Shown piece after piece: positions 1-64,000 of a DNA stretch of 64,000 bases. The stretch is from assembly GCA_029864335.1 (NCBI GenBank), contig JAOTTS010000003.1:1-64000 (forward strand), given 5' to 3'. This DNA is from Candidatus Nitrosopumilus sp. Lineage in GTDB: Archaea > Thermoproteota > Nitrososphaeria > Nitrososphaerales > Nitrosopumilaceae. The notes under the pieces were generated by a model that was not told the origin of the DNA, searched no databases, and saw nothing but the letters and a program-made list of their open reading frames with translations. Position numbers and translations under genes: made by a program. How positions within the stretch are numbered: the stretch's first letter is position 1; every line of letters starts with the position of its first letter.

Positions 1-37
1 TCAACACATCTGCTGGTACATCGTATACCTTTGCCAT
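1..37 (-). CDS. rps19e: 30S ribosomal protein S19e, N-terminal fragment (cut by window edge)
   Basis: Only the first 12 codons lie inside the window, reading MAKVYDVPADVL on the minus strand. This opening is characteristic of archaeal ribosomal protein S19e, a small-subunit protein shared with eukaryotes. A TATA box lies about 28 nt upstream of the ATG, so the transcript is probably leaderless. The rest of the gene lies beyond the left edge; the call rests on a short N-terminal signature only. Confidence 0.7.
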   Translation of the reverse strand, partial: MAKVYDVPADVL

Positions 38-60
38 AAAGTGAAAAAATTGATAATCGT

Positions 61-70
61 CTTATAAATC
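61..70 (-). promoter_or_regulatory. TATA box of rps19e
   Basis: On the minus strand this reads GATTTATAAG, centred about 28 nt before the rps19e ATG. That is the spacing expected for an archaeal TATA box driving a leaderless transcript. Confidence 0.6.
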
Positions 71-159
71 ATTGAGGTATTCAGTTAGGTTTCTTAAACA
101 CATTTCAGCCTAAGTTTTCAGATCGGGATTTCATTTTTCTTTAAAAAACATTTTTTGTA

Positions 160-750
160 TCAATCTTTTTGATAAAGAGCATATATGCCTCCAATGGCGT
201 ATAACACTGCAATAAAAAGGCGTGACAGTAAAATAGCAATATCTTGTGTTTCTAGAAAAAATGAAGAGTCAATCTCAAAAGCAGGCAAAATTAAAGCAAG
301 CGATACAATTCCAACTAATAGCTGCTCTTTGTTATTTAACCCACTAAATTTTTTCATAAAAACAAAAGTTGAGATATTTCCTAGTCCTATTCCTAAAAGA
401 ATCAAGTACTGAGAAAATTCTGGAAAAAATGCAATTAATGCAAAAGGTAATGCCCAACAAATACCATTTATGGTTTTAATTGATATGGGCCATTTTGTAC
501 TATTTTTCATTCTTTGACGTATTGAGGAAAAAACTAGTTTGAATTTTCTAAATTGCAAACCAAAGATTAAACCAGAAATAATTAACCATATTATTACATA
601 AAAGAATAAAGGCACATCATTTCGAAATGCAATTTCACTTACAATTGAACCACTAGAAACTAAAATAGCAATATTTATGAAAAAAATTCCAAAAGCACGT
701 CTAATTTGTAATGTTGAGTATGTCGTGATTGAAATTCGATACATCGACAT
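160..750 (-). CDS. Integral membrane protein of unknown function
   Basis: A 196-aa protein with about six predicted membrane helices (roughly residues 19-38, 46-66, 95-110, 113-133, 143-160 and 170-192) joined by short basic loops such as QFRKFKLVF. No catalytic motif is visible and I do not recognise the family. Two ATGs (codons 1 and 3) could both serve as the start. It stands alone, followed by an intergenic stretch of about 270 bp that holds only a doubtful 22-codon ORF. Confidence 0.75.
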   Translation of the reverse strand: MSMYRISITTYSTLQIRRAFGIFFINIAILVSSGSIVSEIAFRNDVPLFFYVIIWLIISGLIFGLQFRKFKLVFSSIRQRMKNSTKWPISIKTINGICWALPFALIAFFPEFSQYLILLGIGLGNISTFVFMKKFSGLNNKEQLLVGIVSLALILPAFEIDSSFFLETQDIAILLSRLFIAVLYAIGGIYALYQKD

Positions 751-830
751 TTAAATTGAAACAGACTAATGAGTGAATTATTAAGTATTAAGAAACCTCA
801 TGTTCTTTCTAATTTTTGTTTCATTTATCA

Positions 831-899
831 TTAAGGAATAGATTCAATGTCTTGTTCTAGATCTTTAAAGTCTTGCCACCATTCATTATTTTGAGACAT
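831..899 (-). CDS. Possible 22-aa small ORF
   Basis: An ATG-initiated 22-codon frame begins MSQNNEWWQDFKDLEQ and ends with TAA. It is acidic, with a WW pair and no membrane segment. It is the only coding-like stretch in the 750-1024 gap. Nothing beyond composition supports expression, so it may be chance. Confidence 0.25.
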   Translation of the reverse strand: MSQNNEWWQDFKDLEQDIESIP

Positions 900-1023
900 A
901 TTTTAGATGACCAAGGATCTAGGCTTATAGATCTTTTCAAAAATATTCAGCTAATTTTGTTGAACATAATTTAGCGTAAAATTAGCTAAATCTAGATTTT
1001 TCTAGAAAAAAAGGACCAATATT

Positions 1024-1994
1024 CTAATTTATTTTAATTATGCCCTTTTCAATTAAAAATTGTAATCCCTTAATGACTTCATTCTCTGAAATCAAGTCAT
1101 CTGAAAACCATTTAAACACGGTTTTGATCCAACCTGGAATTTTTGTTTCAATAACTGAGTTGTCATCTATTATTTCATTATTTTTTTGAGAATTGGTATT
1201 TTTAATCACTTCAATTTGTTGAAATGTTAAAGCTGCTTTTTCATTTTCTCCCAAACCAACAAAAACCAAACTTTTACCTTGTAATGCATTGAGATTATCT
1301 GAATCTATAAAAAGAGCTTTCTCATATTGAAACATGGCATTATCGTAATCTTTAATTTTCAAAAATACATTTCCCTTTCCAATAATTACATTTACGTGCT
1401 CAGGATTAATGCTTGATCAAAGTATGATATTGCCTTGTCAAAATCATTTAATTCCGAATATGCATTTCTCATTCCAACAAGAGATTCTAGATTATCAGGT
1501 TCAATTATTAAAACAGATGTACGGTAAATTATCTCTTCGTCATAATTTTTTTGAAATGAATAAACATTTCCAAGTCCATTTAATGCATCCACATGAGTTG
1601 GTAAGATAGACAAGGTACTGCTTAGATATTTTTCAGCTTCAACGTCAAGTCCTATTGCCAACATTGCATTTCCTTTATCACTTAGAAAAAATGGATTAGT
1701 TGAATTAAGTGAAATGGCTTTGTCATAGAATTCAATTGCAGAAGAATAATTACCCATTCTATGAAATACAGCACCTTTTCCTGCAATTGCTTCTGAATAA
1801 TTAGGATCGATTCTTAAGATATCATCATAGATCTGCATAGCCTGTGTAAAATTTCCAAGGGTAAAATAATATTCTGCATCATAATACATCTGATCTATTT
1901 CATTTTTTGAAAGCCCATAAGCATCAGCTATTAGTCCAGAAAATAATATCATCCCCAAGAATCCAAGCCGAAAGTGTAAATCACAAGTCATCAT
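1024..1994 (-). pseudogene. Secreted TPR-repeat protein broken by a frameshift
   Basis: The first frame (1392-1994, 200 aa) has a signal peptide ending near DAYG and then about five TPR units. It runs off at ALILST-stop inside a TPR. The second frame (to 1024) continues the same repeat as NPEHVNVIIGKGNVF and finishes with an ordinary TPR and the C-terminal motif IPGWIK...WF...GLQFLIEKGIIKI also seen in two other secreted proteins of this window. The break is at 1403-1409, where a single TTAATCC (minus strand) occurs. Two tandem copies would restore ALILNPEH, a perfect TPR transition, so a 7-bp slippage deletion is the simplest explanation. It could be a true pseudogene, a contingency site or an assembly error. 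Confidence 0.75.
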
Positions 1995-2048
1995 TTTATT
2001 TGTATATTGTAAAAGAGTTTATTGTTATCCCTTAGATTATGAATTTGA

Positions 2049-2230
2049 TCACTTATTTGATATCTCTTCTACACGAACAAGATTTTCATCATTTCTAGAT
2101 TCACAGTGAGTTGTCTGCCATTTGTTTAGATTTACTATATCAGAGATTAGAAAGGACTTGATGATGTCCCTGAAACTCCGTTGAACTCCTCAAAAATTTC
2201 AAATGGCTCAAAGGATGCAAAGTATTGCAT
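2049..2230 (-). pseudogene. Possible decayed small gene
   Basis: An ATG frame beginning MQYFASFEPFEIFEEF stops after 27 codons at 2147. A second frame overlapping it reads RDIIKSFLISDIVNLNKW and on to VRVEEISNK before a stop at 2049. Joining the two near position 2190 by one frameshift would give a protein of about 60 residues with ordinary composition. The remaining parts of the 1995-2442 intergenic region show nothing clear. I do not recognise the family; chance coding-like sequence is possible. Confidence 0.35.
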
Positions 2231-2442
2231 AAAGTGGATTATCTGATTTATTCTATTGAGAAGTGTTTAGTAGTATTGTATAGGATTATGAAAAAGAAAA
2301 AGAGGGTTTGATACGACGCCGATAATTTAGATAATTTAAAATTTTTTTATAATATACAATGCTTAATTACAAGTTATCAACAAAAAAAAGTGTTCAAAGA
2401 AGAATTATCTTCAACATGTGACGAAGAGGTGTTATAAGTTAA

Positions 2443-2754
2443 ATGTCTACAATGAAAAGATTGGCGGTACTAGTAAAAAATGAAAAAGCTGATGTCGTTA
2501 TCGTATCTCTAAGAGAATTAGATCTAGATGCAATAATATATGATGTAAAGAGTGCTGGAAAAGAAAAAGAAAAAGCACGATCTCGTGGAGGATCAAGTGG
2601 AGTGGGTTCTACACATATTCCACGAAAAATAATAGCTACAATCGTTGAGTCTGACAGAATTAAAGACGTATCTGCGGCGATAAAGAAAGCCCTAGGCGAT
2701 GAAAGCAAAGGCGTAATAATTATTTCACCTATAGATGATTTTATTCCATTCTAG
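2443..2754 (+). CDS. PII-like nitrogen/carbon signalling protein
   Basis: A 103-aa protein with the ferredoxin-like PII layout: a first strand KRLAVLVKNEKADVVIVSL, a T-loop-like glycine/serine and lysine-rich segment at residues 38-58, and a C-terminal IIISPIDDF that matches the end of the PII fold (usually FVSPVEDVV). It is slightly shorter than GlnB/GlnK (about 112 aa). It lacks the usual T-loop tyrosine and the TGKIGDGKIF signature, so the ligand and partner may differ. PII proteins bind ATP/ADP and 2-oxoglutarate and control transporters such as Amt. The amt gene here is about 37 kb away, so no partner is implied by neighbourhood. A GAGGTG element lies 12-17 nt before the ATG. Confidence 0.75.
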   Translation: MSTMKRLAVLVKNEKADVVIVSLRELDLDAIIYDVKSAGKEKEKARSRGGSSGVGSTHIPRKIIATIVESDRIKDVSAAIKKALGDESKGVIIISPIDDFIPF

Positions 2755-2822
2755 TTTTTCATAGATATAGAAAATTATTTTAAAAATTCGTGTTTGAATA
2801 ATCCTATCAAAGATTAAGAAGT

Positions 2823-3168
2823 CTAATTCTCCATTGTAATCTCTTTACCAGTGTCATCTTTGAAGCCAAACCCCCTCTTGTTAGGATCTGGTCTTGGAAT
2901 CATAGGATCAAGTTTTGTCTTAAAGTTGTCAATCCCTAACAACTCTCCTGCAGCTTCTGGAAGTAATGGGAATTCCTTGTTTAGTTTTCTTTTTCTTTGT
3001 TATCAAATAAGATTTAGATTGTGTTTAGTTTTATGGGAAGTGTTTTGTCTAGAGTTTCATCTCTGTCATAACTTTCCTGCAACCTGTACATGTTGGATTT
3101 GGAATATCAGAGTCTAGGACAAAATAAATGTCACAATCTATGCATTTCCAGATACTTATTCCCATCAT
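2823..3168 (-). pseudogene. Remnant of a small zinc-ribbon gene
   Basis: The frame starting at 3168 reads MMGISIWKCIDCDIYFVLD and continues to PTCTGCRKVMTEMKL before a TAG at 3049. It therefore holds a CxxC...CxxC zinc ribbon of 39 aa. Further along the same strand an ATG-less frame (about 2823-3000) reads KEFPLLPEAAGELLGIDNF and ends GFGFKDDTGKEITMEN-stop, which looks like the C-terminal part of a real protein. The segment between contains stops in every frame. One gene broken by at least two lesions is the best reading; alternatively the zinc ribbon is a free-standing mini-protein. Confidence 0.5.
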
Positions 3169-3270
3169 GTCTTAGTATAGGTAAAACTCAAATAAGAAAT
3201 CAACTACACAAAAAATGAATGATTGTTTGATTAGTGTAATAAAATGTGCCTGATGAGAAGTTGACTTTTA

Positions 3271-4244
3271 CTACACGAGATTTTCCTGATTGAGATGAGT
3301 GTACTTTGAGGACATTAGGGAAGTTTTTTCTCAGCCGTGTCTTATTCTGTTTTCTGATTCTGTCAGTTTGTTTGCCAGGTCTGTAATCTCTTTGTGTCTA
3401 AACAGATGGGAAGAAATTCTCTTTGTAATTCCAGCTTGTCTTACTCTTTTTTGCAAAATGGAGTTAAATCCTGCATAATTGATTGGTTCTCCAAATGTGT
3501 CACTTGCATGAATGTATACCTATAGTGGACTCTCATGATTGTTTTTGTTTGGGTGATCATTTAGCCATCGTGTAAGATAGGGACTGACTTTACAATTCCG
3601 ATTGGCCTTACCCCTGTCTTTCTATCTACTTTCATCATGCCACCATTCTTGTCAATGGTAAAATCCTTGATCTTCATTCCTAGTAATTCACCAACTCTTG
3701 TTCCAGCTTCTGCATGAACTGCAATCATTGCCTTGTCTCTGGAAGAATCAGCGCATACGGATAGAATTTTGCTTACCTCATCATCTGTTGGCAAGTCTTC
3801 ATGAGTAAGTTTGTCCTTTGGTTTTTTGGATTTGATGAACTTTAGTATCTGCAATTCCCCATCTTCTGGTTTGCTTCTTGAACCTAGTTTGACAAATCTA
3901 ACTATACCTCGAATTGACATCTTGAGAACAAATGTATAGCCTATCTCCTTGCCGTTCTTGCCATGCTTTATCATAATGTTTGCAATTAATTCTCTAATGT
4001 CATTTTCTGTAACATCTATCCAGTCTTTCTGCAGAACTTTTGTCAGTAACCCAAAGTGATTCAGATTCTTGTATCTAGTGTTTTCTGATACGCTGTTAAT
4101 TATCATATCATCATTATAATTCAAAAATATCTGATAATTTTTTATAGTCATTTGATTTTTTTGCTTCTCAAGATATTTTGTAATCCACTGTGCTCTTCTA
4201 TGGATGTTTTCTTTTTGATCAGTTGAGATAACTAGTTTGGACAT
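3271..4244 (-). pseudogene. Decayed tyrosine recombinase (phage-type integrase)
   Basis: The intact N-terminal 227 aa (3561-4244) include a core-binding domain and the box I arginine in EAGTRVGELLGM. The frame then ends at IVKSVPILHDG. In the neighbouring frame the protein continues as SPYLTRWLNDHPNKNNHESPL, so one C is missing from a C run near 3580. Further on there is a TAG where SPLW is expected, the box II motif HLFRHK, a TGA where a Trp is expected, and SKYTHLNQENL with the catalytic tyrosine before the natural stop at 3271. All catalytic residues remain recognisable but at least three lesions separate them, so the enzyme must be inactive. It lies about 400 bp from tRNA-Gly; tRNA genes are common integration sites, but no att repeat was found. 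Confidence 0.85.
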
Positions 4245-4282
4245 ATTATCTAATTTGTGCCTAGATGTTTATAATATACTGG

Positions 4283-4591
4283 TCAAGATGATTGAGGTAT
4301 TATTTTGCGATAAGTATGCCCACACAAGTTGCAAGAAATTCTGATCGACTTGACAGATGCTCTGCCTAGACGAATTCTGGAATTTATTCCAGGTGTAATA
4401 AATGACTTGCATTTTTTGCAGAAAACCATTCTAAGATCATAAGGCATTCGAATTTTGTGTCTTGTACTAATTCTTCTAGCAAGATAGGCCTGACGCTGAG
4501 AAAGTTTGGGATTTGTTTTTGCATTAGTTATTGCATTTTCAATAAGAATTTGCATTCGCTCCATTGCAATTTTTCTTACTGCAGATTTCAC
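4283..4591 (-). CDS. rnp4: Ribonuclease P protein component 4 (Rpp21 family)
   Basis: A 102-aa basic protein with an N-terminal helical half (RMQILIENAITNAKTNPKLS) and a C-terminal zinc ribbon CKKC...CNLC. This is the layout of archaeal Rnp4/Rpp21, which binds the RNase P RNA and pairs with Rnp... Rpp29 to help cleave the 5' leader of pre-tRNA. The Arg/Lys-rich stretch between the two halves (YLARRISTRHKIRMPYDLRM) is typical. It lies 52 nt downstream of tRNA-Gly on the same strand, so the tRNA and the enzyme subunit that matures it may share a transcript. An internal ATG (MERMQ) is an alternative start. Confidence 0.9.
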   Translation of the reverse strand: MKSAVRKIAMERMQILIENAITNAKTNPKLSQRQAYLARRISTRHKIRMPYDLRMVFCKKCKSFITPGINSRIRLGRASVKSIRISCNLCGHTYRKIIPQSS

Positions 4592-4643
4592 ATTACTTTC
4601 TGAAATTACACCTAAAAATTAGTTCTTACTATAATGTAAAAAT

Positions 4644-4716
4644 GCAGTCAGCGGGATTCGAACCCGCGTCACAGGGTTGGAAACCCCGAATACTAACCAG
4701 GCTATACTATGACTGC
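4644..4716 (-). tRNA. tRNA-Gly (anticodon UCC)
   Basis: The 73-nt minus-strand sequence folds as a cloverleaf. The acceptor stem is GCAGTCA/TGACTGC, the anticodon stem CGGGG/CCCTG holds the loop TTTCCAA (anticodon TCC), and the T arm is GCGGG-TTCGAAT-CCCGC. The CCA end is not encoded and no intron is visible in the anticodon loop. The D stem has one mismatch. Confidence 0.93.
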
Positions 4717-4738
4717 AACAGAATGCAAATTTTAGTTC

Positions 4739-5407
4739 CTACATAAAAATGGTTTTTTCGCACTCATAGAGTAGTCTAGCAACTACAACATGGCCTTCAA
4801 ATGATTCGTCATCAATAGAATACAGATCAGTAATTTTGTTTTCAATAAAATCAGAAAAATGCCCCTTTTGAAATCCGCCAACTACAATACACGTATTATC
4901 TGAAATCTCTGCCGCAATTTTTTCATATGAACTAGATTTACCTTTTGTAGAAAATCCAATTACTTTAGATGGATTTATTTCATCAAGGAGTTCTGAAAAT
5001 GTTTTTTCTTTAATCTCCAGTAACACTTCATTATTTGCTATATTTTTTTTGTCTTGATACAGTTTTTCAATTACTCCTTCAAATCTATGATAAGATTTTG
5101 GAATGTGAACATTTTGACCAAAGTAAATTACTTTATCATCAACTGTATGAATGTAAATTTTTATTTTGTTTTGAAGATATAATGGAATTGTCGTAGCTTC
5201 AAGTATTGAAAAGTGCACTAGATCTGGTCTTCCTCTTTTCATTTCATTTTCAATTCCTTTCATAGCTGCAAAATGCCATGAATTATCTAGTAAGATTTCT
5301 GATGGATGTTTTCCAAGTTTTCTTGCATGAGAAATTACTGATGGATGATCTTGTAGTTCAAAAGGAACAAGTTCTAATGAGGATTCTGATAAAACTAAAG
5401 AAATCAT
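4739..5407 (-). CDS. nep1: rRNA small-subunit pseudouridine N1-methyltransferase Nep1
   Basis: A 222-aa SPOUT-class methyltransferase of the Nep1/Emg1 family. Family members methylate N1 of a pseudouridine in the helix 35 region of 16S rRNA and assist small-subunit assembly. Recognisable features are the N-terminal strand and HPSVISHARKLGKHPSEILLD, the RGRPD segment (KRGRPDLVHFSILEA), IYIHTVDDKVIYFG, and the C-terminal SAM-binding knot VVGGFQKGHFSD followed by the LYSIDDESFEGHVVVARLL motif. Length agrees with other archaeal Nep1 proteins. The upstream gene ends 1 nt before this start, so the two are probably cotranscribed. Confidence 0.92.
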   Translation of the reverse strand: MISLVLSESSLELVPFELQDHPSVISHARKLGKHPSEILLDNSWHFAAMKGIENEMKRGRPDLVHFSILEATTIPLYLQNKIKIYIHTVDDKVIYFGQNVHIPKSYHRFEGVIEKLYQDKKNIANNEVLLEIKEKTFSELLDEINPSKVIGFSTKGKSSSYEKIAAEISDNTCIVVGGFQKGHFSDFIENKITDLYSIDDESFEGHVVVARLLYECEKTIFM

Positions 5408-5408
5408 T

Positions 5409-6524
5409 TTAGTTAGTCATTTCAATTTGTTTTTTAAATTCATTCCAACCAGATTTTGGAGTACCATCACTATTGATCAATCCTGCATTGCAGACATACT
5501 GGTTTAATCTCTCAATCACGTATTCACTGCTTCCAAAACCAGAACCACCAACTGTTAATGAATCCTCACCAATTTCTTGTTCTTCAAATATGCATGTTCC
5601 TTCGGGTTTATCATATTGCCTGTACCAGGTAAAAAATTCCAAGTCAGATTCATTTTCAGTGTAAAATTCAAAGGATTTTTCTAAAAATTCTGTTTGTGCA
5701 GAATCACTTCCTCCAACGAAATCAGAAGTACTCCAGCTAAGTTCAAAAATTCCGACTTTTTTATCTCCTGCTAAATCAAATACTTGCTGTAAATCTTCTT
5801 TTGCTTGCTGTGGAGTTTTAACAATATCATTTAGAGTATTAACTGGAGAATAAGAAAATGCAATAAAATCACCAATCGCTAAATCAGTCACAATATATTG
5901 CAGATTTTTGTTTATTACTTGATGTAATGCAAATGCATTTCCAATCTTAATATCAGGATGTTTTTCTTTGGTTTTTTCATAAACTCCATTGAATAGATCC
6001 TTGTAAACAGTAATATTCTGTTCATTAAATCTAAATTGTGATTCTGTTTCTCCTGAAAGAATCACAGTATCAATAATGTCATATCTTGATAATATTGCAT
6101 CAAGTACACTAACAACTCTATCTTCCCCAATCGAAATTATTGGTGGCTTTCCAATCCAACTTGGGAAAGGTCCAAGTGTTTCACCATTAATAACAGAAAA
6201 GTAAAGAGTTACTTTGAGATTATTTTTTTTATTAAAACTCATTAATGCATCTGATTGTTGCCAATCAAATTCTCCACGTACAGGTTCAACTAAATTCCAA
6301 AAAACATATACATTACTTCTTCCAATTCCAGAGCTTGCAGCTTCAGAGTAAATTTGATCCAAGTTTTGTAAAGTAATAGATTGACTTGGAGAATTAATTA
6401 CAAGACCAATTTTTTCATTAGTTTTTTGAGTCATAATTTCTGAATTTGATATGGCTAAAAATGCTGATGCTATTGCAATTATTACTACTATACTTGCTAT
6501 TATGGCTAGGATTTTCTTGTCCAC
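5409..6524 (-). CDS. Membrane-anchored (beta/alpha)8-barrel glycoside-hydrolase-like protein
   Basis: The 371-aa protein starts with a signal anchor (residues about 5-25). It then resembles a clan GH-A barrel: VYVFWNLVEPVRGEFDW near residue 73, SGETE near residue 160 (possible acid/base glutamate) and KKVGIFELSWSTSDF near residue 257 (possible nucleophile glutamate). These placements are by analogy and not proved. The catalytic part should face the outside of the cell, so a role in surface glycan or S-layer sugar trimming is possible. It ends 1 nt before nep1, a pairing with no obvious functional logic. The exact GH family cannot be assigned by eye. Confidence 0.6.
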   Translation of the reverse strand: MDKKILAIIASIVVIIAIASAFLAISNSEIMTQKTNEKIGLVINSPSQSITLQNLDQIYSEAASSGIGRSNVYVFWNLVEPVRGEFDWQQSDALMSFNKKNNLKVTLYFSVINGETLGPFPSWIGKPPIISIGEDRVVSVLDAILSRYDIIDTVILSGETESQFRFNEQNITVYKDLFNGVYEKTKEKHPDIKIGNAFALHQVINKNLQYIVTDLAIGDFIAFSYSPVNTLNDIVKTPQQAKEDLQQVFDLAGDKKVGIFELSWSTSDFVGGSDSAQTEFLEKSFEFYTENESDLEFFTWYRQYDKPEGTCIFEEQEIGEDSLTVGGSGFGSSEYVIERLNQYVCNAGLINSDGTPKSGWNEFKKQIEMTN

Positions 6525-6570
6525 GTCGATTCAAAATGAAAAGGAAGTAAAAAAGTTGTGATTCTGTTAT

Positions 6571-9225
6571 TCATCCAGAAGTACAACCGCTGTATCCGCA
6601 TTCAATACAAATACTACAACCTTCTACAAAGACTAGATTGTTTTTACATGTTGGACATAGACGATCTTCTGAAACCTCTTCATATTTTTGGGATTCTATT
6701 TTGATTTCTTCGTCATGAACTTTTAATTCAAGTGAAGCATTGACTTGGGATTTAATGTATGGATTTGTTATGTTTTCAGTCACAAAAGCAGTCATGTACT
6801 CACTTGGACTTACCTCAAAGATCTTTGTTGCATTTTCACTCGTCATATGAAGGACTTGTTTGTGCCTAGATCCGTCACGATAAACAGTCATTCCTTTAAG
6901 TCCTATTTCATGTGCTAATAGATATGCAGATTTTACATCTTCTACTGTTACATCATATGGCATGTTGATTGTTTTTGCAATTGCATTTCCTATCCAGTCT
7001 TGCCATACACCTTGAGCCATAAGATGATCAGCCCAATGGATATCCATTGCTGTAACAAATACATCTTGCATCCATTGAGGAATTTCATCTAATCCTTTTA
7101 ATGAACCATAGTTATCCGCAATCTTTTCAAGAATTTCATCAGTATAGAGACCTACTTCTTTGAGAGCTTCTTCTAGAATCTTGTTTGTATAGAAGAATCT
7201 TCCAACAGTTACTCTCTTCTCAAATACAAGAGCAAATGCAGGTTCCATTCCATTTGAACAGTCTGCAATCATCGAGAGGGTACCAGTTGGAGCTACTGTA
7301 GTAGTCAAGACATTTCTAATACCATGTTTTTTGATTTTATCAATCAGCGGATCCCATTCATAAGAATGAGATTCTTTTGGTTTCTCATAGAATCCTGAAA
7401 TAGGAATCTTACCTTCTGGATATTCTGTTTTAGAACAGAGTGGGAATTCACCACGAGATTTAGCAAGTGCTACACTTTCTTCCATTGAATAGTAAGATAG
7501 GGCTTCAGATAGTTTTGATTGTAGTTCATATCCTTCTTGAGAATTGTATGGGATTTTTAGTTTGTATAAGAGATCAGCTACTCCCATCACTCCAAGTCCA
7601 ATACGTCTAGATTCTTTTGATGCTATACTGATTTCTGGTACTGGATATGTATTGACATCAATGATGTTATCCAAGAATCTTGTTGTTTTTCTGATTGTTT
7701 CTTCATATCTTTGCCAATCAAATTCATAAGTTCCATCTGCTTGTCTCTTGACGAGATTTACCAAGTTGATAGAACCTAGATTACATGATTCGTATGGATA
7801 AAGACTTTGTTCACCACATGGATTTGTTGCTCTTAGTGGTGCTTTTCTTGCTTTTGCAAATACATTGTATTTGTTAATTTGATCAAAGAAGATCAATCCA
7901 GGTTCAGCGCTCTTCCATGCAGAAAGCGCAATGAGATCAATTAGTTGATGTGCATTGATTTCTTTAACTGGTTTTTTGTCACGTGGACTACGTAAAACAT
8001 AGTTACCGTCAGAAGTATTTACTAATGCATGCCAAAAGTCTTCCCAGATACCAACACTTACGTTAAAGTTTTCTAAAATGCCTGGTTCTGTTTTGTTTGT
8101 AATGAATTTTTCAACATCAGGATGCCATGCTTCAATAATCCCCATGTTTGCACCACGTCTTTTTCCTCCTTGTTTGACTACTTCAGTCACGGTATTAATG
8201 ATATTCATAAAAGATACTGGTCCAGATGCAACACCTGAAGTGGATGCTACAATGTCGCCTTCCTCACGAAGATCAGAATAGTTGATTCCAACACCACCGC
8301 CTGACTTGAAGATTAATGCTGCATCAGAGGTAGATTTCATGATTTGCTCCATTCCATCTTCCATTCCTAGTACAAAGCATGCAGATAGTTGACCTAATCT
8401 TCCCCCTGCGTTCATCATAGTTGGTGAATTAGGTAGAAAGTCTTGTGCAGTCATCAAATCAAAGTATTCAGTGATTTTGTCTGCATAACTATCAAGTTTC
8501 TTTGCTGCAAGTAATGTCAAAAGATCTTTGAAGCTTACTTTCATTTGACCTTTGTTTGCAAGAGTCACGTAGTGATTGATTAAAGATCTGAAATGCCATT
8601 TGTTGAAGAAATAATTTCCTATTTTGAATTTATAATCAAAGGCATCTAGTTTTTCAAGATAAGATTTTGCTTCTTCTACATTTTGTTTGATGTTTCCTGA
8701 TTTGTCAAAGACTTGTGAATCATATAGAATATCACCAATTCCTACCAGAATTGCAACACGTTCAAACATTTGAGTTGGAGATTCAATAATCTCATTTTTT
8801 GCATTTCTGAAAAGATATCTTGATGCTAGAACCCTAAGACAATTCAGATCAAACTTTTTGGAAACTGGGTCAAGGGTCTTTAGATTCAAGACCTTCATTT
8901 TCTCTTCTCTAAGTTTTCTTCTCTCATGTCTGTAAACGATGTATGCTTTTGCAATATCGCTATTTCCACTATCAATTAAAGTAGATTCTACAATATCCTG
9001 TATATCTTCAACAGTAGGTGTTCTAGTACTGGTAAATCCTTGCTCAACTAGTTTGTTAACTACATTCTCTGCTAGTTGATCGGCCATACCACGATCGGCT
9101 TTAGAAGTGGCGGCCAATGCCCGAAATATGGCATTTGAAATTTTATTTTGATTGAAAGCCGTTACTGCCCCACTGCGCTTACGGATCTCACTGATCGTAT
9201 TTTCAATTTGTGAATTGTCCATCAT
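6571..9225 (-). CDS. nrdJ: Adenosylcobalamin-dependent (class II) ribonucleotide reductase
   Basis: The 884-aa enzyme reduces ribonucleotides to deoxyribonucleotides using a thiyl radical made from coenzyme B12. In order it has an N-terminal ATP-cone (residues about 10-110) for allosteric dNTP control, the active-site barrel with GRLGQLSACFVLGMEDGM, the specificity region KSGGGVGINYSDLR, NPCGEQSLYPYESCNLGSINL carrying the catalytic Cys and Glu, PTGTLS (substrate phosphate) and a C-terminal zinc-ribbon-like tail CPTCKN...CIECGYSGC used in cysteine rereduction. I start it at the ATGATG at 9225 because GGAGGGG lies 5 nt upstream; an earlier in-frame ATG at 9267 has no such site. It is followed upstream by a putative regulator gene, and its 5' region holds a palindrome also found before that gene. 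Confidence 0.95.
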   Translation of the reverse strand: MMDNSQIENTISEIRKRSGAVTAFNQNKISNAIFRALAATSKADRGMADQLAENVVNKLVEQGFTSTRTPTVEDIQDIVESTLIDSGNSDIAKAYIVYRHERRKLREEKMKVLNLKTLDPVSKKFDLNCLRVLASRYLFRNAKNEIIESPTQMFERVAILVGIGDILYDSQVFDKSGNIKQNVEEAKSYLEKLDAFDYKFKIGNYFFNKWHFRSLINHYVTLANKGQMKVSFKDLLTLLAAKKLDSYADKITEYFDLMTAQDFLPNSPTMMNAGGRLGQLSACFVLGMEDGMEQIMKSTSDAALIFKSGGGVGINYSDLREEGDIVASTSGVASGPVSFMNIINTVTEVVKQGGKRRGANMGIIEAWHPDVEKFITNKTEPGILENFNVSVGIWEDFWHALVNTSDGNYVLRSPRDKKPVKEINAHQLIDLIALSAWKSAEPGLIFFDQINKYNVFAKARKAPLRATNPCGEQSLYPYESCNLGSINLVNLVKRQADGTYEFDWQRYEETIRKTTRFLDNIIDVNTYPVPEISIASKESRRIGLGVMGVADLLYKLKIPYNSQEGYELQSKLSEALSYYSMEESVALAKSRGEFPLCSKTEYPEGKIPISGFYEKPKESHSYEWDPLIDKIKKHGIRNVLTTTVAPTGTLSMIADCSNGMEPAFALVFEKRVTVGRFFYTNKILEEALKEVGLYTDEILEKIADNYGSLKGLDEIPQWMQDVFVTAMDIHWADHLMAQGVWQDWIGNAIAKTINMPYDVTVEDVKSAYLLAHEIGLKGMTVYRDGSRHKQVLHMTSENATKIFEVSPSEYMTAFVTENITNPYIKSQVNASLELKVHDEEIKIESQKYEEVSEDRLCPTCKNNLVFVEGCSICIECGYSGCTSG

Positions 9226-9384
9226 AATTTCCCCTCCATGCTTAGAACTAATATGGATATAACTCATGTGCTCGAAAAGTTTTGATCTTGTCCCGTTAAT
9301 GAGTCAATTTTTTTAATACTGTTACTATGAAAATCATATTGGCATAACATTGATGATAGTAATAATGATCACTAAATACGGTTC

Positions 9385-9410
9385 TGATCAAAAATTTTTG
9401 AAAAATGATC
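9385..9410. promoter_or_regulatory. Operator-like imperfect palindrome upstream of nrdJ
   Basis: A 26-bp element opens TGATCAAAAAT and closes AAAAATGATC, with a perfect 14-bp palindrome TCAAAAATTTTTGA at 9388-9401. It lies about 160 bp before the nrdJ ATG. The opposite strand of 11644-11668, just upstream of the HTH-ATP-cone gene, opens with the same TGATCAAAAAT and closes with AAATGATC at almost the same spacing. Binding by the adjacent regulator is inference. Confidence 0.5.
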
Positions 9411-9435
9411 GTAACTAGTTTTTCATTTACGAATA

Positions 9436-11601
9436 TCAGACAACATATGGAGACTTGCATTTTGGACATTTGTCCTCAAATGGTTCATCCTTAAATCCAC
9501 ATTCACCACATATTGCAATTTTTCTTACAGGCTTGAAAGAGGTTATAAGTTCTGATGCTTTCTCAAGTGATTTTTTGATTTCGTCTATCTTTGTATCATT
9601 ATCAATTTGCAAAGTCACAAGTAAACCTCCACTTAAAATTTTTGAGAGCTTATTAGCTTCGACTATAGGCTCGCTTTTGTTACTATAATTGGTAATTTCA
9701 GAGGCATTGATGACTATTCCTTGAGAATAAGAGTCACCCTCCATTGAATTTAAGGCAGAATTTTTTCCATATTTTTCGCCATCCAGAGTAGCAAAACGGA
9801 TAGATGCCTCAGTTTCAGTCATACAAATTGCAACAGTATCACCTAGTTCTTTGCCTTTTTTGGCTCCAACATCAACTGCGGTGTCAATTACCTTATGAAG
9901 AATATTACGTCCTTCTTTATTATCTTGGAATCCAAGTATGTTAAAGACAGATTCTTTAAGTCCTACCAAATTTACAACAAGTGAAACGGAACTTCTTTGC
10001 ATATATTGTGTATTCTTTGCAAGAATTGGGTTTAGTCCTCTTCTGGTAAGATCTGAGATCTCTTTCTTTCTTAATGCCATAGATGATAGTGCAGGTTTCA
10101 TTAGTAATGCAAGTCTTGCTCTAAAATAAGTTTCATCTTTGTTTGATTCAAATGCAAGTCTTGGAAGATTTATCGAAACAGATTCCAAGTTTATTGAAAG
10201 TGGAGTTGTGATCTTTGTAGATCCATTTGTAACACCAGAGCTAGAAGTTTGACCTTTAGCAAACATTACGTGTCCACCAATAGAAATTATTTCAGCCATT
10301 GATTCTGAAACATCAGTAATTTTTCCTTTATCAACATCTATTATCAAACCAATTTTTGGAATTGGTGTAATCTTTGTGTAATTTTTGTATGCATTGATAA
10401 TTGAATTAATTATTTTTGCATCAGTTCCTAATTGTAATCTAATTGATATCTTTGTACTTGTTTTATTGTATTTTGTAGTTGTAGATGCAGTTGCAAATGC
10501 ATCTGTTAGTTTTTGTTCAAGTTCTGTAAGAGACTTCGAATGTTTTGTAAATAATTGTACCAGACCATCAATTACAACTTCTTGTGAAGCTTCTTTTGAA
10601 AGAAGGGCAATAACAATAGATAATGAACTTGTAATGTCATCAAGTTGTTTTGATGCAGGAATTCTTGATACGTCAAGATATTTTCCGCCAAGATTTATTC
10701 CATCTTCGATTAATTCTTTGACATTTACAAATATTGTATCAGGAATCATAGACCAAATTCCAGGATTAGTAATATGCAAGTCTCCAGAAAGATGAGAATC
10801 TGCTACATCTTTTGGTAGGATGTTTGTAAGTAGGTGTTCAGCAAACACTCTTTGTCCTGTGTTAAAGAGAAGGCCTTCAGCACCGTTATCGACATTATCT
10901 AAATTAGAAATCATCTCCTGAACGTCATAAACAGGCAGTCCTAGGCGTGCAAGTTTGTTCCTGTATTCCTCATGACCATGCTCAAGGAGAACAGAATTCA
11001 CCATTTCTCTGATAAGTGAGCCAGTAAGATAGGTAGTCTGATATTTGTAAATTCTATTTTCAACCTCTTCAGTGATTTTTTGTGCAAGCTCCAATGGGAG
11101 ACTTCCTTCACGAACTAATGATTGAATAATTTTGTGTGAATTAAATTCCTCAATTGATTGATGAGATGTTCTAACATACATTTTTCCACTTTCAATAATT
11201 GATCTTTCTTCGATTTGTCTTGCCAAACTCAAAACTAATTTTCCAAGATTTGTAATTGTGTATCGTCTTTCAGATTTGTTTAGTGCAACAAGTGATTGTC
11301 TGAGTAATTTTCTCAAGTGGTATGCAAATTTTCCACTTTCCTTTTTTGATTTGAAACCTGCCAGAGATTTTAACTCAGAATAGGTCAAAGGGCCTTTAGA
11401 ATTTAAGATTCTAAGAATATCAATTCTGTTTGGACTTGCCATTACAGAGAAGATCATCCTTACACGTTTTGATGTAGATTGTAAAATTCCACTTCTCTTT
11501 GGTGATGAATCAGAAGTCAGGTCAGATTCTAAATCTAAATCATCGTCATCATCTAAGCCAACATCTAGATCTAATTCTAAATCTTTATCACTCATTTTCA
11601 T
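9436..11601 (-). CDS. Putative nucleotide-sensing transcription regulator: HTH + ATP-cone + degenerate NrdD
   Basis: The 721-aa protein starts with an acidic tail (residues 6-30), then an ArsR-like winged helix (about 45-125: ASPNRIDILRILNSKGPLTY, FAYHLRKLL). An ATP-cone follows (about 140-230: KMYVRTSHQSIEEFNSHKI). Next is a region like the class III reductase NrdD (HLSGDLHITNPGIW near 270; NLPRLAFES near 470; VGLKESVFNILGF near 550). It closes with a zinc ribbon CGEC...CPKC and stops nine residues after the last ligand pair begins. NrdD proteins continue there into the glycyl-radical loop, which is absent. Only five cysteines exist, four in the ribbon, so the reductase thiyl/redox cysteines are missing too. 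The protein is therefore unlikely to be an enzyme. By analogy with bacterial NrdR (zinc ribbon + ATP-cone) it may sense dATP/ATP and control nrdJ. Start could also be ATG at 11595. Confidence 0.8.
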   Translation of the reverse strand: MKMSDKDLELDLDVGLDDDDDLDLESDLTSDSSPKRSGILQSTSKRVRMIFSVMASPNRIDILRILNSKGPLTYSELKSLAGFKSKKESGKFAYHLRKLLRQSLVALNKSERRYTITNLGKLVLSLARQIEERSIIESGKMYVRTSHQSIEEFNSHKIIQSLVREGSLPLELAQKITEEVENRIYKYQTTYLTGSLIREMVNSVLLEHGHEEYRNKLARLGLPVYDVQEMISNLDNVDNGAEGLLFNTGQRVFAEHLLTNILPKDVADSHLSGDLHITNPGIWSMIPDTIFVNVKELIEDGINLGGKYLDVSRIPASKQLDDITSSLSIVIALLSKEASQEVVIDGLVQLFTKHSKSLTELEQKLTDAFATASTTTKYNKTSTKISIRLQLGTDAKIINSIINAYKNYTKITPIPKIGLIIDVDKGKITDVSESMAEIISIGGHVMFAKGQTSSSGVTNGSTKITTPLSINLESVSINLPRLAFESNKDETYFRARLALLMKPALSSMALRKKEISDLTRRGLNPILAKNTQYMQRSSVSLVVNLVGLKESVFNILGFQDNKEGRNILHKVIDTAVDVGAKKGKELGDTVAICMTETEASIRFATLDGEKYGKNSALNSMEGDSYSQGIVINASEITNYSNKSEPIVEANKLSKILSGGLLVTLQIDNDTKIDEIKKSLEKASELITSFKPVRKIAICGECGFKDEPFEDKCPKCKSPYVV

Positions 11602-11643
11602 ATTTTTTTTTCTTGATTAAGGAGTAAATAAGACTTGTGACTA

Positions 11644-11668
11644 GATCATTTCTAAACATTTTTGATCA
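11644..11668. promoter_or_regulatory. Second copy of the nrd operator-like palindrome
   Basis: This 25-bp element runs GATCATTTC...ATTTTTGATCA on the plus strand. Its reverse complement matches the element at 9385-9410 at both ends. It lies 43-67 nt before the ATG of the HTH-ATP-cone gene, just upstream of a TATA-like TCTTATTTAC, a position suited to autoregulation. A looser relative (AAATGATCC...TTGATCA) occurs at about 11732-11762. Confidence 0.5.
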
Positions 11669-11758
11669 GATTTGTAATTTATCGATAAAAAATTTGAAAC
11701 TCTAATAGTTATTTTTTTAAAAAATCTAAAAAATGATCCATTTTGAGATCTTTTTTGA

Positions 11759-11920
11759 TCAGTTTTCTTTAACATCAAGTGAAAATTCTGATGTGGAAAG
11801 TTTTTGTCCACATGAGGGACATTTTCCATTAGTCGGATTCATAACATCTTTTAGAGATTTTAGCATTTTCATATTTGTGATCTTCTCTCCACATTTACCA
11901 CATGTAATTTCAACAGACAT
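11759..11920 (-). CDS. 53-aa double-CxxC zinc-ribbon protein
   Basis: A short gene starting MSVEITCGKCGEKITNMK and containing a second pair CPSCGQ before ending SLDVKEN. The two CxxC pairs are 27 residues apart, as in a rubredoxin-like zinc knuckle. Such mini-proteins often bind nucleic acid or larger partners. It sits on the same strand upstream of the HTH-ATP-cone gene, about 160 bp away, and could belong to its regulatory neighbourhood. No known family could be named. Confidence 0.7.
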   Translation of the reverse strand: MSVEITCGKCGEKITNMKMLKSLKDVMNPTNGKCPSCGQKLSTSEFSLDVKEN

Positions 11921-11990
11921 GAAGATTATCAGATATGCAAAATTATTAAGAATCGATTTTGATTTTTTTTAATAATTCAAACAAATTATT

Positions 11991-12359
11991 TTACTGTTTT
12001 TTAATGATGATTCCACAACCATCTTCAAAACCAGTTATTTTGGCTCTAGTACCAACTGGAAGATCTGCTGGGGTGGCAATTCCTGCCATAAATCCAGAAA
12101 TTTTTAAATCTGTATTATCTAGTTGAAGTACGACAAAGGCATATGGGGTGTATTTTTCAAATCCTGCAGGGGCAACAGTAATTATAGTATATGTGGCAAC
12201 TGAACCTACACCATCTAAAACAACATCCTCAAAACCCTTGCTACCACATTTTAGGCAATAATAGGCTGTAGACAAATGAAGATAACCACATTTAGTACAT
12301 TTGTGAGTTAGAAGTTTGCCTTGTTTGGCATATTCAATTAGTTGTTCTTCAATAGTCAT
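11991..12359 (-). CDS. DUF35 OB-fold zinc-ribbon protein, thiolase partner
   Basis: 122 aa: an N-terminal zinc ribbon CTKC...CLKC (residues about 20-40) followed by an OB fold (VGSVATYTIITVAPAGF). DUF35 proteins form complexes with archaeal thiolases and, in several archaea, with HMG-CoA synthase to channel acetoacetyl-CoA. The start is placed at ATG 12359, one base after the thiolase stop codon; a longer frame would intrude into the thiolase gene. The tight spacing indicates translational coupling and a shared complex. Confidence 0.88.
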   Translation of the reverse strand: MTIEEQLIEYAKQGKLLTHKCTKCGYLHLSTAYYCLKCGSKGFEDVVLDGVGSVATYTIITVAPAGFEKYTPYAFVVLQLDNTDLKISGFMAGIATPADLPVGTRAKITGFEDGCGIIIKKQ

Positions 12360-12360
12360 T

Positions 12361-13515
12361 TTACACACTTTGGAATACGTGAACAGCACAACTTGCGCCA
12401 GTTGCACCAAAGTTATGAGTTAAACCAATTTTTGCATCCTTAACAGTTCTTTCACCGGCTTTTCCAGTTAGTTGATCAAATACTTCTACGACTTGCCCAA
12501 CACCTGTTGCTCCGATTGGATGCCCTTTTGATTTAAGACCACCTGATGGATTAATAGAAATGTCAGAATTTAATTTTGTTCTACCTTCACGAACAGCTTG
12601 AATACCTTTTCCTTTCTCAAAGAATCCCAAGTCTTCAGTGTCAACAACTTCTGCAATAGTAAAACAATCATGTACTTCTGCAAAGTCAATATCTTTTGCA
12701 GTTATTCCTGCCATTTTGTATGCATCGGCTGCTGCAATCTTTGTACTAGGAATCGTTGTCATGTGTTCACGTCCTTGCAATGCAGCCGGTGAGCCACCTC
12801 TGCCAGAACCAATTACTTCAATATAATCACCGCCATGTTCTTTGGCAAACTTTTCAGAACAAAGAATAACAGAACTTGCACCATCAGAGAATGGACAACA
12901 ATCATAAAGTTTTAAGGGACTTGCAACTACTGGAGAATTCATTACATCATCAATTGTAATTTTCTTTTGCATGTGAGCTTTTGGATTAAGGAATCCATTT
13001 TCATGATTCTTTACTGCAACTCTTGCAAAGTCTTCCTCAGTTGCATCAAACTCAGTCAAGTAAGCTCTTGCCATAGATGCAAACAAACCAGGAAATGAGG
13101 CACCAGCTTGACCTTCATAAAAAAAGTCAGAACAATATGCAAAGTAAGTTGTTGTCCATTCAGTTCCTGTGTGAGTTACTTTTTCAACACCAGTAACAAC
13201 TAGACAATCATAAAATCCGGCTGCAACATTTGCATATGCTTCTCTAAAAGATACAGATCCACTTCCACATGCAGACTCTATTGTTAATGATGGTTTATCT
13301 GGAATTCCTAACCTACTCATTAATACAGGACCTAGGTGAACCTGTTTGTCAGCAACACCAAAGACGTTTGAAATGTAAGATGCTTTGATCTCTTTTGGAT
13401 TAATACCTGCACTTTCTATGGCTGCTACTGACGCCTGAGTAGTGATATCAGCTATACTTTCACTTAATTTTCCATATTTAGTACTGCCAGCACCAAGAAC
13501 GCAAACCTTTTCCAT
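12361..13515 (-). CDS. Thiolase family acetyl-CoA acetyltransferase
   Basis: A 384-aa SCPx-type thiolase. The nucleophilic cysteine is in ESACGSGSVSF (near residue 84), GGLKSKGHPIGATG supplies the active-site histidine, and NFGATGASCAVH closes the site. Such enzymes condense or cleave acetoacetyl-CoA. In ammonia-oxidising archaea beta-ketothiolases serve the last step of the 3-hydroxypropionate/4-hydroxybutyrate carbon-fixation cycle and the first step of the mevalonate route for ether lipids. The sequence alone does not say which. The DUF35 partner follows immediately; no HMG-CoA synthase gene is in this window. Confidence 0.9.
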   Translation of the reverse strand: MEKVCVLGAGSTKYGKLSESIADITTQASVAAIESAGINPKEIKASYISNVFGVADKQVHLGPVLMSRLGIPDKPSLTIESACGSGSVSFREAYANVAAGFYDCLVVTGVEKVTHTGTEWTTTYFAYCSDFFYEGQAGASFPGLFASMARAYLTEFDATEEDFARVAVKNHENGFLNPKAHMQKKITIDDVMNSPVVASPLKLYDCCPFSDGASSVILCSEKFAKEHGGDYIEVIGSGRGGSPAALQGREHMTTIPSTKIAAADAYKMAGITAKDIDFAEVHDCFTIAEVVDTEDLGFFEKGKGIQAVREGRTKLNSDISINPSGGLKSKGHPIGATGVGQVVEVFDQLTGKAGERTVKDAKIGLTHNFGATGASCAVHVFQSV

Positions 13516-13536
13516 AATTGTCTCTGACCTAAGTCC

Positions 13537-13545
13537 CTATAAAAA
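13537..13545 (+). promoter_or_regulatory. TATA box for the zinc-finger gene at 13566
   Basis: CTATAAAAA, centred about 25 nt before the TTG start at 13566. It fits a leaderless transcript and supports that non-ATG start. Confidence 0.5.
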
Positions 13546-13565
13546 TTGTTTTAGTAAATTCATCA

Positions 13566-14039
13566 TTGAATAAGCCATTAAAGAGATCATCACTTCGAAT
13601 TGTTCTGATTAAAAAGCCTACTATAAGACACATAGCAAAAACCACAAAGTCAAAAACAAGCATCTTCAAAAAAGAGATTATTCAATACTTGGATGTAAAT
13701 GGGTATCTTTCTTGGTCATCAAAAGAGAGAAAATACATAATTCTTGGGACAAATTCTCCAAAAAATGGACTAGTAGAATGTCCTCAATGTAAGCTAGGGG
13801 AATTGATGGTAATTAGATCAAGAACTACAAGAAAACGATTCATGGGTTGTTCAAACTTTTATGGTGGATGTAAGGCATCTTCGCCATTATTACAAAAAGC
13901 AAGACTTAGGGCAACAAAAAATCCATGTAATATTTGTAAATGGCCAATAATAATTTTTCGTTATTCAAGAAATCAAAAATGGACTAAACAATGTTCAAAC
14001 TTTAATTGTGAAGGTAGAAAAATCAAGCCTTCAAAGTAG
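13566..14039 (+). CDS. Topoisomerase-type C4 zinc-finger protein
   Basis: 157 aa. Residues about 75-105 form a C4 finger of the topoisomerase I C-terminal type (CPQCKLGELMVIRSRTTRKR ... MGCSNFYGGC), and a second CNIC...CSNFNC finger follows at about 120-150. The N-terminal half is basic. There is no topoisomerase catalytic domain, so it probably binds nucleic acid alone or with a partner. The start is a TTG supported by a TATA box 25 nt upstream. Its 3' end overlaps the opposite-strand hydrolase gene by 17 bp. Confidence 0.75.
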   Translation: MNKPLKRSSLRIVLIKKPTIRHIAKTTKSKTSIFKKEIIQYLDVNGYLSWSSKERKYIILGTNSPKNGLVECPQCKLGELMVIRSRTTRKRFMGCSNFYGGCKASSPLLQKARLRATKNPCNICKWPIIIFRYSRNQKWTKQCSNFNCEGRKIKPSK

Positions 14040-14892
14040 GATAAACATCTGTTCTTCTGTTTTTGAGTAATGGTAAAACTTTTCGTATTTTTTTTACTTT
14101 GTTCAAATCAATATTTACAAAACCTATTCCTTGCTTCTTTTTCATGTCAAGTAAAATTTTACCATATGGATCAACTACTAAACTTCTACCGCAGTAGATA
14201 TTTCCAACTTGATCAGGTGCAATTACATAACATCCATTTTCAATTGCGCGTGTTTTGTTAATTGTAATCCAATGTTCCTCTTTCATGTTACCTTTAACCC
14301 AAGCTGATGGTGCAACTAGTACTTCAGAGCCTGCAACTGCCAAAGATCTTGACATCTCTGGAAATCTTAAATCATAACAGATCATCATGCCAATTTTTCC
14401 AATAGATGTCTTTACAGGCTTTGCAATTTTTGATCCTGAGGCCATTTTATCTGATTCTCTAAATCCTAATGCATCATAGAGATGAATTTTTCTATATGTA
14501 GAGATCACTTTACCTGATTTGTCAATTATAAATGAAGTATCATATACACGATCTTTCTTTCTACTTTTTTCATAAAATGAGCCTACAACTTGGATGTGAT
14601 TTTCTTTTGCAACTTTTGCAATTGTTGTAACAAAATTTCCATCAATTGTTTCAGATAAACTTGCAAGTTGTTTTGGAGTTTGAGAAGAGTTTGTGTAAAA
14701 CATCATAAATTCTGGAAATGCACACAGTGTTGCATTTTTTGCAGCTGCCTTTAAAATGTATGAAATAATTTTTTTCAAATTATCTTCTTTTTTAGTTGAT
14801 GCTTTGAATTGAACAACTGCAGCTTTCACAGAATTGGTTAATTGAATCACAATAAAAGGATAAACTCCTGGTACAAACGCAAAATGTACCAT
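14023..14892 (-). CDS. Carbon-nitrogen hydrolase (nitrilase superfamily)
   Basis: 289 aa with the Glu-Lys-Cys triad of the superfamily: CAFPEFMM (Glu near residue 60), YRKIHLYD (Lys near 136) and MICYDLRFPE (Cys near 171). The GFRES and RAIENGCYVIAPDQVG segments resemble Nit1/Nit2-type omega-amidases, enzymes that hydrolyse deaminated glutathione or alpha-ketoglutaramate; the exact substrate is not determined by motif. The first 16 or so residues are hydrophobic and unusual for the family, so a GTG start nearer VIQLTNSVKAAVVQF is plausible. It converges on the zinc-finger gene with a 17-bp overlap. Confidence 0.88.
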   Translation of the reverse strand: MVHFAFVPGVYPFIVIQLTNSVKAAVVQFKASTKKEDNLKKIISYILKAAAKNATLCAFPEFMMFYTNSSQTPKQLASLSETIDGNFVTTIAKVAKENHIQVVGSFYEKSRKKDRVYDTSFIIDKSGKVISTYRKIHLYDALGFRESDKMASGSKIAKPVKTSIGKIGMMICYDLRFPEMSRSLAVAGSEVLVAPSAWVKGNMKEEHWITINKTRAIENGCYVIAPDQVGNIYCGRSLVVDPYGKILLDMKKKQGIGFVNIDLNKVKKIRKVLPLLKNRRTDVYPTLKA

Positions 14893-14994
14893 TTTCTTAT
14901 TATGTAAATTTGATTAACAAAAATCAAATCGACCATAGTGTGTATATCAATCCCTGACTGGAGGATTTTTCCAGTCTACTATTTTTAAAAATAA

Positions 14995-15171
14995 TTAAAG
15001 TTGGTTTCCTGCTAAAAACCAATTTTCTTTAGGATTGTCTTCAAAAACAACAATTACGTGATTTTCTTTTGTTTTTAGAATCTCTACTGCAGACTTTGTT
15101 ATTGCTTTTGCATACTCGTCTTTTTGTTCCTGTGTTCTACCAGGATACATTGATACTGTAATCAGCGGCAT
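14995..15171 (-). CDS. 4-oxalocrotonate tautomerase family protein
   Basis: A 58-aa protein beginning MPLITVSMYPGRTQEQKDEY. After Met removal the N-terminal proline is the catalytic base of this superfamily, and the beta-alpha-beta unit (VIVVFEDNPKENWFLAG) has typical size. Family members tautomerise or dehalogenate small keto acids; the substrate here is unknown. The gene lies between the nitrilase-like and rhomboid genes on the same strand, with about 33 bp to the rhomboid stop. Confidence 0.85.
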   Translation of the reverse strand: MPLITVSMYPGRTQEQKDEYAKAITKSAVEILKTKENHVIVVFEDNPKENWFLAGNQL

Positions 15172-15204
15172 GAAAATTCTTTATTGATTTAGAGATTTAT
15201 GCCT

Positions 15205-15981
15205 TCAATAATCTGGCCTGTAGCCGTATCTTGTGCCATACGTAAACTCAGAATTGTGAGTCTTTTTGTAGAGATATCCAGTTGCCAAGCCTATTACGAA
15301 TCCACCGATGTGAGCAAGATATGCCACGCTATCACCTGCAATACCAAAGCCTCCAATGAAAAATGGCAGAAGATTTTGAAAAACTAGCCAGAATGGCAAG
15401 AACCATTTTGCCTTAATGTGCATCATTCTCCAAAAGAATCCCATCATCAGAAATGTCTGTATTCTAGCTTTTGGAAAAATTACCAAGTATGCTCCTAGTA
15501 CTCCAGAGATTGCACCTGATGCACCAACAGCAGGAATTGCACTACTAGTATCTCCAGCAATATGGATCAATCCAGCAGTAACTCCCCACATTAGATAAAT
15601 TCCAAGATACTTTATTTTTCCAAATTTGTATTCAATGTTATCACCGAAGATCCATAGAAACAACATGTTTCCTCCAAGATGCATTAAACCACCGTGCAAG
15701 AAAGTAGAACTAATTAGGGAGAAATATGGTTCCTCAGGACAAGAAATGCGTAACGGTCCTGAACCAAAATCGATGTTCAGTACACTTGCACCAGTAATGC
15801 AATTTGGAACAGCTCCCCAATTATAAAATAAATTAAATGCATTTTGATTTGTAAAGTCAAAGAATTGTCCAGTGTAAGCAACTTCGATAAAAAATACAAT
15901 TACATTGATTATGATTAATCCATACGTTACTGTAGGTCTAAATCCAGGAGCAGTAGGATTCTCATCTCTTAATGGAAGCAT
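15205..15981 (-). CDS. Rhomboid family intramembrane serine protease
   Basis: 258 aa with six or more membrane helices. The catalytic serine is in VGASGAISGVLGAY and the histidine in VAYLAHIGGFVIG; HGGLMHLGGNMLFLWIFG carries the conserved HxxxN-type segment in the helix that lines the active site. Rhomboids cleave transmembrane segments of other proteins. I start it at ATG 15981 (MLPLRDENPTAPGFRP), the usual beginning of this subgroup; the longer frame to 16056 adds a Lys/Cys-rich stretch with no family support. Confidence 0.92.
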   Translation of the reverse strand: MLPLRDENPTAPGFRPTVTYGLIIINVIVFFIEVAYTGQFFDFTNQNAFNLFYNWGAVPNCITGASVLNIDFGSGPLRISCPEEPYFSLISSTFLHGGLMHLGGNMLFLWIFGDNIEYKFGKIKYLGIYLMWGVTAGLIHIAGDTSSAIPAVGASGAISGVLGAYLVIFPKARIQTFLMMGFFWRMMHIKAKWFLPFWLVFQNLLPFFIGGFGIAGDSVAYLAHIGGFVIGLATGYLYKKTHNSEFTYGTRYGYRPDY

Positions 15982-16181
15982 TTGTAATTTTGTTTGGCAG
16001 AAATTTGTATAATAACATTGTTTAGTTTTATTTTTAAAAATAAAGATGAGAATCACTTAAACAAAATGACTCCTCTGTTTCACACCTAACTATGGCTAGT
16101 ATAACAGTATTATTCTATAATAGATAAAAACTAAATTGGTACATTCGTAGGATGTATTAAAAATGAAAAAGAAAAGATATG

Positions 16182-16496
16182 TTAGCTGTATGGTCTGTGT
16201 CCACTATGTTCTGCTTCTTCGATTAAACCTAACTTATCTAAAACTTTACAGATTTTTTCACCTTTATCAGTTGGATCTAGATTTCCTCTAAGAGAACCAG
16301 AAGCTGGAGTTCCAGATTTAGTTGTACCATGAATATTTGCATAAATATTTCCTTCACATAATTTGCCAAGCATTGATGATAATGTTACACTATCAGGTCC
16401 ATCATGATATCTATGTAGAAGATGTGGAATGATTATGGATAAAGCAAGAATTGCAACTATACCAGTAACAACAATTGAAAATAAGTGGATTTTCTC
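16182..16496 (-). CDS. Small membrane-anchored protein, CHRD-like motif, 5' end disrupted or non-standard
   Basis: The ATG frame (63 aa from 16373) starts MLGKLCEGNIYANIHGTTKS and shows NIYANIHG...SGSLRGNL, which resembles the end of a CHRD domain. Upstream in the same frame the sequence is clearly coding: a membrane helix HLFSIVVTGIVAILALSIII and RYHDGPDSVTLSS. There is no ATG, GTG or TTG before the in-frame TGA at 16497. One extra A in the run at 16490-16493 would join a frame FKPERIVERK that starts with TTG at 16522. Either the gene has a one-base lesion (or sequence error) or translation begins oddly. Function unknown; the protein would face outside. Confidence 0.55.
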   Translation of the reverse strand, partial: EKIHLFSIVVTGIVAILALSIIIPHLLHRYHDGPDSVTLSSMLGKLCEGNIYANIHGTTKSGTPASGSLRGNLDPTDKGEKICKVLDKLGLIEEAEHSGHRPYS

Positions 16497-16585
16497 TCAA
16501 CTATTCTTTCAGGCTTAAACAAAGTGATTAAAATTACAGTTTTTTAGATTTAAAGCGACTGGTTCATTTTTCGAACAAGAGTAGA

Positions 16586-18142
16586 TCAAACACGAATGAT
16601 TCCCTTTTGAATCAAAAATACCAATCCCTGAACAAAGGTTTTATCATCTATTTGTCCTGTTGCCCACCATTCGGCATTATTTCTAATCCATGGAGGAATT
16701 TCTTGTGATGTTGATGATTCTTGTTGTGTTTGTGGAATTAGAATAATTTTATTTTTTATTAAATATTCAATTCCCTGGATGAATGTATTATCATCTATTT
16801 GTTGCTCAGACCACCATGATGCATTATTTCTAATCCAATTAGGAATTGAAATTTTATTTTCATTAGTTGTTCTATCAATTATTATTGGAATTGTTGATTT
16901 TGCTAGATTGTTATTATCCAAATTTTTAAAATTCAGATATACTATTCCTGTAACATCTTGAGGAATCATAAATTCTATGATATTGTATTTTTCTTTTGAG
17001 TCAGTGCTAATTCCACTTTGCTCAAAAATAATTTTCTCATTTTGAGTCATTGAAAAATCATAGTTTGTAGCAACAGGTTTATTCTTTAGGAAAATATCAG
17101 TAATATCAAAAATTATTTTTGCATTAGAGTTAGATTTCAGATTCTCTGGCTCCCAGGAAACTAAAACTCTAAACTGTCCATTTTCAGTAACTGAGCTTAA
17201 ATGAGGATAATCACAGTCTGGTTTTATTGTAAAATTCATTCCATTTTGATTGGGATTATTTTCAAATACTTTCAAGAGTTCTCTTTGATATATGATAAAG
17301 TGTACAATACGTCCATCAGAGAAAAAATCATCAATGTTTACAACATCGTCTGATATCTTAACATCGTTAATGTATATTGTAAAACCTGATACTAGTAAAT
17401 CACCAAAGTTTTTTGGAATTACAAGCTCCTCATGAACTACAGATGTTTGATTAATGTTAGATTGACTCCATTCAAAAGGCATCGAGAATCTAATTTCCTT
17501 TGAATTGGAATCATATTGAAAATTTGAAATTTCATCATAATATGAGATTATCTGAATGAATTGCTTACCAAAATTTTGATCAACAAAGTTAAATTGTGTT
17601 GTTTGTGCAATAGAGATTCCTGCATTGAAAACTAGAGGTTCTACTAATTGTTTGGTGTATCCGTCTGCTGTAAGTATAGCAATATCAAATTTGTATAGAC
17701 CACCTTCACTAAGTTTTGGACCTTTGACATGAATCATTCTACTTTCAAGTCCTAATAATGAACCAAACAGATTTCCTCCATTGTCTTCTTCAATTATTAT
17801 AGAATCACGATCTTCTGATACAAAATTAAAAACTAAGAACCCATTATCGGCTATGAATTCTTTCTCAAACAGAAATTGTTCACCACGGTATGATTCTATC
17901 AAAAAAGTAACATCTCGAAGAGTAATTTTTGAATCAAAATCAATTAGAGAAATTGATATTTGTTGATCATCATTTGTGTTGGGATCACTTTTTGAAGATG
18001 AAACCTCCAAAGTAACAAGTCGGTCATCTAGTTCCACAGGAGGAAAAGTTTCACTTCCAACTCCATGACCATACACATTATCAAATGTTAATGCAAGCAA
18101 AGCTGGGAATATTAGAATCAAAAGTAATGATGAATTTTTCAA
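16586..18142 (-). CDS. Secreted HGxG-family protein with two C-terminal WW-tail repeats
   Basis: About 518 aa. A signal peptide (LLLILIFPALLALTFDNVYG) precedes HGVGSETFPP, so His may be the first mature residue. A beta-rich region follows with the family core MPFEWS...VVHEELVIPKNFG and GRIVHFIIYQREL, shared with the genes at 18384 and 28316. The C terminus has two copies of a roughly 35-residue motif, IPxWIRNNAxWW...FxQGxxxLIxxxII. The start is placed at TTG 18142 because it directly follows the stop of the 68-aa gene and gives a normal signal peptide; the ATG at 18190 would add 16 residues including charged ones. Function unknown; probably a cell-surface protein. Confidence 0.75.
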   Translation of the reverse strand: MKNSSLLLILIFPALLALTFDNVYGHGVGSETFPPVELDDRLVTLEVSSSKSDPNTNDDQQISISLIDFDSKITLRDVTFLIESYRGEQFLFEKEFIADNGFLVFNFVSEDRDSIIIEEDNGGNLFGSLLGLESRMIHVKGPKLSEGGLYKFDIAILTADGYTKQLVEPLVFNAGISIAQTTQFNFVDQNFGKQFIQIISYYDEISNFQYDSNSKEIRFSMPFEWSQSNINQTSVVHEELVIPKNFGDLLVSGFTIYINDVKISDDVVNIDDFFSDGRIVHFIIYQRELLKVFENNPNQNGMNFTIKPDCDYPHLSSVTENGQFRVLVSWEPENLKSNSNAKIIFDITDIFLKNKPVATNYDFSMTQNEKIIFEQSGISTDSKEKYNIIEFMIPQDVTGIVYLNFKNLDNNNLAKSTIPIIIDRTTNENKISIPNWIRNNASWWSEQQIDDNTFIQGIEYLIKNKIILIPQTQQESSTSQEIPPWIRNNAEWWATGQIDDKTFVQGLVFLIQKGIIRV

Positions 18143-18143
18143 A

Positions 18144-18350
18144 CTATGTCCACTTGTTTGGATCTTTTTTGCGAATCTCTTTTCCGTCAATTGTAATTAG
18201 ATCTTTTTCTTCAAAGACAGTATGCCATTTACCATTACTTGGGAAAATTTTGTTCATCTCCTCAACTTTGTCATTAGTTGGAGGTATGTTCATTAAAGCT
18301 CCCCATTTCATGTTTGGAACTTTGGGCATTATGTCATTGATGTCCTTCAT
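18144..18350 (-). CDS. 68-aa hypothetical soluble protein
   Basis: Starts MKDINDIMPKVPNMKWGALM and ends EIRKKDPNKWT. It is hydrophilic with no signal peptide or metal motif. Its stop is followed within 2 nt by the proposed TTG start of the secreted protein downstream, and the gene at 18384 precedes it by 33 bp on the same strand, so all three may be one transcript. Composition and AT-biased codon use look like a real gene; the family is not recognised. Confidence 0.6.
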   Translation of the reverse strand: MKDINDIMPKVPNMKWGALMNIPPTNDKVEEMNKIFPSNGKWHTVFEEKDLITIDGKEIRKKDPNKWT

Positions 18351-18383
18351 AGTACTATCACTTAACAGAATTTATTTAAAAAC

Positions 18384-20084
18384 TTATGACTGTATCTTCA
18401 TAATTCCTTCTTTGATCAAGAATTGAATTCCCTGAACAAAATCTGAATCACCTATTGAGCCATCAGCCCACCAACCGGCATTATTTTTAATCCATGTTGG
18501 AATTTGATTTGAACCAGTACCTTGTGTTGTTGATGGGATCTTCATAATTCCTTCTTTGATCAAGAATTGAATTCCCTGAACAAAATCTGAATCACCTATT
18601 GAGCCATCAGCCCACCAACCGGCATTATTTTTAATCCATGTTGGAATTTGTGCTTTTTCAGGTACAGAAGTAACTACATCTGATGAACCTGGACCTATTT
18701 CAATGATTGTTGAACCAATTCCTGCATATGTTGGATCATAATCTAATCCAGTTCCTAAAACTTTGACATCAACTCTAATTTGACCTTGTAATGGGACAAA
18801 AATTCTTTGAATGTCAATTCCTTCAGTAGAAGTGATTCCAAGACTAGAAGTGTCATCACCAACATTACTGGCTACTTCTTTATCAAATTCATCAAAAACA
18901 AAGTATGCATACTTGACATCTTTGATGAGTTCTCTGTTTTCATTGAAGAATGTAAACTCAAATGGAATTTCTTGATTAGCTCCATATTTGCCATCCCATG
19001 AAATTTTTACAGTAGTTGGAACTTTTTCATAATTTGTAGTGTCTACAAGATAAAATTCTGTAGAACTTTTTGAAGCTTCAGATAATGGAACAAGTTTCAA
19101 ATCCATCTTGGGATTGTCATAATTATCTACTCCTAGTTTTTCATTGATCTTTTGCAATTCATTTTTTGTAATTAGAAAATGGACGATGTTGGTATCCTCA
19201 TATGAATAAGGATCATTTAATAATGCTCTCTGATCAATTTCCACACCATTAACAAATCCTTTGAATTGTTTTCCTTCAGCATAAGGAGCAAATGTTTTTG
19301 GAACTCGGACTTCTTCATGGACTACTTGCACTAAATTAACATATGATGGACTCCAATCAAATGGCATATCAAATGAAATTGAATTATCAGAGGTGTCAAA
19401 CTTAAAGTTATCAACATCATCATAGTATGTTTTTACAATTACTGGAATTTCTTCAGCATTTGCAGTCTTTATGAAAAAGTCTTGCTCTTGTGCAACACTA
19501 ACAAAAGTTTCGTAACTTAGTAAATTAGCAAGTACGGTCCTTGGGCTAGTGGCAGCCTCAATGTCAACTCTAATTTTGTATAATCCACCTTTTACAAAAA
19601 TTGGACCCGTAATCGATGGTCTTGCGCATATGTCTAAATTGTCATCAGTACATGCTGCACCTTGAACAAATAGTGCACCAGGAGCACTTACATGTTCAGA
19701 ACCACCATAGATTGAGCATTCTTCGAGATTATTTTCATTACAATTAGGTTGTGGTTTAATTTTTACATCTAATCTTCCATCCATATCATAAAATAGATTT
19801 CTAGCTAAAAGTTCTCCACTTTGCCAAACTTCTACTCTATATGTGACTTTGTCTAGATTCTTGTCAGTTAATGTATCAAAGAAACGAATTTGCATATTTG
19901 CTGAATCAATTTCACCAACCGTAATATCAGATGGACTTAGTTGTGTACGGACAGTAACTTCCATATCACCAAAGCTGAGAGGTTCAGCTTGATCTCCTCC
20001 AAGTCCATGAGCAAAGACATCAGGAAGAACAACAGGAATCGTAAAAATGCCAATAATTGCAATTAATAATGCAAACTTATACAA
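18384..20084 (-). CDS. Secreted HGxG-family protein with duplicated WW-tail
   Basis: 566 aa. The signal peptide ends VFA, leaving [10 protein letters not shown] as the predicted mature start. The family core reads [20 protein letters not shown] ... [13 protein letters not shown] and [12 protein letters not shown], aligned with its two paralogues in this window. An insertion with four cysteines lies around residues 110-155 ([10 protein letters not shown] ... CTDDNLDIC). Two identical tails ([20 protein letters not shown] and on to IKEGIMKI) end the protein and come from a 113-bp exact DNA repeat. Function is not known; repeats and location suggest a surface role. Confidence 0.8.
18394..18506. 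repeat. 113-bp exact direct repeat, copy 1
   Basis: Identical to 18538-18650, with a 144-bp period that keeps reading frame. Each copy encodes one WW-tail unit at the C terminus of the secreted protein. Zero differences, including third codon positions, point to a recent duplication or to gene conversion. Confidence 0.95.
18538..18650. repeat. 113-bp exact direct repeat, copy 2
   Basis: Second copy of the repeat at 18394-18506; a 31-bp linker encoding a short Gly/Ser/Thr/Gln stretch separates the two. Confidence 0.95.
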
Positions 20085-20195
20085 TACGAAAATTAGGTTA
20101 ATTCCATATTTAAAGATGGTACAGGATTTCTATGCGTGAGAATTTTTTATACTAAATAGAGTACAACTTTTATTCGTGATTCACAGAGATTGAAT

Positions 20196-21020
20196 ATGAA
20201 GATTCTATTTGCGTTATTTTTAATTCCATTGTTAATTATTCCAGCATATGCTGAATCACAAACACTCTCAACTGAGAAAGGAACACTGGATGTTAAATTA
20301 ACACATGAACCAATAGAGCCAAACACCCAAGCCAAAATTAACATTGATTTCATCAATCCACAAACACAAAAAATCCAAGAGCATATTGATTATACTATTT
20401 CAGTTTCAAAAGATGGTGAAAATGTATTTGGGCCAATTCCACTAACACATACATCAGTAGGTTCTGTAAAGATTCCAATTGAGTTCAATCTTGGTGAAGG
20501 AGTATATTCTATGGACTTTGAAGTTGAAGGAATTTTGTTTCAACCAATTCCACCTGAAACAGTATCTTTCGATATTTTAGTAGGAGATGCTCAAGCTCAA
20601 CCAATAACGCCATCTGAGAACGAAGTGAATGTTAATGGAGAAAACGGTGGTTGTCTAATTGCAACTGCAACATATGGTTCTGAACTTGCACCTCAAGTCC
20701 AACAATTAAGAGAATTTAGAGATAATACTATTTTGTCAACTGAATCTGGTAATGCATTTATGAAAGGATTTAATCAATTCTATTATTCATTTTCACCAAC
20801 AGTAGCAGACCTTGAGCGAGAACAGCCAATATTCAAAGAAATTATGAAAATTTCACTAACCCCAATGTTAACATCATTATCATTGTTGAATCATCTAAGC
20901 ATTGATTCAGAGGAAAAAATGTTAGGTTATGGGATCTCTATAGTTTTACTGAATATTGGAATGTATGTAGGAGTTCCAGTGTTTGGAATCCTAAAGTTGT
21001 ATCAGTTCAAAAAAGACTAA
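20196..21020 (+). CDS. Secreted protein with CFI-box C-terminal domain
   Basis: 274 aa. A signal peptide (MKILFALFLIPLLIIPAYA) is followed by a beta-sandwich-like domain (residues about 20-140). Then comes GGCLIATATYGSELAPQVQQ, the hallmark of the CFI-box C-terminal domain (Cys-Phe/Leu-Ile-Ala-Thr-Ala), with the usual QLREFRDN and SFSPTVADL segments. The last 40 residues form a membrane helix (ISIVLLNIGMYVGVPVFGIL). The CFI box is thought to be a surface-anchoring or processing module, but its mechanism is unknown. I prefer ATG 20196 over TTG 20190. Transcribed divergently from the HGxG gene at 18384. Confidence 0.8.
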   Translation: MKILFALFLIPLLIIPAYAESQTLSTEKGTLDVKLTHEPIEPNTQAKINIDFINPQTQKIQEHIDYTISVSKDGENVFGPIPLTHTSVGSVKIPIEFNLGEGVYSMDFEVEGILFQPIPPETVSFDILVGDAQAQPITPSENEVNVNGENGGCLIATATYGSELAPQVQQLREFRDNTILSTESGNAFMKGFNQFYYSFSPTVADLEREQPIFKEIMKISLTPMLTSLSLLNHLSIDSEEKMLGYGISIVLLNIGMYVGVPVFGILKLYQFKKD

Positions 21021-21077
21021 TACTATATCTGGAAATTCCAGTGAGGTTTTTATGTATCCAAACAAGTATCCAATCTA

Positions 21078-21884
21078 ATGAAGACTAAAGCAATTTGCTC
21101 TTTCTTCGTACTATTTGCTATTGTAGCTGGTATCGTTGCAACAACACCAGCTGCTTTTGCAGATCATTCAGAAGTCACAATTGAGGCAGCACTAGGTTCT
21201 GGAGCTCCAGGATGTGAAGATTCTGCAGAGGGATGTTACATTCCAAGTACTGCAACTGTTGATGCAGGCGGTAAAGTAATTATGTCAAATCCTGATACTG
21301 CAGCACACACATTCACAGCAGGAAGTCCTGAAGATGGTCCAAGTGGTGAATTTGATACCGGACTGTTAATGGCAGGAAATTCATTTGAATGGTCTCCAGA
21401 CACAGTAGGGGAAGTTCCTTACTTCTGTATGGTCCATCCTTGGATGCAAGGTTTGATTATAGTACAAGAAGCAGGAGCTGATGAAGGCGGAGAAGCTGAT
21501 GGATTAATGGTAACAGTTACCGACTCACAAGTAAAGGGTGGAACTCAAATTGATCTGGAATTCAGTGAATTACATGTCAACTATGAAATAACTGCAACAC
21601 AAAATGGTAAAGAAATTTTTAAAGAAACAGCACATGCCATGGAAATGACTTCAAGTCATATGGTTAATGCACTTGGATCTGATAAAAATCCAATTGACAT
21701 CAAAGTAGTTTCTTTAGGTATTGGACCACCAGGTGCTGAGGTAAATTGGACTGGACCAGTAGGTACAGTAGCTACATCAAAGGTTGTTCCAGAATTTGGT
21801 ACAATTGCAATGATGATACTAGCTGTTGCAATCATAAGCATAGTTGCAGTAACTGCAAAATCTAGAGTCATTCCAAGATTTTAG
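21078..21884 (+). CDS. Plastocyanin-like cupredoxin with PEFG-CTERM anchor
   Basis: 268 aa. A signal peptide ends AFA and a type I copper domain follows at residues about 30-130: the ligands are the His in AAHTFTAG and the Cys, His and Met in YFCMVHPWMQG. A second beta domain (about 140-225) follows, then VVPEFGTIAMMILAVAIISI and a basic tail, a PEFG-CTERM signal recognised by archaeosortase-type enzymes. Ammonia-oxidising archaea use such blue-copper proteins as extracytoplasmic electron carriers in place of cytochrome c; whether this one serves ammonia oxidation is inference. A TATA-like TTTTTATG lies about 26 nt before the ATG. Confidence 0.93.
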   Translation: MKTKAICSFFVLFAIVAGIVATTPAAFADHSEVTIEAALGSGAPGCEDSAEGCYIPSTATVDAGGKVIMSNPDTAAHTFTAGSPEDGPSGEFDTGLLMAGNSFEWSPDTVGEVPYFCMVHPWMQGLIIVQEAGADEGGEADGLMVTVTDSQVKGGTQIDLEFSELHVNYEITATQNGKEIFKETAHAMEMTSSHMVNALGSDKNPIDIKVVSLGIGPPGAEVNWTGPVGTVATSKVVPEFGTIAMMILAVAIISIVAVTAKSRVIPRF

Positions 21885-21897
21885 GAATCCTCTTTTT

Positions 21898-22536
21898 CTA
21901 TTTTCTTTTTATTAAAGCAATGATTGCCAAAATAATAGCTGCTGCAGCAATTGACAATCCAAATATTGCAAAGTCATAAGATGCACCACCATCAGAGGAT
22001 ACAGAAGTTTCACCAGACTTTAGTTTAGAAACATCTTGTTGAAGAGATGAGATGGCATTTTTTAGTGCAGCAATGTCAGCAGTTCCCTCACTACTTGTAG
22101 GAGGAAAATCTAAAACTGCAGTAGGCTCTACATCTTCAACTGGGATTTTAATATCAATTGTAGTACCAGCAATTTCTCCTTTCAAATCCATAATGTAACT
22201 ACCAGTTTTAGTTGGAATTATAGGTGAAAAATAGTATCCGGGTTTAGGATCAGAATTTATTTCAATTTTTTTGGTTACTCCACCATACATAGCTGTAGCT
22301 TCAACATTTTTGAACACATTAATTACTCCCTTGTAAGAACCCTCAGTTTCTCCAGGTTCAGTTATTTTAAAGACAATATCATTTCTGATTCCAACAACAG
22401 GAGGTTCAATTCCCCATCCTGCTTCTATTTTGTATTGTCCAACTTCTACAGTAGTATGTGCAAAAGAAGTAGAAATCATTCCAATACTAAACAATAATGC
22501 AATAAATCCAAAAATTGTGAAGTTCACAGATATCAT
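21898..22536 (-). CDS. Secreted, membrane-anchored protein with predicted N-terminal His
   Basis: 212 aa. The signal peptide ends TSFA, leaving HTTVEVGQYKIEAGWG as mature start. A beta domain of about 120 residues follows, then a coiled coil (DIAALKNAISSLQQDVSKLK) and a C-terminal membrane helix with a KRK tail. The opening recalls bacterial YcnI copper chaperones (which begin HVTV), but no homology can be shown by eye. It is divergent from the copCD fusion and converges with the cupredoxin gene, so copper handling is a reasonable guess. Confidence 0.7.
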   Translation of the reverse strand: MISVNFTIFGFIALLFSIGMISTSFAHTTVEVGQYKIEAGWGIEPPVVGIRNDIVFKITEPGETEGSYKGVINVFKNVEATAMYGGVTKKIEINSDPKPGYYFSPIIPTKTGSYIMDLKGEIAGTTIDIKIPVEDVEPTAVLDFPPTSSEGTADIAALKNAISSLQQDVSKLKSGETSVSSDGGASYDFAIFGLSIAAAAIILAIIALIKRK

Positions 22537-22629
22537 ATGACAATTACACGTTATTATCTTTGCGTGAATTGGTACAAATGATTAACACATAAAAACTGTT
22601 TAAATTATCAACAATGTTTTTAGGATTAA

Positions 22630-25413
22630 ATGAAAAAATTTCTAATACTTTTAGTGATTTTATATTCTGTATCCATTCCATTTGTATCAGCACATCCATT
22701 TACAGAAGAAACTATTCCTAGTTTAACATCAAATGCGCCTGCAGGAATTTCAGAAGTAATTGTATTTTATTCAGAGCCAGTTGACATTAATTTTAGTGAA
22801 ATCAAAGTATTTGACAGTGATGGGAATCAAATTGACAACAAAGATACTACTTACTATGAAGGTGAGTTATCTCTAATTGTTACAACCCCGCCACTAGAAG
22901 ATGGAATTTACACAGCATCAACTAAAGTTCTATCCAAAGTTGACGGACATCTTGTTCCAAGTGCATTTCTATTTGCAGTTGGGGATGTAGTAATTGATCC
23001 TTCTTTGTTTGATCAAGATAGACCATCAGAGATTGTATTTTTACCAGAAGCTGGTGCAAGGTTTCCAGGAATTGTAGGTCAAACTATTGTTTTAGGTGCA
23101 GTTATTGCATCGCTAATTATTTGGGGAACACAAAACAAACAACTAATCAAAGAAGAATTAGAAAAGATTGAAAATTTCCATCATGGGAAATTTATGTCAA
23201 TAACAGGAATTGGACTGATACTAATTTTTATCTCAAATATTTTGATGATTGCAGTACAAAGTGTAAGATTGGAAGTGTCACCAATAGATGCGATTCAGAC
23301 AGATTTTGGTTCTACTTGGGTTATTAGAATTATCATTACTATAATTTCATTAGTGATCTGGTTTAGTATGGATAGAAAGAAAATTCTATCAAAGAAAAAT
23401 CAGATTCCATTACTTGTATCAATGTTGGCATTAATTGCTACTTCAAGTTTAATTGGACATGGTGCAGCAAGTGGAGAATCCCCTGCTATAGTTTTAGATT
23501 ATATCCATAATCTTGTTTCAGCAATTTGGATAGGCGGAATATTCTATTTTGTTTTTATTTTACTTCCAACATTTTCACAATTAAAAGAAAAAAATCGAGA
23601 GAAGATGAGTTTGGTGTTGATTCCAAGATTCTCAATTGCTTTTATTATTGCTGTAGGAGTTGTGATAATTACAGGACCAACTCTATTGTGGTTCTTAGAA
23701 AGTGATGTTGGATTAATTACAGAATCTGTGTATGGTCAACTAATTATTCTGAAAATTGCCATTGCAGCAATTATAATCGGATTTGGTGGATTTTTTCAGT
23801 TTAAAGTTCAAAAAAATGCCGAAAAGAATTTTCAATCAGGAAAAATTTCAGTTCATAAAAAACTAAAGAGATCACTCAAAGTTGATGCTATATTAGGAAT
23901 TGTTCTTCTTGGAGTAGTTGCTCTTTTAACTAATGGCACATTACCTGCTGGTGAAATTCAAAAAGTTGATGCTCAGGAAATAATTTATGGATTTAAAATA
24001 ATAGAGTTTACAGAGAATGCAAAATTTGATATCGATATTTCGCCATTTTCTAGTGGAACAAATACGATTTTAGTTAAAGTTAGTGACTTTGAAGGAAACC
24101 AGATATATGATTCAAATCAAGTTAAGGTAAAGATATCAAATCCATCAAAAAACATTTCACCAATTGAAGTTCCTATGGAATTAATTAATCAAGATGAAGA
24201 CAGACCCATAGAATTTCAAGGAGAATTAACATTTGGATTTTCAGGAGAATGGCTAGTAGAGATTGAAGCCCAGAGAACAGAGAATGCAAATGAATCAAAG
24301 CTTTTGAATTTACTTGTAAAACCAAGACTGGCAGACATTCAAACACAAGTTACAGAATATGAATTACCAGAAGATGCAAAACCACTCTATCCATTGTATG
24401 ACGGAAGTAATTCTATTTGGATTAGTGATGCATCAGCTCCAAGATTGTGGCAATTTTCACTTGAAACTCAAGAATTTACATCATATTCGTTTGATGGATT
24501 AACTACAACATTTCTAACACAAGACAACAAAGGAAATATTTGGTTTACAGATACTCCAAGAAATCAAATTGGATTTCTAGATCCCCATACAAAAGAAATT
24601 ACAACAAAATCTATTCCTAAATTAGATCCAGTAATTTCAGAAAACACTCCACTTTTCATACAGGCAGACTTTGATGGTAACATTTGGATTACAATAGTCA
24701 ACAAAAACAGAATTGTAAAATATTCTCCAGAGATGGATAAATTTGAAGAGATTGTCTTATCACAAAGAGAATCATTGCCATTTGCTCTAGCAATTGATGA
24801 TGATGGAAAAATATGGTATACAACAACTGGTACAGGAAAAATTGGATACATTGATTCTAAAGATAACAAAATAAGAGAATTCTCATCTGAGCCTCCATTG
24901 CAGGGTCCTGAGGCTTTGCTCTTTGATGATGAGGGAAATCTTTGGATTGCAGAGCATACAGGCTTGGGAATTGCCAAATTTAATCCAGTTTTAGAAACAT
25001 TTGACAGAATTTCAGTTCCAGATGATGAGGCATTACCATTTGGAATGACATTTGATAAATATGGAAATGTGTGGTTTGCACAGCATACGGTAGATAATCT
25101 TGGAGTGTATGATCCTGACAACAATAACTTGATTGAAGTTCCAATTCCAACTGAAACATCATTTGTTCAATTCATGACATCGGATGGAAATGATAATGTG
25201 TGGTTTGTTGAACAACAATCAAACAAAATTGGAACTGTAAAAATTACAGAAATTCCTATTATTACATCACAAATACAAACAACAAATGACTTTGAATTAA
25301 AATACACAGAAATTGTATCACCACTAATCGCACTAGGAATTATTGCAACATCTCTATTTTATGTAAAAAGCATACAAGATAAAAGAAGATTAAATTCTTT
25401 AATTAACTCTTAG
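22630..25413 (+). CDS. CopC-CopD-beta-propeller fusion protein
   Basis: 927 aa. After a signal peptide (ending VSA) the mature protein begins HPFTEETIP and runs as a CopC domain to about residue 120, with KVDGHLVPSAF supplying the Asp and His that join the N-terminal His at the Cu(II) site of CopC. Residues about 145-440 hold eight or so membrane helices with the CopD segment DYIHNLVSAIWIGGIFYFVF. A further beta domain (450-570) leads to a six-bladed propeller (about 575-880) of the streptogramin-lyase/SMP-30 type with repeats like GNIWFTDTPRNQIG. A last helix anchors the C terminus. CopC/CopD take up periplasmic copper; the propeller is an unusual addition. TATA-like GTTTAAATT is centred 28 nt upstream of the ATG. 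Confidence 0.88.
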   Translation: MKKFLILLVILYSVSIPFVSAHPFTEETIPSLTSNAPAGISEVIVFYSEPVDINFSEIKVFDSDGNQIDNKDTTYYEGELSLIVTTPPLEDGIYTASTKVLSKVDGHLVPSAFLFAVGDVVIDPSLFDQDRPSEIVFLPEAGARFPGIVGQTIVLGAVIASLIIWGTQNKQLIKEELEKIENFHHGKFMSITGIGLILIFISNILMIAVQSVRLEVSPIDAIQTDFGSTWVIRIIITIISLVIWFSMDRKKILSKKNQIPLLVSMLALIATSSLIGHGAASGESPAIVLDYIHNLVSAIWIGGIFYFVFILLPTFSQLKEKNREKMSLVLIPRFSIAFIIAVGVVIITGPTLLWFLESDVGLITESVYGQLIILKIAIAAIIIGFGGFFQFKVQKNAEKNFQSGKISVHKKLKRSLKVDAILGIVLLGVVALLTNGTLPAGEIQKVDAQEIIYGFKIIEFTENAKFDIDISPFSSGTNTILVKVSDFEGNQIYDSNQVKVKISNPSKNISPIEVPMELINQDEDRPIEFQGELTFGFSGEWLVEIEAQRTENANESKLLNLLVKPRLADIQTQVTEYELPEDAKPLYPLYDGSNSIWISDASAPRLWQFSLETQEFTSYSFDGLTTTFLTQDNKGNIWFTDTPRNQIGFLDPHTKEITTKSIPKLDPVISENTPLFIQADFDGNIWITIVNKNRIVKYSPEMDKFEEIVLSQRESLPFALAIDDDGKIWYTTTGTGKIGYIDSKDNKIREFSSEPPLQGPEALLFDDEGNLWIAEHTGLGIAKFNPVLETFDRISVPDDEALPFGMTFDKYGNVWFAQHTVDNLGVYDPDNNNLIEVPIPTETSFVQFMTSDGNDNVWFVEQQSNKIGTVKITEIPIITSQIQTTNDFELKYTEIVSPLIALGIIATSLFYVKSIQDKRRLNSLINS

Positions 25414-26221
25414 ATAATAATCCAGATGATTTTATTCCCATAGTTCCTGCAAGTAGGCTAATTGCCAATAAAACAATAGTTCCTGCAGGAGTAATATCAA
25501 ATATGTAAGAGAGTAAGATTCCTACAACCACAGAAAATATAGAAAAGCTCATAGAGATTATTGCAGTTTGTTTGAATCCCTTGCCGTACATAATTGCAGT
25601 AACGTTAGGAATTACAAACAAAGCTGAAATTAACAATACGCCTACAAGTTGAATTGATGTAACTACAGTTATTCCTGCCATAAACACAATCAAATAATTT
25701 ATTTTCTCAACAGGAATTCCACTTACTTTGGCTTGCTCTTCATTAAATGTTGAATAAAGAATTTGACGATATAGCAACAAAATTACAATTAGAATTCCAC
25801 CAGTTAATGACAAAATTAGAACAGTGTCATTTACACTAACAAGAAGAATACTTCCAAATAGAAAACTAAAGATATCAATCGTAAAACCGCCTGATAATCC
25901 TATAATTACGAGTCCAACTGCAATTCCTGAGGATAATAGTACTGCAATTGATGCATCACCAGAGATATTGTATCTATCCTTAATTTTTGTAATAATTAAT
26001 GCACTTGCAATTGAAACACCATATGCTGTCCATAATGGATAAACTCCAGCAAGTAAACCTAATGCAATTCCACCAAATGATGAATGTGCAATTGCATCAC
26101 CAAATAATGAGTAACGTCTCAAAACTAGGAATAATCCAATAACAGAACAAAGAATAGCTATTGCAATGCCAGAGATTAGTGCTCTGTGCATAAAACTGAA
26201 AGTTAGGATTTCTAGAGACAT
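25403..26221 (-). CDS. Metal ABC transporter permease (ZnuB/MntB type)
   Basis: 272 aa with about eight membrane helices and the family segments SVIGLFLVLRRYSLFGDAIAHSSFGGIALGLL and LVGVLLISALFVIPNVTA. It forms the channel for Zn, Mn or a related divalent ion. The ATPase gene ends 2 nt upstream on the same strand. Its last 11 bp overlap the 3' end of the convergent copCD fusion gene. Confidence 0.92.
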   Translation of the reverse strand: MSLEILTFSFMHRALISGIAIAILCSVIGLFLVLRRYSLFGDAIAHSSFGGIALGLLAGVYPLWTAYGVSIASALIITKIKDRYNISGDASIAVLLSSGIAVGLVIIGLSGGFTIDIFSFLFGSILLVSVNDTVLILSLTGGILIVILLLYRQILYSTFNEEQAKVSGIPVEKINYLIVFMAGITVVTSIQLVGVLLISALFVIPNVTAIMYGKGFKQTAIISMSFSIFSVVVGILLSYIFDITPAGTIVLLAISLLAGTMGIKSSGLLSKS

Positions 26222-26223
26222 AG

Positions 26224-26946
26224 TTAGTGATGATGCATGTGTTCCTGCATTGAAGCCTCAGAATATTGTTTTACTAATTCATCATTTGAAAAGAATTTTT
26301 CAGATTCACCATGGAAAAATAGTGTTCTGTTTAGACATGCCACATGATTTGCCAATTGATTTACTGCATCCAAATCATGAGATGACCAAATGATAGTAAT
26401 TTTTTGTTTAGAGTTTAATTCACGTAAAATGCTGTAAAACAAATCAATGCTTTGTTGATCAATTCCTGTTACAGGTTCATCAAGAATCAGAATTCTTGGA
26501 TTTATGATTAGAGCTTTTGCAATAAAAACACGTTGTTGTTGACCTCCAGATAATTCACCAATTCTTCTGTTTCTTAGTTCATGTATCCATAATTGCTGTA
26601 AAATTTCATCAATTTTATTTTCGTCTGATTCATTTCTTAGTCCCATTCTTACAACATCAGTTACTGTAACTGGGAAATTTTTTTCAAAAATTGGTTTTTG
26701 TGGAACATACCCAATTTCTTTGAGATAATTTTTTGATTTTCTAATATCCTCACCAAAAAATTTGATAGTTCCTTTGTACTTTGTGTTTAGCCCAAGCATA
26801 GAGTCAAAAAGGGTAGATTTGCCTGCGCCGTTAGGACCAATTATGCCTAGAAAATCACCTTGATTAATCTCGAAACTAACATCATCTAGTGCTTTAACAT
26901 CAGGATATTGAACGGTTAGATTTTCAATCTCAACTATTTTCAACAT
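26224..26946 (-). CDS. Metal ABC transporter ATP-binding protein (ZnuC/MntA type)
   Basis: 240 aa with Walker A GPNGAGKSTLF, signature LSGGQQQRVFIAKAL, Walker B RILILDEPVTGID and switch SSHD. The C terminus is HGESEKFF...QEHMHHH, so a histidine-rich tail hangs off the nucleotide-binding domain and might bind the transported metal from the cytoplasmic side. It overlaps the substrate-binding gene by 7 bp and precedes the permease by 2 bp. Confidence 0.92.
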   Translation of the reverse strand: MLKIVEIENLTVQYPDVKALDDVSFEINQGDFLGIIGPNGAGKSTLFDSMLGLNTKYKGTIKFFGEDIRKSKNYLKEIGYVPQKPIFEKNFPVTVTDVVRMGLRNESDENKIDEILQQLWIHELRNRRIGELSGGQQQRVFIAKALIINPRILILDEPVTGIDQQSIDLFYSILRELNSKQKITIIWSSHDLDAVNQLANHVACLNRTLFFHGESEKFFSNDELVKQYSEASMQEHMHHH

Positions 26947-27845
26947 AGTGCCTCCTTTAGATTTTCAAGATTATGAGTCATTTTAGAAATGTAAGTACCA
27001 TCAGATACTACTTCTAAAGGAGACAAAACTAAGACTTTGCCACCTATCTCGTTTGCAATTATTTCAGATGTTCTAGTATTGTCACTTTCTTCAGCAAAAA
27101 TTACTTTAATGTTTAATTTTTTTGCAGTAAAAATAATATTTTCTAATGTTTTTGCAGTAGCTTCCCCATGTGAATCATTTGATAAAATAATTGTATGTTG
27201 ATTTAGATTGTATTCTTTTGCAAAATATGAAAATGCATCATGAAAAGATACAAAATCATTACTACAATTAGAGAGATCATTTCGAATTTTTAAATCAAGT
27301 AGATCTAATTCTTTAATATATACTGCAGCATTTGACTGATAATATTTTTCATTAACAGGATCAGAATTTGAAAATGCGTTCGCAATATTTTGTACTTGAA
27401 TTTTTGCATAAACAGGATTTAGCCAAATGTGCGGATCTCCAGAATTCTGGGAAATTTCATCATTAGAATTCTTAGATAAAATTCCATAACTTGTATCAAT
27501 TATCTCACCAGAATAACCAATCTCTTCTAAATTATCAACCCAGTTTTCAAAACCAATTCCATTGATAATGATTAGATCTACCTTTTGCATTCTTTGTACA
27601 TCTTTAACAGTTGGTTCCCAATCATGAGGTTCAACCCCTATAGGAACAAGTAAGACAACATCAATTTTTTCTTTTCCTACATTTTGTGAAAATTCATGTA
27701 GTGGGTTAAATGACGAAATGACTTGTAGTTTTGAATTATTGGAACTTGTAAATTGTTGGTTTGTATTAGTTCCATAAACAGCAATCGAGCTTAATGGAAT
27801 TATTATTGCGATTGCAATTATTGCTATCTTTATCTGAATATTCAC
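26940..27845 (-). CDS. Metal-binding ABC transporter substrate-binding protein (ZnuA/TroA family)
   Basis: 301 aa: an N-terminal signal anchor, then the cluster A-I fold with metal ligands in GVEPHDWEP (His), GDPHIWLNP (His), SFHDAFSYF (His) and AEESDNTRTSE (acidic). There is no long His-rich loop of the kind found in many ZnuA proteins. Three His plus one carboxylate is the usual Zn/Mn site; which ion is carried is not fixed by sequence. First gene of the three-gene operon and divergent from the NikR-like regulator, 90 bp away. Confidence 0.9.
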   Translation of the reverse strand: MNIQIKIAIIAIAIIIPLSSIAVYGTNTNQQFTSSNNSKLQVISSFNPLHEFSQNVGKEKIDVVLLVPIGVEPHDWEPTVKDVQRMQKVDLIIINGIGFENWVDNLEEIGYSGEIIDTSYGILSKNSNDEISQNSGDPHIWLNPVYAKIQVQNIANAFSNSDPVNEKYYQSNAAVYIKELDLLDLKIRNDLSNCSNDFVSFHDAFSYFAKEYNLNQHTIILSNDSHGEATAKTLENIIFTAKKLNIKVIFAEESDNTRTSEIIANEIGGKVLVLSPLEVVSDGTYISKMTHNLENLKEALC

Positions 27846-27881
27846 GCAGCAGATATTTACGGATTATTAATAAATCTATGA

Positions 27882-27896
27882 AATCTTAATAAGATT
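27882..27896. promoter_or_regulatory. Palindrome in the znu/nikR-like divergent promoter
   Basis: AATCTTA-A-TAAGATT, a perfect 7-bp inverted repeat around one base. It lies between the divergent genes, 37 nt before the substrate-binding gene start and 40 nt before the regulator ATG. Ribbon-helix-helix repressors bind such palindromes, so it is a candidate operator. Confidence 0.5.
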
Positions 27897-27906
27897 AATT
27901 GCTAAA

Positions 27907-27915
27907 CTTATAAGA
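27907..27915 (+). promoter_or_regulatory. TATA box of the NikR-like gene
   Basis: CTTATAAGA, centred 25 nt before the ATG at 27936; consistent with a leaderless transcript. Confidence 0.55.
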
Positions 27916-27935
27916 TAATTAATAACATTAGGCAT

Positions 27936-28319
27936 ATGACAATAGTCTCAATTTCATTAAACGATGAAATTCTCTCAGAATTAGACAAGTTGCAAACAAC
28001 TATGGGATTTTCAGGGAGGTCTGAGGCAATTAGAGCAGGAATCAGATCATTTGTTTCTGAAGAAAAACAAAAAGCAGATTTATCTGGAAATATTCACGCA
28101 ATTCTTTTGGTTGTACATAATGATGAATTTGATCATGTGGTTTCAGGAATTATCCATAATTTTGAAGATTTAATCACAACACATCTTCATAGCAAAATTG
28201 AGAAAGAAAAGTGCATGGAGCTCTTTTTGATTAATGGTGATGCAGAAAAAGTCTCTACAATTACAAAAGATTTTCAGACAAACAAAAACATGAACACTGT
28301 AAAGCTAGTTACACTTTAG
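27936..28319 (+). CDS. NikR/CopG-family metal-responsive repressor
   Basis: 127 aa: an N-terminal ribbon-helix-helix (VSISLNDEILSELDKLQTTM, FSGRSEAIRAGIRSFV) and an ACT-like metal domain. The NikR metal residues are represented by SGIIHNFEDLITTHLHSKIEKEKCMEL, i.e. His, a His-x-His pair and Cys. The spacing from the pair to Cys is eight residues against six in E. coli NikR, so metal preference may differ. Divergence from the znuABC-like operon makes that operon its likely target. The last codons overlap the convergent PEFG-protein gene by 4 bp. Confidence 0.88.
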   Translation: MTIVSISLNDEILSELDKLQTTMGFSGRSEAIRAGIRSFVSEEKQKADLSGNIHAILLVVHNDEFDHVVSGIIHNFEDLITTHLHSKIEKEKCMELFLINGDAEKVSTITKDFQTNKNMNTVKLVTL

Positions 28320-29677
28320 ATATTTAGTGGATTTGTTCTAGTTACAAAAATTATACTCATTATTGAAATTACTAAAATTAATAATGCAATGGTTCCAAAT
28401 TCGGGTACAACAACTAGTGCAAATTCAGTTTCTTGTCCTGTATTCCTAATATTTTCAAATTTAATAATTGTTGGACCTGTTTGATCTTCAGCAAATGTAA
28501 ATTTCTCAAATTCTCCACCAACTTGTGCAGTACCAGATACACGATGAATTTCTTTCCCATTTTGGATTAGGATAAATGTATAATCAGAATTTCTTAAAGG
28601 ATCATTAGTTCTTCCGTCTCTAATTGTAAAAATAAAATTTGTGTCAATTCCAGGTTCAACTTCTAGTGGTTCCCATGAGAGATTTACTTTAAAGTCCTCA
28701 CTTTTTGTATATGCCTCTAAGGGAAATGCTTTATCTTTACTAGTAGATATTGTAAACATCATATTTTCTGGTAATGGTTCATCGGTTTTTTTCATTTCAT
28801 TTTTCAAATATCGTAAATGATCCTGTAGTAAAACAAGATGAACTATTCTTTCGTTATCATCGGTATAATCATCAACAGATATTGAGGATTTGAATAATTC
28901 AATATCATTTACATTTGCAGAATAGCTTGGAGACAAGAATTCTACAAAATCTTTTGGCAAATGAGTCTCTACATGAACTACTAATACATGAGACAATTGT
29001 TTTTCACTCCAATCAAATGGCATTTCAAATGTAACCTGTTTAGCCTCAAAATCATACTTGAAATTAGAAATTGAATCAAAATAGGACTTTGAACGAAATT
29101 CTACATCATTATTTTCAGAATCCTTTTGCATAAAAGAGACAGTCTCAATTAAGCTCAAATCAGCATTATAGACACCAGAATTCTCTATGATGTTTATGGG
29201 TTCATCAATAGTTCTAATCTCAATCTCAAAATTATACAAACCAGATGAAGTAAACAATGGACCTGTAATCTCTATAGGATTAGATTCTGTTCCATGCCAT
29301 GCTCCAAGTAGTGAGTCTTGCTCACCATGAATTGTTAATTTTTCTTCTTGTGTCGGAGTTACCTTAATTTGTAAAACTCCATCATCAGCAAAAAAATAAT
29401 TTCTAAAAATCATTTCATTTTTATAAAACAATCCAATTAGGAATGTAACATTTTTTGCATTTTCTTTTGTTTTATCTTCAGTTGCAGTAATTGTGATTTG
29501 TTCTTGAGCATTCTCAAAATACATCGGCATCTCTACTGAAATTGATAACTCTTTTCCTTGAATATCGATTGAAGATATTGTATCAATTCCAAAACCATGT
29601 CCATAGACATTGCTTGCTGGAAATAGCAAGCATGCAACAAGAACAAAGACAGCATATTTTTTTAGAGACAGCATCAT
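28316..29677 (-). CDS. Secreted HGxG-family protein with PEFG-CTERM anchor
   Basis: 453 aa. The signal peptide ends NVYG, followed by HGFGIDTISS. The family core reads NFKYDFEAKQVTFEMPFDWS ... LVVHVETHLPKDF and ERIVHLVLLQDHL, as in the proteins at 16586 and 18384. In place of the WW tails the C terminus is VVPEFGTIALLILVISI plus a basic tail, a PEFG-CTERM sorting signal. So one family uses two different C-terminal endings. Function unknown; the conserved histidines suggest metal binding. The next gene upstream (LON domain) ends 16 nt away. Confidence 0.8.
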   Translation of the reverse strand: MMLSLKKYAVFVLVACLLFPASNVYGHGFGIDTISSIDIQGKELSISVEMPMYFENAQEQITITATEDKTKENAKNVTFLIGLFYKNEMIFRNYFFADDGVLQIKVTPTQEEKLTIHGEQDSLLGAWHGTESNPIEITGPLFTSSGLYNFEIEIRTIDEPINIIENSGVYNADLSLIETVSFMQKDSENNDVEFRSKSYFDSISNFKYDFEAKQVTFEMPFDWSEKQLSHVLVVHVETHLPKDFVEFLSPSYSANVNDIELFKSSISVDDYTDDNERIVHLVLLQDHLRYLKNEMKKTDEPLPENMMFTISTSKDKAFPLEAYTKSEDFKVNLSWEPLEVEPGIDTNFIFTIRDGRTNDPLRNSDYTFILIQNGKEIHRVSGTAQVGGEFEKFTFAEDQTGPTIIKFENIRNTGQETEFALVVVPEFGTIALLILVISIMSIIFVTRTNPLNI

Positions 29678-29693
29678 TTTAGTTCATCAAGGG

Positions 29694-30404
29694 CTATTTT
29701 ACTGTCAATAATTCTTCTACTCTTTGAATTAAATCATCCATTGTTGTTGCCTCTAAAATTGGTTGAAGTTCATTAGGATCTTTTGCACCAAGTGCAGATA
29801 ATGAGTAGATGTAATCAACTGTAGGTGTATCAGTAGTTAGATAGTATTGCTCCAACACATGATCTAAAGCGTGAGGTTCAACAACTTGAGGCAATGCCTG
29901 TATAACAATTTTCTTTTTCCACAATTCAACTAATCGCTCCCATTTTTCTAATGAAATGTTTTCATCAATTTCTGGAATCATTTCAACTTCTGCTTGAATG
30001 TACATTTTTTCTTCTGTTCCAATTTTTTCATGTATATCAGATATTTCTTTATGTCCTTCAACTGAAAGTGGGTCATAGTTTTCAGGCTGGGAAATTGATG
30101 GAGGAATAATTTTTTTGATTTTAAATGAATTTCTTCCTATAGTTTCAATGTGGAGTTGCAACCCATCAATCTCAACGTCTTCACATTTTGTAATTTTAGC
30201 AATTGTTCCAACTAATTTGGGGGAATTCCAACCATTTACAGTATTATTTTCATCAAGCAAACAAACTCCAAACTGACCATCACCTATCATACAATCATCA
30301 ACCAATTGCTTATAGCGTGGCTCAAAAATTCGAAGAGGGAGTTCTTGTCTTGGAAACAGAACTAAATCTAATGGAAAAATAGGAATTACTTTTGTTTGTG
30401 TCAA
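29694..30404 (-). CDS. LON substrate-binding domain protein
   Basis: 236 aa consisting of a LON N-terminal (PUA-like) domain: IPIFPLDLVLFPRQELPLRI ... FEPRYKQLVDDC, GQFGVCLLDE and VGTIAKITKCE. No AAA+ or protease domain follows. In bacterial Lon this domain recognises substrates; stand-alone copies are common in archaea and bacteria with unknown partners. It lies alone between pyrB and the PEFG gene on the same strand. Confidence 0.85.
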   Translation of the reverse strand: MTQTKVIPIFPLDLVLFPRQELPLRIFEPRYKQLVDDCMIGDGQFGVCLLDENNTVNGWNSPKLVGTIAKITKCEDVEIDGLQLHIETIGRNSFKIKKIIPPSISQPENYDPLSVEGHKEISDIHEKIGTEEKMYIQAEVEMIPEIDENISLEKWERLVELWKKKIVIQALPQVVEPHALDHVLEQYYLTTDTPTVDYIYSLSALGAKDPNELQPILEATTMDDLIQRVEELLTVK

Positions 30405-30455
30405 CAGTTTTATTGAAATGTCTCTAGATATATGGAATACGGATTTTAAAATAAA

Positions 30456-31385
30456 TTAAAATCCATTTTTGTTAAGTGTCAGGCCCAAAATGGCAGCACG
30501 TGTATATTTTCCATATTCTGCTTGTTCAAAGTATTTTGCATTTTTTGTCTTATCAACATCAGATGAAATTTCATCTATTCTTGGAAGAGGATGTAAAACT
30601 ATTGAATCATCTTTCATCTGTTTAATCAAATCTAATCCTACTACATAACTCCCTTTGACCTTGAGATATTCTTCTTCGTCAGGAAATCTCTCCTTTTGAA
30701 TTCTTGTAACATAAAGAACATCAAGTTCATCTATTGTTTCTGTTATATCAGTTGATTCAGTAAAATTTAATTTCTTTTTAATTTCATAAACTGAATCAGA
30801 TCTGATTTTTAATGATTCGGGAGAAATTAAGTGCACGTCAACATCATAATTTCCTAGTCCATACAGCAAAGAGTAAACTGTTCGTCCATATTTTAGATCA
30901 CCTACAATTCCAATCTTTAAACCATCAATCTTTTTCTTTTCTTTTTTAATTGTAAACAAATCTTGAATTGCTTGGGTTGGATGTTCTTCTGTACCACTAC
31001 CTGCGTTGATTACAGGTTTATCAGAAACTTCAGCCGCAAATCTACTTGAGCCATCCAAAATATGTCTCAATACAAGAACATCAGAATAAATGGACATTAT
31101 TCGAACAGTATCAGCAAGACTCTCACCTTTTTGAGTTGAAGATGAAGAAACATTTAAGATTCCCAATGAATTTCCACCAATAGATGCCATAGCAGCATCA
31201 AAACTGAGTCGGGTTCTAGTACTGGGTTCATAAAACAAATATCCCAATGTTTTTCCTTTGCAGATTTCTCTTCTGTCAGATGGATCTAATTGCATAATTT
31301 TGTTAGTTGCTGAAAATATTGTTTCTAGTGATTCCTTATCAAAATCCTTAATTGAGATGATATCTTTTTGGTAGAACTGGTTCAT
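30456..31385 (-). CDS. pyrB: Aspartate carbamoyltransferase catalytic subunit
   Basis: 309 aa. It makes N-carbamoyl-aspartate from carbamoyl phosphate and aspartate, the first committed step of pyrimidine synthesis. Motifs: PSTRTRLSFDAA (carbamoyl-phosphate site), GTEEHPTQAIQDLFTI and LHPLPRIDEI. Length matches the family. The regulatory-chain gene pyrI is on the opposite strand with only about 41 bp between the starts; in many archaea the two form one pyrBI operon. Confidence 0.95.
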   Translation of the reverse strand: MNQFYQKDIISIKDFDKESLETIFSATNKIMQLDPSDRREICKGKTLGYLFYEPSTRTRLSFDAAMASIGGNSLGILNVSSSSTQKGESLADTVRIMSIYSDVLVLRHILDGSSRFAAEVSDKPVINAGSGTEEHPTQAIQDLFTIKKEKKKIDGLKIGIVGDLKYGRTVYSLLYGLGNYDVDVHLISPESLKIRSDSVYEIKKKLNFTESTDITETIDELDVLYVTRIQKERFPDEEEYLKVKGSYVVGLDLIKQMKDDSIVLHPLPRIDEISSDVDKTKNAKYFEQAEYGKYTRAAILGLTLNKNGF

Positions 31386-31426
31386 TCTTTCAATAATATA
31401 TACAGGTGACTATACAAAGTATTCTG

Positions 31427-31888
31427 ATGGAACAGTCCGAACTTATGGTTCGACGAATCAAAGAAGGCACTGTAATTGATCATATTGATGGTGGTAAGGG
31501 CCTTCAGGTGCTCAGTGCATTAAGAATTGATGGTAGAGATGGTGAATTAATTACTATAGCACTAAATGTGCCAAGTGGCAAATTTAAGAAAAAAGATATC
31601 ATAAAAATTGAAAATAAATTCCTAAAGGATGATGATACAAACAAGCTTGCAGTAATTGCACCAAAAGCAACTATCAACATGATAAAGGATTTCAAGCTTG
31701 TAGAGAAAAGAAGAGTTTCACTTCCAAATGAGATTGATAGGATATTTCGTTGCTCAAATCCTGACTGCATTACAAACAGTACAGAACATATTGAATCCAT
31801 AATGGATGTAATTGACAAAGAAGGAAGAGTACTCAAATGTAGATACTGTGCAAGAGTTTTAGATGTAAATAAGCTAAAATACAATTAA
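31427..31888 (+). CDS. pyrI: Aspartate carbamoyltransferase regulatory subunit
   Basis: 153 aa from the ATG at 31427. The allosteric domain (VIDHIDGGKGLQVLSAL) binds nucleotide effectors, and the C-terminal zinc domain has CSNPDC...CRYC, the four cysteines that link to the catalytic trimer. Other starts are possible: GTG 31406 or ATG 31445, the latter giving the more usual MVRRIKEGTVIDHI. A TATA-like ATAATATATA lies at 31391-31400. Confidence 0.93.
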   Translation: MEQSELMVRRIKEGTVIDHIDGGKGLQVLSALRIDGRDGELITIALNVPSGKFKKKDIIKIENKFLKDDDTNKLAVIAPKATINMIKDFKLVEKRRVSLPNEIDRIFRCSNPDCITNSTEHIESIMDVIDKEGRVLKCRYCARVLDVNKLKYN

Positions 31889-31925
31889 TTAAAAAATTTA
31901 AAAATTTGAAAAAGATGTTGTAGGA

Positions 31926-32231
31926 CTATTGTCCTAAGATGATAAACATCATAACTATACCGTAGATTGCGATTGATTCGACCATACCTACGAAGATGAA
32001 CACCTTAGATTGTAAAGCTGGGTTCTCACTAATGACTGCAAGACCTGCTGCACCTACTTGGCCAAGACCTATTCCTGCTCCACCTGCTGCAATACCAAAT
32101 GCTAAACCAGCACCGAGGAGTTTCATAGAGTCGCCACTAGACGCACCATCTTCTTGAGCAAATGCAACTCCAGTTGATCCTAGAATTGAAATTGCTGATG
32201 CTGCCAAAAGTAACATGACGATAGTTTTCAT
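31926..32231 (-). CDS. atpK: A-type ATP synthase proteolipid subunit K (c)
   Basis: 101 aa. A signal-peptide-like N terminus (to FAQEDG) precedes a two-helix hairpin: LLGAGLAFGIAAGGAGIGLG and VFIFVGMVESIAIYGIVMMF, with the ion-carrying glutamate in GMVES. Subunit K forms the rotor ring that carries H+ or Na+. It is last in the K-43aa-D-B-A-E cluster and has its own TATA box, which would help raise copy number of this multi-copy subunit. Confidence 0.95.
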   Translation of the reverse strand: MKTIVMLLLAASAISILGSTGVAFAQEDGASSGDSMKLLGAGLAFGIAAGGAGIGLGQVGAAGLAVISENPALQSKVFIFVGMVESIAIYGIVMMFIILGQ

Positions 32232-32255
32232 TTATGTTGTGGCTCCTTTAGGTCC

Positions 32256-32265
32256 ATATTTAAAT
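32256..32265 (-). promoter_or_regulatory. TATA box of atpK
   Basis: On the minus strand ATTTAAATAT, centred about 29 nt before the atpK ATG. An AAAGGAG sequence at about 32243-32249 lies between it and the start. Confidence 0.55.
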
Positions 32266-32283
32266 CATGATGAGGTAATTGAC

Positions 32284-32415
32284 TCAAATTCGATCTAATG
32301 CTTTCTTTTTGGAAGAGTTCAGATCGTCTTTAATAGATGTTACAAATTTATCATAATCTGCGTCTAATTCCTTTTTTGAATTTTCAAGTAATTTTTTAAT
32401 TTCTTCTTTTGCCAT
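32284..32415 (-). CDS. 43-aa coiled-coil protein inside the ATP synthase cluster
   Basis: Starts MAKEEIKKLLENSKKELDAD and ends KKKALDRI. It is almost wholly charged helix, in keeping with a short coiled coil. The ATG overlaps the atpD stop codon (TAATG), so translation is coupled. Position next to subunits D and K suggests a small peripheral-stalk or assembly factor; archaeal ATPases have a coiled-coil H subunit but it is normally about twice this length. Identity is inference. Confidence 0.75.
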   Translation of the reverse strand: MAKEEIKKLLENSKKELDADYDKFVTSIKDDLNSSKKKALDRI

Positions 32416-33047
32416 TATTTTCTACTTTCCATCTTTGCCTTTACTTTTTTTAACTTTGCGAATTCTTCTCTTTCTCTTTCCTCAAGAGTAGATAGAATAA
32501 ATCGAATATTTTCTTTATATTGAGGAATAATTACATTTTCAAGTGCATTTAGCAATTTTTGTGTCTTTTCTAATGCTTTGGCAAGACTAAAAATGGAATT
32601 TTCATATTCTGCAGCTTTGCAAATTTTTGGCATCAATTCTTTGATTTGTTTTGCTGCTCTATCAATTGATGAGTTTGTATCTGCAAATCCATAAGGCATT
32701 GATTTTGTATCTTTTTCAGTAACTGTAAGTGCAGGAATTTTTACATCAACAACTCTTCTAACATGAAGTTCTACTTCCATTACCGGTGGTGTTGATTCTG
32801 CAACAGAATCAACAGTGTTAGTACCTAATGCTAGATATGCTTCGTTAACTGATTTGTAAATATCTTGCAATGGTTCCCAAATTCCACCTCTAGCTTTTGA
32901 TGCTTCTTGAATCATTTCTTCAATATTTTTTAAGAGAACTTTACGTTTATCATCTAAAATTTGCTGAACCATTACAGCAATTTGAGTCGATTTTTTATAT
33001 TTGAAAAGTTCAATTTTTGTTGCTGCAACGTTTTGTCCAAATGACAT
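32415..33047 (-). CDS. atpD: A-type ATP synthase subunit D
   Basis: 210 aa forming the central-stalk coiled coil. The N-terminal helix (KIELFKYKKSTQIAVMVQQILDDKRKVLLK) and C-terminal helix (ALENVIIPQYKENIRFILSTLEEREREEFAKLK) are the family signature. It turns inside the A3B3 head and couples ATP formation to the rotor. It starts 3 nt after the atpB stop. Confidence 0.95.
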   Translation of the reverse strand: MSFGQNVAATKIELFKYKKSTQIAVMVQQILDDKRKVLLKNIEEMIQEASKARGGIWEPLQDIYKSVNEAYLALGTNTVDSVAESTPPVMEVELHVRRVVDVKIPALTVTEKDTKSMPYGFADTNSSIDRAAKQIKELMPKICKAAEYENSIFSLAKALEKTQKLLNALENVIIPQYKENIRFILSTLEEREREEFAKLKKVKAKMESRK

Positions 33048-33050
33048 TAG

Positions 33051-34436
33051 TTACTCTTCCTTGTAATACTGCTCTACGTACTTGTCTTTGATTTTAGTAA
33101 TCTCATTCTTTGGTAATTTTGATACAATCTTCCATAGAAGAGTAAGTGTTTCTTCAATGGTTCTATTTTCATCAGTTGCTTGTGTAAGAAATTCTTTTTC
33201 AAAGGTATCACCTACATCCATGTATTTGAGGTCAATTTCAGTTAGTCCTGCTTTACCTACAATACCTGCTAATGCTCTTACTTCTTGTGATCGAGAATAT
33301 GCATCATAAACTTGGTTAGCAACTTCACTATGATCGGCTCTAGTACTTCCTTCACCAATTCCGTCTTTCATCAGTCTACTAAGACTCATCAAAATATTGA
33401 TTGGTGGATAAACTCCTTGTCTGAACAAATCTCTTCCAACTACTATTTGTCCCTCAGTAATGTAACCAGTAAGGTCAGGAATTGGGTGAGTAATATCATC
33501 AGATGGCATTGATAAAATTGGAACTTGCGTAACGCTTCCTTTTCTTCCATTAAGTTTGCCTGCTCTTTCATAAAGTGTTGAAAGGTCAGTGTAAAGATAA
33601 CCAGGGTATCCTTTTCTTCCAGGAACTTCTTCTCTTGCTGCACTAATTTCTCTTAATGCCTCTGCATAGTTTGTCATGTCAGTGATTACAACTAGAACGT
33701 GCATTCCTAATTCAAATGCCAAATATTCTGCTACTGTTAATGCTACACGAGGAGTAATGATTCTCTCAATTGCAGGATCATCTGCTGTATTTAGAAATAG
33801 AACACTTCTCTTTAGTGCTCCAGATTCTTCAAGACTTCGTCTAAAGTATTCTGCTTCACTGTATTGTACACCAATTGCTGCAAAAACTACAGCAAAGTCA
33901 TCAGTTGTACCAACAACACTTGCTTGTCTTGCGATTTGTGCTGCCAAAAGATTGTGAGACATACCAGAACCTGAAAAGATTGGAAGTTTTTGTCCTCTAA
34001 CTAGAGTCATCAATCCATCAATTACAGATACACCAGTTTGAATGAAATCCTTTGGATATTCACGTTGTTCTGGATTCATTGGTTCACCATTAATGTCAAT
34101 AAATTTATCAGCAATTGGATCTGGTAGTCCATCTTTTGGTCTGCCTAATCCGTCAAATACTCTACCTAGTACCTCTTTTGACACTGCCATTTCCATAACT
34201 TTACCTACAAATTTTGCTTTAGTTCCAGAAATTGATAATCCTGTTGTTCCCTCAAAGACTTGAACAATTGCTTTACCGTTTCCTACTTCGAGAACTTTAC
34301 CAAGTCTTCTCTCACCTTCAGTAGTTTCAATTTCAACTAGTTCATCAAATGCTGCATTTTCAACATCATCTACAACAACTAGAGGGCCTTTGATTTCTGC
34401 AATCTTACTGTATTGAACTCCGCCTTCTGTTGTCAA
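33051..34436 (-). CDS. atpB: A-type ATP synthase subunit B (non-catalytic)
   Basis: 461 aa. The nucleotide-binding region reads [20 protein letters not shown], where a normal P-loop GxGKT is missing, as expected for the regulatory B subunit. [22 protein letters not shown] and [12 protein letters not shown] are also typical. It alternates with subunit A in the A3B3 head. The start overlaps the atpA stop by 4 bp. Confidence 0.96.
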
Positions 34437-36211
34437 TTTGAAACCTTCACTCCTGTAATTGATTTGAATTGTTCTTGCATATCTTTATCTAATTGATCAA
34501 GTTTTGGCATCTCATCATCCTTGATATCCATTCTTGCTTTGAGTATACTTGATACTACATCTAATCCACGGATGTCAGATAATGATGCACCTTCTTTGAG
34601 TGCTTGTTGTCCTTTGTTGTAAAAGTCAACTAATAATTTCATTAATTTGAATTGTTTTTCTGGACTACAATAAGTATCAACATCATCAAATGAGTTTTGT
34701 TGTAACAAAGCAATCTTTACCATTCTTGCAACTTCAAGAATTAATTTTTCTTCATCAGGTAAGGCTTCAGGACCTAAGAGTCTAACAATTTCTTTTAGTG
34801 TGTCTTCTCTTTGTAAAATACCATAGGTTTCACTTCTAATGTTAAACCAATCTTCACTAATGTTTTCACTCCACCATTTTGCAATATCTGCAAGATATCC
34901 AGAATAACTGTTCATCCAATTAATTGATGGATAGTGTCTGGAGTATGCAAGTTTTGCATCCAAAGCCCAAAATGTTTTGATAAATCTCATTGTGTGTGTT
35001 GTAACTGGTTCTGTAAAGTCACCACCTGAAGGGGATACAGCTCCAATCAAAGTAACTGAGCCGTCACGATCTGGACTTCCAGTTGCTCTAACACGGCCTG
35101 CTCTTTCATAAAATTCTGCTAATCTTGATGCAAGATATGATGGATAACCTTCTTCTGCAGGCATCTCTTCTAATCTACCGCTCATTTCTCTCAATGATTC
35201 AGCCCATCTACTTGTTGAGTCTGCTACAAGTACAACGTCTTTACCCATATCTCTGTAATATTCTGCAATTGTAACACCGGTATAGATACTTGCTTCTCTT
35301 GCTGCTACTGGCATGTTACTAGTATTTGCAACAAGAACAGTTCTATCCATAAGTGGTTTTCCACTACGTGGATCTTTAAGATGTGGGAATTCTACTAATA
35401 CTTCAGTCATTTCATTTCCTCTTTCACCACATCCAATGTAGACTACAACTTGGGAATCTGCCCATTTTGCAATTTGGTGTAATGTAACAGTCTTTCCTGT
35501 TCCAAATGCTCCAGGAATTGAACCAGTTCCTCCTTTTGCAATTGGGAAGAATGTATCAATAACACGTTGACCAGTAAGTAATGGAACAGTAGGATCGTAT
35601 CTCTTATTATAAGGACGTGGTTTTCGTACAGGCCATTTGTGATACATTTTAAGTGGAATGGATTGTCCATCTTTCTCAGTAGTAGCTAGTACAGTTTCTA
35701 AATCATAATCTCCTTCTGATACAAGGTTTGAAAGTTTTCCACCTGCATGATCTGGTGGAACCATAATAGAGTGTTCAATAAGATCAGTTTCTTGAACAGT
35801 ACCGATAATATTTCCTGCAGCAACTTCATCTCCGTTACTTACAGTTGGAACAAAGTGATATTTTTTTGTCATATCTACAGCAGTAGTTGTGATACCCCTT
35901 CCAATGAAGGAACCCGATGCTTTAGATAATTCTCTTAGTGGTCTTTGAATTCCATCATAAAGTTGCCCAATAATTCCTGGACCTAATAATACACTAAGTG
36001 GGTTTCCAGTACCAACAACAGGCTCACCTGGTTTTAATCCACTTGTTGACTCGTAAACTTGAATGAATGCTACATCTCCGGTTAAACGAATTACTTCACC
36101 TACTAATTTTGAATTACCAACAGTTACAGTCTCATACATTTTTGCATCAGACATACCGTCTGCTCTTACAGCTGGGCCACTTACCCAAACAATTCTACCT
36201 TGAGCTGCCAT
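34433..36211 (-). CDS. atpA: A-type ATP synthase subunit A (catalytic)
   Basis: 592 aa. The P-loop is [17 protein letters not shown], the catalytic glutamate is in [16 protein letters not shown], and the bulge domain unique to A-type subunits lies at about residues 110-190. [15 protein letters not shown] is the ATP-binding beta-strand motif. It makes ATP from ADP and phosphate in the head of the complex. No intein is present. Starts 1 nt after the atpE stop. Confidence 0.97.
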
Positions 36212-36212
36212 C

Positions 36213-36812
36213 CTAATTTCCTACTCCGAATTTTGATGCAATGTCTTTCCTTATTAAAGGCTTCAGACGTTCAATTCTGGCATCAATTGTATTATCAAAT
36301 GTCATTGCACCATCTTTTGATTTAACTATAATTCCACCAAGACAATCAATTGTATCAGGAGATAACTCAGCTCCTGAGAATTGAGACAATGTAGATTGTA
36401 CTACATCTTTATCTTTAGCATTTGTAAAAACTGTAATTTCAGAAGTACCTAAGATTTGAGTTGATTCTTCTAACATAGTCTTAATCAAATTTGAATAATC
36501 ACCACTTCTATCAGCATTTGCAATTTGATCGAGTGCTTTTGTAAAGACCTTATCAACTGCCTCTTCTAATAACATAAGTTGTTTATTTCTGGCCTCAATG
36601 TCTGAACTTCCAATTATCTGTTTTTCGATCTTATCTGCCTCTTTTTTGCCATCTGAGATAATTTTATCATATTCACTTTCTAATTTTGGAATAGAATCTT
36701 CTAGTTTTTGCTGAGATTCACTCAGTGCCGATTGAATGTTGGAATGAATATCTTTTTCAGTATTATTTAGGATTTTGTCAATCGTAGTTTCTAATGCCGA
36801 ATTAGATGCCAA
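36213..36812 (-). CDS. atpE: A-type ATP synthase subunit E (peripheral stalk)
   Basis: 199 aa with a long N-terminal helix (residues 1-95) and a C-terminal mixed domain ending [11 protein letters not shown]. It joins the head to the membrane sector. The start appears to be TTG ([10 protein letters not shown]). The next gene, atpI, is divergent with 90 bp between starts, and also begins with TTG. Confidence 0.88.
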
Positions 36813-36902
36813 TGGGTGCCGTTAACCCATAATAGATTTTAATGTTTGGGAAGGAAGCAATCAGAAAGATATTAAACTCAATAAAAATACCCAAAATTTA
36901 TC

Positions 36903-39002
36903 TTGGGAACAGCCGATCTAAAACTAGGAACCGTCATTTTGCCTAGAAGTGAGTCTCCTAAAGCGATTTCGAGATTAACTGAGTTTGAGTGGTATCACAA
37001 AATTGATTCTGCTAGTGATTTGGTAACTCCTGAAATTGATGATCTTCTCCTAAAGGCTCAACAAACTTACCAATCAATTGATGATGTTATCAAAGGAATG
37101 GGAATTCCTCTTACTGTAGGAATTATGGAGATATTGTTCAAGGGTACCGTTATTAAGAAAAAAGATTATGAGATTAATGAAATTGAAGAGATGGTAGAGG
37201 AGCTAAGCAAAGAGGCGCCTTCCATTATCGATGAACCAGCAAAGTTGTTAGAAGATGCTGCAAACACTAGACTTTCAATTGAAGAGTACAAGTCACTCAA
37301 AGATACCTTAGAAGTAATCAGAAAGATGAAGATGGACCTTTCAGGATTTGGTTTAATGAAATATTTTTTCACAAATTTGTTTGTCATAAATACCGCTGAT
37401 TTTGATGAGATAAGTCGCTCACTTGAGGGAATCACAATTTACAAGTATGGCTTGGAAAGCAAAGAAAAATCTGCCATTTTAGTAATTTCAGATACTGCAG
37501 ATTCTGAGAAAGTTCTAAAGGTGCTTAGAAGTTTTAATTCAAATACTTTTAAAATTCCAGAGGGTTTTCCACAGATTCCAAGTAAAGCATATGAACTTGC
37601 AGAATCAAAGATCAAAGAATTAACTACAAAACAAGCATCAATTAAAAAAGAATTAGCCGGATTAACAAAGAAAGTAAGACGTGATATTCTATCCCTACAT
37701 GAAAAAGCACTAGTTGCAAAAGACGTACTTGAGACTCTGAGAAAACCTGGTGGAACAAAACACTTTGCAGTAATACAGGGCTTTATTCCAGAAAAAATGG
37801 AAGCAAAATTCACAGAGTCAACAAAACAGTGGATGTCAGTTGTTGAAGATATTTCCGATCCTAAACTAAGAGAAGAAATTCCCACATTATTTGACAATAA
37901 AAAATTCGTTAAAACTTTTGAAGTAATTACAAAAAGTCAAGGTATTCCAAAGGCAGGAGAACCTGATCCAACTCCAATGATTGCTCTAATGTGGCCAATA
38001 TTCTATGGATTGATGTTTGCAGATATGGGTCACGGATTGTTACTTATGGCACTAGGTTTATTGTTCAAGTTCAAAGGACAAGGAGAACTTTCTAGATGGG
38101 GAATGCTCATTGCAATCTCTGGTGCATCAGCTGCTATAGCGGGTGTTGGTGCAGGAGAGGCGTTTGGATATCATCTTGATCATATGGGTCCATTTGAAGG
38201 ATTATTAGAAGAAGGTGGAGCATTACATTCTGTTAGTTGGATAGTCGGTATTCTCAGTGTTGCAGAATTAACATTTGAACAAGTAATCAATATTCTCAAA
38301 GTTTCATTATTCATAGGAATTGTTCATTTAGTTTGGGCAATGACTTTGCGTGTTATCAGATTAATGAAAGAAGGACACAAACTGGTAGTGTTTACTGAAG
38401 CAATTCCAAACATTACACTCTATGGTGGAATTGTAGTTATTATGATGTGTGCTATTGGTTCACAGTATGATGTAATGAACATGTACTCCAAAGTACACAC
38501 AGAAGCAGTTCCTTGGGTAACTATGTTCCTTGGTGATTGGGCAGTAGTTTGGATTATTACAAGAATTGCAGTTGTTATTGTAATTGCATCAATGGTCATC
38601 ATGATGGTTGGAGGTGTAATACATGCAAAGAAGCATCCAGAAGATGGAGCGGATCCTGCAAGTGTCATTATGGAAGTACTCTTAGGAAAAACAGTTGAAA
38701 GTTTAGCTCATACAATCAGTTATGCCCGACTAGGAATTATGTTATTGGTTCATGCGGCTTTGCTGCTGACAGTAAATAATGCATTTGCATCATTAGGTGG
38801 TGCTGCATCAGGTGGAGCAATGGCAATGATTATTGGGGGTAACTTGGGAATTATGATGATTGAAGGATTGATTGTGTATATCCAGTCACTCAGATTGCAC
38901 TTGTATGAATTCTTTACAAAATGGTATGTTGGAGGTTCACAGCCATTTAGACAGATTAGACCAGAATTGATTTACAATCAATTTATCTGGAAGAAAAAAT
39001 AA
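36903..39002 (+). CDS. atpI: A-type ATP synthase subunit I (a)
   Basis: 699 aa: a soluble N-terminal half (residues 1-340) with two coiled coils, then about eight membrane helices. The essential arginine of the ion half-channels is in AHTISYARLGIMLLVHAALL. Motifs PTPMIALMWPIFYGLMFADMGHG and FHDMG-type GHLLLM are standard. It is the stator a subunit. The TTG start (MGTADLKLG) is the only reasonable one; the gene is divergent from the K-E cluster. Confidence 0.93.
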   Translation: MGTADLKLGTVILPRSESPKAISRLTEFEWYHKIDSASDLVTPEIDDLLLKAQQTYQSIDDVIKGMGIPLTVGIMEILFKGTVIKKKDYEINEIEEMVEELSKEAPSIIDEPAKLLEDAANTRLSIEEYKSLKDTLEVIRKMKMDLSGFGLMKYFFTNLFVINTADFDEISRSLEGITIYKYGLESKEKSAILVISDTADSEKVLKVLRSFNSNTFKIPEGFPQIPSKAYELAESKIKELTTKQASIKKELAGLTKKVRRDILSLHEKALVAKDVLETLRKPGGTKHFAVIQGFIPEKMEAKFTESTKQWMSVVEDISDPKLREEIPTLFDNKKFVKTFEVITKSQGIPKAGEPDPTPMIALMWPIFYGLMFADMGHGLLLMALGLLFKFKGQGELSRWGMLIAISGASAAIAGVGAGEAFGYHLDHMGPFEGLLEEGGALHSVSWIVGILSVAELTFEQVINILKVSLFIGIVHLVWAMTLRVIRLMKEGHKLVVFTEAIPNITLYGGIVVIMMCAIGSQYDVMNMYSKVHTEAVPWVTMFLGDWAVVWIITRIAVVIVIASMVIMMVGGVIHAKKHPEDGADPASVIMEVLLGKTVESLAHTISYARLGIMLLVHAALLLTVNNAFASLGGAASGGAMAMIIGGNLGIMMIEGLIVYIQSLRLHLYEFFTKWYVGGSQPFRQIRPELIYNQFIWKKK

Positions 39003-39030
39003 AAATAAATTACTCAGATAAAAAATAAGA

Positions 39031-39234
39031 TTATTCTTCAATCTTAAGTACAGCAGATGGGCATTCTTTGACAACTTTTCTAATTTGATCTTCAGGTGCT
39101 TCATCTTGTATGATAACAAATTTTCCATCTTGTTTTGTAAATACAGAAGGAAGATTTTTGACACATTTGGCTAAATGAATGCAAATGTTCTCATCCCAAA
39201 TTCTTTCATTATTTCTAATTCTAATCCTAGAGAT
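39031..39234 (-). CDS. Divergent single-cluster 4Fe-4S ferredoxin-like protein
   Basis: A minus-strand frame reads RIRIRNNERIWDENICIHLA then KCVKNLPSVF and ends VVKECPSAVLKIEE-stop. The C-x5-C pair and the later CPS match the divergent 4Fe-4S mono-cluster family (Fer4_19 type), which has three visible cysteines plus a His. There is no ATG, GTG or TTG between the upstream stop (39235-39237) and the first cysteine. A TATA-like TCTATAAATC overlaps the upstream end. Translation must begin at a rare codon (ATC or ATT) or the start has been lost. An electron-transfer role is inferred from the family. Confidence 0.65.
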   Translation of the reverse strand: MSRIRIRNNERIWDENICIHLAKCVKNLPSVFTKQDGKFVIIQDEAPEDQIRKVVKECPSAVLKIEE

Positions 39235-39304
39235 TTATAGATTCTAGTAGTTTGTGTGCACCAAATTAAAATAATTATTCAGATTTAACTCCACGTGGAC
39301 GGTA

Positions 39305-40081
39305 TTATTTTTCAACAGGAAGTTCTAGTTTATTTCCCCATTCTCCCCAAGATCCAAGATACACTCGGACATTTTTGAATCCCAGTTTTTTTAAAGCCAG
39401 AAAGGAATTAGCAGCCCTATATGCTCCCTGACAATAAGTGACAATTTCAGAGTTTTTTGGATAATCATACATTTTGGATAATTGCTCATCGTTTTTGAAA
39501 GTCCCATCTTCATTGATATTTTGATTCCAATCAATATTGATTGCATTTGGGATATGACCAGATTGGGCAGCTCGAATAGTACTTCCGTCATATTCTCTAG
39601 TTGAGCGGACATCAAGAATTATGATTTTATCAAGATTATCTTTAATACACTCAAATCCGGAAATTATCTCTGGATTAATTTTTCCTGTAAACTTTGATGG
39701 TTTGAAACCACTAGGTTTTGTTTCAAGTGGAAGATTTTCTTTTTTCCATTTTTTTATTCCGCCATCTAGCATAGATGTATTTTCATGAGAAAAATACATC
39801 AACATCCAAACACCTCTTGCTGCCAGCATTCCAGAAACAGTATCATAAAAGATGACTTTTTTTTTTGATGTTACTCCAAGAAATGAAAGAAGGTTTTGTG
39901 TATGATTATTGAAATTTTCTATTCCTTGTTTTGTTGTATCAATCCAATGAAATGCAAATAAATCCAAATGAACAGCTCCTAGAATATGACCATCAGAATA
40001 TTCTTTGAAAGAACGAGTGTCAGCTATAATGACATTAGGATCATCAAGAATCGAATTAAGATCAGTTGTAGAAATTAGCAT
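39305..40081 (-). CDS. Sulfurtransferase, two-domain rhodanese family
   Basis: 258 aa with two rhodanese domains: the first (residues 1-125) is inactive and the second carries the persulfide cysteine in TYCQGAYRAANSF. DVRSTREYDGSTIRAAQSGH and IPNAINIDW are typical of thiosulfate/3-mercaptopyruvate sulfurtransferases. The CQGAYRA loop differs from both textbook sets (CRKGVT and CGSGVTA), so the donor cannot be named. It lies 73 bp downstream of amt on the same strand. Confidence 0.9.
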   Translation of the reverse strand: MLISTTDLNSILDDPNVIIADTRSFKEYSDGHILGAVHLDLFAFHWIDTTKQGIENFNNHTQNLLSFLGVTSKKKVIFYDTVSGMLAARGVWMLMYFSHENTSMLDGGIKKWKKENLPLETKPSGFKPSKFTGKINPEIISGFECIKDNLDKIIILDVRSTREYDGSTIRAAQSGHIPNAINIDWNQNINEDGTFKNDEQLSKMYDYPKNSEIVTYCQGAYRAANSFLALKKLGFKNVRVYLGSWGEWGNKLELPVEK

Positions 40082-40154
40082 GATTTGGATAAAATGATCA
40101 AATCTAAATTGATTTGGATTGTATAATAAAAAGAAGAAAAGAAAAGGGTTTTTC

Positions 40155-41714
40155 TTATTCGTTTACGTATGCTCTTTCTCCGTGCTGTGCCAAATCGAGA
40201 CCAATCTCCTCTTCTTTTGGAGTGACTCTGATTCCGCCAGGCCAAACAGTATCCATTACTTTGAGGATTATAAAAGTAACACCAAAGGCATAGCCTATTG
40301 ATATTGCAGCACCAATGATGCTGATTGCTTGCTGTTCCATTCCTTCTGCAGTTCCAGTCCATGCACCGATACCATCTCCAGTATCCCAAATGTGTGGACT
40401 AGCCAATGTGCCAGTCAAAATTGCGCCTGTAAGACCACCTATTCCGTGTACTCCCCATACATCTAATGCGTCGTCCCATTTGCGTGCACTCTTGAATGCA
40501 ATTGCTGCATAACAAATTGTACCAGCTGCAATACCGATTATAATCGCAGCCATTGGACCTACCCAACCTGAGGCGGGTGTGATTGCTACTAATCCTGCTA
40601 CAGCACCTGATGCAGCTCCTACAACACTTGGTTTTCCTGTATGTGCCCAAGACATGAGCACCCAAGTAACTGCAGCCATACCAGTTGCTGTATTTGTAAC
40701 AGTCCATGCGCTGACGGTAATGCCGTCTACCATAACTTCGCTTCCTGCGTTGAAGCCAAACCATCCGAACCATAGAATTCCTGCGCCGAGGACTACCATT
40801 GGGATGTTATGTGGCTCCATTGGAACTTTGCCATATCCAAGTCTTCTGCCAAGGACTAGGGCACCTGCCAATGCAGCAAATCCTGAAGTAATGTGTACTA
40901 CAGTACCACCAGCAAAGTCTAATGCATATGATGGAGATAAGTCTGGATCAAGGTCTAGTGAACCTCCTCCTATGTATCCACCTCCCCAGACCCAGTGTGC
41001 TATTGGATCATAAACAAAGGTTCCCCATAAGAGTACGAATATTACTAATGCGCTGAATTTGATTCTGTCAATCAATCCACCAATAATTAGAACTGGTGTA
41101 ATGATTGCAAATGTTGCTTGGAACATTGCAAATAGTTGGTGAGGTACTGTACCTGGCCAACCTTGACTACAAACATCTCCTTCTACCATTGCATTCATCT
41201 GGTAAGCTGCTGACCAAGTGTCTCCACATGGACCTGCTTCTCCTAATGGTGCATATGGTGAAACCATGTTAAATCCTACATAATCAAGATTCCCCATGAA
41301 CATGTTTGCATCAGAATCAATTCCGCCAAATGCTAGTGAGTAACCCCATAGAACCCATTGTACTGACATTAGACCCATTACGATTATGGTCATACCAAGT
41401 ACGTTGACGATGTTCTTTGATCTGGCTAATCCGCCATAAAAGAAACCTACACCTGGGGACATAAAGAGTACTAATGAAGTTGCAGTTAGCATCCATGCTG
41501 TATCTCCTGTATCAATTTTACAAGGTAGCATGCCGCCATCTTCTTCATACCAACATTCGTTTGGGTTTCCAGTGTAAATTCCACTGGTTCCCTTTACATA
41601 TCCGTCCATACCATCTTCAACTTGTTGTGCATATGCCTGTGACATAGCACCAGCTGCTGTGATGGATACTGCGGCTACAAGTAATAGAGCATACTTGTAG
41701 TTTCTAGAATTCAT
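40155..41714 (-). CDS. amt: Ammonium transporter Amt
   Basis: 519 aa. A signal peptide (ending AYA) precedes a long extracellular N-terminal loop with two Cys, then eleven helices. The pore histidine pair is in GGTVVHITSGFAALAG and WGVHGIGGLTGAILTG; FFYGGLARSKN and DPIAHWVWGGG are family motifs. It brings ammonium into the cell for assimilation or sensing and is one of the defining transporters of ammonia-oxidising archaea. A TATA box lies 26 nt upstream of the ATG, which fits a leaderless, strongly used promoter. Confidence 0.97.
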   Translation of the reverse strand: MNSRNYKYALLLVAAVSITAAGAMSQAYAQQVEDGMDGYVKGTSGIYTGNPNECWYEEDGGMLPCKIDTGDTAWMLTATSLVLFMSPGVGFFYGGLARSKNIVNVLGMTIIVMGLMSVQWVLWGYSLAFGGIDSDANMFMGNLDYVGFNMVSPYAPLGEAGPCGDTWSAAYQMNAMVEGDVCSQGWPGTVPHQLFAMFQATFAIITPVLIIGGLIDRIKFSALVIFVLLWGTFVYDPIAHWVWGGGYIGGGSLDLDPDLSPSYALDFAGGTVVHITSGFAALAGALVLGRRLGYGKVPMEPHNIPMVVLGAGILWFGWFGFNAGSEVMVDGITVSAWTVTNTATGMAAVTWVLMSWAHTGKPSVVGAASGAVAGLVAITPASGWVGPMAAIIIGIAAGTICYAAIAFKSARKWDDALDVWGVHGIGGLTGAILTGTLASPHIWDTGDGIGAWTGTAEGMEQQAISIIGAAISIGYAFGVTFIILKVMDTVWPGGIRVTPKEEEIGLDLAQHGERAYVNE

Positions 41715-41735
41715 TAAATTTATCGAAGATGAAAA

Positions 41736-41744
41736 TTATTTAAG
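41736..41744 (-). promoter_or_regulatory. TATA box of amt
   Basis: Minus-strand CTTAAATAA, centred 26 nt before the amt ATG. Confidence 0.55.
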
Positions 41745-41787
41745 GGTTGGAGACTAGAAAGCCTTCAAAAAAGTAAATTATTATATT

Positions 41788-41807
41788 TTAGTATATTTTG
41801 ATACTAA
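41788..41807. promoter_or_regulatory. Inverted repeat between amt and the divergent gene
   Basis: TTAGTAT-attttg-ATACTAA: perfect 7-bp arms around a 6-bp spacer, widened by TATTT/AAATA-like flanks. It sits just upstream of the TATA-like ACATAAAATA of the gene at 41842 and about 45 bp upstream of the amt TATA box. A candidate operator for a dimeric regulator. Confidence 0.5.
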
Positions 41808-41841
41808 CATAAAATATGAAAATTATGTTAAGGGGAAGAAA

Positions 41842-42510
41842 ATGAAGGTAAAATCGAACACAAAACTAGCAATTTTTGACACATTCAAGACAAAGGGTGA
41901 CGATTTAACAGGAGAAGCAAATAGGCAAAGAGCGATCATCACAATACTTGGAAGTAATGTAAATCCTGCCGAAAGAACACGTACAGGAATTTCTCAAAGA
42001 ATAGCAAAAAAACATGGAATAGCTTGGAAGAATATCTATTCAGGAATATTTAGAGATCTGGATGAAATTTTGCTTCCGATGGATATTGCAGAAGAAGATG
42101 GTAGATTGCCTCTAAAACGAGGTCCCAAGGCACTCCAAGAAAAAGGAATCCCATACTATCATTTAACAAAAAAAGGTATTTTGATAGCACTGTCAATTAG
42201 TGAAATAAAGAATAGAGAGGATTTACTAAAACAGTTTTTTTCAAAGTCAGAATCTTCGGAAAAGGAATTTGAGAAGATTTTAACCAGTCTTTTACAGACC
42301 AGTCCAAATTTTACTTACTCAATTTTTCAAAAATATATCAAGGCATTTTGTGATAATAAAATTGATGAATTGCTTCCTTTTGATCTCTCAAAATTAAGGG
42401 ATATTTCAGATGAATCATTAGTAATTCAAAAAGAGATTCTTCTAGCCTTTTCAAAACTGTCAAAACAAGAAAAAGATGAGGCCATAATATTTTTAGATAA
42501 AATTACTTAG
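41842..42510 (+). CDS. Putative DNA-binding protein divergent from amt
   Basis: 222 aa, soluble and basic at the N terminus. Residues about 25-95 look like a winged helix (QRAIITILGSNVNPAERTRT, GISQRIAKKHGIAWKNIYSG, LTKKGILIALS). The C-terminal part is helical. AAGGGGAAG lies 4 nt before the ATG, a good ribosome site. I do not recognise the family. Being divergent from amt with a shared palindrome suggests regulation of amt or itself, which is inference. Confidence 0.65.
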   Translation: MKVKSNTKLAIFDTFKTKGDDLTGEANRQRAIITILGSNVNPAERTRTGISQRIAKKHGIAWKNIYSGIFRDLDEILLPMDIAEEDGRLPLKRGPKALQEKGIPYYHLTKKGILIALSISEIKNREDLLKQFFSKSESSEKEFEKILTSLLQTSPNFTYSIFQKYIKAFCDNKIDELLPFDLSKLRDISDESLVIQKEILLAFSKLSKQEKDEAIIFLDKIT

Positions 42511-42572
42511 AATTCATTCTCAGGAATAGATCGCCAAACATTAAAATCAGTTGTCTATTAAGATTGATTGAA

Positions 42573-43610
42573 ATGGGCGGTTCAAAGAATGTCTATGCCT
42601 CCGTTAAAGCATACAGTAAAAGAGGCAAATTACTGACAAAGGCTGATTTTCAAACCTTGGCTGAGTCAAGAGATTTAGAAGAATTAATGACTAGAATCAA
42701 AAATACAGTTTATGCTGATTCTGTAGCAGATGTTCAAAAACCATATACTTCACAAAATATCGAGTCAGCTCTAAGAAGCAAATTAGCAGATATTCATTAT
42801 TCCATTGCAAAGACATCAGGAAACTCAGGCGTATTGGATGCATATTATATGAAATTCATCATATCAAATCTAAAATTAATTCTTAAGGGTAAAGTGTTAG
42901 GTAAATCTCAAGAGGAGATTGAAACTCACGTAAATCTTCATGCTGAAGAATTAATCAAACAAAGAGACATTGTGATCAAAGCATTAGTTTCAAAAGATCT
43001 TGAAGAGGCTGTTGCAAGTTTAAATTCAGTTCAATTTGGAGAAGAGATTGCAAAGGCTGCAGCATTATATAATGAAAAAAAGAATGTGCAAATCTTTGAT
43101 ACATATTTTGATAAAATTTTATATCAACATCTTGCTGGTGCAATGAAAAACTATTCTGATAAAGAAGCAACAAAACTAGTTTCAATGGATATTGACTTTT
43201 ACAATATTTTGAGTGTAATTAGAGGAAAATTCTGGGGATTGCAAGAAGAGCAAATCCAAGATCTAATTATTGGTACTAGTCCACCTGCAAGAGAATTACT
43301 AGGAAGAATGATGGCAGCAGCTACAGTAAGAGATGCATTCAATGAATTATCCAGTACAAAATATAAGGATTTAGTTCCACAAGTAGAAAATGAATTAGAT
43401 GCTATTGCTGGATTTGAAAGAGCATTTGAGATGGCAATATACAGTTCATCACTTAGGTCATTCACAAAGATGTTTAGTTTTGCAACAATTGTCGGAATTA
43501 CCAAATTGACTTCCTTTGAAGTTAGAAATCTAGCAGCTATTGCTTTTGCCGTCGAACAAAAAATACCAACTGAGATTACCATGTCAAAGTTAATCCTAGA
43601 AGAAGAATAG
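42573..43610 (+). CDS. atpC: A-type ATP synthase subunit C
   Basis: 345 aa, all-helical, of the V/A-ATPase AC39/C family: NVYASVKAYSKRGKLLTKAD near the start, MKFIISNLKLILKGKVLG, DIDFYNILSVIRGKFWGL, and the closing LTSFEVRNLAAIAFAVEQKIP. Subunit C is the socket between the rotor ring and the central stalk. It lies 3.5 kb from the main cluster. ATG 42573 is preferred to TTG 42564. Confidence 0.9.
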   Translation: MGGSKNVYASVKAYSKRGKLLTKADFQTLAESRDLEELMTRIKNTVYADSVADVQKPYTSQNIESALRSKLADIHYSIAKTSGNSGVLDAYYMKFIISNLKLILKGKVLGKSQEEIETHVNLHAEELIKQRDIVIKALVSKDLEEAVASLNSVQFGEEIAKAAALYNEKKNVQIFDTYFDKILYQHLAGAMKNYSDKEATKLVSMDIDFYNILSVIRGKFWGLQEEQIQDLIIGTSPPARELLGRMMAAATVRDAFNELSSTKYKDLVPQVENELDAIAGFERAFEMAIYSSSLRSFTKMFSFATIVGITKLTSFEVRNLAAIAFAVEQKIPTEITMSKLILEEE

Positions 43611-43620
43611 GAATTCTAAC

Positions 43621-43857
43621 ATGTTTAATTTTCCAAAGAAAAAAACCGAAGTATCTACAGAAGTTTTAATCAGATTCATTTGGGTTAGTTCATTTTTAGC
43701 AATGATTTTCACATTGCCACCATTAGCACTATTCCTAGGGATTTATTTTTTGACAGGGGAGCTAATCATAGGAGCAGTAATTGGTTTTGGAGTTCATTTT
43801 GTGATATTAGCTTTTTCAGGAAGGATTTCAAAAATCATAACCAAAATTATGAGCTAA
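43621..43857 (+). CDS. Small two-helix membrane protein
   Basis: 78 aa with two membrane helices (about residues 20-42 and 48-65) and basic ends (FPKKKTEV, SKIITKIMS). It starts 10 nt after the atpC stop and 33 nt before the Cas4-like gene, so it is probably cotranscribed with both. No family recognised; a link to the ATP synthase is only positional. Confidence 0.7.
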   Translation: MFNFPKKKTEVSTEVLIRFIWVSSFLAMIFTLPPLALFLGIYFLTGELIIGAVIGFGVHFVILAFSGRISKIITKIMS

Positions 43858-43890
43858 ACTAAAAGGGATCATACAGGAAGGCGAAGTATC

Positions 43891-44538
43891 ATGATGGGAG
43901 ATAGAGATTTTCGAAAGATCATTAAAAGTGCTGTTGAATCTATTGGAAAAGAGTTAGAGATTCAGATTGATTCAAAGGATATTCAGACTATTCATCTTCA
44001 TGAAGTAGTTCAATGTCTTAGACGGTCCTATTATGACAGGATAGATCCTCAAGAGATTGAAAGAAGAGGATTCAATGAGATTCTATCAGGATTACTAAGG
44101 AAACTAGAGTATGGTAGTGAGCCTAAAGAATTTGCCATAGAGGACATCAGGCTTAAAGGACAAGTCGACATGCTAGTTGATGATACTATTCTTTTATTCA
44201 GACCAGCAGCAACCGAATTGGAAAATCCTCTAGCAAATGATGTTTTGTATCTTAATGCATGTATGTGGATATATGACAAAGATGATGGAATCGTAGTGTA
44301 TATTTCAGGAGATAGAAAAGAGACGACATTCTCATTAACTCGAAATAAGAAAATGTTTGAGGAAATAATTAGAAGAGTTAGAGTTCTAAATGATCTTCTA
44401 AAAGAACAAAAATTGCCAATCTTAGAGCCATCTACTGAATGCTCTGAATGCCAATATTATGAAAGATGCTTCATGAAAAAGAAGAATTCCAAACAGGTAT
44501 CTCTAGCTGAGATGTTAGGAATGGGCGACAAAGACTAG
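43891..44538 (+). CDS. Cas4/RecB-like protein with altered nuclease motif
   Basis: 215 aa. The layout is that of Cas4-type 4Fe-4S nucleases: an N-terminal cysteine in VVQCLRRSYYDRI (near residue 31), LKGQVDMLVDD (GxVD motif, near 90), and three C-terminal cysteines CSECQYYERC (near 182-191). Where a PD-(D/E)xK enzyme would have E-x-K on the next strand, this protein has ILLFRPAATELENP, so one catalytic acid and lysine appear replaced. The LYLNACMW segment matches the QLNAY motif region but lacks the Gln. It may keep the fold and cluster but not nuclease activity. No CRISPR or other cas genes are nearby. Confidence 0.7.
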   Translation: MMGDRDFRKIIKSAVESIGKELEIQIDSKDIQTIHLHEVVQCLRRSYYDRIDPQEIERRGFNEILSGLLRKLEYGSEPKEFAIEDIRLKGQVDMLVDDTILLFRPAATELENPLANDVLYLNACMWIYDKDDGIVVYISGDRKETTFSLTRNKKMFEEIIRRVRVLNDLLKEQKLPILEPSTECSECQYYERCFMKKKNSKQVSLAEMLGMGDKD

Positions 44539-44581
44539 TTAAGATTAATGAAAAATATTGTAAAGGAAAAATTCCTTTTGG

Positions 44582-44692
44582 TTAATCGAGTGGTTCTGGA
44601 TGTCCTTTACCACGGAGAGCGAAACACACTACTGCTAGTGCAATTGCAACTCCTGCTGCTGCGCCAAATGCGGCCATACCTGCTTCTGCCAT
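44582..44692 (-). CDS. 36-aa single-helix membrane peptide
   Basis: Starts MAEAGMAAFGAAAGVAIALA and ends KGHPEPLD. One Ala/Gly-rich membrane helix (residues 7-26) is followed by a short charged tail. A TATA box is centred 29 nt before the ATG and codons are well formed, so it is probably expressed. It could be a small subunit of a membrane complex; no family is recognised. Confidence 0.65.
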   Translation of the reverse strand: MAEAGMAAFGAAAGVAIALAVVCFALRGKGHPEPLD

Positions 44693-44716
44693 TTGATAAA
44701 AACCCACTTTACGGGC

Positions 44717-44725
44717 TTTTATAAC
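44717..44725 (-). promoter_or_regulatory. TATA box of the 36-aa membrane peptide gene
   Basis: Minus-strand GTTATAAAA, centred 29 nt upstream of the ATG at 44692. Confidence 0.55.
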
Positions 44726-44791
44726 TTTGCCAATATTTTTTCTCTAAAAACAAAATATCATAATTTTTGAATTTTATGATACTATGCAGGT

Positions 44792-45349
44792 CTACTTTGT
44801 AAATTCAAAGTGGAGTTCATTTTCTTGACCACTAGTCATTGAACTAAGATTGTAAAAGACATCGCCTGAAACTCGCCAAGTATTAGTGCCATCCTCAAAG
44901 TCACGCCATAATTCAGGAGTGTTGCCAGTATTTTTCAAGATTATTTTATCTCTAAGGACAATTGAGTTTTCACCTAGAAGAGTATAGTAGTTTGATCCAA
45001 ATTCTACCATTCCCGTAGGCCTACTCCCAATCTCCCCTCCTGAAATTTGCTCAGACTTGGAATATCCTGTTTCAAATAATTGATAATCCATGGTTTGAAC
45101 TATCACAGAGCGTGGATTAGGATTTGAAATTTTAAATGCAATCTCAATTGTTGCTGAACGTTCTGAAATTTTTGAAACTGAAATGTCCTCCAATTCAATT
45201 TCAAGTGGTTTTACCTGCTGAAGAATTTGAGTTTCAGGAGAAGAATTTTCAGAAGAAGAAACTTCCATTGTAGGTCCTACCAAAAGAATTCCACCTAATA
45301 TCATACCAAGTGCTATAACAGCAATTCCAACAAAAATTTTAGGATTCAT
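44792..45349 (-). CDS. Membrane-anchored LEA14-like protein
   Basis: 185 aa. An N-terminal helix (residues 5-27) anchors a beta domain. IEIAFKISNPNPRSVIVQTM is the N-P-x motif of LEA type 2 domains, found in archaeal and plant stress proteins. A second motif, IVLRDKIILKNTGNTPELW, follows. The domain should face the outside. Exact role unknown. Confidence 0.7.
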   Translation of the reverse strand: MNPKIFVGIAVIALGMILGGILLVGPTMEVSSSENSSPETQILQQVKPLEIELEDISVSKISERSATIEIAFKISNPNPRSVIVQTMDYQLFETGYSKSEQISGGEIGSRPTGMVEFGSNYYTLLGENSIVLRDKIILKNTGNTPELWRDFEDGTNTWRVSGDVFYNLSSMTSGQENELHFEFTK

Positions 45350-45420
45350 TATCTTTCAATTTCCTCTTCATATCTTAAATGTTGAGATAGTTATTATACC
45401 ATTGGAGACAGAAAAAAATA

Positions 45421-45777
45421 ATGCAATACTTTCAAGCAGTTCAACAAGGAAAACTAAGAGCAAGTAAATCACAAATGAAGATGTTTGATATTGCTGGATT
45501 TGCAATGTTAACTTTAACGACTAAAAAAATAGATGGAAAATTTCATCCAGTAGGAGAAGAAGAATTTACAGCAGTAATTAATTCTCCAGATGGATATGTA
45601 GCAGTAATTGTAGACAAGGATGGATTTACAAAGGCTCAATCAAAGGCTTTAGGAAAAGAAGAGGCCAAATCAATTTACAAAAAACTTCGAGATACCGGAA
45701 TTGAAGAATATCCAGAAAAAGAGATTCAGATTTGGTCTGAAACAAGACCAACAATTCAAAACGAAATATCTGGATAA
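45421..45777 (+). CDS. 118-aa conserved-looking hypothetical protein
   Basis: A soluble alpha/beta protein starting MQYFQAVQQGKLRASKSQMK and including FTAVINSPDGYVAVIVDKDG. No catalytic or metal-binding motif is evident and I do not recognise the family. Its stop codon abuts the stop of the convergent pyrH gene with no spacer. Confidence 0.65.
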   Translation: MQYFQAVQQGKLRASKSQMKMFDIAGFAMLTLTTKKIDGKFHPVGEEEFTAVINSPDGYVAVIVDKDGFTKAQSKALGKEEAKSIYKKLRDTGIEEYPEKEIQIWSETRPTIQNEISG

Positions 45778-46461
45778 TTATTTTGAACTCAGAATGATTT
45801 CTGTGCCTATATTAGCACCTTTAATGGCATTTTCAATATTTTTTGGAGTGGCCTTTAGTATTATTGTTTTAATTTTGGAACGCTCTATAATTTTTAGAGC
45901 TACAATATCCATCAAATCGTATCCTCCAGCAACAGAATCTTCATGAACAAGCATATTTTTCAAATTCTTGAGTTCAATACGTCTGAATTTTTTTGCATTT
46001 TTGAATTTATTTGGATCCTTATCATATACACCATCAACATCAGTTGCATTGAGAAATTGTTCGGCCTGTACTTTTTCAGCAATTAAAGCAGCAGTACCAT
46101 TAGTGCTTTGACCAGGATGTAGACCACCTGTAACTACAATTAATCCATCATCAACAGCATGTCTGACTTCTTGTAAAGTGGTTGGTGGATGAGAATATGC
46201 CTTATTTTTCAGAGCATAAATCAATAATTTTGCATTGAGTCTTGAAATTTCAATTCCTAATTCATCAAGAGTTGATTCATCTGCACCTGAAGATCTTGCA
46301 TGAGAAATATAGTGTCGTGCAATATTTCCACCTCCAGCAATAACTATTGGTTGACAAACCTTACTAATTTTTACTAGGAATTCTGCATAGTCTTTTAGGA
46401 CTTTTGCATTATCCATACCAAAAATCTTTCCAGATAATTTGATTACAATTCTTTTTTTCAC
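45778..46461 (-). CDS. pyrH: Uridylate (UMP) kinase
   Basis: 227 aa of the amino-acid-kinase fold, archaeal PyrH type. [12 protein letters not shown] binds phosphate, [15 protein letters not shown] is the glycine loop, [20 protein letters not shown] binds UMP, and [16 protein letters not shown] is the nucleotide-site signature. It converts UMP to UDP. The start overlaps the HD phosphohydrolase stop by 4 bp (ATGA). Confidence 0.94.
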
Positions 46462-47693
46462 TTTAGATCACTAATAATTGATTTTGCGGCAATTTCAACT
46501 TTCTTTCTGTTCTTTTCATGAGTATAAATTCTAAGAATATTCATAAAGCCAGAAATGGCAGAAACGACTGGAATTTCTGAAATTGGTATCTCTTTAGCAG
46601 ATGATTTACCATTCTCATTTGAAATCAAAATTATGGAATTGGACTCATTTTTAGATGGTGCCAGTGGAATTGATGGAGTTACTGAACTATCCACAAAGAT
46701 TTCATTTTCTTCAACTTTGGATTTTTTAGAAATTACTGTTCTAAGTTCATCAGTTCTTGTTTTTTTCAGATTAATTTGACTAGTCAATATTCTTTCAAAC
46801 ACACATTTTAGCAATTTTCGATTTTGGTAATCTTGAGCAAATTGTCTAGCACGTTTTAATTTTGTAGATTTTGATGAAATTAGAGTGGATAAAACGTATT
46901 CATCTGTAAGGTTAACAAATTCATTAAGATTAAAAGTTGTAAAACCAAATTCATCATCAGATAATCTTAGTGCTTCAAGTAGCATAACTTCTGCCGCTCG
47001 TACAGTTTTATGAAAATAAACAGCTTTAAACATTTGATATCTCGAATGCATCATAGATTCAAAGGAATACAATGCTGAGCGTTCTAAAGCTAATTTTTTC
47101 TTATGAACATCAAGGGACTGTGTAATTCTTTTATGATCAATTTTTGCATGCTCAGCTCCCGTAAAATAACCATCTCTGAGTAAATAATCCATCATGTCTG
47201 CACTAAGTGCGCCTGAAACAATTTCATTTAGATATTGAAATTTAGAATCTCCAAATGCAATTTCAGTAACAAGTTTTTTGTCATAACCATTTTTTGATAA
47301 TATATCACCAATTTCAGATTTTAGAATAATTTCTCTACCAAAATCTTCATGTGAGATTTTTCGTTCTTGAATTATTTCCTCAAATAGATGAGAAAACGGA
47401 CCATGTCCTATATCATGCAAGAGTCCAGATAATCTTAGAATTTTAATGTCATCTGATTTCAATATTCCTTTTTCATTTAATGCGTTACCTGCTTGACTTG
47501 TAATGTGCATTACTCCCAATGAGTGCTCAAATCTTGTGTGTTGAGCTGAAGGATATGTCAAGTGAGCGCCTGAAAGTTGTCTTATTCGTCTTAATCTTTG
47601 AAAAATTGGATTGTCAATGATGGATAATTCATGATCATAGACACGAATAAAATCATGAATAGGATCAATTATGTCTAAATAGTTTTTTTTCAT
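46458..47693 (-). CDS. HD-domain phosphohydrolase (dNTPase/SAMHD1-like)
   Basis: 411 aa. The metal ligands H...HD...D appear in [32 protein letters not shown] and [17 protein letters not shown]. This pattern with [13 protein letters not shown] at the start matches the SAMHD1/dGTPase family, which cleaves dNTPs to deoxynucleosides and triphosphate, though some members act on other phosphates. It overlaps tmk (4 bp) and pyrH (4 bp), so the three form one translationally coupled unit. Confidence 0.88.
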
Positions 47694-48271
47694 AACCCTA
47701 TTTTCTTTGAAAATATTTTCATGATTTCTTCATGTATTTCTTGTTTAGATTTTGATGCATTAATTATTTTCCAATTTTTTTTCTTTGCAGTAGTTCGATA
47801 AATTTTAGAAATTTTTCTCAAGAATTCTTCATTTTTTTCAAATTTATCACGGTTAGTTTTTTGTCTATTAAAAGATTCTTTTTGTGTGACATCAAGCAAA
47901 ATTACAAGATCAGCTTTTGGTAGACCAGCATCAAGATTCTCAAGCCATTTGGGCTTCAAACCATTAGCTATTCCATAAATTAGATTAGAGTGATAATAAC
48001 GATTCATAATTAAAATAGAATTTTTTTCTTGTGCTGCTAATATTTCATTGAGTTTTTCCCATCTATTTGCAGCCAAAAGACAATGAATTACTTGTGAAGG
48101 GAATTTTCTTTTTCCATCCAAATATTTTCTTATTTCTTGTCCTATTGGTGTTTTATAGTCAGGAAAATGAAATAGTTTAGTTTTGATTTTTCTTTTTTTT
48201 AGAGCTTTTTCTAAGAGTGTTGATTGAGTTAATTTTCCTGCCTGGTCTCCACCTTCTATTACAATAATCAT
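47690..48271 (-). CDS. tmk: Thymidylate kinase
   Basis: 193 aa. The P-loop is EGGDQAGKLTQ, LLAANRWEK holds the family RxxE-like segment, IMNRYYHSNLIYG is the DRY-type motif (here N for D) and DLVILLDVTQKESFNRQ the lid. It phosphorylates dTMP to dTDP. The P-loop lacks the second Lys/Ser (GKLT instead of GKGT/S), a mild variation. First gene of the tmk-HD-pyrH unit. Confidence 0.88.
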   Translation of the reverse strand: MIIVIEGGDQAGKLTQSTLLEKALKKRKIKTKLFHFPDYKTPIGQEIRKYLDGKRKFPSQVIHCLLAANRWEKLNEILAAQEKNSILIMNRYYHSNLIYGIANGLKPKWLENLDAGLPKADLVILLDVTQKESFNRQKTNRDKFEKNEEFLRKISKIYRTTAKKKNWKIINASKSKQEIHEEIMKIFSKKIGL

Positions 48272-48315
48272 AAGTTATCAAAACAGAGAAATTAATTGAT
48301 TAAAAATCTATCAAG

Positions 48316-48324
48316 GTTTATAAC
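48316..48324 (+). promoter_or_regulatory. TATA box of the hsp20 gene
   Basis: GTTTATAAC, centred 29 nt before the ATG at 48349. It supports that ATG over the upstream TTG at 48331. Confidence 0.6.
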
Positions 48325-48348
48325 TAAAAATTGAGCATATATCTCAAA

Positions 48349-48741
48349 ATGGGATTAGTAAAATCTATGGCAAATGAAATGATAAAGGAAATTGGAAATA
48401 AATCAAGAGAATTTTATGAATTTGTTTTACCTCCTGTAGATATGCATCTTGATGATGATAAATTAACAGTAATAATAGATATTCCCGGATTCGAAAAAAA
48501 AGATATTAAATTATCTATTAATGGAAATATTCTATCAATTCAGGCATGCAAAGAAATTTCTGAGCAAAGTAAATACAACATAATTTGTAATCAGAGACCC
48601 AATATAATTGACAAAAAAATCAGATTGCCAATTGAGTTTAAAGAAGGAGAAGAATCTGTCAATTCTGCAAAATATGAACAAGGGGTTTTGACAATTATTG
48701 TTCCTGTACAAAAACATGGAAAAGATATCAAAATAGAATAG
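48349..48741 (+). CDS. Small heat-shock protein (Hsp20/alpha-crystallin)
   Basis: 130 aa. An alpha-crystallin domain covers residues about 28-125: PPVDMHLDDDKLTVIIDIPG, KKDIKLSINGNILSIQA and YEQGVLTIIVPVQ with the conserved GVL. The C-terminal I-x-I (KDIKIE) could dock a neighbour subunit. These are ATP-independent chaperones that hold unfolded proteins. It converges directly with the UbiB-like gene, stop against stop. Confidence 0.92.
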   Translation: MGLVKSMANEMIKEIGNKSREFYEFVLPPVDMHLDDDKLTVIIDIPGFEKKDIKLSINGNILSIQACKEISEQSKYNIICNQRPNIIDKKIRLPIEFKEGEESVNSAKYEQGVLTIIVPVQKHGKDIKIE

Positions 48742-50295
48742 TTATCGTTTTCTAAATATTGCAAACACACTCATTATTATCAATGAACCAATCATTCCTG
48801 TTATTCCAATTGATTCATTTGTAGTATACAAAACAGAAGAGCCAATAAAAATTGCTGCTGAAAGAATACTACCTGAAAGTAAAATATTAGATTTGGGTTT
48901 TGCATTTAAGAGATTCAAGGACCTATTTTCATCTAGGAATTTTTTGAGTTCAGGTGCTATAGAAATTGTAGCATCAATTGATTTTGCAAATCTGTCAAAT
49001 GAATGTTTTATTTCTTCAATGTATGCATCTTTAATTAGACTCTCTTCTTCTAAAATTTCTCTTACAATTTTTACAAATTTGAAATTTACTTTGTGTGTTT
49101 TGTAAATTCCTTCAATTATTGAGGCCATTCTCATATATAAAGCCAGGTTTTTTGGAAGAATGAAAGGAAATCTACTCATAGTTTTATTTGCAAGCTCCAT
49201 CAAGCTTTCCACTTCCATTTCATCTGGTTTTTTTCCATGCATTGCACGGACAGTAAGTTCAATACCTTTTTCAATAACTGAGCGATTAAAATCAGGAGTT
49301 AGCATTCCAAGATCATTCATTGCGTTTACAGTTCTTGGAGGATCTTTCTCCACTAATGCAAGATATAGTCGAATCAATCTTAACCTAGTTTCATTATCTA
49401 ATCTACCTACCATTCCATAGTCATACAGAATCAATTTACCATCATCAGTGACTGAAATATTGCCTGGATGAGGATCAGCGTGAAATATGGAGTGCTTTAG
49501 AAGCATAGTAAAGAAGACTTTATGGACATCAATTACAAGTTTTTGCCTATCAATTCCCTTCTCATTTAGGGCTTCAACATTAGTTATTTTGATTCCTGGA
49601 AGGTATTCCATTGTAAGGATATTTTTTGATGAATAATCATCATATACTGAAGGAACAACAACTTTACTGTTATTTTCTAAATCATGTTTAATTTTTTTGA
49701 GGTTTTCTGATTCATTTGTGTAATCCATTTCTTCATGAATTGTTTCGATAAACTGAGAAAGCATAGCCTTTGCTGAATATCTTAAATTTGGATCAACAAA
49801 TCTCATTGCTAATGGAAGAATTTTTTTTAAAACTTTGATATCTTCCGCTACAATTTTTTCAATTCCAGGTCTTTTTACTTTAATTACAATTTGTTTACCA
49901 GAAATAGAACCACGGTAAACTTGCCCTAATGATGCACCTGAAATAGAATTAGGATCTATTTCATCAAATTTTTCAGTAATTGGACCAAGATCTTTTTCAA
50001 TAATTGATTTTGCTTGATCAAATGGAGCAGCTGGAACACTATCCTGAAGTTTTGATAGTTCTTCCAAATATGGTTGAGGTAAAATATCTGCTCTAGAAGA
50101 AAGCCACTGTCCTAATTTTATGTAGACAGGTCCTAATGAAATGAATGTATCAAGTACTTTACGTGCGTTCTTTCTAAATTGTTCTAAATCTATTTCATTA
50201 CCCTCATGATGAATCCATTTTTTTCGATCTTTACGTAATGCAAGTATTGATGGTAAAAGTTTGATTAGGACATGGATTGTTCTTGCAGTAGACAT
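48742..50295 (-). CDS. ABC1/UbiB-family atypical kinase
   Basis: 517 aa. Family motifs in order: KxGQ (YIKLGQWLSSRADILP), the alanine-rich nucleotide loop (SGASLGQVYRG), the lysine in IVIKVKRPG, HADPHPGNI and the metal aspartate in LYDYGMVG. Two helices at the C terminus (residues about 470-510) anchor it in the membrane. UbiB relatives are ATPases/kinases needed for isoprenoid-quinone lipid synthesis; ammonia-oxidising archaea use menaquinone-like quinones, so a role there is possible. The upstream 126-aa gene ends 3 nt before it. Confidence 0.92.
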   Translation of the reverse strand: MSTARTIHVLIKLLPSILALRKDRKKWIHHEGNEIDLEQFRKNARKVLDTFISLGPVYIKLGQWLSSRADILPQPYLEELSKLQDSVPAAPFDQAKSIIEKDLGPITEKFDEIDPNSISGASLGQVYRGSISGKQIVIKVKRPGIEKIVAEDIKVLKKILPLAMRFVDPNLRYSAKAMLSQFIETIHEEMDYTNESENLKKIKHDLENNSKVVVPSVYDDYSSKNILTMEYLPGIKITNVEALNEKGIDRQKLVIDVHKVFFTMLLKHSIFHADPHPGNISVTDDGKLILYDYGMVGRLDNETRLRLIRLYLALVEKDPPRTVNAMNDLGMLTPDFNRSVIEKGIELTVRAMHGKKPDEMEVESLMELANKTMSRFPFILPKNLALYMRMASIIEGIYKTHKVNFKFVKIVREILEEESLIKDAYIEEIKHSFDRFAKSIDATISIAPELKKFLDENRSLNLLNAKPKSNILLSGSILSAAIFIGSSVLYTTNESIGITGMIGSLIIMSVFAIFRKR

Positions 50296-50298
50296 TAT

Positions 50299-50679
50299 TT
50301 ACTCCAAATAATTTTTAATTTTTTTAGTTATTGAATATCCTAGATATCCACAAATTATTGATGAAAGTAATCCAGAAGCAATTGATTTCTTTTTTGAATT
50401 TTTATTAAGTTTTTTTGTAATTTGTGAACCGCCAAATATTGCACAAGCTAAACCGATTAAGACTTCTGGTGCATCATGAACTAAATGTCCAACTGGATCT
50501 TTTCTTGGATCAATTTTATCAGTATGAACTAAAAATTTTTTATCATATTCTCTAATGTGTAAATTACCATAACGATATTGTTTATTGGCTCCATTTTTTT
50601 GTCCAAGGAATGTTTCTTTTGCTCCTTCTAGCATGAATTCTCGCAATTCCTTTGGAACTTCAATCTCATCCTCAGGCAT
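50299..50679 (-). CDS. 126-aa hypothetical protein paired with the UbiB-like gene
   Basis: The N-terminal 85 residues are soluble (REFMLEGAKETFLGQKNGAN, KIDPRKDPVGHLVHDAPEVL). Two short hydrophobic stretches (about 75-90 and 105-118) could insert into a membrane. It is 3 nt upstream of the UbiB-like gene and probably translated with it. No family recognised. The following gap (50680-50923) holds no gene I can support; a weak hairpin GATGG...CCATC lies at about 50864-50899. Confidence 0.6.
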   Translation of the reverse strand: MPEDEIEVPKELREFMLEGAKETFLGQKNGANKQYRYGNLHIREYDKKFLVHTDKIDPRKDPVGHLVHDAPEVLIGLACAIFGGSQITKKLNKNSKKKSIASGLLSSIICGYLGYSITKKIKNYLE

Positions 50680-50923
50680 AATCGCAAGATCTAGTAATTG
50701 CTTATAATCTTACGGTCTTCAAAATGTTTCAACCTGATACCAAAAACGAATTTTACTTTGGTGGCGGTTAGATTAAATTTTGTAAATTCGTATTTAGATC
50801 TTACTGATAATTTCTATGAGTGTCTTATATTCAAATTCAATACATTTGTATTAAATAGATAGGATGGAGGCTTTTTCCCTAAAAGAGACCTTACACCATC
50901 TATTGATTTTAGATAACGTAATC

Positions 50924-51115
50924 TTAAGATTTTAATCGATCTTTTGTAAATATTACGAAACTAATTGAAAATGCTATTAGCATTGCAATACCTGTAACAT
51001 ACGCGTAATTAAGTTCCTCATCAGGATGAACTTTTTGATGATAGTTATTTATCAAAAAAGTGATTACAAGTAAAACTACTCCAATTATTGTTAATTTCTG
51101 ATGGGTTTCCAACAA
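50924..51115 (-). CDS. 63-aa two-helix membrane protein
   Basis: Two membrane helices (residues about 8-24, 36-55) with a short charged loop HQKVHPDEELN between them and a basic tail KDRLKS. Stand-alone on the minus strand between weakly coding intergenic regions. Function unknown. Confidence 0.6.
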   Translation of the reverse strand: MLETHQKLTIIGVVLLVITFLINNYHQKVHPDEELNYAYVTGIAMLIAFSISFVIFTKDRLKS

Positions 51116-51163
51116 GAAAAATATTCTTAGTAACTATATGAATTAAGAAAATTTCAAAATAAT

Positions 51164-51295
51164 TCAAAGAAGTGGTGTTGTGATAAGTCTAACCACACTA
51201 CCTACTAGAAATAGAAAAACACCTTTTGCTATCCCAAATGGATTTTCTTTAGATTTGATATAATTATGATGTAAATTTCCCAAAAATGGAATCAG
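51164..51295 (-). CDS. Possible 43-aa membrane mini-protein with non-ATG start
   Basis: A frame without ATG reads IPFLGNLHHNYIKSKENPFG followed by a membrane helix ending SVVRLITTPLL-stop. Possible starts are CTG 51295 or the TTG that codes for Leu in PFLG. It follows the coiled-coil gene by 8 nt. Composition looks coding, but the missing standard start keeps this uncertain. Confidence 0.35.
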   Translation of the reverse strand: MIPFLGNLHHNYIKSKENPFGIAKGVFLFLVGSVVRLITTPLL

Positions 51296-51302
51296 TGATA
51301 GT

Positions 51303-51635
51303 TCATGGAGTAGATTCTATTTGAGATAATCTTTCAATTACCTTTTCAAGTTCTGCTTTATTTTCATTAATTACACGTTTTACTATATCAATTTCTTCAC
51401 GAATCTGTTCTAGAGAAGAATCATCAGAATTTTTAATCTGTTCTTCTAAATCATCTAGAATTTGTTGATTGGGTTGATTAATTTTTTCTAATTCAGTTTT
51501 GTAATTTTCTAATTTTTTATATTGATCAGAGATTTCGGAAATTTCAACATATTCTTGATTTGTTAAAAAACCTAGAATAATTACGACACTGCCTATAGCA
51601 ATAACTACAATTAAAACAACAATACTTAATCTCAA
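51303..51635 (-). CDS. Membrane-anchored coiled-coil protein
   Basis: 110 aa: a membrane helix at residues 4-24, then an uninterrupted coiled coil (about 32-108) rich in Glu, Lys, Ile and Asn. It probably projects outside the membrane. It lies 44 bp downstream of the COG1361-type gene of the ABC operon and could act as a spacer or adaptor to that exporter, which otherwise has no recognisable membrane-fusion protein. Confidence 0.65.
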   Translation of the reverse strand: MRLSIVVLIVVIAIGSVVIILGFLTNQEYVEISEISDQYKKLENYKTELEKINQPNQQILDDLEEQIKNSDDSSLEQIREEIDIVKRVINENKAELEKVIERLSQIESTP

Positions 51636-51679
51636 TTTGAACTGACCTTAATTCTCATAATAGGATTAAAAATTAATCT

Positions 51680-52987
51680 CTAATTTGCTTCAATTTTGGC
51701 TTTTTTACGCCTACGAATAATATAGATTCCAACACCAATTGCTAAAACAATTGGAATAATAATCATAGTTGAATCGGGGCCATCTTCATTATCGTTTGAT
51801 GGTTCTTTTACAAAGATGGTTGTATCATGTGTTAAAAATACTTCATCTCTTGTACTGTCTTTGTATCTGACAGTAATTGTAATTTCATGTTCTCCATATC
51901 GTAGGTCACCATCAAATTCTATTGGAATATTAAATGGAACAGGTGCATCAACCTCAATTTCATCAATAAATTGAGTATTGGAAACTATATTAGAATCACC
52001 ACGAGCTTGAAGAGTTACAAATCCAAACAGTCCATCTTGATTTCCCTCGTTAATAATTTCACCAACTACCATTTGTGTTCCAGATAATTCAATTACTTCT
52101 ACATTGAAAACTGTAAGATCAATTAATCCTTTAATGTAAAAATCAACAATTTTTGAGATCTGTTTTAGATCACCATGTGAATTATAATATGAAATAGATA
52201 AAGGAATTCGCAACGTATCACCCTTTAGTCCTTCTGGAACGTAAACAGTTGCTGTAAGATATTTTGAGGTCTTTGGATTAATCTGGCCAACATCCCAGTT
52301 TGATTCTAAAATAACTACATTTTCAACATTTGTAGTAGATGATGATGTAGATGCAAGCTCTGTTTGTGTATTAGTAGCAACAATATCTACACCAGAAATT
52401 GGAGCAGTTCCATCATTTGAAATTTCAATTGAAACATCATTAGTTTTTAGAGATGTAAGAAATGGTTCTAGGGCTCGAACATTAATTATACTATCACCTG
52501 TAATTTTAAAATTAAAGTCAGCAAAAGTAGTTCTTACTCCAGACTCTCGTAATCTAGAGTAATCTACTTTAACAGTTCCTGGATACTGCTGAATTTTCAC
52601 ATTTTTATCTATATTTACAAAAAATGTAAGATGGAAGTTTTCTCCAGCTAATGAATTAGAATCGCTATCAGCATAAATAATTGAGCCTGGACCATCCGAC
52701 GCTGAGAATCCTAATGGTAATGATAATTGCCCACGAATTCCCGTAATATCCTGAGTTCCAACATTTGCAAATACAACTGTAAATGGAATATTACTGTCTC
52801 CTCCTTCAATTTCGATTTTTTCGTTCATTGTACCAAAATAAGCATCCAAAAATTTGACATCACCATAGTCTCGCTCAAATGGAGAATCACCAAATCCGCC
52901 TGATTTTATTTGAGCATAAGAGTTGTCAAAAATAAAAGGGATTAATTCAATTACAAATAGTACAAACAACATCTTTAGAATCATCAT
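51680..52987 (-). CDS. COG1361-type extracytoplasmic protein of the ABC exporter operon
   Basis: 435 aa. A signal peptide (ending SYA) is followed by three or so immunoglobulin-like beta domains with CARDB/NEW3-like features (FTVVFANVGTQDITGIRGQL, VSIEISNDGTAPISGVDIVA, VVGEIINEGNQDG). It ends with a membrane helix (MIIIPIVLAIGVGIYII) and RRRKK. Its ATG overlaps the ATPase stop by 4 bp. Proteins of this group often sit beside MacB-like transporters in archaea and may bind the exported substrate at the surface. Confidence 0.78.
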   Translation of the reverse strand: MMILKMLFVLFVIELIPFIFDNSYAQIKSGGFGDSPFERDYGDVKFLDAYFGTMNEKIEIEGGDSNIPFTVVFANVGTQDITGIRGQLSLPLGFSASDGPGSIIYADSDSNSLAGENFHLTFFVNIDKNVKIQQYPGTVKVDYSRLRESGVRTTFADFNFKITGDSIINVRALEPFLTSLKTNDVSIEISNDGTAPISGVDIVATNTQTELASTSSSTTNVENVVILESNWDVGQINPKTSKYLTATVYVPEGLKGDTLRIPLSISYYNSHGDLKQISKIVDFYIKGLIDLTVFNVEVIELSGTQMVVGEIINEGNQDGLFGFVTLQARGDSNIVSNTQFIDEIEVDAPVPFNIPIEFDGDLRYGEHEITITVRYKDSTRDEVFLTHDTTIFVKEPSNDNEDGPDSTMIIIPIVLAIGVGIYIIRRRKKAKIEAN

Positions 52988-53688
52988 GCAATAACCTTCA
53001 TTTCTGATGGTTGGTCACCTTCAAATGCTCTACCATCTTTGATAGTAATTACTTTGTCAACATCACCGAAATGTTGTTTGTCGTGAGTAACTATAATGAA
53101 TGTTTGATTGAGTTTTTTTGCCATTGATTTCATTAATTGAACTATAGTGTCTGAGGTTACAGAGTCAAGATTTCCAGTTGGTTCGTCAGCTAAAACAATT
53201 GAAGGATTGTTGATTAGTCCTCTAGCTATTGCTACTCTTTGAGCTTGTCCACCAGAAATTTTATTTGCACGTTTATTTATTTGGTCTTCTAATCCAACTG
53301 CTTTTAGTAAATCTCTTGCATCTTTTTCTGCAGTGTGATTAGTTCCTGCAATTTGTCGTGGTAGTAAAATATTTTCTAAAACTGAGAGATCAGTTAGCAA
53401 ATTTGAAAATTGGAAAATAAATCCTAATTTTTTATTTCTAAATGATGAAATGTTGTTGTCATCAAGTGTAGTAGTATCAATTCCATCAATGAAAATTTTT
53501 CCATTTGTAGGACGATCTAATAATCCAATCATGTTAAGTAATGTGGATTTACCAGAACCAGAGCTTCCAACAATGAGGACCATTTCTCCTTTCTCAATTG
53601 AAAATGAAACATTATCAAGGGCCTTTACTTTATTTTCTTCTTCACCATAAATTTTGGTTAGATTTTTTATTTCAAGTACCTTAGACAG
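52984..53688 (-). CDS. ABC exporter ATP-binding protein (LolD/MacB type), probable CTG start
   Basis: 234 aa. Walker A GSSGSGKSTLL, signature ISGGQAQRVAIARGL, Walker B IVLADEPTGNLDS and switch VTHD. The first in-frame ATG (53583) would cut off the first strand and the A-loop. Upstream the frame reads SKVLEIKNLTKIYGEEENKV, a normal LolD opening, and the only candidate start is CTG at 53688, 9 nt after a GGAGG. The CTG lies inside the last codons of the permease gene, so translation is coupled. Confidence 0.88.
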   Translation of the reverse strand: MSKVLEIKNLTKIYGEEENKVKALDNVSFSIEKGEMVLIVGSSGSGKSTLLNMIGLLDRPTNGKIFIDGIDTTTLDDNNISSFRNKKLGFIFQFSNLLTDLSVLENILLPRQIAGTNHTAEKDARDLLKAVGLEDQINKRANKISGGQAQRVAIARGLINNPSIVLADEPTGNLDSVTSDTIVQLMKSMAKKLNQTFIIVTHDKQHFGDVDKVITIKDGRAFEGDQPSEMKVIA

Positions 53689-54868
53689 TTCTCATCGCCT
53701 CCACTGGTAATAATTTTGTCGCTCTATAAGACGGATACAATGATGCAATAATTGCCAAAACAAATGATGTTAATGCAGTTTGAATAATTTTTTCCCAATT
53801 ATATGATACTTCAAGAGGAAGACTATTGTTAAATGACATTTTTGTTTCCTTTGCATAAAATGTATAGCCTAATCCTGCTGCAGTTCCTACTCCAGCACCT
53901 ATTGCTCCAATTATCATTCCTTGGAAAATGAAAATTATTAGAATATCTTTTCTTTTAGCTCCTATTGCTCTCATAACACCAATCTCTCTGGTTTTACCAT
54001 TTACTAACATCATCTGAATTGTAACAATTGCAAATGCTGATGACATCATTCCAAAGTATCCAATCATGTTAATCATTGCAATACCAGATCTAAAACCAGC
54101 TAGTTGTTGTTCTGCTGATTCTTCAATTGTTTCTGCAATAAAATCATCATTTGGAAATGATCGCAAAAAGAATTCTTTTACTTCAAATGCTTTTGATGGA
54201 TCATTGAGTTTTACTATAAGTGATCCTGAATCACCGTGTCTATTCATCATATCACGTAAAGTATCAATATGTATTACAGCGGTATAATCAAATCCCTGAC
54301 CTCCAGGTGATTGAGCAATTCCAGAAACTGTAAATCTTCTAATTTGGTCTTGACCATATCTATCAACTATGAGAACTTTAACACTATCTCCAACTTGAGC
54401 TCCTCCAAGATCTCTTGCAACATTTGATCCTAGCACAATAGAATTTCTAGAGAAAACATAGGAACCGTCATTAACAGTTTGAGCTACAGTAGATGCAAGA
54501 ATATCTCTAAATGGATCAACTCCAACAATAGGAATTCTAGTTTCCTCAATTAATTTTCCATTTTTAGTCATATTCATTTCTGCCGTCGATGAAAGCCGCG
54601 GAGTTGCAGCTTCTACATATGGAATTCTCTCAAACCAGTTTACAAGAGACAAGTCAGATTTATCGATAAAATCTGCATCATCAGTGACAAGAATGTCACC
54701 ATTTCGATAATCGCTGATGTCTCGAACTATTGCATCAAAGAGTCCCTGAAAAATTACAAAGTTTACATGGATAACTAAAATTCCAATTGTTACTGCTAGT
54801 ACAGCTCCAATCAAACTACCCTTTTTGTTGAAAAGCATTCTTTTTGCTAATCGTAACCTGTATTCCAC
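53681..54868 (-). CDS. ABC exporter permease (FtsX/MacB type)
   Basis: 395 aa with the four-helix MacB/LolC layout: one helix at residues 20-42, a large extracellular domain (45-265), and three helices at about 270-295, 320-345 and 365-385. The segment MMLVNGKTREIGVMRAIGAKRKDIL is the FtsX coupling motif, and SLYPSYRATKLLPVEAMRTV ends the protein in the usual way. It probably moves a lipoprotein or peptide outward by mechanotransmission. First gene of the operon. Confidence 0.92.
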   Translation of the reverse strand: MEYRLRLAKRMLFNKKGSLIGAVLAVTIGILVIHVNFVIFQGLFDAIVRDISDYRNGDILVTDDADFIDKSDLSLVNWFERIPYVEAATPRLSSTAEMNMTKNGKLIEETRIPIVGVDPFRDILASTVAQTVNDGSYVFSRNSIVLGSNVARDLGGAQVGDSVKVLIVDRYGQDQIRRFTVSGIAQSPGGQGFDYTAVIHIDTLRDMMNRHGDSGSLIVKLNDPSKAFEVKEFFLRSFPNDDFIAETIEESAEQQLAGFRSGIAMINMIGYFGMMSSAFAIVTIQMMLVNGKTREIGVMRAIGAKRKDILIIFIFQGMIIGAIGAGVGTAAGLGYTFYAKETKMSFNNSLPLEVSYNWEKIIQTALTSFVLAIIASLYPSYRATKLLPVEAMRTV

Positions 54869-54944
54869 AAAATTAGTGAAATAGTCTAATATTTAATATA
54901 TTTGATGCATATTACTAACATTATAGACAGTTTTATATCATATT

Positions 54945-54974
54945 AGTTGATTTCATATTTTATTGAGTTGATTT
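54945..54974. promoter_or_regulatory. Direct repeats upstream of the Lrp-like gene
   Basis: AGTTGATTT occurs at 54945-54953 and 54966-54974, exactly 21 bp apart (two helical turns). It lies 11-40 bp before the ATG at 54985 and between two divergent genes, a setting where an Lrp-type regulator might bind its own promoter. Confidence 0.35.
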
Positions 54975-54984
54975 AGGTGATATA

Positions 54985-55887
54985 ATGGACAATTTAGATA
55001 TGAAAATTCTAGGTAGGCTGCTAAATAACTGCAGAGAATCAGATAGACAAATAGGAATAAAATTAGGAATTTCTGGTGGAGCAGTACGTGCTAGAATTAA
55101 AAAAATGGAAGGAAGAAAGATAATTGAAGAATTTTTCATAAAAGTTGAGCCCCCAGTTTTGGGTTATGGAGTTTTGTATTTTGTTGTGTCAGGTGAAAAC
55201 ATTAACGAAATTTTAGATCAGATTAGTCTTATAGGGGAACCATTTTTTGTTGTGCCATGTGTAGGTGGAATTACTGTTTGCAGTATTGTAGTAAAAGAGA
55301 ATATGAAAGAAAAAATTCAGTTTGCAGATAAATTGATGAAAGATGTCAGAGTTTTATCAATTTTTGAGGCAGAGAATCCAGGATTTAATGCAAATCTTAC
55401 TAAGACTGATTTAGAAATTCTAGAAGAATTAGTCAAAGATCCTAGAGCAAGAATAGAAAAAATTGCTGAAAAGACAAATTTGTCAACAAAAACAATTACT
55501 AGATGCATTGAAAAATTGCAAGAAAATGAGGGAGTTCAGTTTACAATAATTTATGATCCTACAAAAATTAAAAATTATATTCCTCATGCAATACTTGCTT
55601 GGATAGATGGAGATCTTAAAGAGACATTACAAAATATGAATAAGGTATTTTCTAAATCATATTTACAAATTCCATTTATTGCAAAAAATCAAATTGTTTT
55701 GTTTATGTATAGTGATAATATTTTCAAAATGGATGAAACAACACAAAAAGTGAGAGCAGTCAAAAATGTAAAATCAGCAGATTTGTTTATTCCAAAGAGA
55801 ATTTCATTTTATGTCAAATGGTTAGAAAAAGCTATTAAAGACTTTAAGAAATCCTCTAAACTGCATCTAACATATCAAATAAATTAA
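54985..55887 (+). CDS. Tandem-HTH Lrp/AsnC-like regulator
   Basis: 300 aa. A first winged helix spans residues 1-48 (LDMKILGRLLNNCRESDRQI, ISGGAVRARIKKME). A degenerate ligand-binding domain covers 50-125. A second Lrp helix-turn-helix occupies 135-185 (TKTDLEILEELVKDPRARIE, LSTKTITRCIEKLQ). The rest lacks the usual RAM core. Two DNA-reading heads in one chain are common in archaeal Lrp relatives. It is divergent from the ABC exporter operon and may control it. Confidence 0.82.
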   Translation: MDNLDMKILGRLLNNCRESDRQIGIKLGISGGAVRARIKKMEGRKIIEEFFIKVEPPVLGYGVLYFVVSGENINEILDQISLIGEPFFVVPCVGGITVCSIVVKENMKEKIQFADKLMKDVRVLSIFEAENPGFNANLTKTDLEILEELVKDPRARIEKIAEKTNLSTKTITRCIEKLQENEGVQFTIIYDPTKIKNYIPHAILAWIDGDLKETLQNMNKVFSKSYLQIPFIAKNQIVLFMYSDNIFKMDETTQKVRAVKNVKSADLFIPKRISFYVKWLEKAIKDFKKSSKLHLTYQIN

Positions 55888-55912
55888 ATAAGAATAATTT
55901 CTAAGATTTAGA

Positions 55913-56428
55913 ATGAAGAAAAAGAAAATCTATGAAGGAAAAATTTTAGGTCTTAGTGTTTATGACGGAAAAATAGAAGGAAGGAAAGTAAAACGTGAAA
56001 TGATAGAACATCGAGGTGCTGCAGCAATGCTTGCCTTTGATGAAGAAAAAAAAGTTATTCTTGTCAAGCAACATAGATTTCCTCACGGATATGTTTTAGA
56101 AATTCCTGCAGGAACATTAGAAAAAAGAGAAGAACCAATAAAATGTGCATTCAGGGAATTGGAAGAAGAAACTGGATACAGAGCAAAGAAGATGACTCCT
56201 CTGATTACATACTATCCATCAATTGGCTATAACACAGAGACAATTCATTGTTTTATAGCCTCAGGATTGAAGAAAATTGCAGATTTGAAGCTAGATGATG
56301 ATGAGATTTTATCAGTTATAAAAATGGATTTGAAAAAATTATTAAAATTAATCAAAACTGGAAAAATTCAAGATTCAAAAACAATATGTGCTGTCTTGAC
56401 ATATGCTGCTAAAAAGAAACTTTACTAA
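55913..56428 (+). CDS. Nudix hydrolase (ADP-ribose pyrophosphatase type)
   Basis: 171 aa. The Nudix box G-x5-E-x7-REUxEExGU is GTLEKREEPIKCAFRELEEE-TGY at residues about 67-89. FPHGYVLEIPAG in front and YPSIGYNTE after it match ADP-ribose pyrophosphatases, where a proline-containing loop selects the ribose phosphate. It starts 25 nt after the Lrp-like gene. Substrate is inferred from the family. Confidence 0.92.
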   Translation: MKKKKIYEGKILGLSVYDGKIEGRKVKREMIEHRGAAAMLAFDEEKKVILVKQHRFPHGYVLEIPAGTLEKREEPIKCAFRELEEETGYRAKKMTPLITYYPSIGYNTETIHCFIASGLKKIADLKLDDDEILSVIKMDLKKLLKLIKTGKIQDSKTICAVLTYAAKKKLY

Positions 56429-57409
56429 TTATTTATTATAAATTGGTTTTACAAGATCTGCAACATCAGCCCAAGATTGTGCAATTTTTTCATACATATA
56501 CACTAAATCAAGAAATTCAATTGGAATTTGTTTTTTATTTCCTAATGTGGTTTTTAATTTACTAAGGTTTTGTTCATATTCTTTATGTAACGATATTGCT
56601 TCGATAGCCAAAAGTCTATCAGGTTTTGTAAATGCATTAATTGATTTTTCTGCAAGTATGCTAAAATCTTTTACTATATCAAAAATCCTTTTTGAATATT
56701 CTTGTGATAAAGATAAATTGTAAATAAAATTTGAAAGTTCAACAATAGAATCACCTGCATTTTCAAGAAGATTTGCAGCAACTCTATAATCAAGCACATC
56801 AATATTTTCTAAATTAAATGCATTAGCTAATTTTTTATCAACAAGAGCACTACGAATTAAACGAACCAATAAAAAATATTGACGATTTACTTCAACATCA
56901 CGTTTTGATAATGTTTCTAGATTTGATTTATCTTTTGAAATCAATCCTTTTGATGCATCATCATACATTCCAAGCGCAATTGAGCTCATTCTTTTTAGAA
57001 TTTTTTCAGGATCTAGAGTTGTTGCATCTAAAAGAAATTGCATGTTGATATGAGATGCATCTTCTTCAATGATTTCCATCCCTACTAATCTTCTCATTGA
57101 ATTTCGTATCTTTTCTCTATCTTCTCCTGGTATACTGGATTTAGAATTAATTTTGAATACATCATATCCTAAAAGATAAGCTCCTGTAATGTCTGCTACT
57201 ATGTTTTCCTCTTTTGGTAGCGGATAAGATATCACAAGTTCTTTTGTTGGACGTGATTCTTTGTTTAGAGATATTGAGATACTGTCATGTCCAGTTTCAA
57301 GCTCAATCTGACTGCTTTTATCCAAATTATTAGCATCAATCCATTCTTTTGGAAGTGATACTAGGATGGTGCTTCCAATTTTTTGTAGGCGTCGAATGAA
57401 TTTAGTCAA
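56429..57409 (-). CDS. PhoU-like regulator with AbrB/SpoVT DNA-binding domain
   Basis: 326 aa. The N-terminal beta-barrel (KFIRRLQKIGSTILVSLPKE, WIDANNLDKSSQIEL) is an AbrB/SpoVT swapped hairpin; the remainder is two PhoU three-helix bundles. Archaeal PhoU proteins of this form regulate phosphate uptake, probably by direct DNA binding. No pst genes are in this window. It converges with the Nudix gene without a gap. Confidence 0.88.
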   Translation of the reverse strand: MTKFIRRLQKIGSTILVSLPKEWIDANNLDKSSQIELETGHDSISISLNKESRPTKELVISYPLPKEENIVADITGAYLLGYDVFKINSKSSIPGEDREKIRNSMRRLVGMEIIEEDASHINMQFLLDATTLDPEKILKRMSSIALGMYDDASKGLISKDKSNLETLSKRDVEVNRQYFLLVRLIRSALVDKKLANAFNLENIDVLDYRVAANLLENAGDSIVELSNFIYNLSLSQEYSKRIFDIVKDFSILAEKSINAFTKPDRLLAIEAISLHKEYEQNLSKLKTTLGNKKQIPIEFLDLVYMYEKIAQSWADVADLVKPIYNK

Positions 57410-57474
57410 TTTATACTAATTTAATTAATTTAAACCATATTCTTATATCTTGTGTAAAATTTAAACTTAGATCA

Positions 57475-58386
57475 ATGGAGGCTAAGGCATTTTGTCCCGC
57501 TCACATTACAGGTTTTTTTAAAGCCCATTTAGAAGACTCCCAAAATGATTTAGAAAATTTAGGATCTATGGGTGCAGGTTTTTCGATTAAACAAGGTGTT
57601 ACAACTAGAGTAAAAATTGATACAAAAAATAATCAGCAATCAAATTTTCATATTACAACTAAGGGATATCAATCAGATAAAACAGATGTATCAGAATATG
57701 TGCTAAATGAATTCTTAAAGCTTGGAGAATTTTCTGATAAATTTTTTGATATTGAACATGAAGTATTAATTCCAGTGGGATATGGTTTAGGTTCTAGTAG
57801 TGCTGTTGCTTTATCACTATCTTATGCATTGAATCAAGCTCTTAATACTAAATTAGATAAAACAAGAATTGGACAAATAGCACATAATGCAGAAGTAAAT
57901 TGTAAAACAGGATTGGGTGATGTTTTAGCATCATATCATGGAGGTTTTGAAATTCGTGTTAAACCAGGAGCTCCTGGAATAGGTGCTGTTGAAAAAATAA
58001 TTACTGATAAAATTGTAATTATGATGATATGTTTTTCTCCAATTTCTACAAATAAATTCATCAAAGAACGACTATCTCAAATTAATGGTCTTGGCGGAAA
58101 AATGGTAAACAAATTACTAGAATCAAAAAACTATGAACATTTTCAAGATATGTCTTTAGAATTTGCAAAATATGTAGATGTTATGACTCCAAGAATGCAA
58201 AAATTAGTTGATGAGTTATCTGAGAAGAATATCAAATGTGGAATTGCATTGTTTGGTGAAACAGTTTTTTCAATGATTCCTAAAGAAAAAGAAAATGATG
58301 TTTTAGAGATTTTACAGAAATATCCTGAGGGAACAATTATAAAATCAGAGTTAGATGATCAAGGAGCACGAGTACTTTTTAATTAA
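57475..58386 (+). CDS. Pantoate kinase (archaeal CoA pathway, GHMP family)
   Basis: 303 aa. The GHMP ATP motif is PVGYGLGSSSAVALSLSYAL (near residue 100), preceded by AFCPAHITGFFKAH, and GLGDVLASYHGGFEIR follows. It phosphorylates pantoate to 4-phosphopantoate, the archaeal alternative to the bacterial PanC-PanK order. The next three genes complete the route to 4'-phosphopantetheine and lie within 10 bp or overlap. Confidence 0.9.
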   Translation: MEAKAFCPAHITGFFKAHLEDSQNDLENLGSMGAGFSIKQGVTTRVKIDTKNNQQSNFHITTKGYQSDKTDVSEYVLNEFLKLGEFSDKFFDIEHEVLIPVGYGLGSSSAVALSLSYALNQALNTKLDKTRIGQIAHNAEVNCKTGLGDVLASYHGGFEIRVKPGAPGIGAVEKIITDKIVIMMICFSPISTNKFIKERLSQINGLGGKMVNKLLESKNYEHFQDMSLEFAKYVDVMTPRMQKLVDELSEKNIKCGIALFGETVFSMIPKEKENDVLEILQKYPEGTIIKSELDDQGARVLFN

Positions 58387-58396
58387 TTGAAATCAT

Positions 58397-59161
58397 ATGT
58401 CTTTAATTCCAAAATCACATCCAAGAGCTAAATCATTATTTATTCGAGAGAAACTTGTAAAAGGATTTAATAATGGATTGGTTGCAAAAGAAGGATTACT
58501 TGCTCAAGGTAGAGGTGAAGCTTTTGATTATCTGTTAGGAGAAAAAACTGGAAAGCTTGCAAAAAATGCAATTAGGGTGGCAGCAGCACAACTTCTCGTA
58601 GCAGAAAGACCTGTCATCTCAATTAATGGAAATATTGCAGCATTATGTCCTAAAGAAATTGTAAAACTATCAAGGCAAATCAAGGCTAAACTTGAGGTAA
58701 ATTTGTTTTATGCCAATAAAATGAGAAAACAGGCAATCATAAAGACCCTCAAAAAATCTGGCGCAAAAGAGATTTTGGGTTCAAATCTTACCACATCTAC
58801 AAAATTACATGGAATAGATTCTGCAAGAAGAATAGTTGATAAAAATGGAATTTTTGCAGCAGATGTGGTTCTAGTACCATTAGAAGATGGAGATAGAACG
58901 ATAGCACTAAGAAAAGCAGGAAAAATAGTAATAACGTTTGATCTTAATCCTCTTTCAAGAACCTCACAAACTGCAAATATTACAATTGTAGATAATGTAA
59001 CACGCGCAATTGATTTACTAATAAATGAATCAAAGAAATTGTCTAAAAAAAATCGCAGTTCTCTTAAAAAAATAATTGATGACTTTGATAATAAAAAAAA
59101 TCTTTCAGAAAATATACTTGAAATTAAAAAAAATCTAACAAGAGGTGCAAAGATTGCATAA
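58397..59161 (+). CDS. 4-phosphopantoate--beta-alanine ligase (phosphopantothenate synthetase)
   Basis: 254 aa of the former DUF137 family. IPKSHPRAKSLFIREKLVKG and LLAQGRGEAFDYLLGEKT are signature segments, and DRTIALRKAGKIVITFDLNP is the ATP/substrate region. It joins 4-phosphopantoate with beta-alanine using ATP. It begins 10 nt after the kinase gene; its end overlaps PanB by 17 bp. Confidence 0.92.
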   Translation: MSLIPKSHPRAKSLFIREKLVKGFNNGLVAKEGLLAQGRGEAFDYLLGEKTGKLAKNAIRVAAAQLLVAERPVISINGNIAALCPKEIVKLSRQIKAKLEVNLFYANKMRKQAIIKTLKKSGAKEILGSNLTTSTKLHGIDSARRIVDKNGIFAADVVLVPLEDGDRTIALRKAGKIVITFDLNPLSRTSQTANITIVDNVTRAIDLLINESKKLSKKNRSSLKKIIDDFDNKKNLSENILEIKKNLTRGAKIA

Positions 59162-59993
59162 ATCAGTATTAGATATTTTAAAAATGAAAAAAGAAAAGAA
59201 AAAGATTTCAGTAATCACAAGTTATGATTACACCTTAGCATCATTGTGTGATAAAGCAGGTATTGATGTGCTTTTAGTTGGAGATAGTGGAGGAATGGTG
59301 ATGCTTGGTTATGAAAATACAATTCCTGTAACAATGGATCAAATGTGTATGTTTACAGAAGCAGTTAGTAGAGCTAGAAAAAATGCATTATTAGTATCGG
59401 ATTTACCATTTATGTCATATCAAGCTAGTATAGAAGATGCAATTAACAATTCAGGAAAACTAATCAAGGCAGGAGCTGATGCAGTAAAGCTTGAAGGTGG
59501 TTCAATTATGGCTGAAACAATTAATGCTATAGTTGATGTAGGAATTCCAGTAATGGGCCATATAGGATTACAACCACAAACAACAATACTTTCACAAGGA
59601 TACAAAGTTCAAGGAAAAACAAAAGATACTGCAATGAAATTAATTGAAGATGCAAAGGAGCTTGAAGAAGCAGGAGTATTCAGTATTGTACTAGAAATGG
59701 TCAGTCATGAAGTTGCAGAAATAATTTCTCAAACAGTGAATGTACCAATTATTGGAATTGGTTCTGGTGTAGGATGCGATGGACAAGTCTTAGTTGTTCA
59801 AGATTTACTTGGAATGTATGATAAAATCAAACCCAAGTTTGCTAAAAGATACATGCATTTGTCTGAAGATATAGTGAAATCACTCAAAGATTACAAAAAT
59901 GATGTTATTTCAGGCACATTTCCTGCAGAAGAAAACTGGTTTTCTATGGAGGAGGGAGAATTGAAAAAATTACGTGAGCAAATTGATAGTTAA
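59145..59993 (+). CDS. panB: 3-methyl-2-oxobutanoate hydroxymethyltransferase
   Basis: 282 aa barrel. DVLLVGDSGGMVMLGYENTI carries the Mg-binding Asp and DAVKLEGG the substrate loop; GIGSGVGCDGQVLVVQDLLG is the late motif. It transfers a hydroxymethyl group from methylene-tetrahydropterin to 2-oxoisovalerate to give ketopantoate. The start is GTG 59145 or TTG 59154, both inside the preceding gene. It overlaps coaBC by 20 bp. Confidence 0.95.
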   Translation: MQRLHKSVLDILKMKKEKKKISVITSYDYTLASLCDKAGIDVLLVGDSGGMVMLGYENTIPVTMDQMCMFTEAVSRARKNALLVSDLPFMSYQASIEDAINNSGKLIKAGADAVKLEGGSIMAETINAIVDVGIPVMGHIGLQPQTTILSQGYKVQGKTKDTAMKLIEDAKELEEAGVFSIVLEMVSHEVAEIISQTVNVPIIGIGSGVGCDGQVLVVQDLLGMYDKIKPKFAKRYMHLSEDIVKSLKDYKNDVISGTFPAEENWFSMEEGELKKLREQIDS

Positions 59994-61221
59994 GAAAAGA
60001 GATCACCCATCACTTGATATTGTTTCGTCAAAAGGTGTGGAGCTTACAGGCAAAAAGATAGTTCTTTGTGTTGCAGGCAGTGTTGCAGCATACAAAGCAA
60101 TTGAATTAGCAAGATTATTGATGAGACATGGTGCTGATGTTACATGTGTTGCAAGCAATGCAGTTACAAAATTGATACAGCCAGATTATTTTAAATGGGC
60201 TACTGGAAATGAGGTCATAACAAAACTCACTGGTGAATTAGAACATATCAAATTAGTAGATTATAAACAATCAGATTTAGTAATTGTATATCCTGCAACA
60301 GCAAATACACTTGGAAAACTTGCAAATGGAATAGATGATACTCCAGTTTCAACAGTACTTACAGTAGGATTTGGTTCCAAGATTCCAATTCTAATGTGTT
60401 TGGCTATGCATGAATCAATGTATGATAATTTAGCAGTTAAAAAAAATATTGAATTTTTAAAAAATAAAATTCAATTTCTTAGCCCACAAATGGTTGAAAG
60501 AAAAGCAAAAGCTCCAGAACCAGAAGATGTTTTAGATGTTGTATTAAAAAAATTTGGATTCACATCAATATTAAAAAATAAAAAAGTGTTAATTACAGCA
60601 GGTCCTACTTTAGAATACATCGATCCAGTAAGAGTAATAACAAATCTTAGTTCCGGAAAAACTGGAGTTCTTTTAGCATCTGAATTGATTTCTGCAGGAG
60701 CCAAAGTTACTATTGTTTATGGACCAGGAAATGAAAAACCTCCAAATGGTGCTAAAATAATCAATGTAACAACAAGTAAAGAAATGTTTGATGCAACTAA
60801 AAATGAGCTAAAGAAAAAATTTGATGTTGTGATTATGGCTGCTGCTGCTTCAGATTATACACCAGAAAGTGTATCTAAATCTAAAATTAAAAGTGACAAA
60901 AAATCCCTAACAATTAGGCTCAAAAAGACACCAAAAATCATTGAACAAGTAAGAAAATTTCAAAAAAATGTGTTACTAGTTGGATTCAAAGCAGAATCAA
61001 ACATTTCAAAAAGTACTTTAATCAAATTAGCTCAAAAAAAGATGAAAGATGTTGATGCAAACATTATGATTGCAAATGATATTGGAAGTAAATATCAAAA
61101 GAATCCTAATAACAATCAGATTTTAATTATAGATAATAAAAAAATTACATCATCAGGATGGAAGAGAAAAGAAAAGATTGTAAAATTAATTAGAAAAGAA
61201 ATTGAAATGAAACTGAAATGA
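59974..61221 (+). CDS. coaBC: Bifunctional phosphopantothenoylcysteine synthetase/decarboxylase
   Basis: 415 aa. The CoaC half (residues about 25-190) has the flavin loop CVAGSVAAYKA, a catalytic His in GELEHIKLV, YPATANTLGKLANG and the substrate clamp region LAMHESMYDN. The CoaB half (from about 200) has ITAGPTLEYIDPVRVITNLS and NIMIANDIG. It adds cysteine to phosphopantothenate and decarboxylates it to 4'-phosphopantetheine. A GTG start at 59974 overlaps panB; an N-terminal extension of about 20 residues is longer than usual. Confidence 0.94.
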   Translation: MSKLIVKKRDHPSLDIVSSKGVELTGKKIVLCVAGSVAAYKAIELARLLMRHGADVTCVASNAVTKLIQPDYFKWATGNEVITKLTGELEHIKLVDYKQSDLVIVYPATANTLGKLANGIDDTPVSTVLTVGFGSKIPILMCLAMHESMYDNLAVKKNIEFLKNKIQFLSPQMVERKAKAPEPEDVLDVVLKKFGFTSILKNKKVLITAGPTLEYIDPVRVITNLSSGKTGVLLASELISAGAKVTIVYGPGNEKPPNGAKIINVTTSKEMFDATKNELKKKFDVVIMAAAASDYTPESVSKSKIKSDKKSLTIRLKKTPKIIEQVRKFQKNVLLVGFKAESNISKSTLIKLAQKKMKDVDANIMIANDIGSKYQKNPNNNQILIIDNKKITSSGWKRKEKIVKLIRKEIEMKLK

Positions 61222-61391
61222 AAAACTCTGAGCTAAAAAAATTAACATCACAATATAATGAATTCAGAGCAAAAAAGAAAAGAAAACATGTTAATAGTTT
61301 TAAAATTGAAGAAATGTTAAAAGAAATCGAACATAGATATTTTCATGAAACAGGAAGAACATTAAAATCAGATTTAAAGGAATTTGCCTAA
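61218..61391 (+). CDS. 57-aa basic protein coupled to coaBC
   Basis: Starts MKNSELKKLTSQYNEFRAKK and ends SDLKEFA. A helical, Lys/Arg-rich chain with no cysteines or membrane segments. The ATG overlaps the coaBC stop (ATGA) and its own stop is followed 3 nt later by the methyltransferase start, so it sits inside a compact operon and is probably translated. Family not recognised. Confidence 0.65.
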   Translation: MKNSELKKLTSQYNEFRAKKKRKHVNSFKIEEMLKEIEHRYFHETGRTLKSDLKEFA

Positions 61392-61393
61392 AG

Positions 61394-62239
61394 TTGTCAA
61401 ATCTTGGGTCACTTGAGTACAAAAGAAAAAACATGATAATATGGAATGAGGTTGCACCGCGTTATCATAAAAGATGGGCAAGTATTAGTAAAGGACCATT
61501 CCAAAGTACTTCTAAATTGATAGAACTGGTAGACATTAACAAAGGAAATTCTGTATTAGATGTTGCATGTGGGACTGGTGTTGTCACAAAAGAAATTAGG
61601 AAAAAAGTAGGAAATTTAGGATATGTTGTGGGTGCTGATACTTCTAGTAGAGCAATTGAAATTGCAAAAAAATGGAATGATAAAAAATCAAATTTAGATT
61701 TTCTAAATATTGATGCAGAAAATTTTAGCTTTTCAAAAAAATTTGATATTATTACATGCCAATATGCATTGTTTTTCTTTCCCAATGCTAACAAAGCACT
61801 AAAAAATATGAAAAATAGCCTCAAAAAATCAGGTAAAATTGGAATTTCAGTTCATGGTAGTAGAGAAAAAGTTCCATTTTTTAGCAATATTTTGGATTCA
61901 GTAATTAAATTTATTCCTGATTATGTACCACCTGGTTCTCCAAATCTTGATAGATTTGGGACAAAATCTGCATTAAAAGCAGAAATTAGCAAGGCGGGAT
62001 TCTCAAAAATTTCGGTTAAAGAATTAATTTTTTATTATAGTCCTGGAAAATTTGAGAATTATTGGAAAAATTATATCAAATACATAGCAAAGCCACTAAA
62101 AGAAAAATTAAATGAATTAGAATATTCAAAAAGAAAAGAATTGAAAAAAGTTGTAAAAGATAAAACATCTCAATATACAAAGAAAAACGGAGAGATTCTA
62201 TTTCCTTGGCAAGTTTTAATTTTGACTGCAAAATACTAG
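61394..62239 (+). CDS. Class I SAM-dependent methyltransferase (UbiE-like)
   Basis: 281 aa. Motif I is SVLDVACGTGVVTKEIRKKV, motif II region NLDFLNIDAENFSF, motif III FDIITCQYALFFFPNANKAL. The arrangement resembles the UbiE/COQ5 quinone methylases and small-molecule methylases; the substrate cannot be told by sequence alone. TTG at 61394 (MSNLGSLEYKRKNMIIW) is used; ATG in MIIWNE is an alternative. Confidence 0.85.
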   Translation: MSNLGSLEYKRKNMIIWNEVAPRYHKRWASISKGPFQSTSKLIELVDINKGNSVLDVACGTGVVTKEIRKKVGNLGYVVGADTSSRAIEIAKKWNDKKSNLDFLNIDAENFSFSKKFDIITCQYALFFFPNANKALKNMKNSLKKSGKIGISVHGSREKVPFFSNILDSVIKFIPDYVPPGSPNLDRFGTKSALKAEISKAGFSKISVKELIFYYSPGKFENYWKNYIKYIAKPLKEKLNELEYSKRKELKKVVKDKTSQYTKKNGEILFPWQVLILTAKY

Positions 62240-62255
62240 GATTCAGGAAATAAGA

Positions 62256-62738
62256 ATGGTAAAAGAAAACAAGAAAAAAGAGGGAAAGCCAAAAAAGAAT
62301 GATTTTAAAGCATTCCTTAAGAAAAGAGCACCGATCTATCTTGCTTTGATCGCAATGCTTGTAGTATTTGTAATTCCTGAATTAACGAAAGGAGATCTTG
62401 AAAGTAGTTTTCCAGAACTTACATCTGAAGAAAAACAGGTTCTGGATATTTTGATGGATTATAACGGACCAAATGGTTCTGGGTTAACTGTGATGGAAGC
62501 AATAACAAATAAAATTAGTGAAGAGTATCCTGATGAGAAAATTTTTGATCATAAAAAAACTATAGTTGAATTAACTATATCAAAATTACATGCCGAAGAA
62601 TACAACATAGTATTAAATTTCAAATCATATAAAGGTGAATTAAATTATAATTGGAATGTGGAAAAAAGTTTAGGAAAAATTACATCAAATAATCAGGACT
62701 CAAAATACATTATTGATCTAGTAGATTTTTATGATTAG
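62256..62738 (+). CDS. Single-helix membrane protein of unknown function
   Basis: 160 aa. A highly basic cytoplasmic N terminus (residues 1-27), one helix (YLALIAMLVVFVIPEL), then an acidic outer domain with SEEKQVLDILMDYNGPNGSG. It follows the methyltransferase by 16 nt and converges with the M24 peptidase gene. Not recognised. Confidence 0.65.
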   Translation: MVKENKKKEGKPKKNDFKAFLKKRAPIYLALIAMLVVFVIPELTKGDLESSFPELTSEEKQVLDILMDYNGPNGSGLTVMEAITNKISEEYPDEKIFDHKKTIVELTISKLHAEEYNIVLNFKSYKGELNYNWNVEKSLGKITSNNQDSKYIIDLVDFYD

Positions 62739-62740
62739 GC

Positions 62741-63805
62741 TCAAACTTGGACTAAATCTTTAGTAAATTTATGCATTACAACAGGTTTCTCTTTTACTAT
62801 CAATGAATCTTCAATACGAATTCCAAATTTATTTTCAATGTATATTCCTGGTTCAACAGTAATTGCCATATTCTTTTGTAATTTTGTTTCACTTCTGTAA
62901 GAAATAGTTGGAAGTTCATGTACTTCTAATCCAATACCATGACCAGTAGAATGAATAAAGTATTTTCCGTAATTTTTTTCTTCAATGTATTTTCTACAAG
63001 CAAAATCTATATCTTTACAATGTACATTAGGTTTTACAGCTTTTAATCCAAGTTTTTGTGATTCTTTAACAATTTCATATGTTTCATTTGCTTGTTGTGA
63101 AATTTTTCCAAGTGCAAATGTTCTAGTTGCATCAGAGACATATCCTTTGTATCGTAGTGTAAGATCAGTTACAACTAAATCACCTTTTTTGAATTTTCTT
63201 TGTGTGACTTGTGCATGAGGAAGTGCACCGTTTGGACCTCCAGCAATTATCAAAGGATTAAGAGTAGATTTGTAACCAGTGTCAAACATTTCTTGCTCCA
63301 TTGCATATGTCATCAAAATTGTTTGTAATTTAGATTCTTTTTGGCCTACTTTCATTTTTTTCGAGCAAATATTGAACATTTCATCTATTATTTTAGATGC
63401 TTTTTTGAGAATTTGGATTTCTTTTTCATCTTTAATTATACGTGAATTATAAAATGGTTCTGTTGATGATTTAATTTTTGGAATTGATTTTTTCAGGGAC
63501 ATCATTACAGAATAATTTTGACAGTCAGTACAAACCTGATTTTTTTTGATTTTTTGAATTAATGAGGAAATCAAACCAGTTCCACGTTCTGCTGTAACCA
63601 CATCACAATCTTCGGATTCTTCTCGTGCCCTGCATATTTCTAACTCTGGAGCAATAATGGTAGTTTTACCGTTTTTTTCTAGCAATCCAATTGCTTCACC
63701 CCAAAATCCAGTCATGTAAAACAAATTTTCAGGCTCAAATGTTACTAATGTATCACAGTTGATCTTTTGAGCAAATTTTAGAAGATTTTTTCTTCTTTGT
63801 TTCAT
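62741..63805 (-). CDS. M24 family Xaa-Pro aminopeptidase-like metallopeptidase
   Basis: 354 aa. The N-terminal creatinase-like domain (TFEPENLFYMTGFWGEAIG) precedes a pita-bread fold. The five metal ligands are in LVVTDLTLRYKGYVSDATRTF (two Asp), HSTGHGIGLEVHE (His), AITVEPGIYIE (Glu) and FGIRIEDSLIV (Glu). It should remove N-terminal residues ahead of proline or cleave X-Pro dipeptides. Confidence 0.92.
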   Translation of the reverse strand: MKQRRKNLLKFAQKINCDTLVTFEPENLFYMTGFWGEAIGLLEKNGKTTIIAPELEICRAREESEDCDVVTAERGTGLISSLIQKIKKNQVCTDCQNYSVMMSLKKSIPKIKSSTEPFYNSRIIKDEKEIQILKKASKIIDEMFNICSKKMKVGQKESKLQTILMTYAMEQEMFDTGYKSTLNPLIIAGGPNGALPHAQVTQRKFKKGDLVVTDLTLRYKGYVSDATRTFALGKISQQANETYEIVKESQKLGLKAVKPNVHCKDIDFACRKYIEEKNYGKYFIHSTGHGIGLEVHELPTISYRSETKLQKNMAITVEPGIYIENKFGIRIEDSLIVKEKPVVMHKFTKDLVQV

Positions 63806-63878
63806 ACAAAAATTATGTGCCCATTCTCAATTTATGTATGATGTAAAGTTTGTATATGGAAAATTAAATTTGATTACC

Positions 63879-64000
63879 GTGACAGAAGAAAAAGAAAAGA
63901 AAAAAGTTGTTGCTTTACTTTCAGGAGGTTTAGATAGTCAACTTGCGGTACGTATGATGCAAGAACAAGGTTTTGATGTTTCAGCCGTTGCAATAAAAAC
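63879..64000 (+). CDS. PP-loop ATPase, N-terminal fragment (cut by window edge)
   Basis: Forty codons are visible, starting at GTG 63879 (or TTG 63870). VVALLSGGLDSQLAVRMMQE is a PP-loop of the S-G-G-x-D-S type, with EQGFDVSAVAIKT following. Such enzymes activate a substrate carbonyl by adenylation; close relatives include tRNA thiolases of the ThiI/MnmA group, but the rest of the protein is outside the window. Confidence 0.75.
   Translation, partial: MTEEKEKKKVVALLSGGLDSQLAVRMMQEQGFDVSAVAIK

Follow-up and report, generated by a model that had tools for sequence, protein, structure and literature searches.

A winged-helix relative of class III ribonucleotide reductase as a candidate regulator of ribonucleotide reductase genes in Thermoproteota

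In the genome of a Candidatus Nitrosopumilus archaeon, the gene beside that of a ribonucleotide reductase (RNR) encodes a protein with a winged helix in front and the body of another type of RNR behind it. What does such a protein do? In the literature searched we found no account of how dNTP supply is controlled in archaea that lack NrdR, the bacterial RNR repressor, and the protein offers a concrete, near-universal candidate for this task, with candidate operators, in an archaeal group that ranks among the most abundant. A search of the open-access full-text literature gave no description of such a protein, and a term search of two RNR surveys (PMC3019208, PMC9531940) gave no mention of one.

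The window, that is, the whole stretch of 64,000 nucleotides analysed, comes from a genome of 1.95 Mb, in which it is contig 43; Nitrosopumilus and other ammonia-oxidising archaea (AOA) are the closest relatives that bear names. The gene and the parts of its product are located in it as follows.

9436..11601 (-): whole gene, 721 aa; winged helix (wHTH), ATP-cone, catalytically dead NrdD body and zinc ribbon (open reading frame, Pfam, profile-profile comparison, AlphaFold2)
11227..11469 (-): winged helix of the ArsR/SmtB type, residues 45-125 (Pfam HTH_20/DUF7347, PDB sequence matches, Foldseek, conservation)
10927..11187 (-): ATP-cone, residues 139-225 (Pfam ATP-cone, Foldseek, alignments)
9532..10884 (-): NrdD-like barrel, residues 240-690, with the NxN flap, both active-site cysteines and the substrate glutamate missing (profile-profile comparison, structure, residue counts)
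9448..9516 (-): C-terminal zinc ribbon, C698, C701, C712 and C715, after which the protein ends, before the glycyl-radical loop (alignments)

An acidic N-terminal tail precedes the winged helix. In Pfam, residues 50-124 matched HTH_20/DUF7347, residues 141-213 ATP-cone and residues 460-717 NRDD, with a further N-terminal piece of NRDD; all three families scored above their cut-offs. An earlier note, made from the sequence alone, had described this architecture, with five cysteines of which four bind zinc and an end just where the glycyl-radical loop should begin. Its coordinates and strand proved exact, and the Pfam, profile and structure comparisons agreed with its description: one of the five cysteines lies in the body and four form a CxxC...CxxC arrangement at residues 698-715, and the alignment to NrdD runs as far as the zinc ribbon, with none of the loop present. 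The upstream neighbour of the gene (11759-11920, -), conserved across Nitrosopumilaceae, encodes a 53-aa protein with two CxxC pairs that resemble a zinc ribbon.

The ArsR-like nature of the head, likewise claimed by the note, was borne out in fold and family alike by Pfam, by PDB sequence matches of the N-terminal profile (NolR, NmtR, SmtB) and by Foldseek. In the last of these, the N-terminal 188 residues were modelled separately and matched CzrA, CadC and SmtB, together with the ATP-cones of NrdR and of RNRs (E-values weak, fold consistent). The head is also the best conserved part of the protein. Mean pairwise identity among 24 homologues (set A1) was 0.86 in the winged helix, 0.75 in the cone and 0.42 in the NrdD body, and the segment GFKSKKESGKFAYHLRKL, which includes the DNA-reading helix, was near-invariant even in members only 41% identical over the whole protein. 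This difference between head and body points to DNA as the partner of the head. ArsR/SmtB regulators (HTH_20, HTH_5, DUF7347) resemble the head in fold and sequence, but their sensor is a metal site within the winged helix, whereas here sensing would fall to the ATP-cone and NrdD part.

Descent from NrdD and loss of the catalytic residues

The body of the protein belongs with NrdD, the class III RNR. Comparison of the A1 profile with a profile of 16 true NrdDs (set A3) by hhalign gave a probability of 100 and an E-value of 1.8e-46; the 568 aligned columns run from cone to zinc ribbon. An AlphaFold2 model of the 721-aa protein, built on 71 homologues (pLDDT 86), had as its best 36 PDB matches only class III RNRs, from E 1.6e-21; these came from Streptococcus thermophilus, Thermotoga maritima, Prevotella copri and older NrdD crystal structures, and class I and II enzymes followed far behind. 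Homology over the full length and the predicted fold thus indicate that the protein is an NrdD by descent, in keeping with the note's reading of its body. The neighbouring NrdJ shares an ATP-cone and the RNR superfamily barrel with it, but NrdJ is an active enzyme, and an origin of the candidate regulator as a duplicate of nrdJ was ruled out, since profile and fold belong to the NrdD branch. A phage or mobile origin was also rejected, Vibrio phages giving only weak NrdD matches.

Relative to NrdD (PF13597, TIGR02487), the protein retains the cone, the class III barrel, the NLPR and ID motifs and the C-terminal zinc ribbon, but has an additional N-terminal winged helix and lacks what catalysis requires. 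All 21 true NrdDs kept both active-site cysteines, both asparagines of the NxN flap, the proline and glutamate of the PAE loop and, in the radical loop, Gly-Tyr...Trp; the NxN flap and the PAE glutamate serve the substrate (PMC11226230). None of 71 family members kept the cysteine pair, the NxN flap, the PAE glutamate or the radical glycine, and in the 721-aa protein the entire glycyl-radical loop is gone. (These counts leave out the frame L088 9879-12302, which the tree ruled out as an NrdD.) The PAE-loop proline survives only in scattered members, whereas NLPR and the aspartate of ID are retained, as are the zinc cysteines in most. A glutamate (E341) has been gained where NrdD has alanine or glycine. 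Two homologues, L037 and L103, lack the zinc ribbon.

The NCBIfam NrdD equivalog model gave a score of 81.8 bits against a cut-off of 326, so the protein failed it. The glycyl-radical domain PF01228 was absent from all 41 genomes searched, the window's own and 40 relatives, and the own genome held no second NRDD match. The earlier note had asked whether the radical glycine and the thiyl cysteine are lost in all homologues, and had named a radical domain encoded elsewhere as a finding that would overturn its idea; the loss extends to 71 of 71 members for both the cysteine pair and the glycine, and a split-subunit reductase was rejected on the strength of the 41 genomes. Judged by its residues, the protein cannot be a reductase of a known kind.

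In three loci a dead paralogue stands immediately 5' of a true nrdD (L088 7301-9646, -; L090 6128-8437, -; L091 1-1749, +). Alanine replaces the radical glycine in these paralogues and the active-site cysteines are missing. They could be mistaken for alanyl-radical enzymes, and aminoacyl-radical enzymes with alanine do exist (PMC11528403).

Linkage to reductase genes and candidate operators

The gene next to the candidate regulator, and the promoter elements to which we refer below, are the following.

6571..9267 (-): nrdJ, adenosylcobalamin-dependent (class II) RNR with an ATP-cone of its own (open reading frame, Pfam, NCBIfam)
9326..9338 (no strand): palindrome TATGAANTTCATA, with one mismatch in the window, 113 bp 5' of the likely nrdJ start (conservation)
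9284..9410 (no strand): four GATC boxes 5' of nrdJ, at 9284, 9367, 9386 and 9407 (GATC counts)
11644..11760 (no strand): five GATC boxes 5' of the candidate regulator gene, at 11644, 11664, 11735, 11747 and 11757 (GATC counts)

The next gene 3' of the candidate regulator, on the same strand, is thus the B12-dependent enzyme that the note had placed there. Its start is probably the ATG at 9225, which has GGAGGGG in front of it, rather than 9267. Sampling 200 genomes of the class gave a homologue of the candidate regulator in 185, which excludes chance, and among more than 180 genomes the reading frame was nearly always open. It adjoined nrdJ in all 20 diverse loci. Among the loci checked, NrdJ was encoded directly downstream on the same strand in 101 and tail to tail in 3; a true nrdD lay directly 3' instead in 3 (L088, L090, L091), and the flank contained no RNR gene in 26. 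Constant association with nrdJ, a point that the note had raised for survey, holds for the first two groups and fails in the last two. Nearly all of the 26 loci are from deep lineages, namely some families of the class outside the window's order and relatives with shorter proteins elsewhere in the phylum.

The linked NrdJ proteins are of several subtypes; those of the divergent loci share 30-45% identity with the window's NrdJ. Within one family (f6), genome G192 has the candidate regulator, a linked RNR and a second, unlinked NrdJ, and G151 (99% complete) has neither candidate regulator nor linked RNR and a single unlinked RNR only. Genomes G170 and G171 gave no match to the candidate regulator or to any RNR, a joint absence that suggests one and the same assembly gap. 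Most genomes of family f12 encode NrdJ without the candidate regulator, which is thus not universal with NrdJ.

Other features of these loci were also observed. Genes for aspartate/ornithine carbamoyltransferase (pyrB-like by motif, pyrimidine synthesis) adjoin the pair of RNR and candidate regulator in sister lineages (L049, L050, L051, L052, L088, L089, L090). The distant relatives L221-L236 do not adjoin RNR genes, and L228-L234 among them often lie beside the gene for archaeal NAC (nascent-chain complex). Some nrdJ frames reach about 1150-1300 aa with a stretched or interrupted barrel match, as expected of inteins (L052 and, by search, G017, G018, G036, G309, G334 and G273). Two AOA contigs, L126 and L179, come from records titled Phycisphaerales and Proteobacteria bacterium and are probably mis-binned.

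Two kinds of motif marked the promoters. Upstream of nrdJ, the 13-bp palindrome TATGAA-N-TTCATA, its middle base free, was perfect in 65 of 124 loci and had one mismatch in a further 18; in most loci 103-133 bp separated it from the start codon. The window's copy at 9326-9338 reads TATGATTTTCATA. Near-matches were no commoner than chance in the 64-kb window, so the case for the palindrome rests on its conservation across genomes. Elsewhere in 12 genomes we found about one perfect site per genome, mostly not common to genomes, and this ruled out TATGAANTTCATA as the box of a genome-wide regulon. The promoter of the candidate regulator, which does have GATC boxes, gave no copy of the palindrome.

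At nrdJ no palindromic tetramer was more over-represented than GATC (14.1/kb; 4.3 expected). Its density was 14.1/kb in the nrdJ promoter and 17.0/kb in the promoter of the candidate regulator, compared with 3.7/kb for 208 intergenic stretches elsewhere whose AT content is nearly the same, figures in which a few boxes stem from TGA stop codons and the relatedness of the loci overstates independence. The longer form TGATC[AT]AAA occurred at 1.45/kb and 3.83/kb, respectively, against 0.09/kb in the 208 stretches, with the same caution as to related loci. The two GATC-richest 300-bp stretches of the window are these two promoters. A rare box common to two non-homologous promoters fits one factor acting on both. 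By eye, neither motif was found upstream of nrdJ in Nitrososphaeraceae or deeper lineages, despite a near-identical recognition helix. The boxes may therefore belong to another factor.

The ATP-cone and the probable function

NrdR (TIGR00244) had no match in the window's own genome and none above the cut-off in 120 genomes, which ruled out a true NrdR as the regulator here; NrdR is reported to be rare in archaea (PMC9110341). The candidate regulator is itself no NrdR member, a comparison that the note had proposed. Both proteins combine an ATP-cone with a zinc ribbon and have genes linked to RNR genes. NrdR boxes stand at the RNR promoter and often also at nrdR itself (PMC9110341), as the GATC boxes do at both promoters here. 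NrdR, however, has about 150 aa rather than 721, with an N-terminal, DNA-reading zinc ribbon followed by the cone. The candidate regulator has its winged helix in front, by which it should read DNA, and its zinc ribbon is that of NrdD, at the far end.

An ATP-cone was detected in almost all family members scanned. To compare it with that of NrdR we aligned it without gaps to NrdD and thence, by the numbering of the NrdR sequence, to NrdR. The cone keeps V143, E151, F153 and K157, of which V143, E151 and K157 correspond to the NrdR contacts V48, E56 and K62. T145 and S146 stand at K50 and R51, so that two nucleotide contacts of NrdR are lost. In NrdR, changes to V48, K50, E56 or K62 impair nucleotide binding, and K50 and R51 are needed for the nucleotide or contact it (PMC9110341). 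Because these two are replaced and the other contacts kept, a nucleotide may bind, probably otherwise than in NrdR. The two residues argue against a simple ATP switch of the NrdR kind, and nucleotide sensing would be the weakest step in what we propose.

We consider it probable that the protein is a one-component, nucleotide-responsive transcription regulator of RNR, an analogue of NrdR made from NrdD. That is, it would work like NrdR without being a member of that family, and would derive from NrdD without being a reductase. An ArsR-type winged helix would have been fused in front of a class III reductase bearing an ATP-cone, which then lost all catalytic residues. The winged helix of the (probably dimeric) protein would bind operator boxes 5' of nrdJ and of its own gene, implying autoregulation. 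Nucleotide on the ATP-cone, and perhaps also at the dimer interface, where the ancestral NrdD had its specificity site, would alter the protein's shape or oligomeric state and with it DNA binding, such that nrdJ expression tracks the dNTP/ATP status of the cell. Between repression and activation of nrdJ we lean slightly towards repression, for which the sole ground is the analogy with NrdR. The note's idea of a reductase recast as a regulator of nrdJ, a counterpart of NrdR, thus gains from the dead body, the winged helix, the linkage to RNR, the common boxes and the absence of NrdR; the replacement of K50/R51 tells against the part of it that concerns sensing. Further points against are the loss of the zinc ribbon in a few members, the distant relatives apart from RNR genes, candidate operators seen in Nitrosopumilaceae only, and the ATP-cone of NrdJ itself, with which the cell could in principle do without a second dNTP sensor.

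The protein might instead regulate other genes, with RNR as one target only, or respond to another ligand such as cobalamin, redox state or zinc. AOA make B12 and nrdJ depends on it, the K50/R51 contacts are changed, and L221-L236 lie away from RNR genes, several of them beside the NAC-domain gene. We nevertheless hold this to be unlikely, given that linkage to RNR is near-universal within the window's order and present in the NrdD tandem loci, that almost all scanned members have the ATP-cone, and that pyrB-like genes often adjoin too. It is less likely still that the dead NrdD binds NrdJ and tunes its activity allosterically, its winged helix being a module for protein interaction or dimerisation. 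RNR folds do dimerise and assemble into larger complexes (PMC11226230), and adjacency is kept across several NrdJ subtypes. On the other hand, the DNA-reading helix is included in the best conserved part, which matches DNA-binding regulators, the same family also occurs beside NrdD, with its unrelated partner surface, and boxes are common to both promoters.

Could the boxes be those of some unrelated regulator, and the 721-aa protein a decaying remnant? The body evolves fast and the zinc ribbon has been lost in a few genera, but the frame is open in nearly all of the genomes and the head shows a strong pattern of purifying selection, which makes this very improbable. We give the least credence, close to none, to a still-active RNR whose radical domain is split or replaced. 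The barrel has been preserved, as have the NLPR and ID motifs and the zinc ribbon, yet the catalytic residues are lost, the 41 genomes searched lack PF01228, the own genome gave no second NRDD match and the equivalog score falls short; in the tandem loci, where alanine stands for glycine, the cysteines are gone too.

Our preferred reading, that of an NrdD-derived regulator of RNR, may extend well beyond the window. We see an even chance that much of Thermoproteota, AOA above all, controls RNR genes by a winged-helix NrdD pseudoenzyme that senses (d)NTPs by means of its ATP-cone, perhaps with a part for the former specificity site, and that this control arose independently of bacterial NrdR, beside class II and class III enzymes alike. 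If true, it would show in a striking way how the fold of a metabolic enzyme, nucleotide-sensing sites included, can become a transcription factor for its own pathway. In a tree of cone and body, the dead proteins of families f40 and f54 that bear the winged helix grouped close to true NrdDs, a long way from the AOA branch; we read this as topology alone and make no claim that the family arose only once. As a hint to the donor lineage, the cone of the true NrdD in L091 begins with the same unusual VRTS as those of the candidate regulators.
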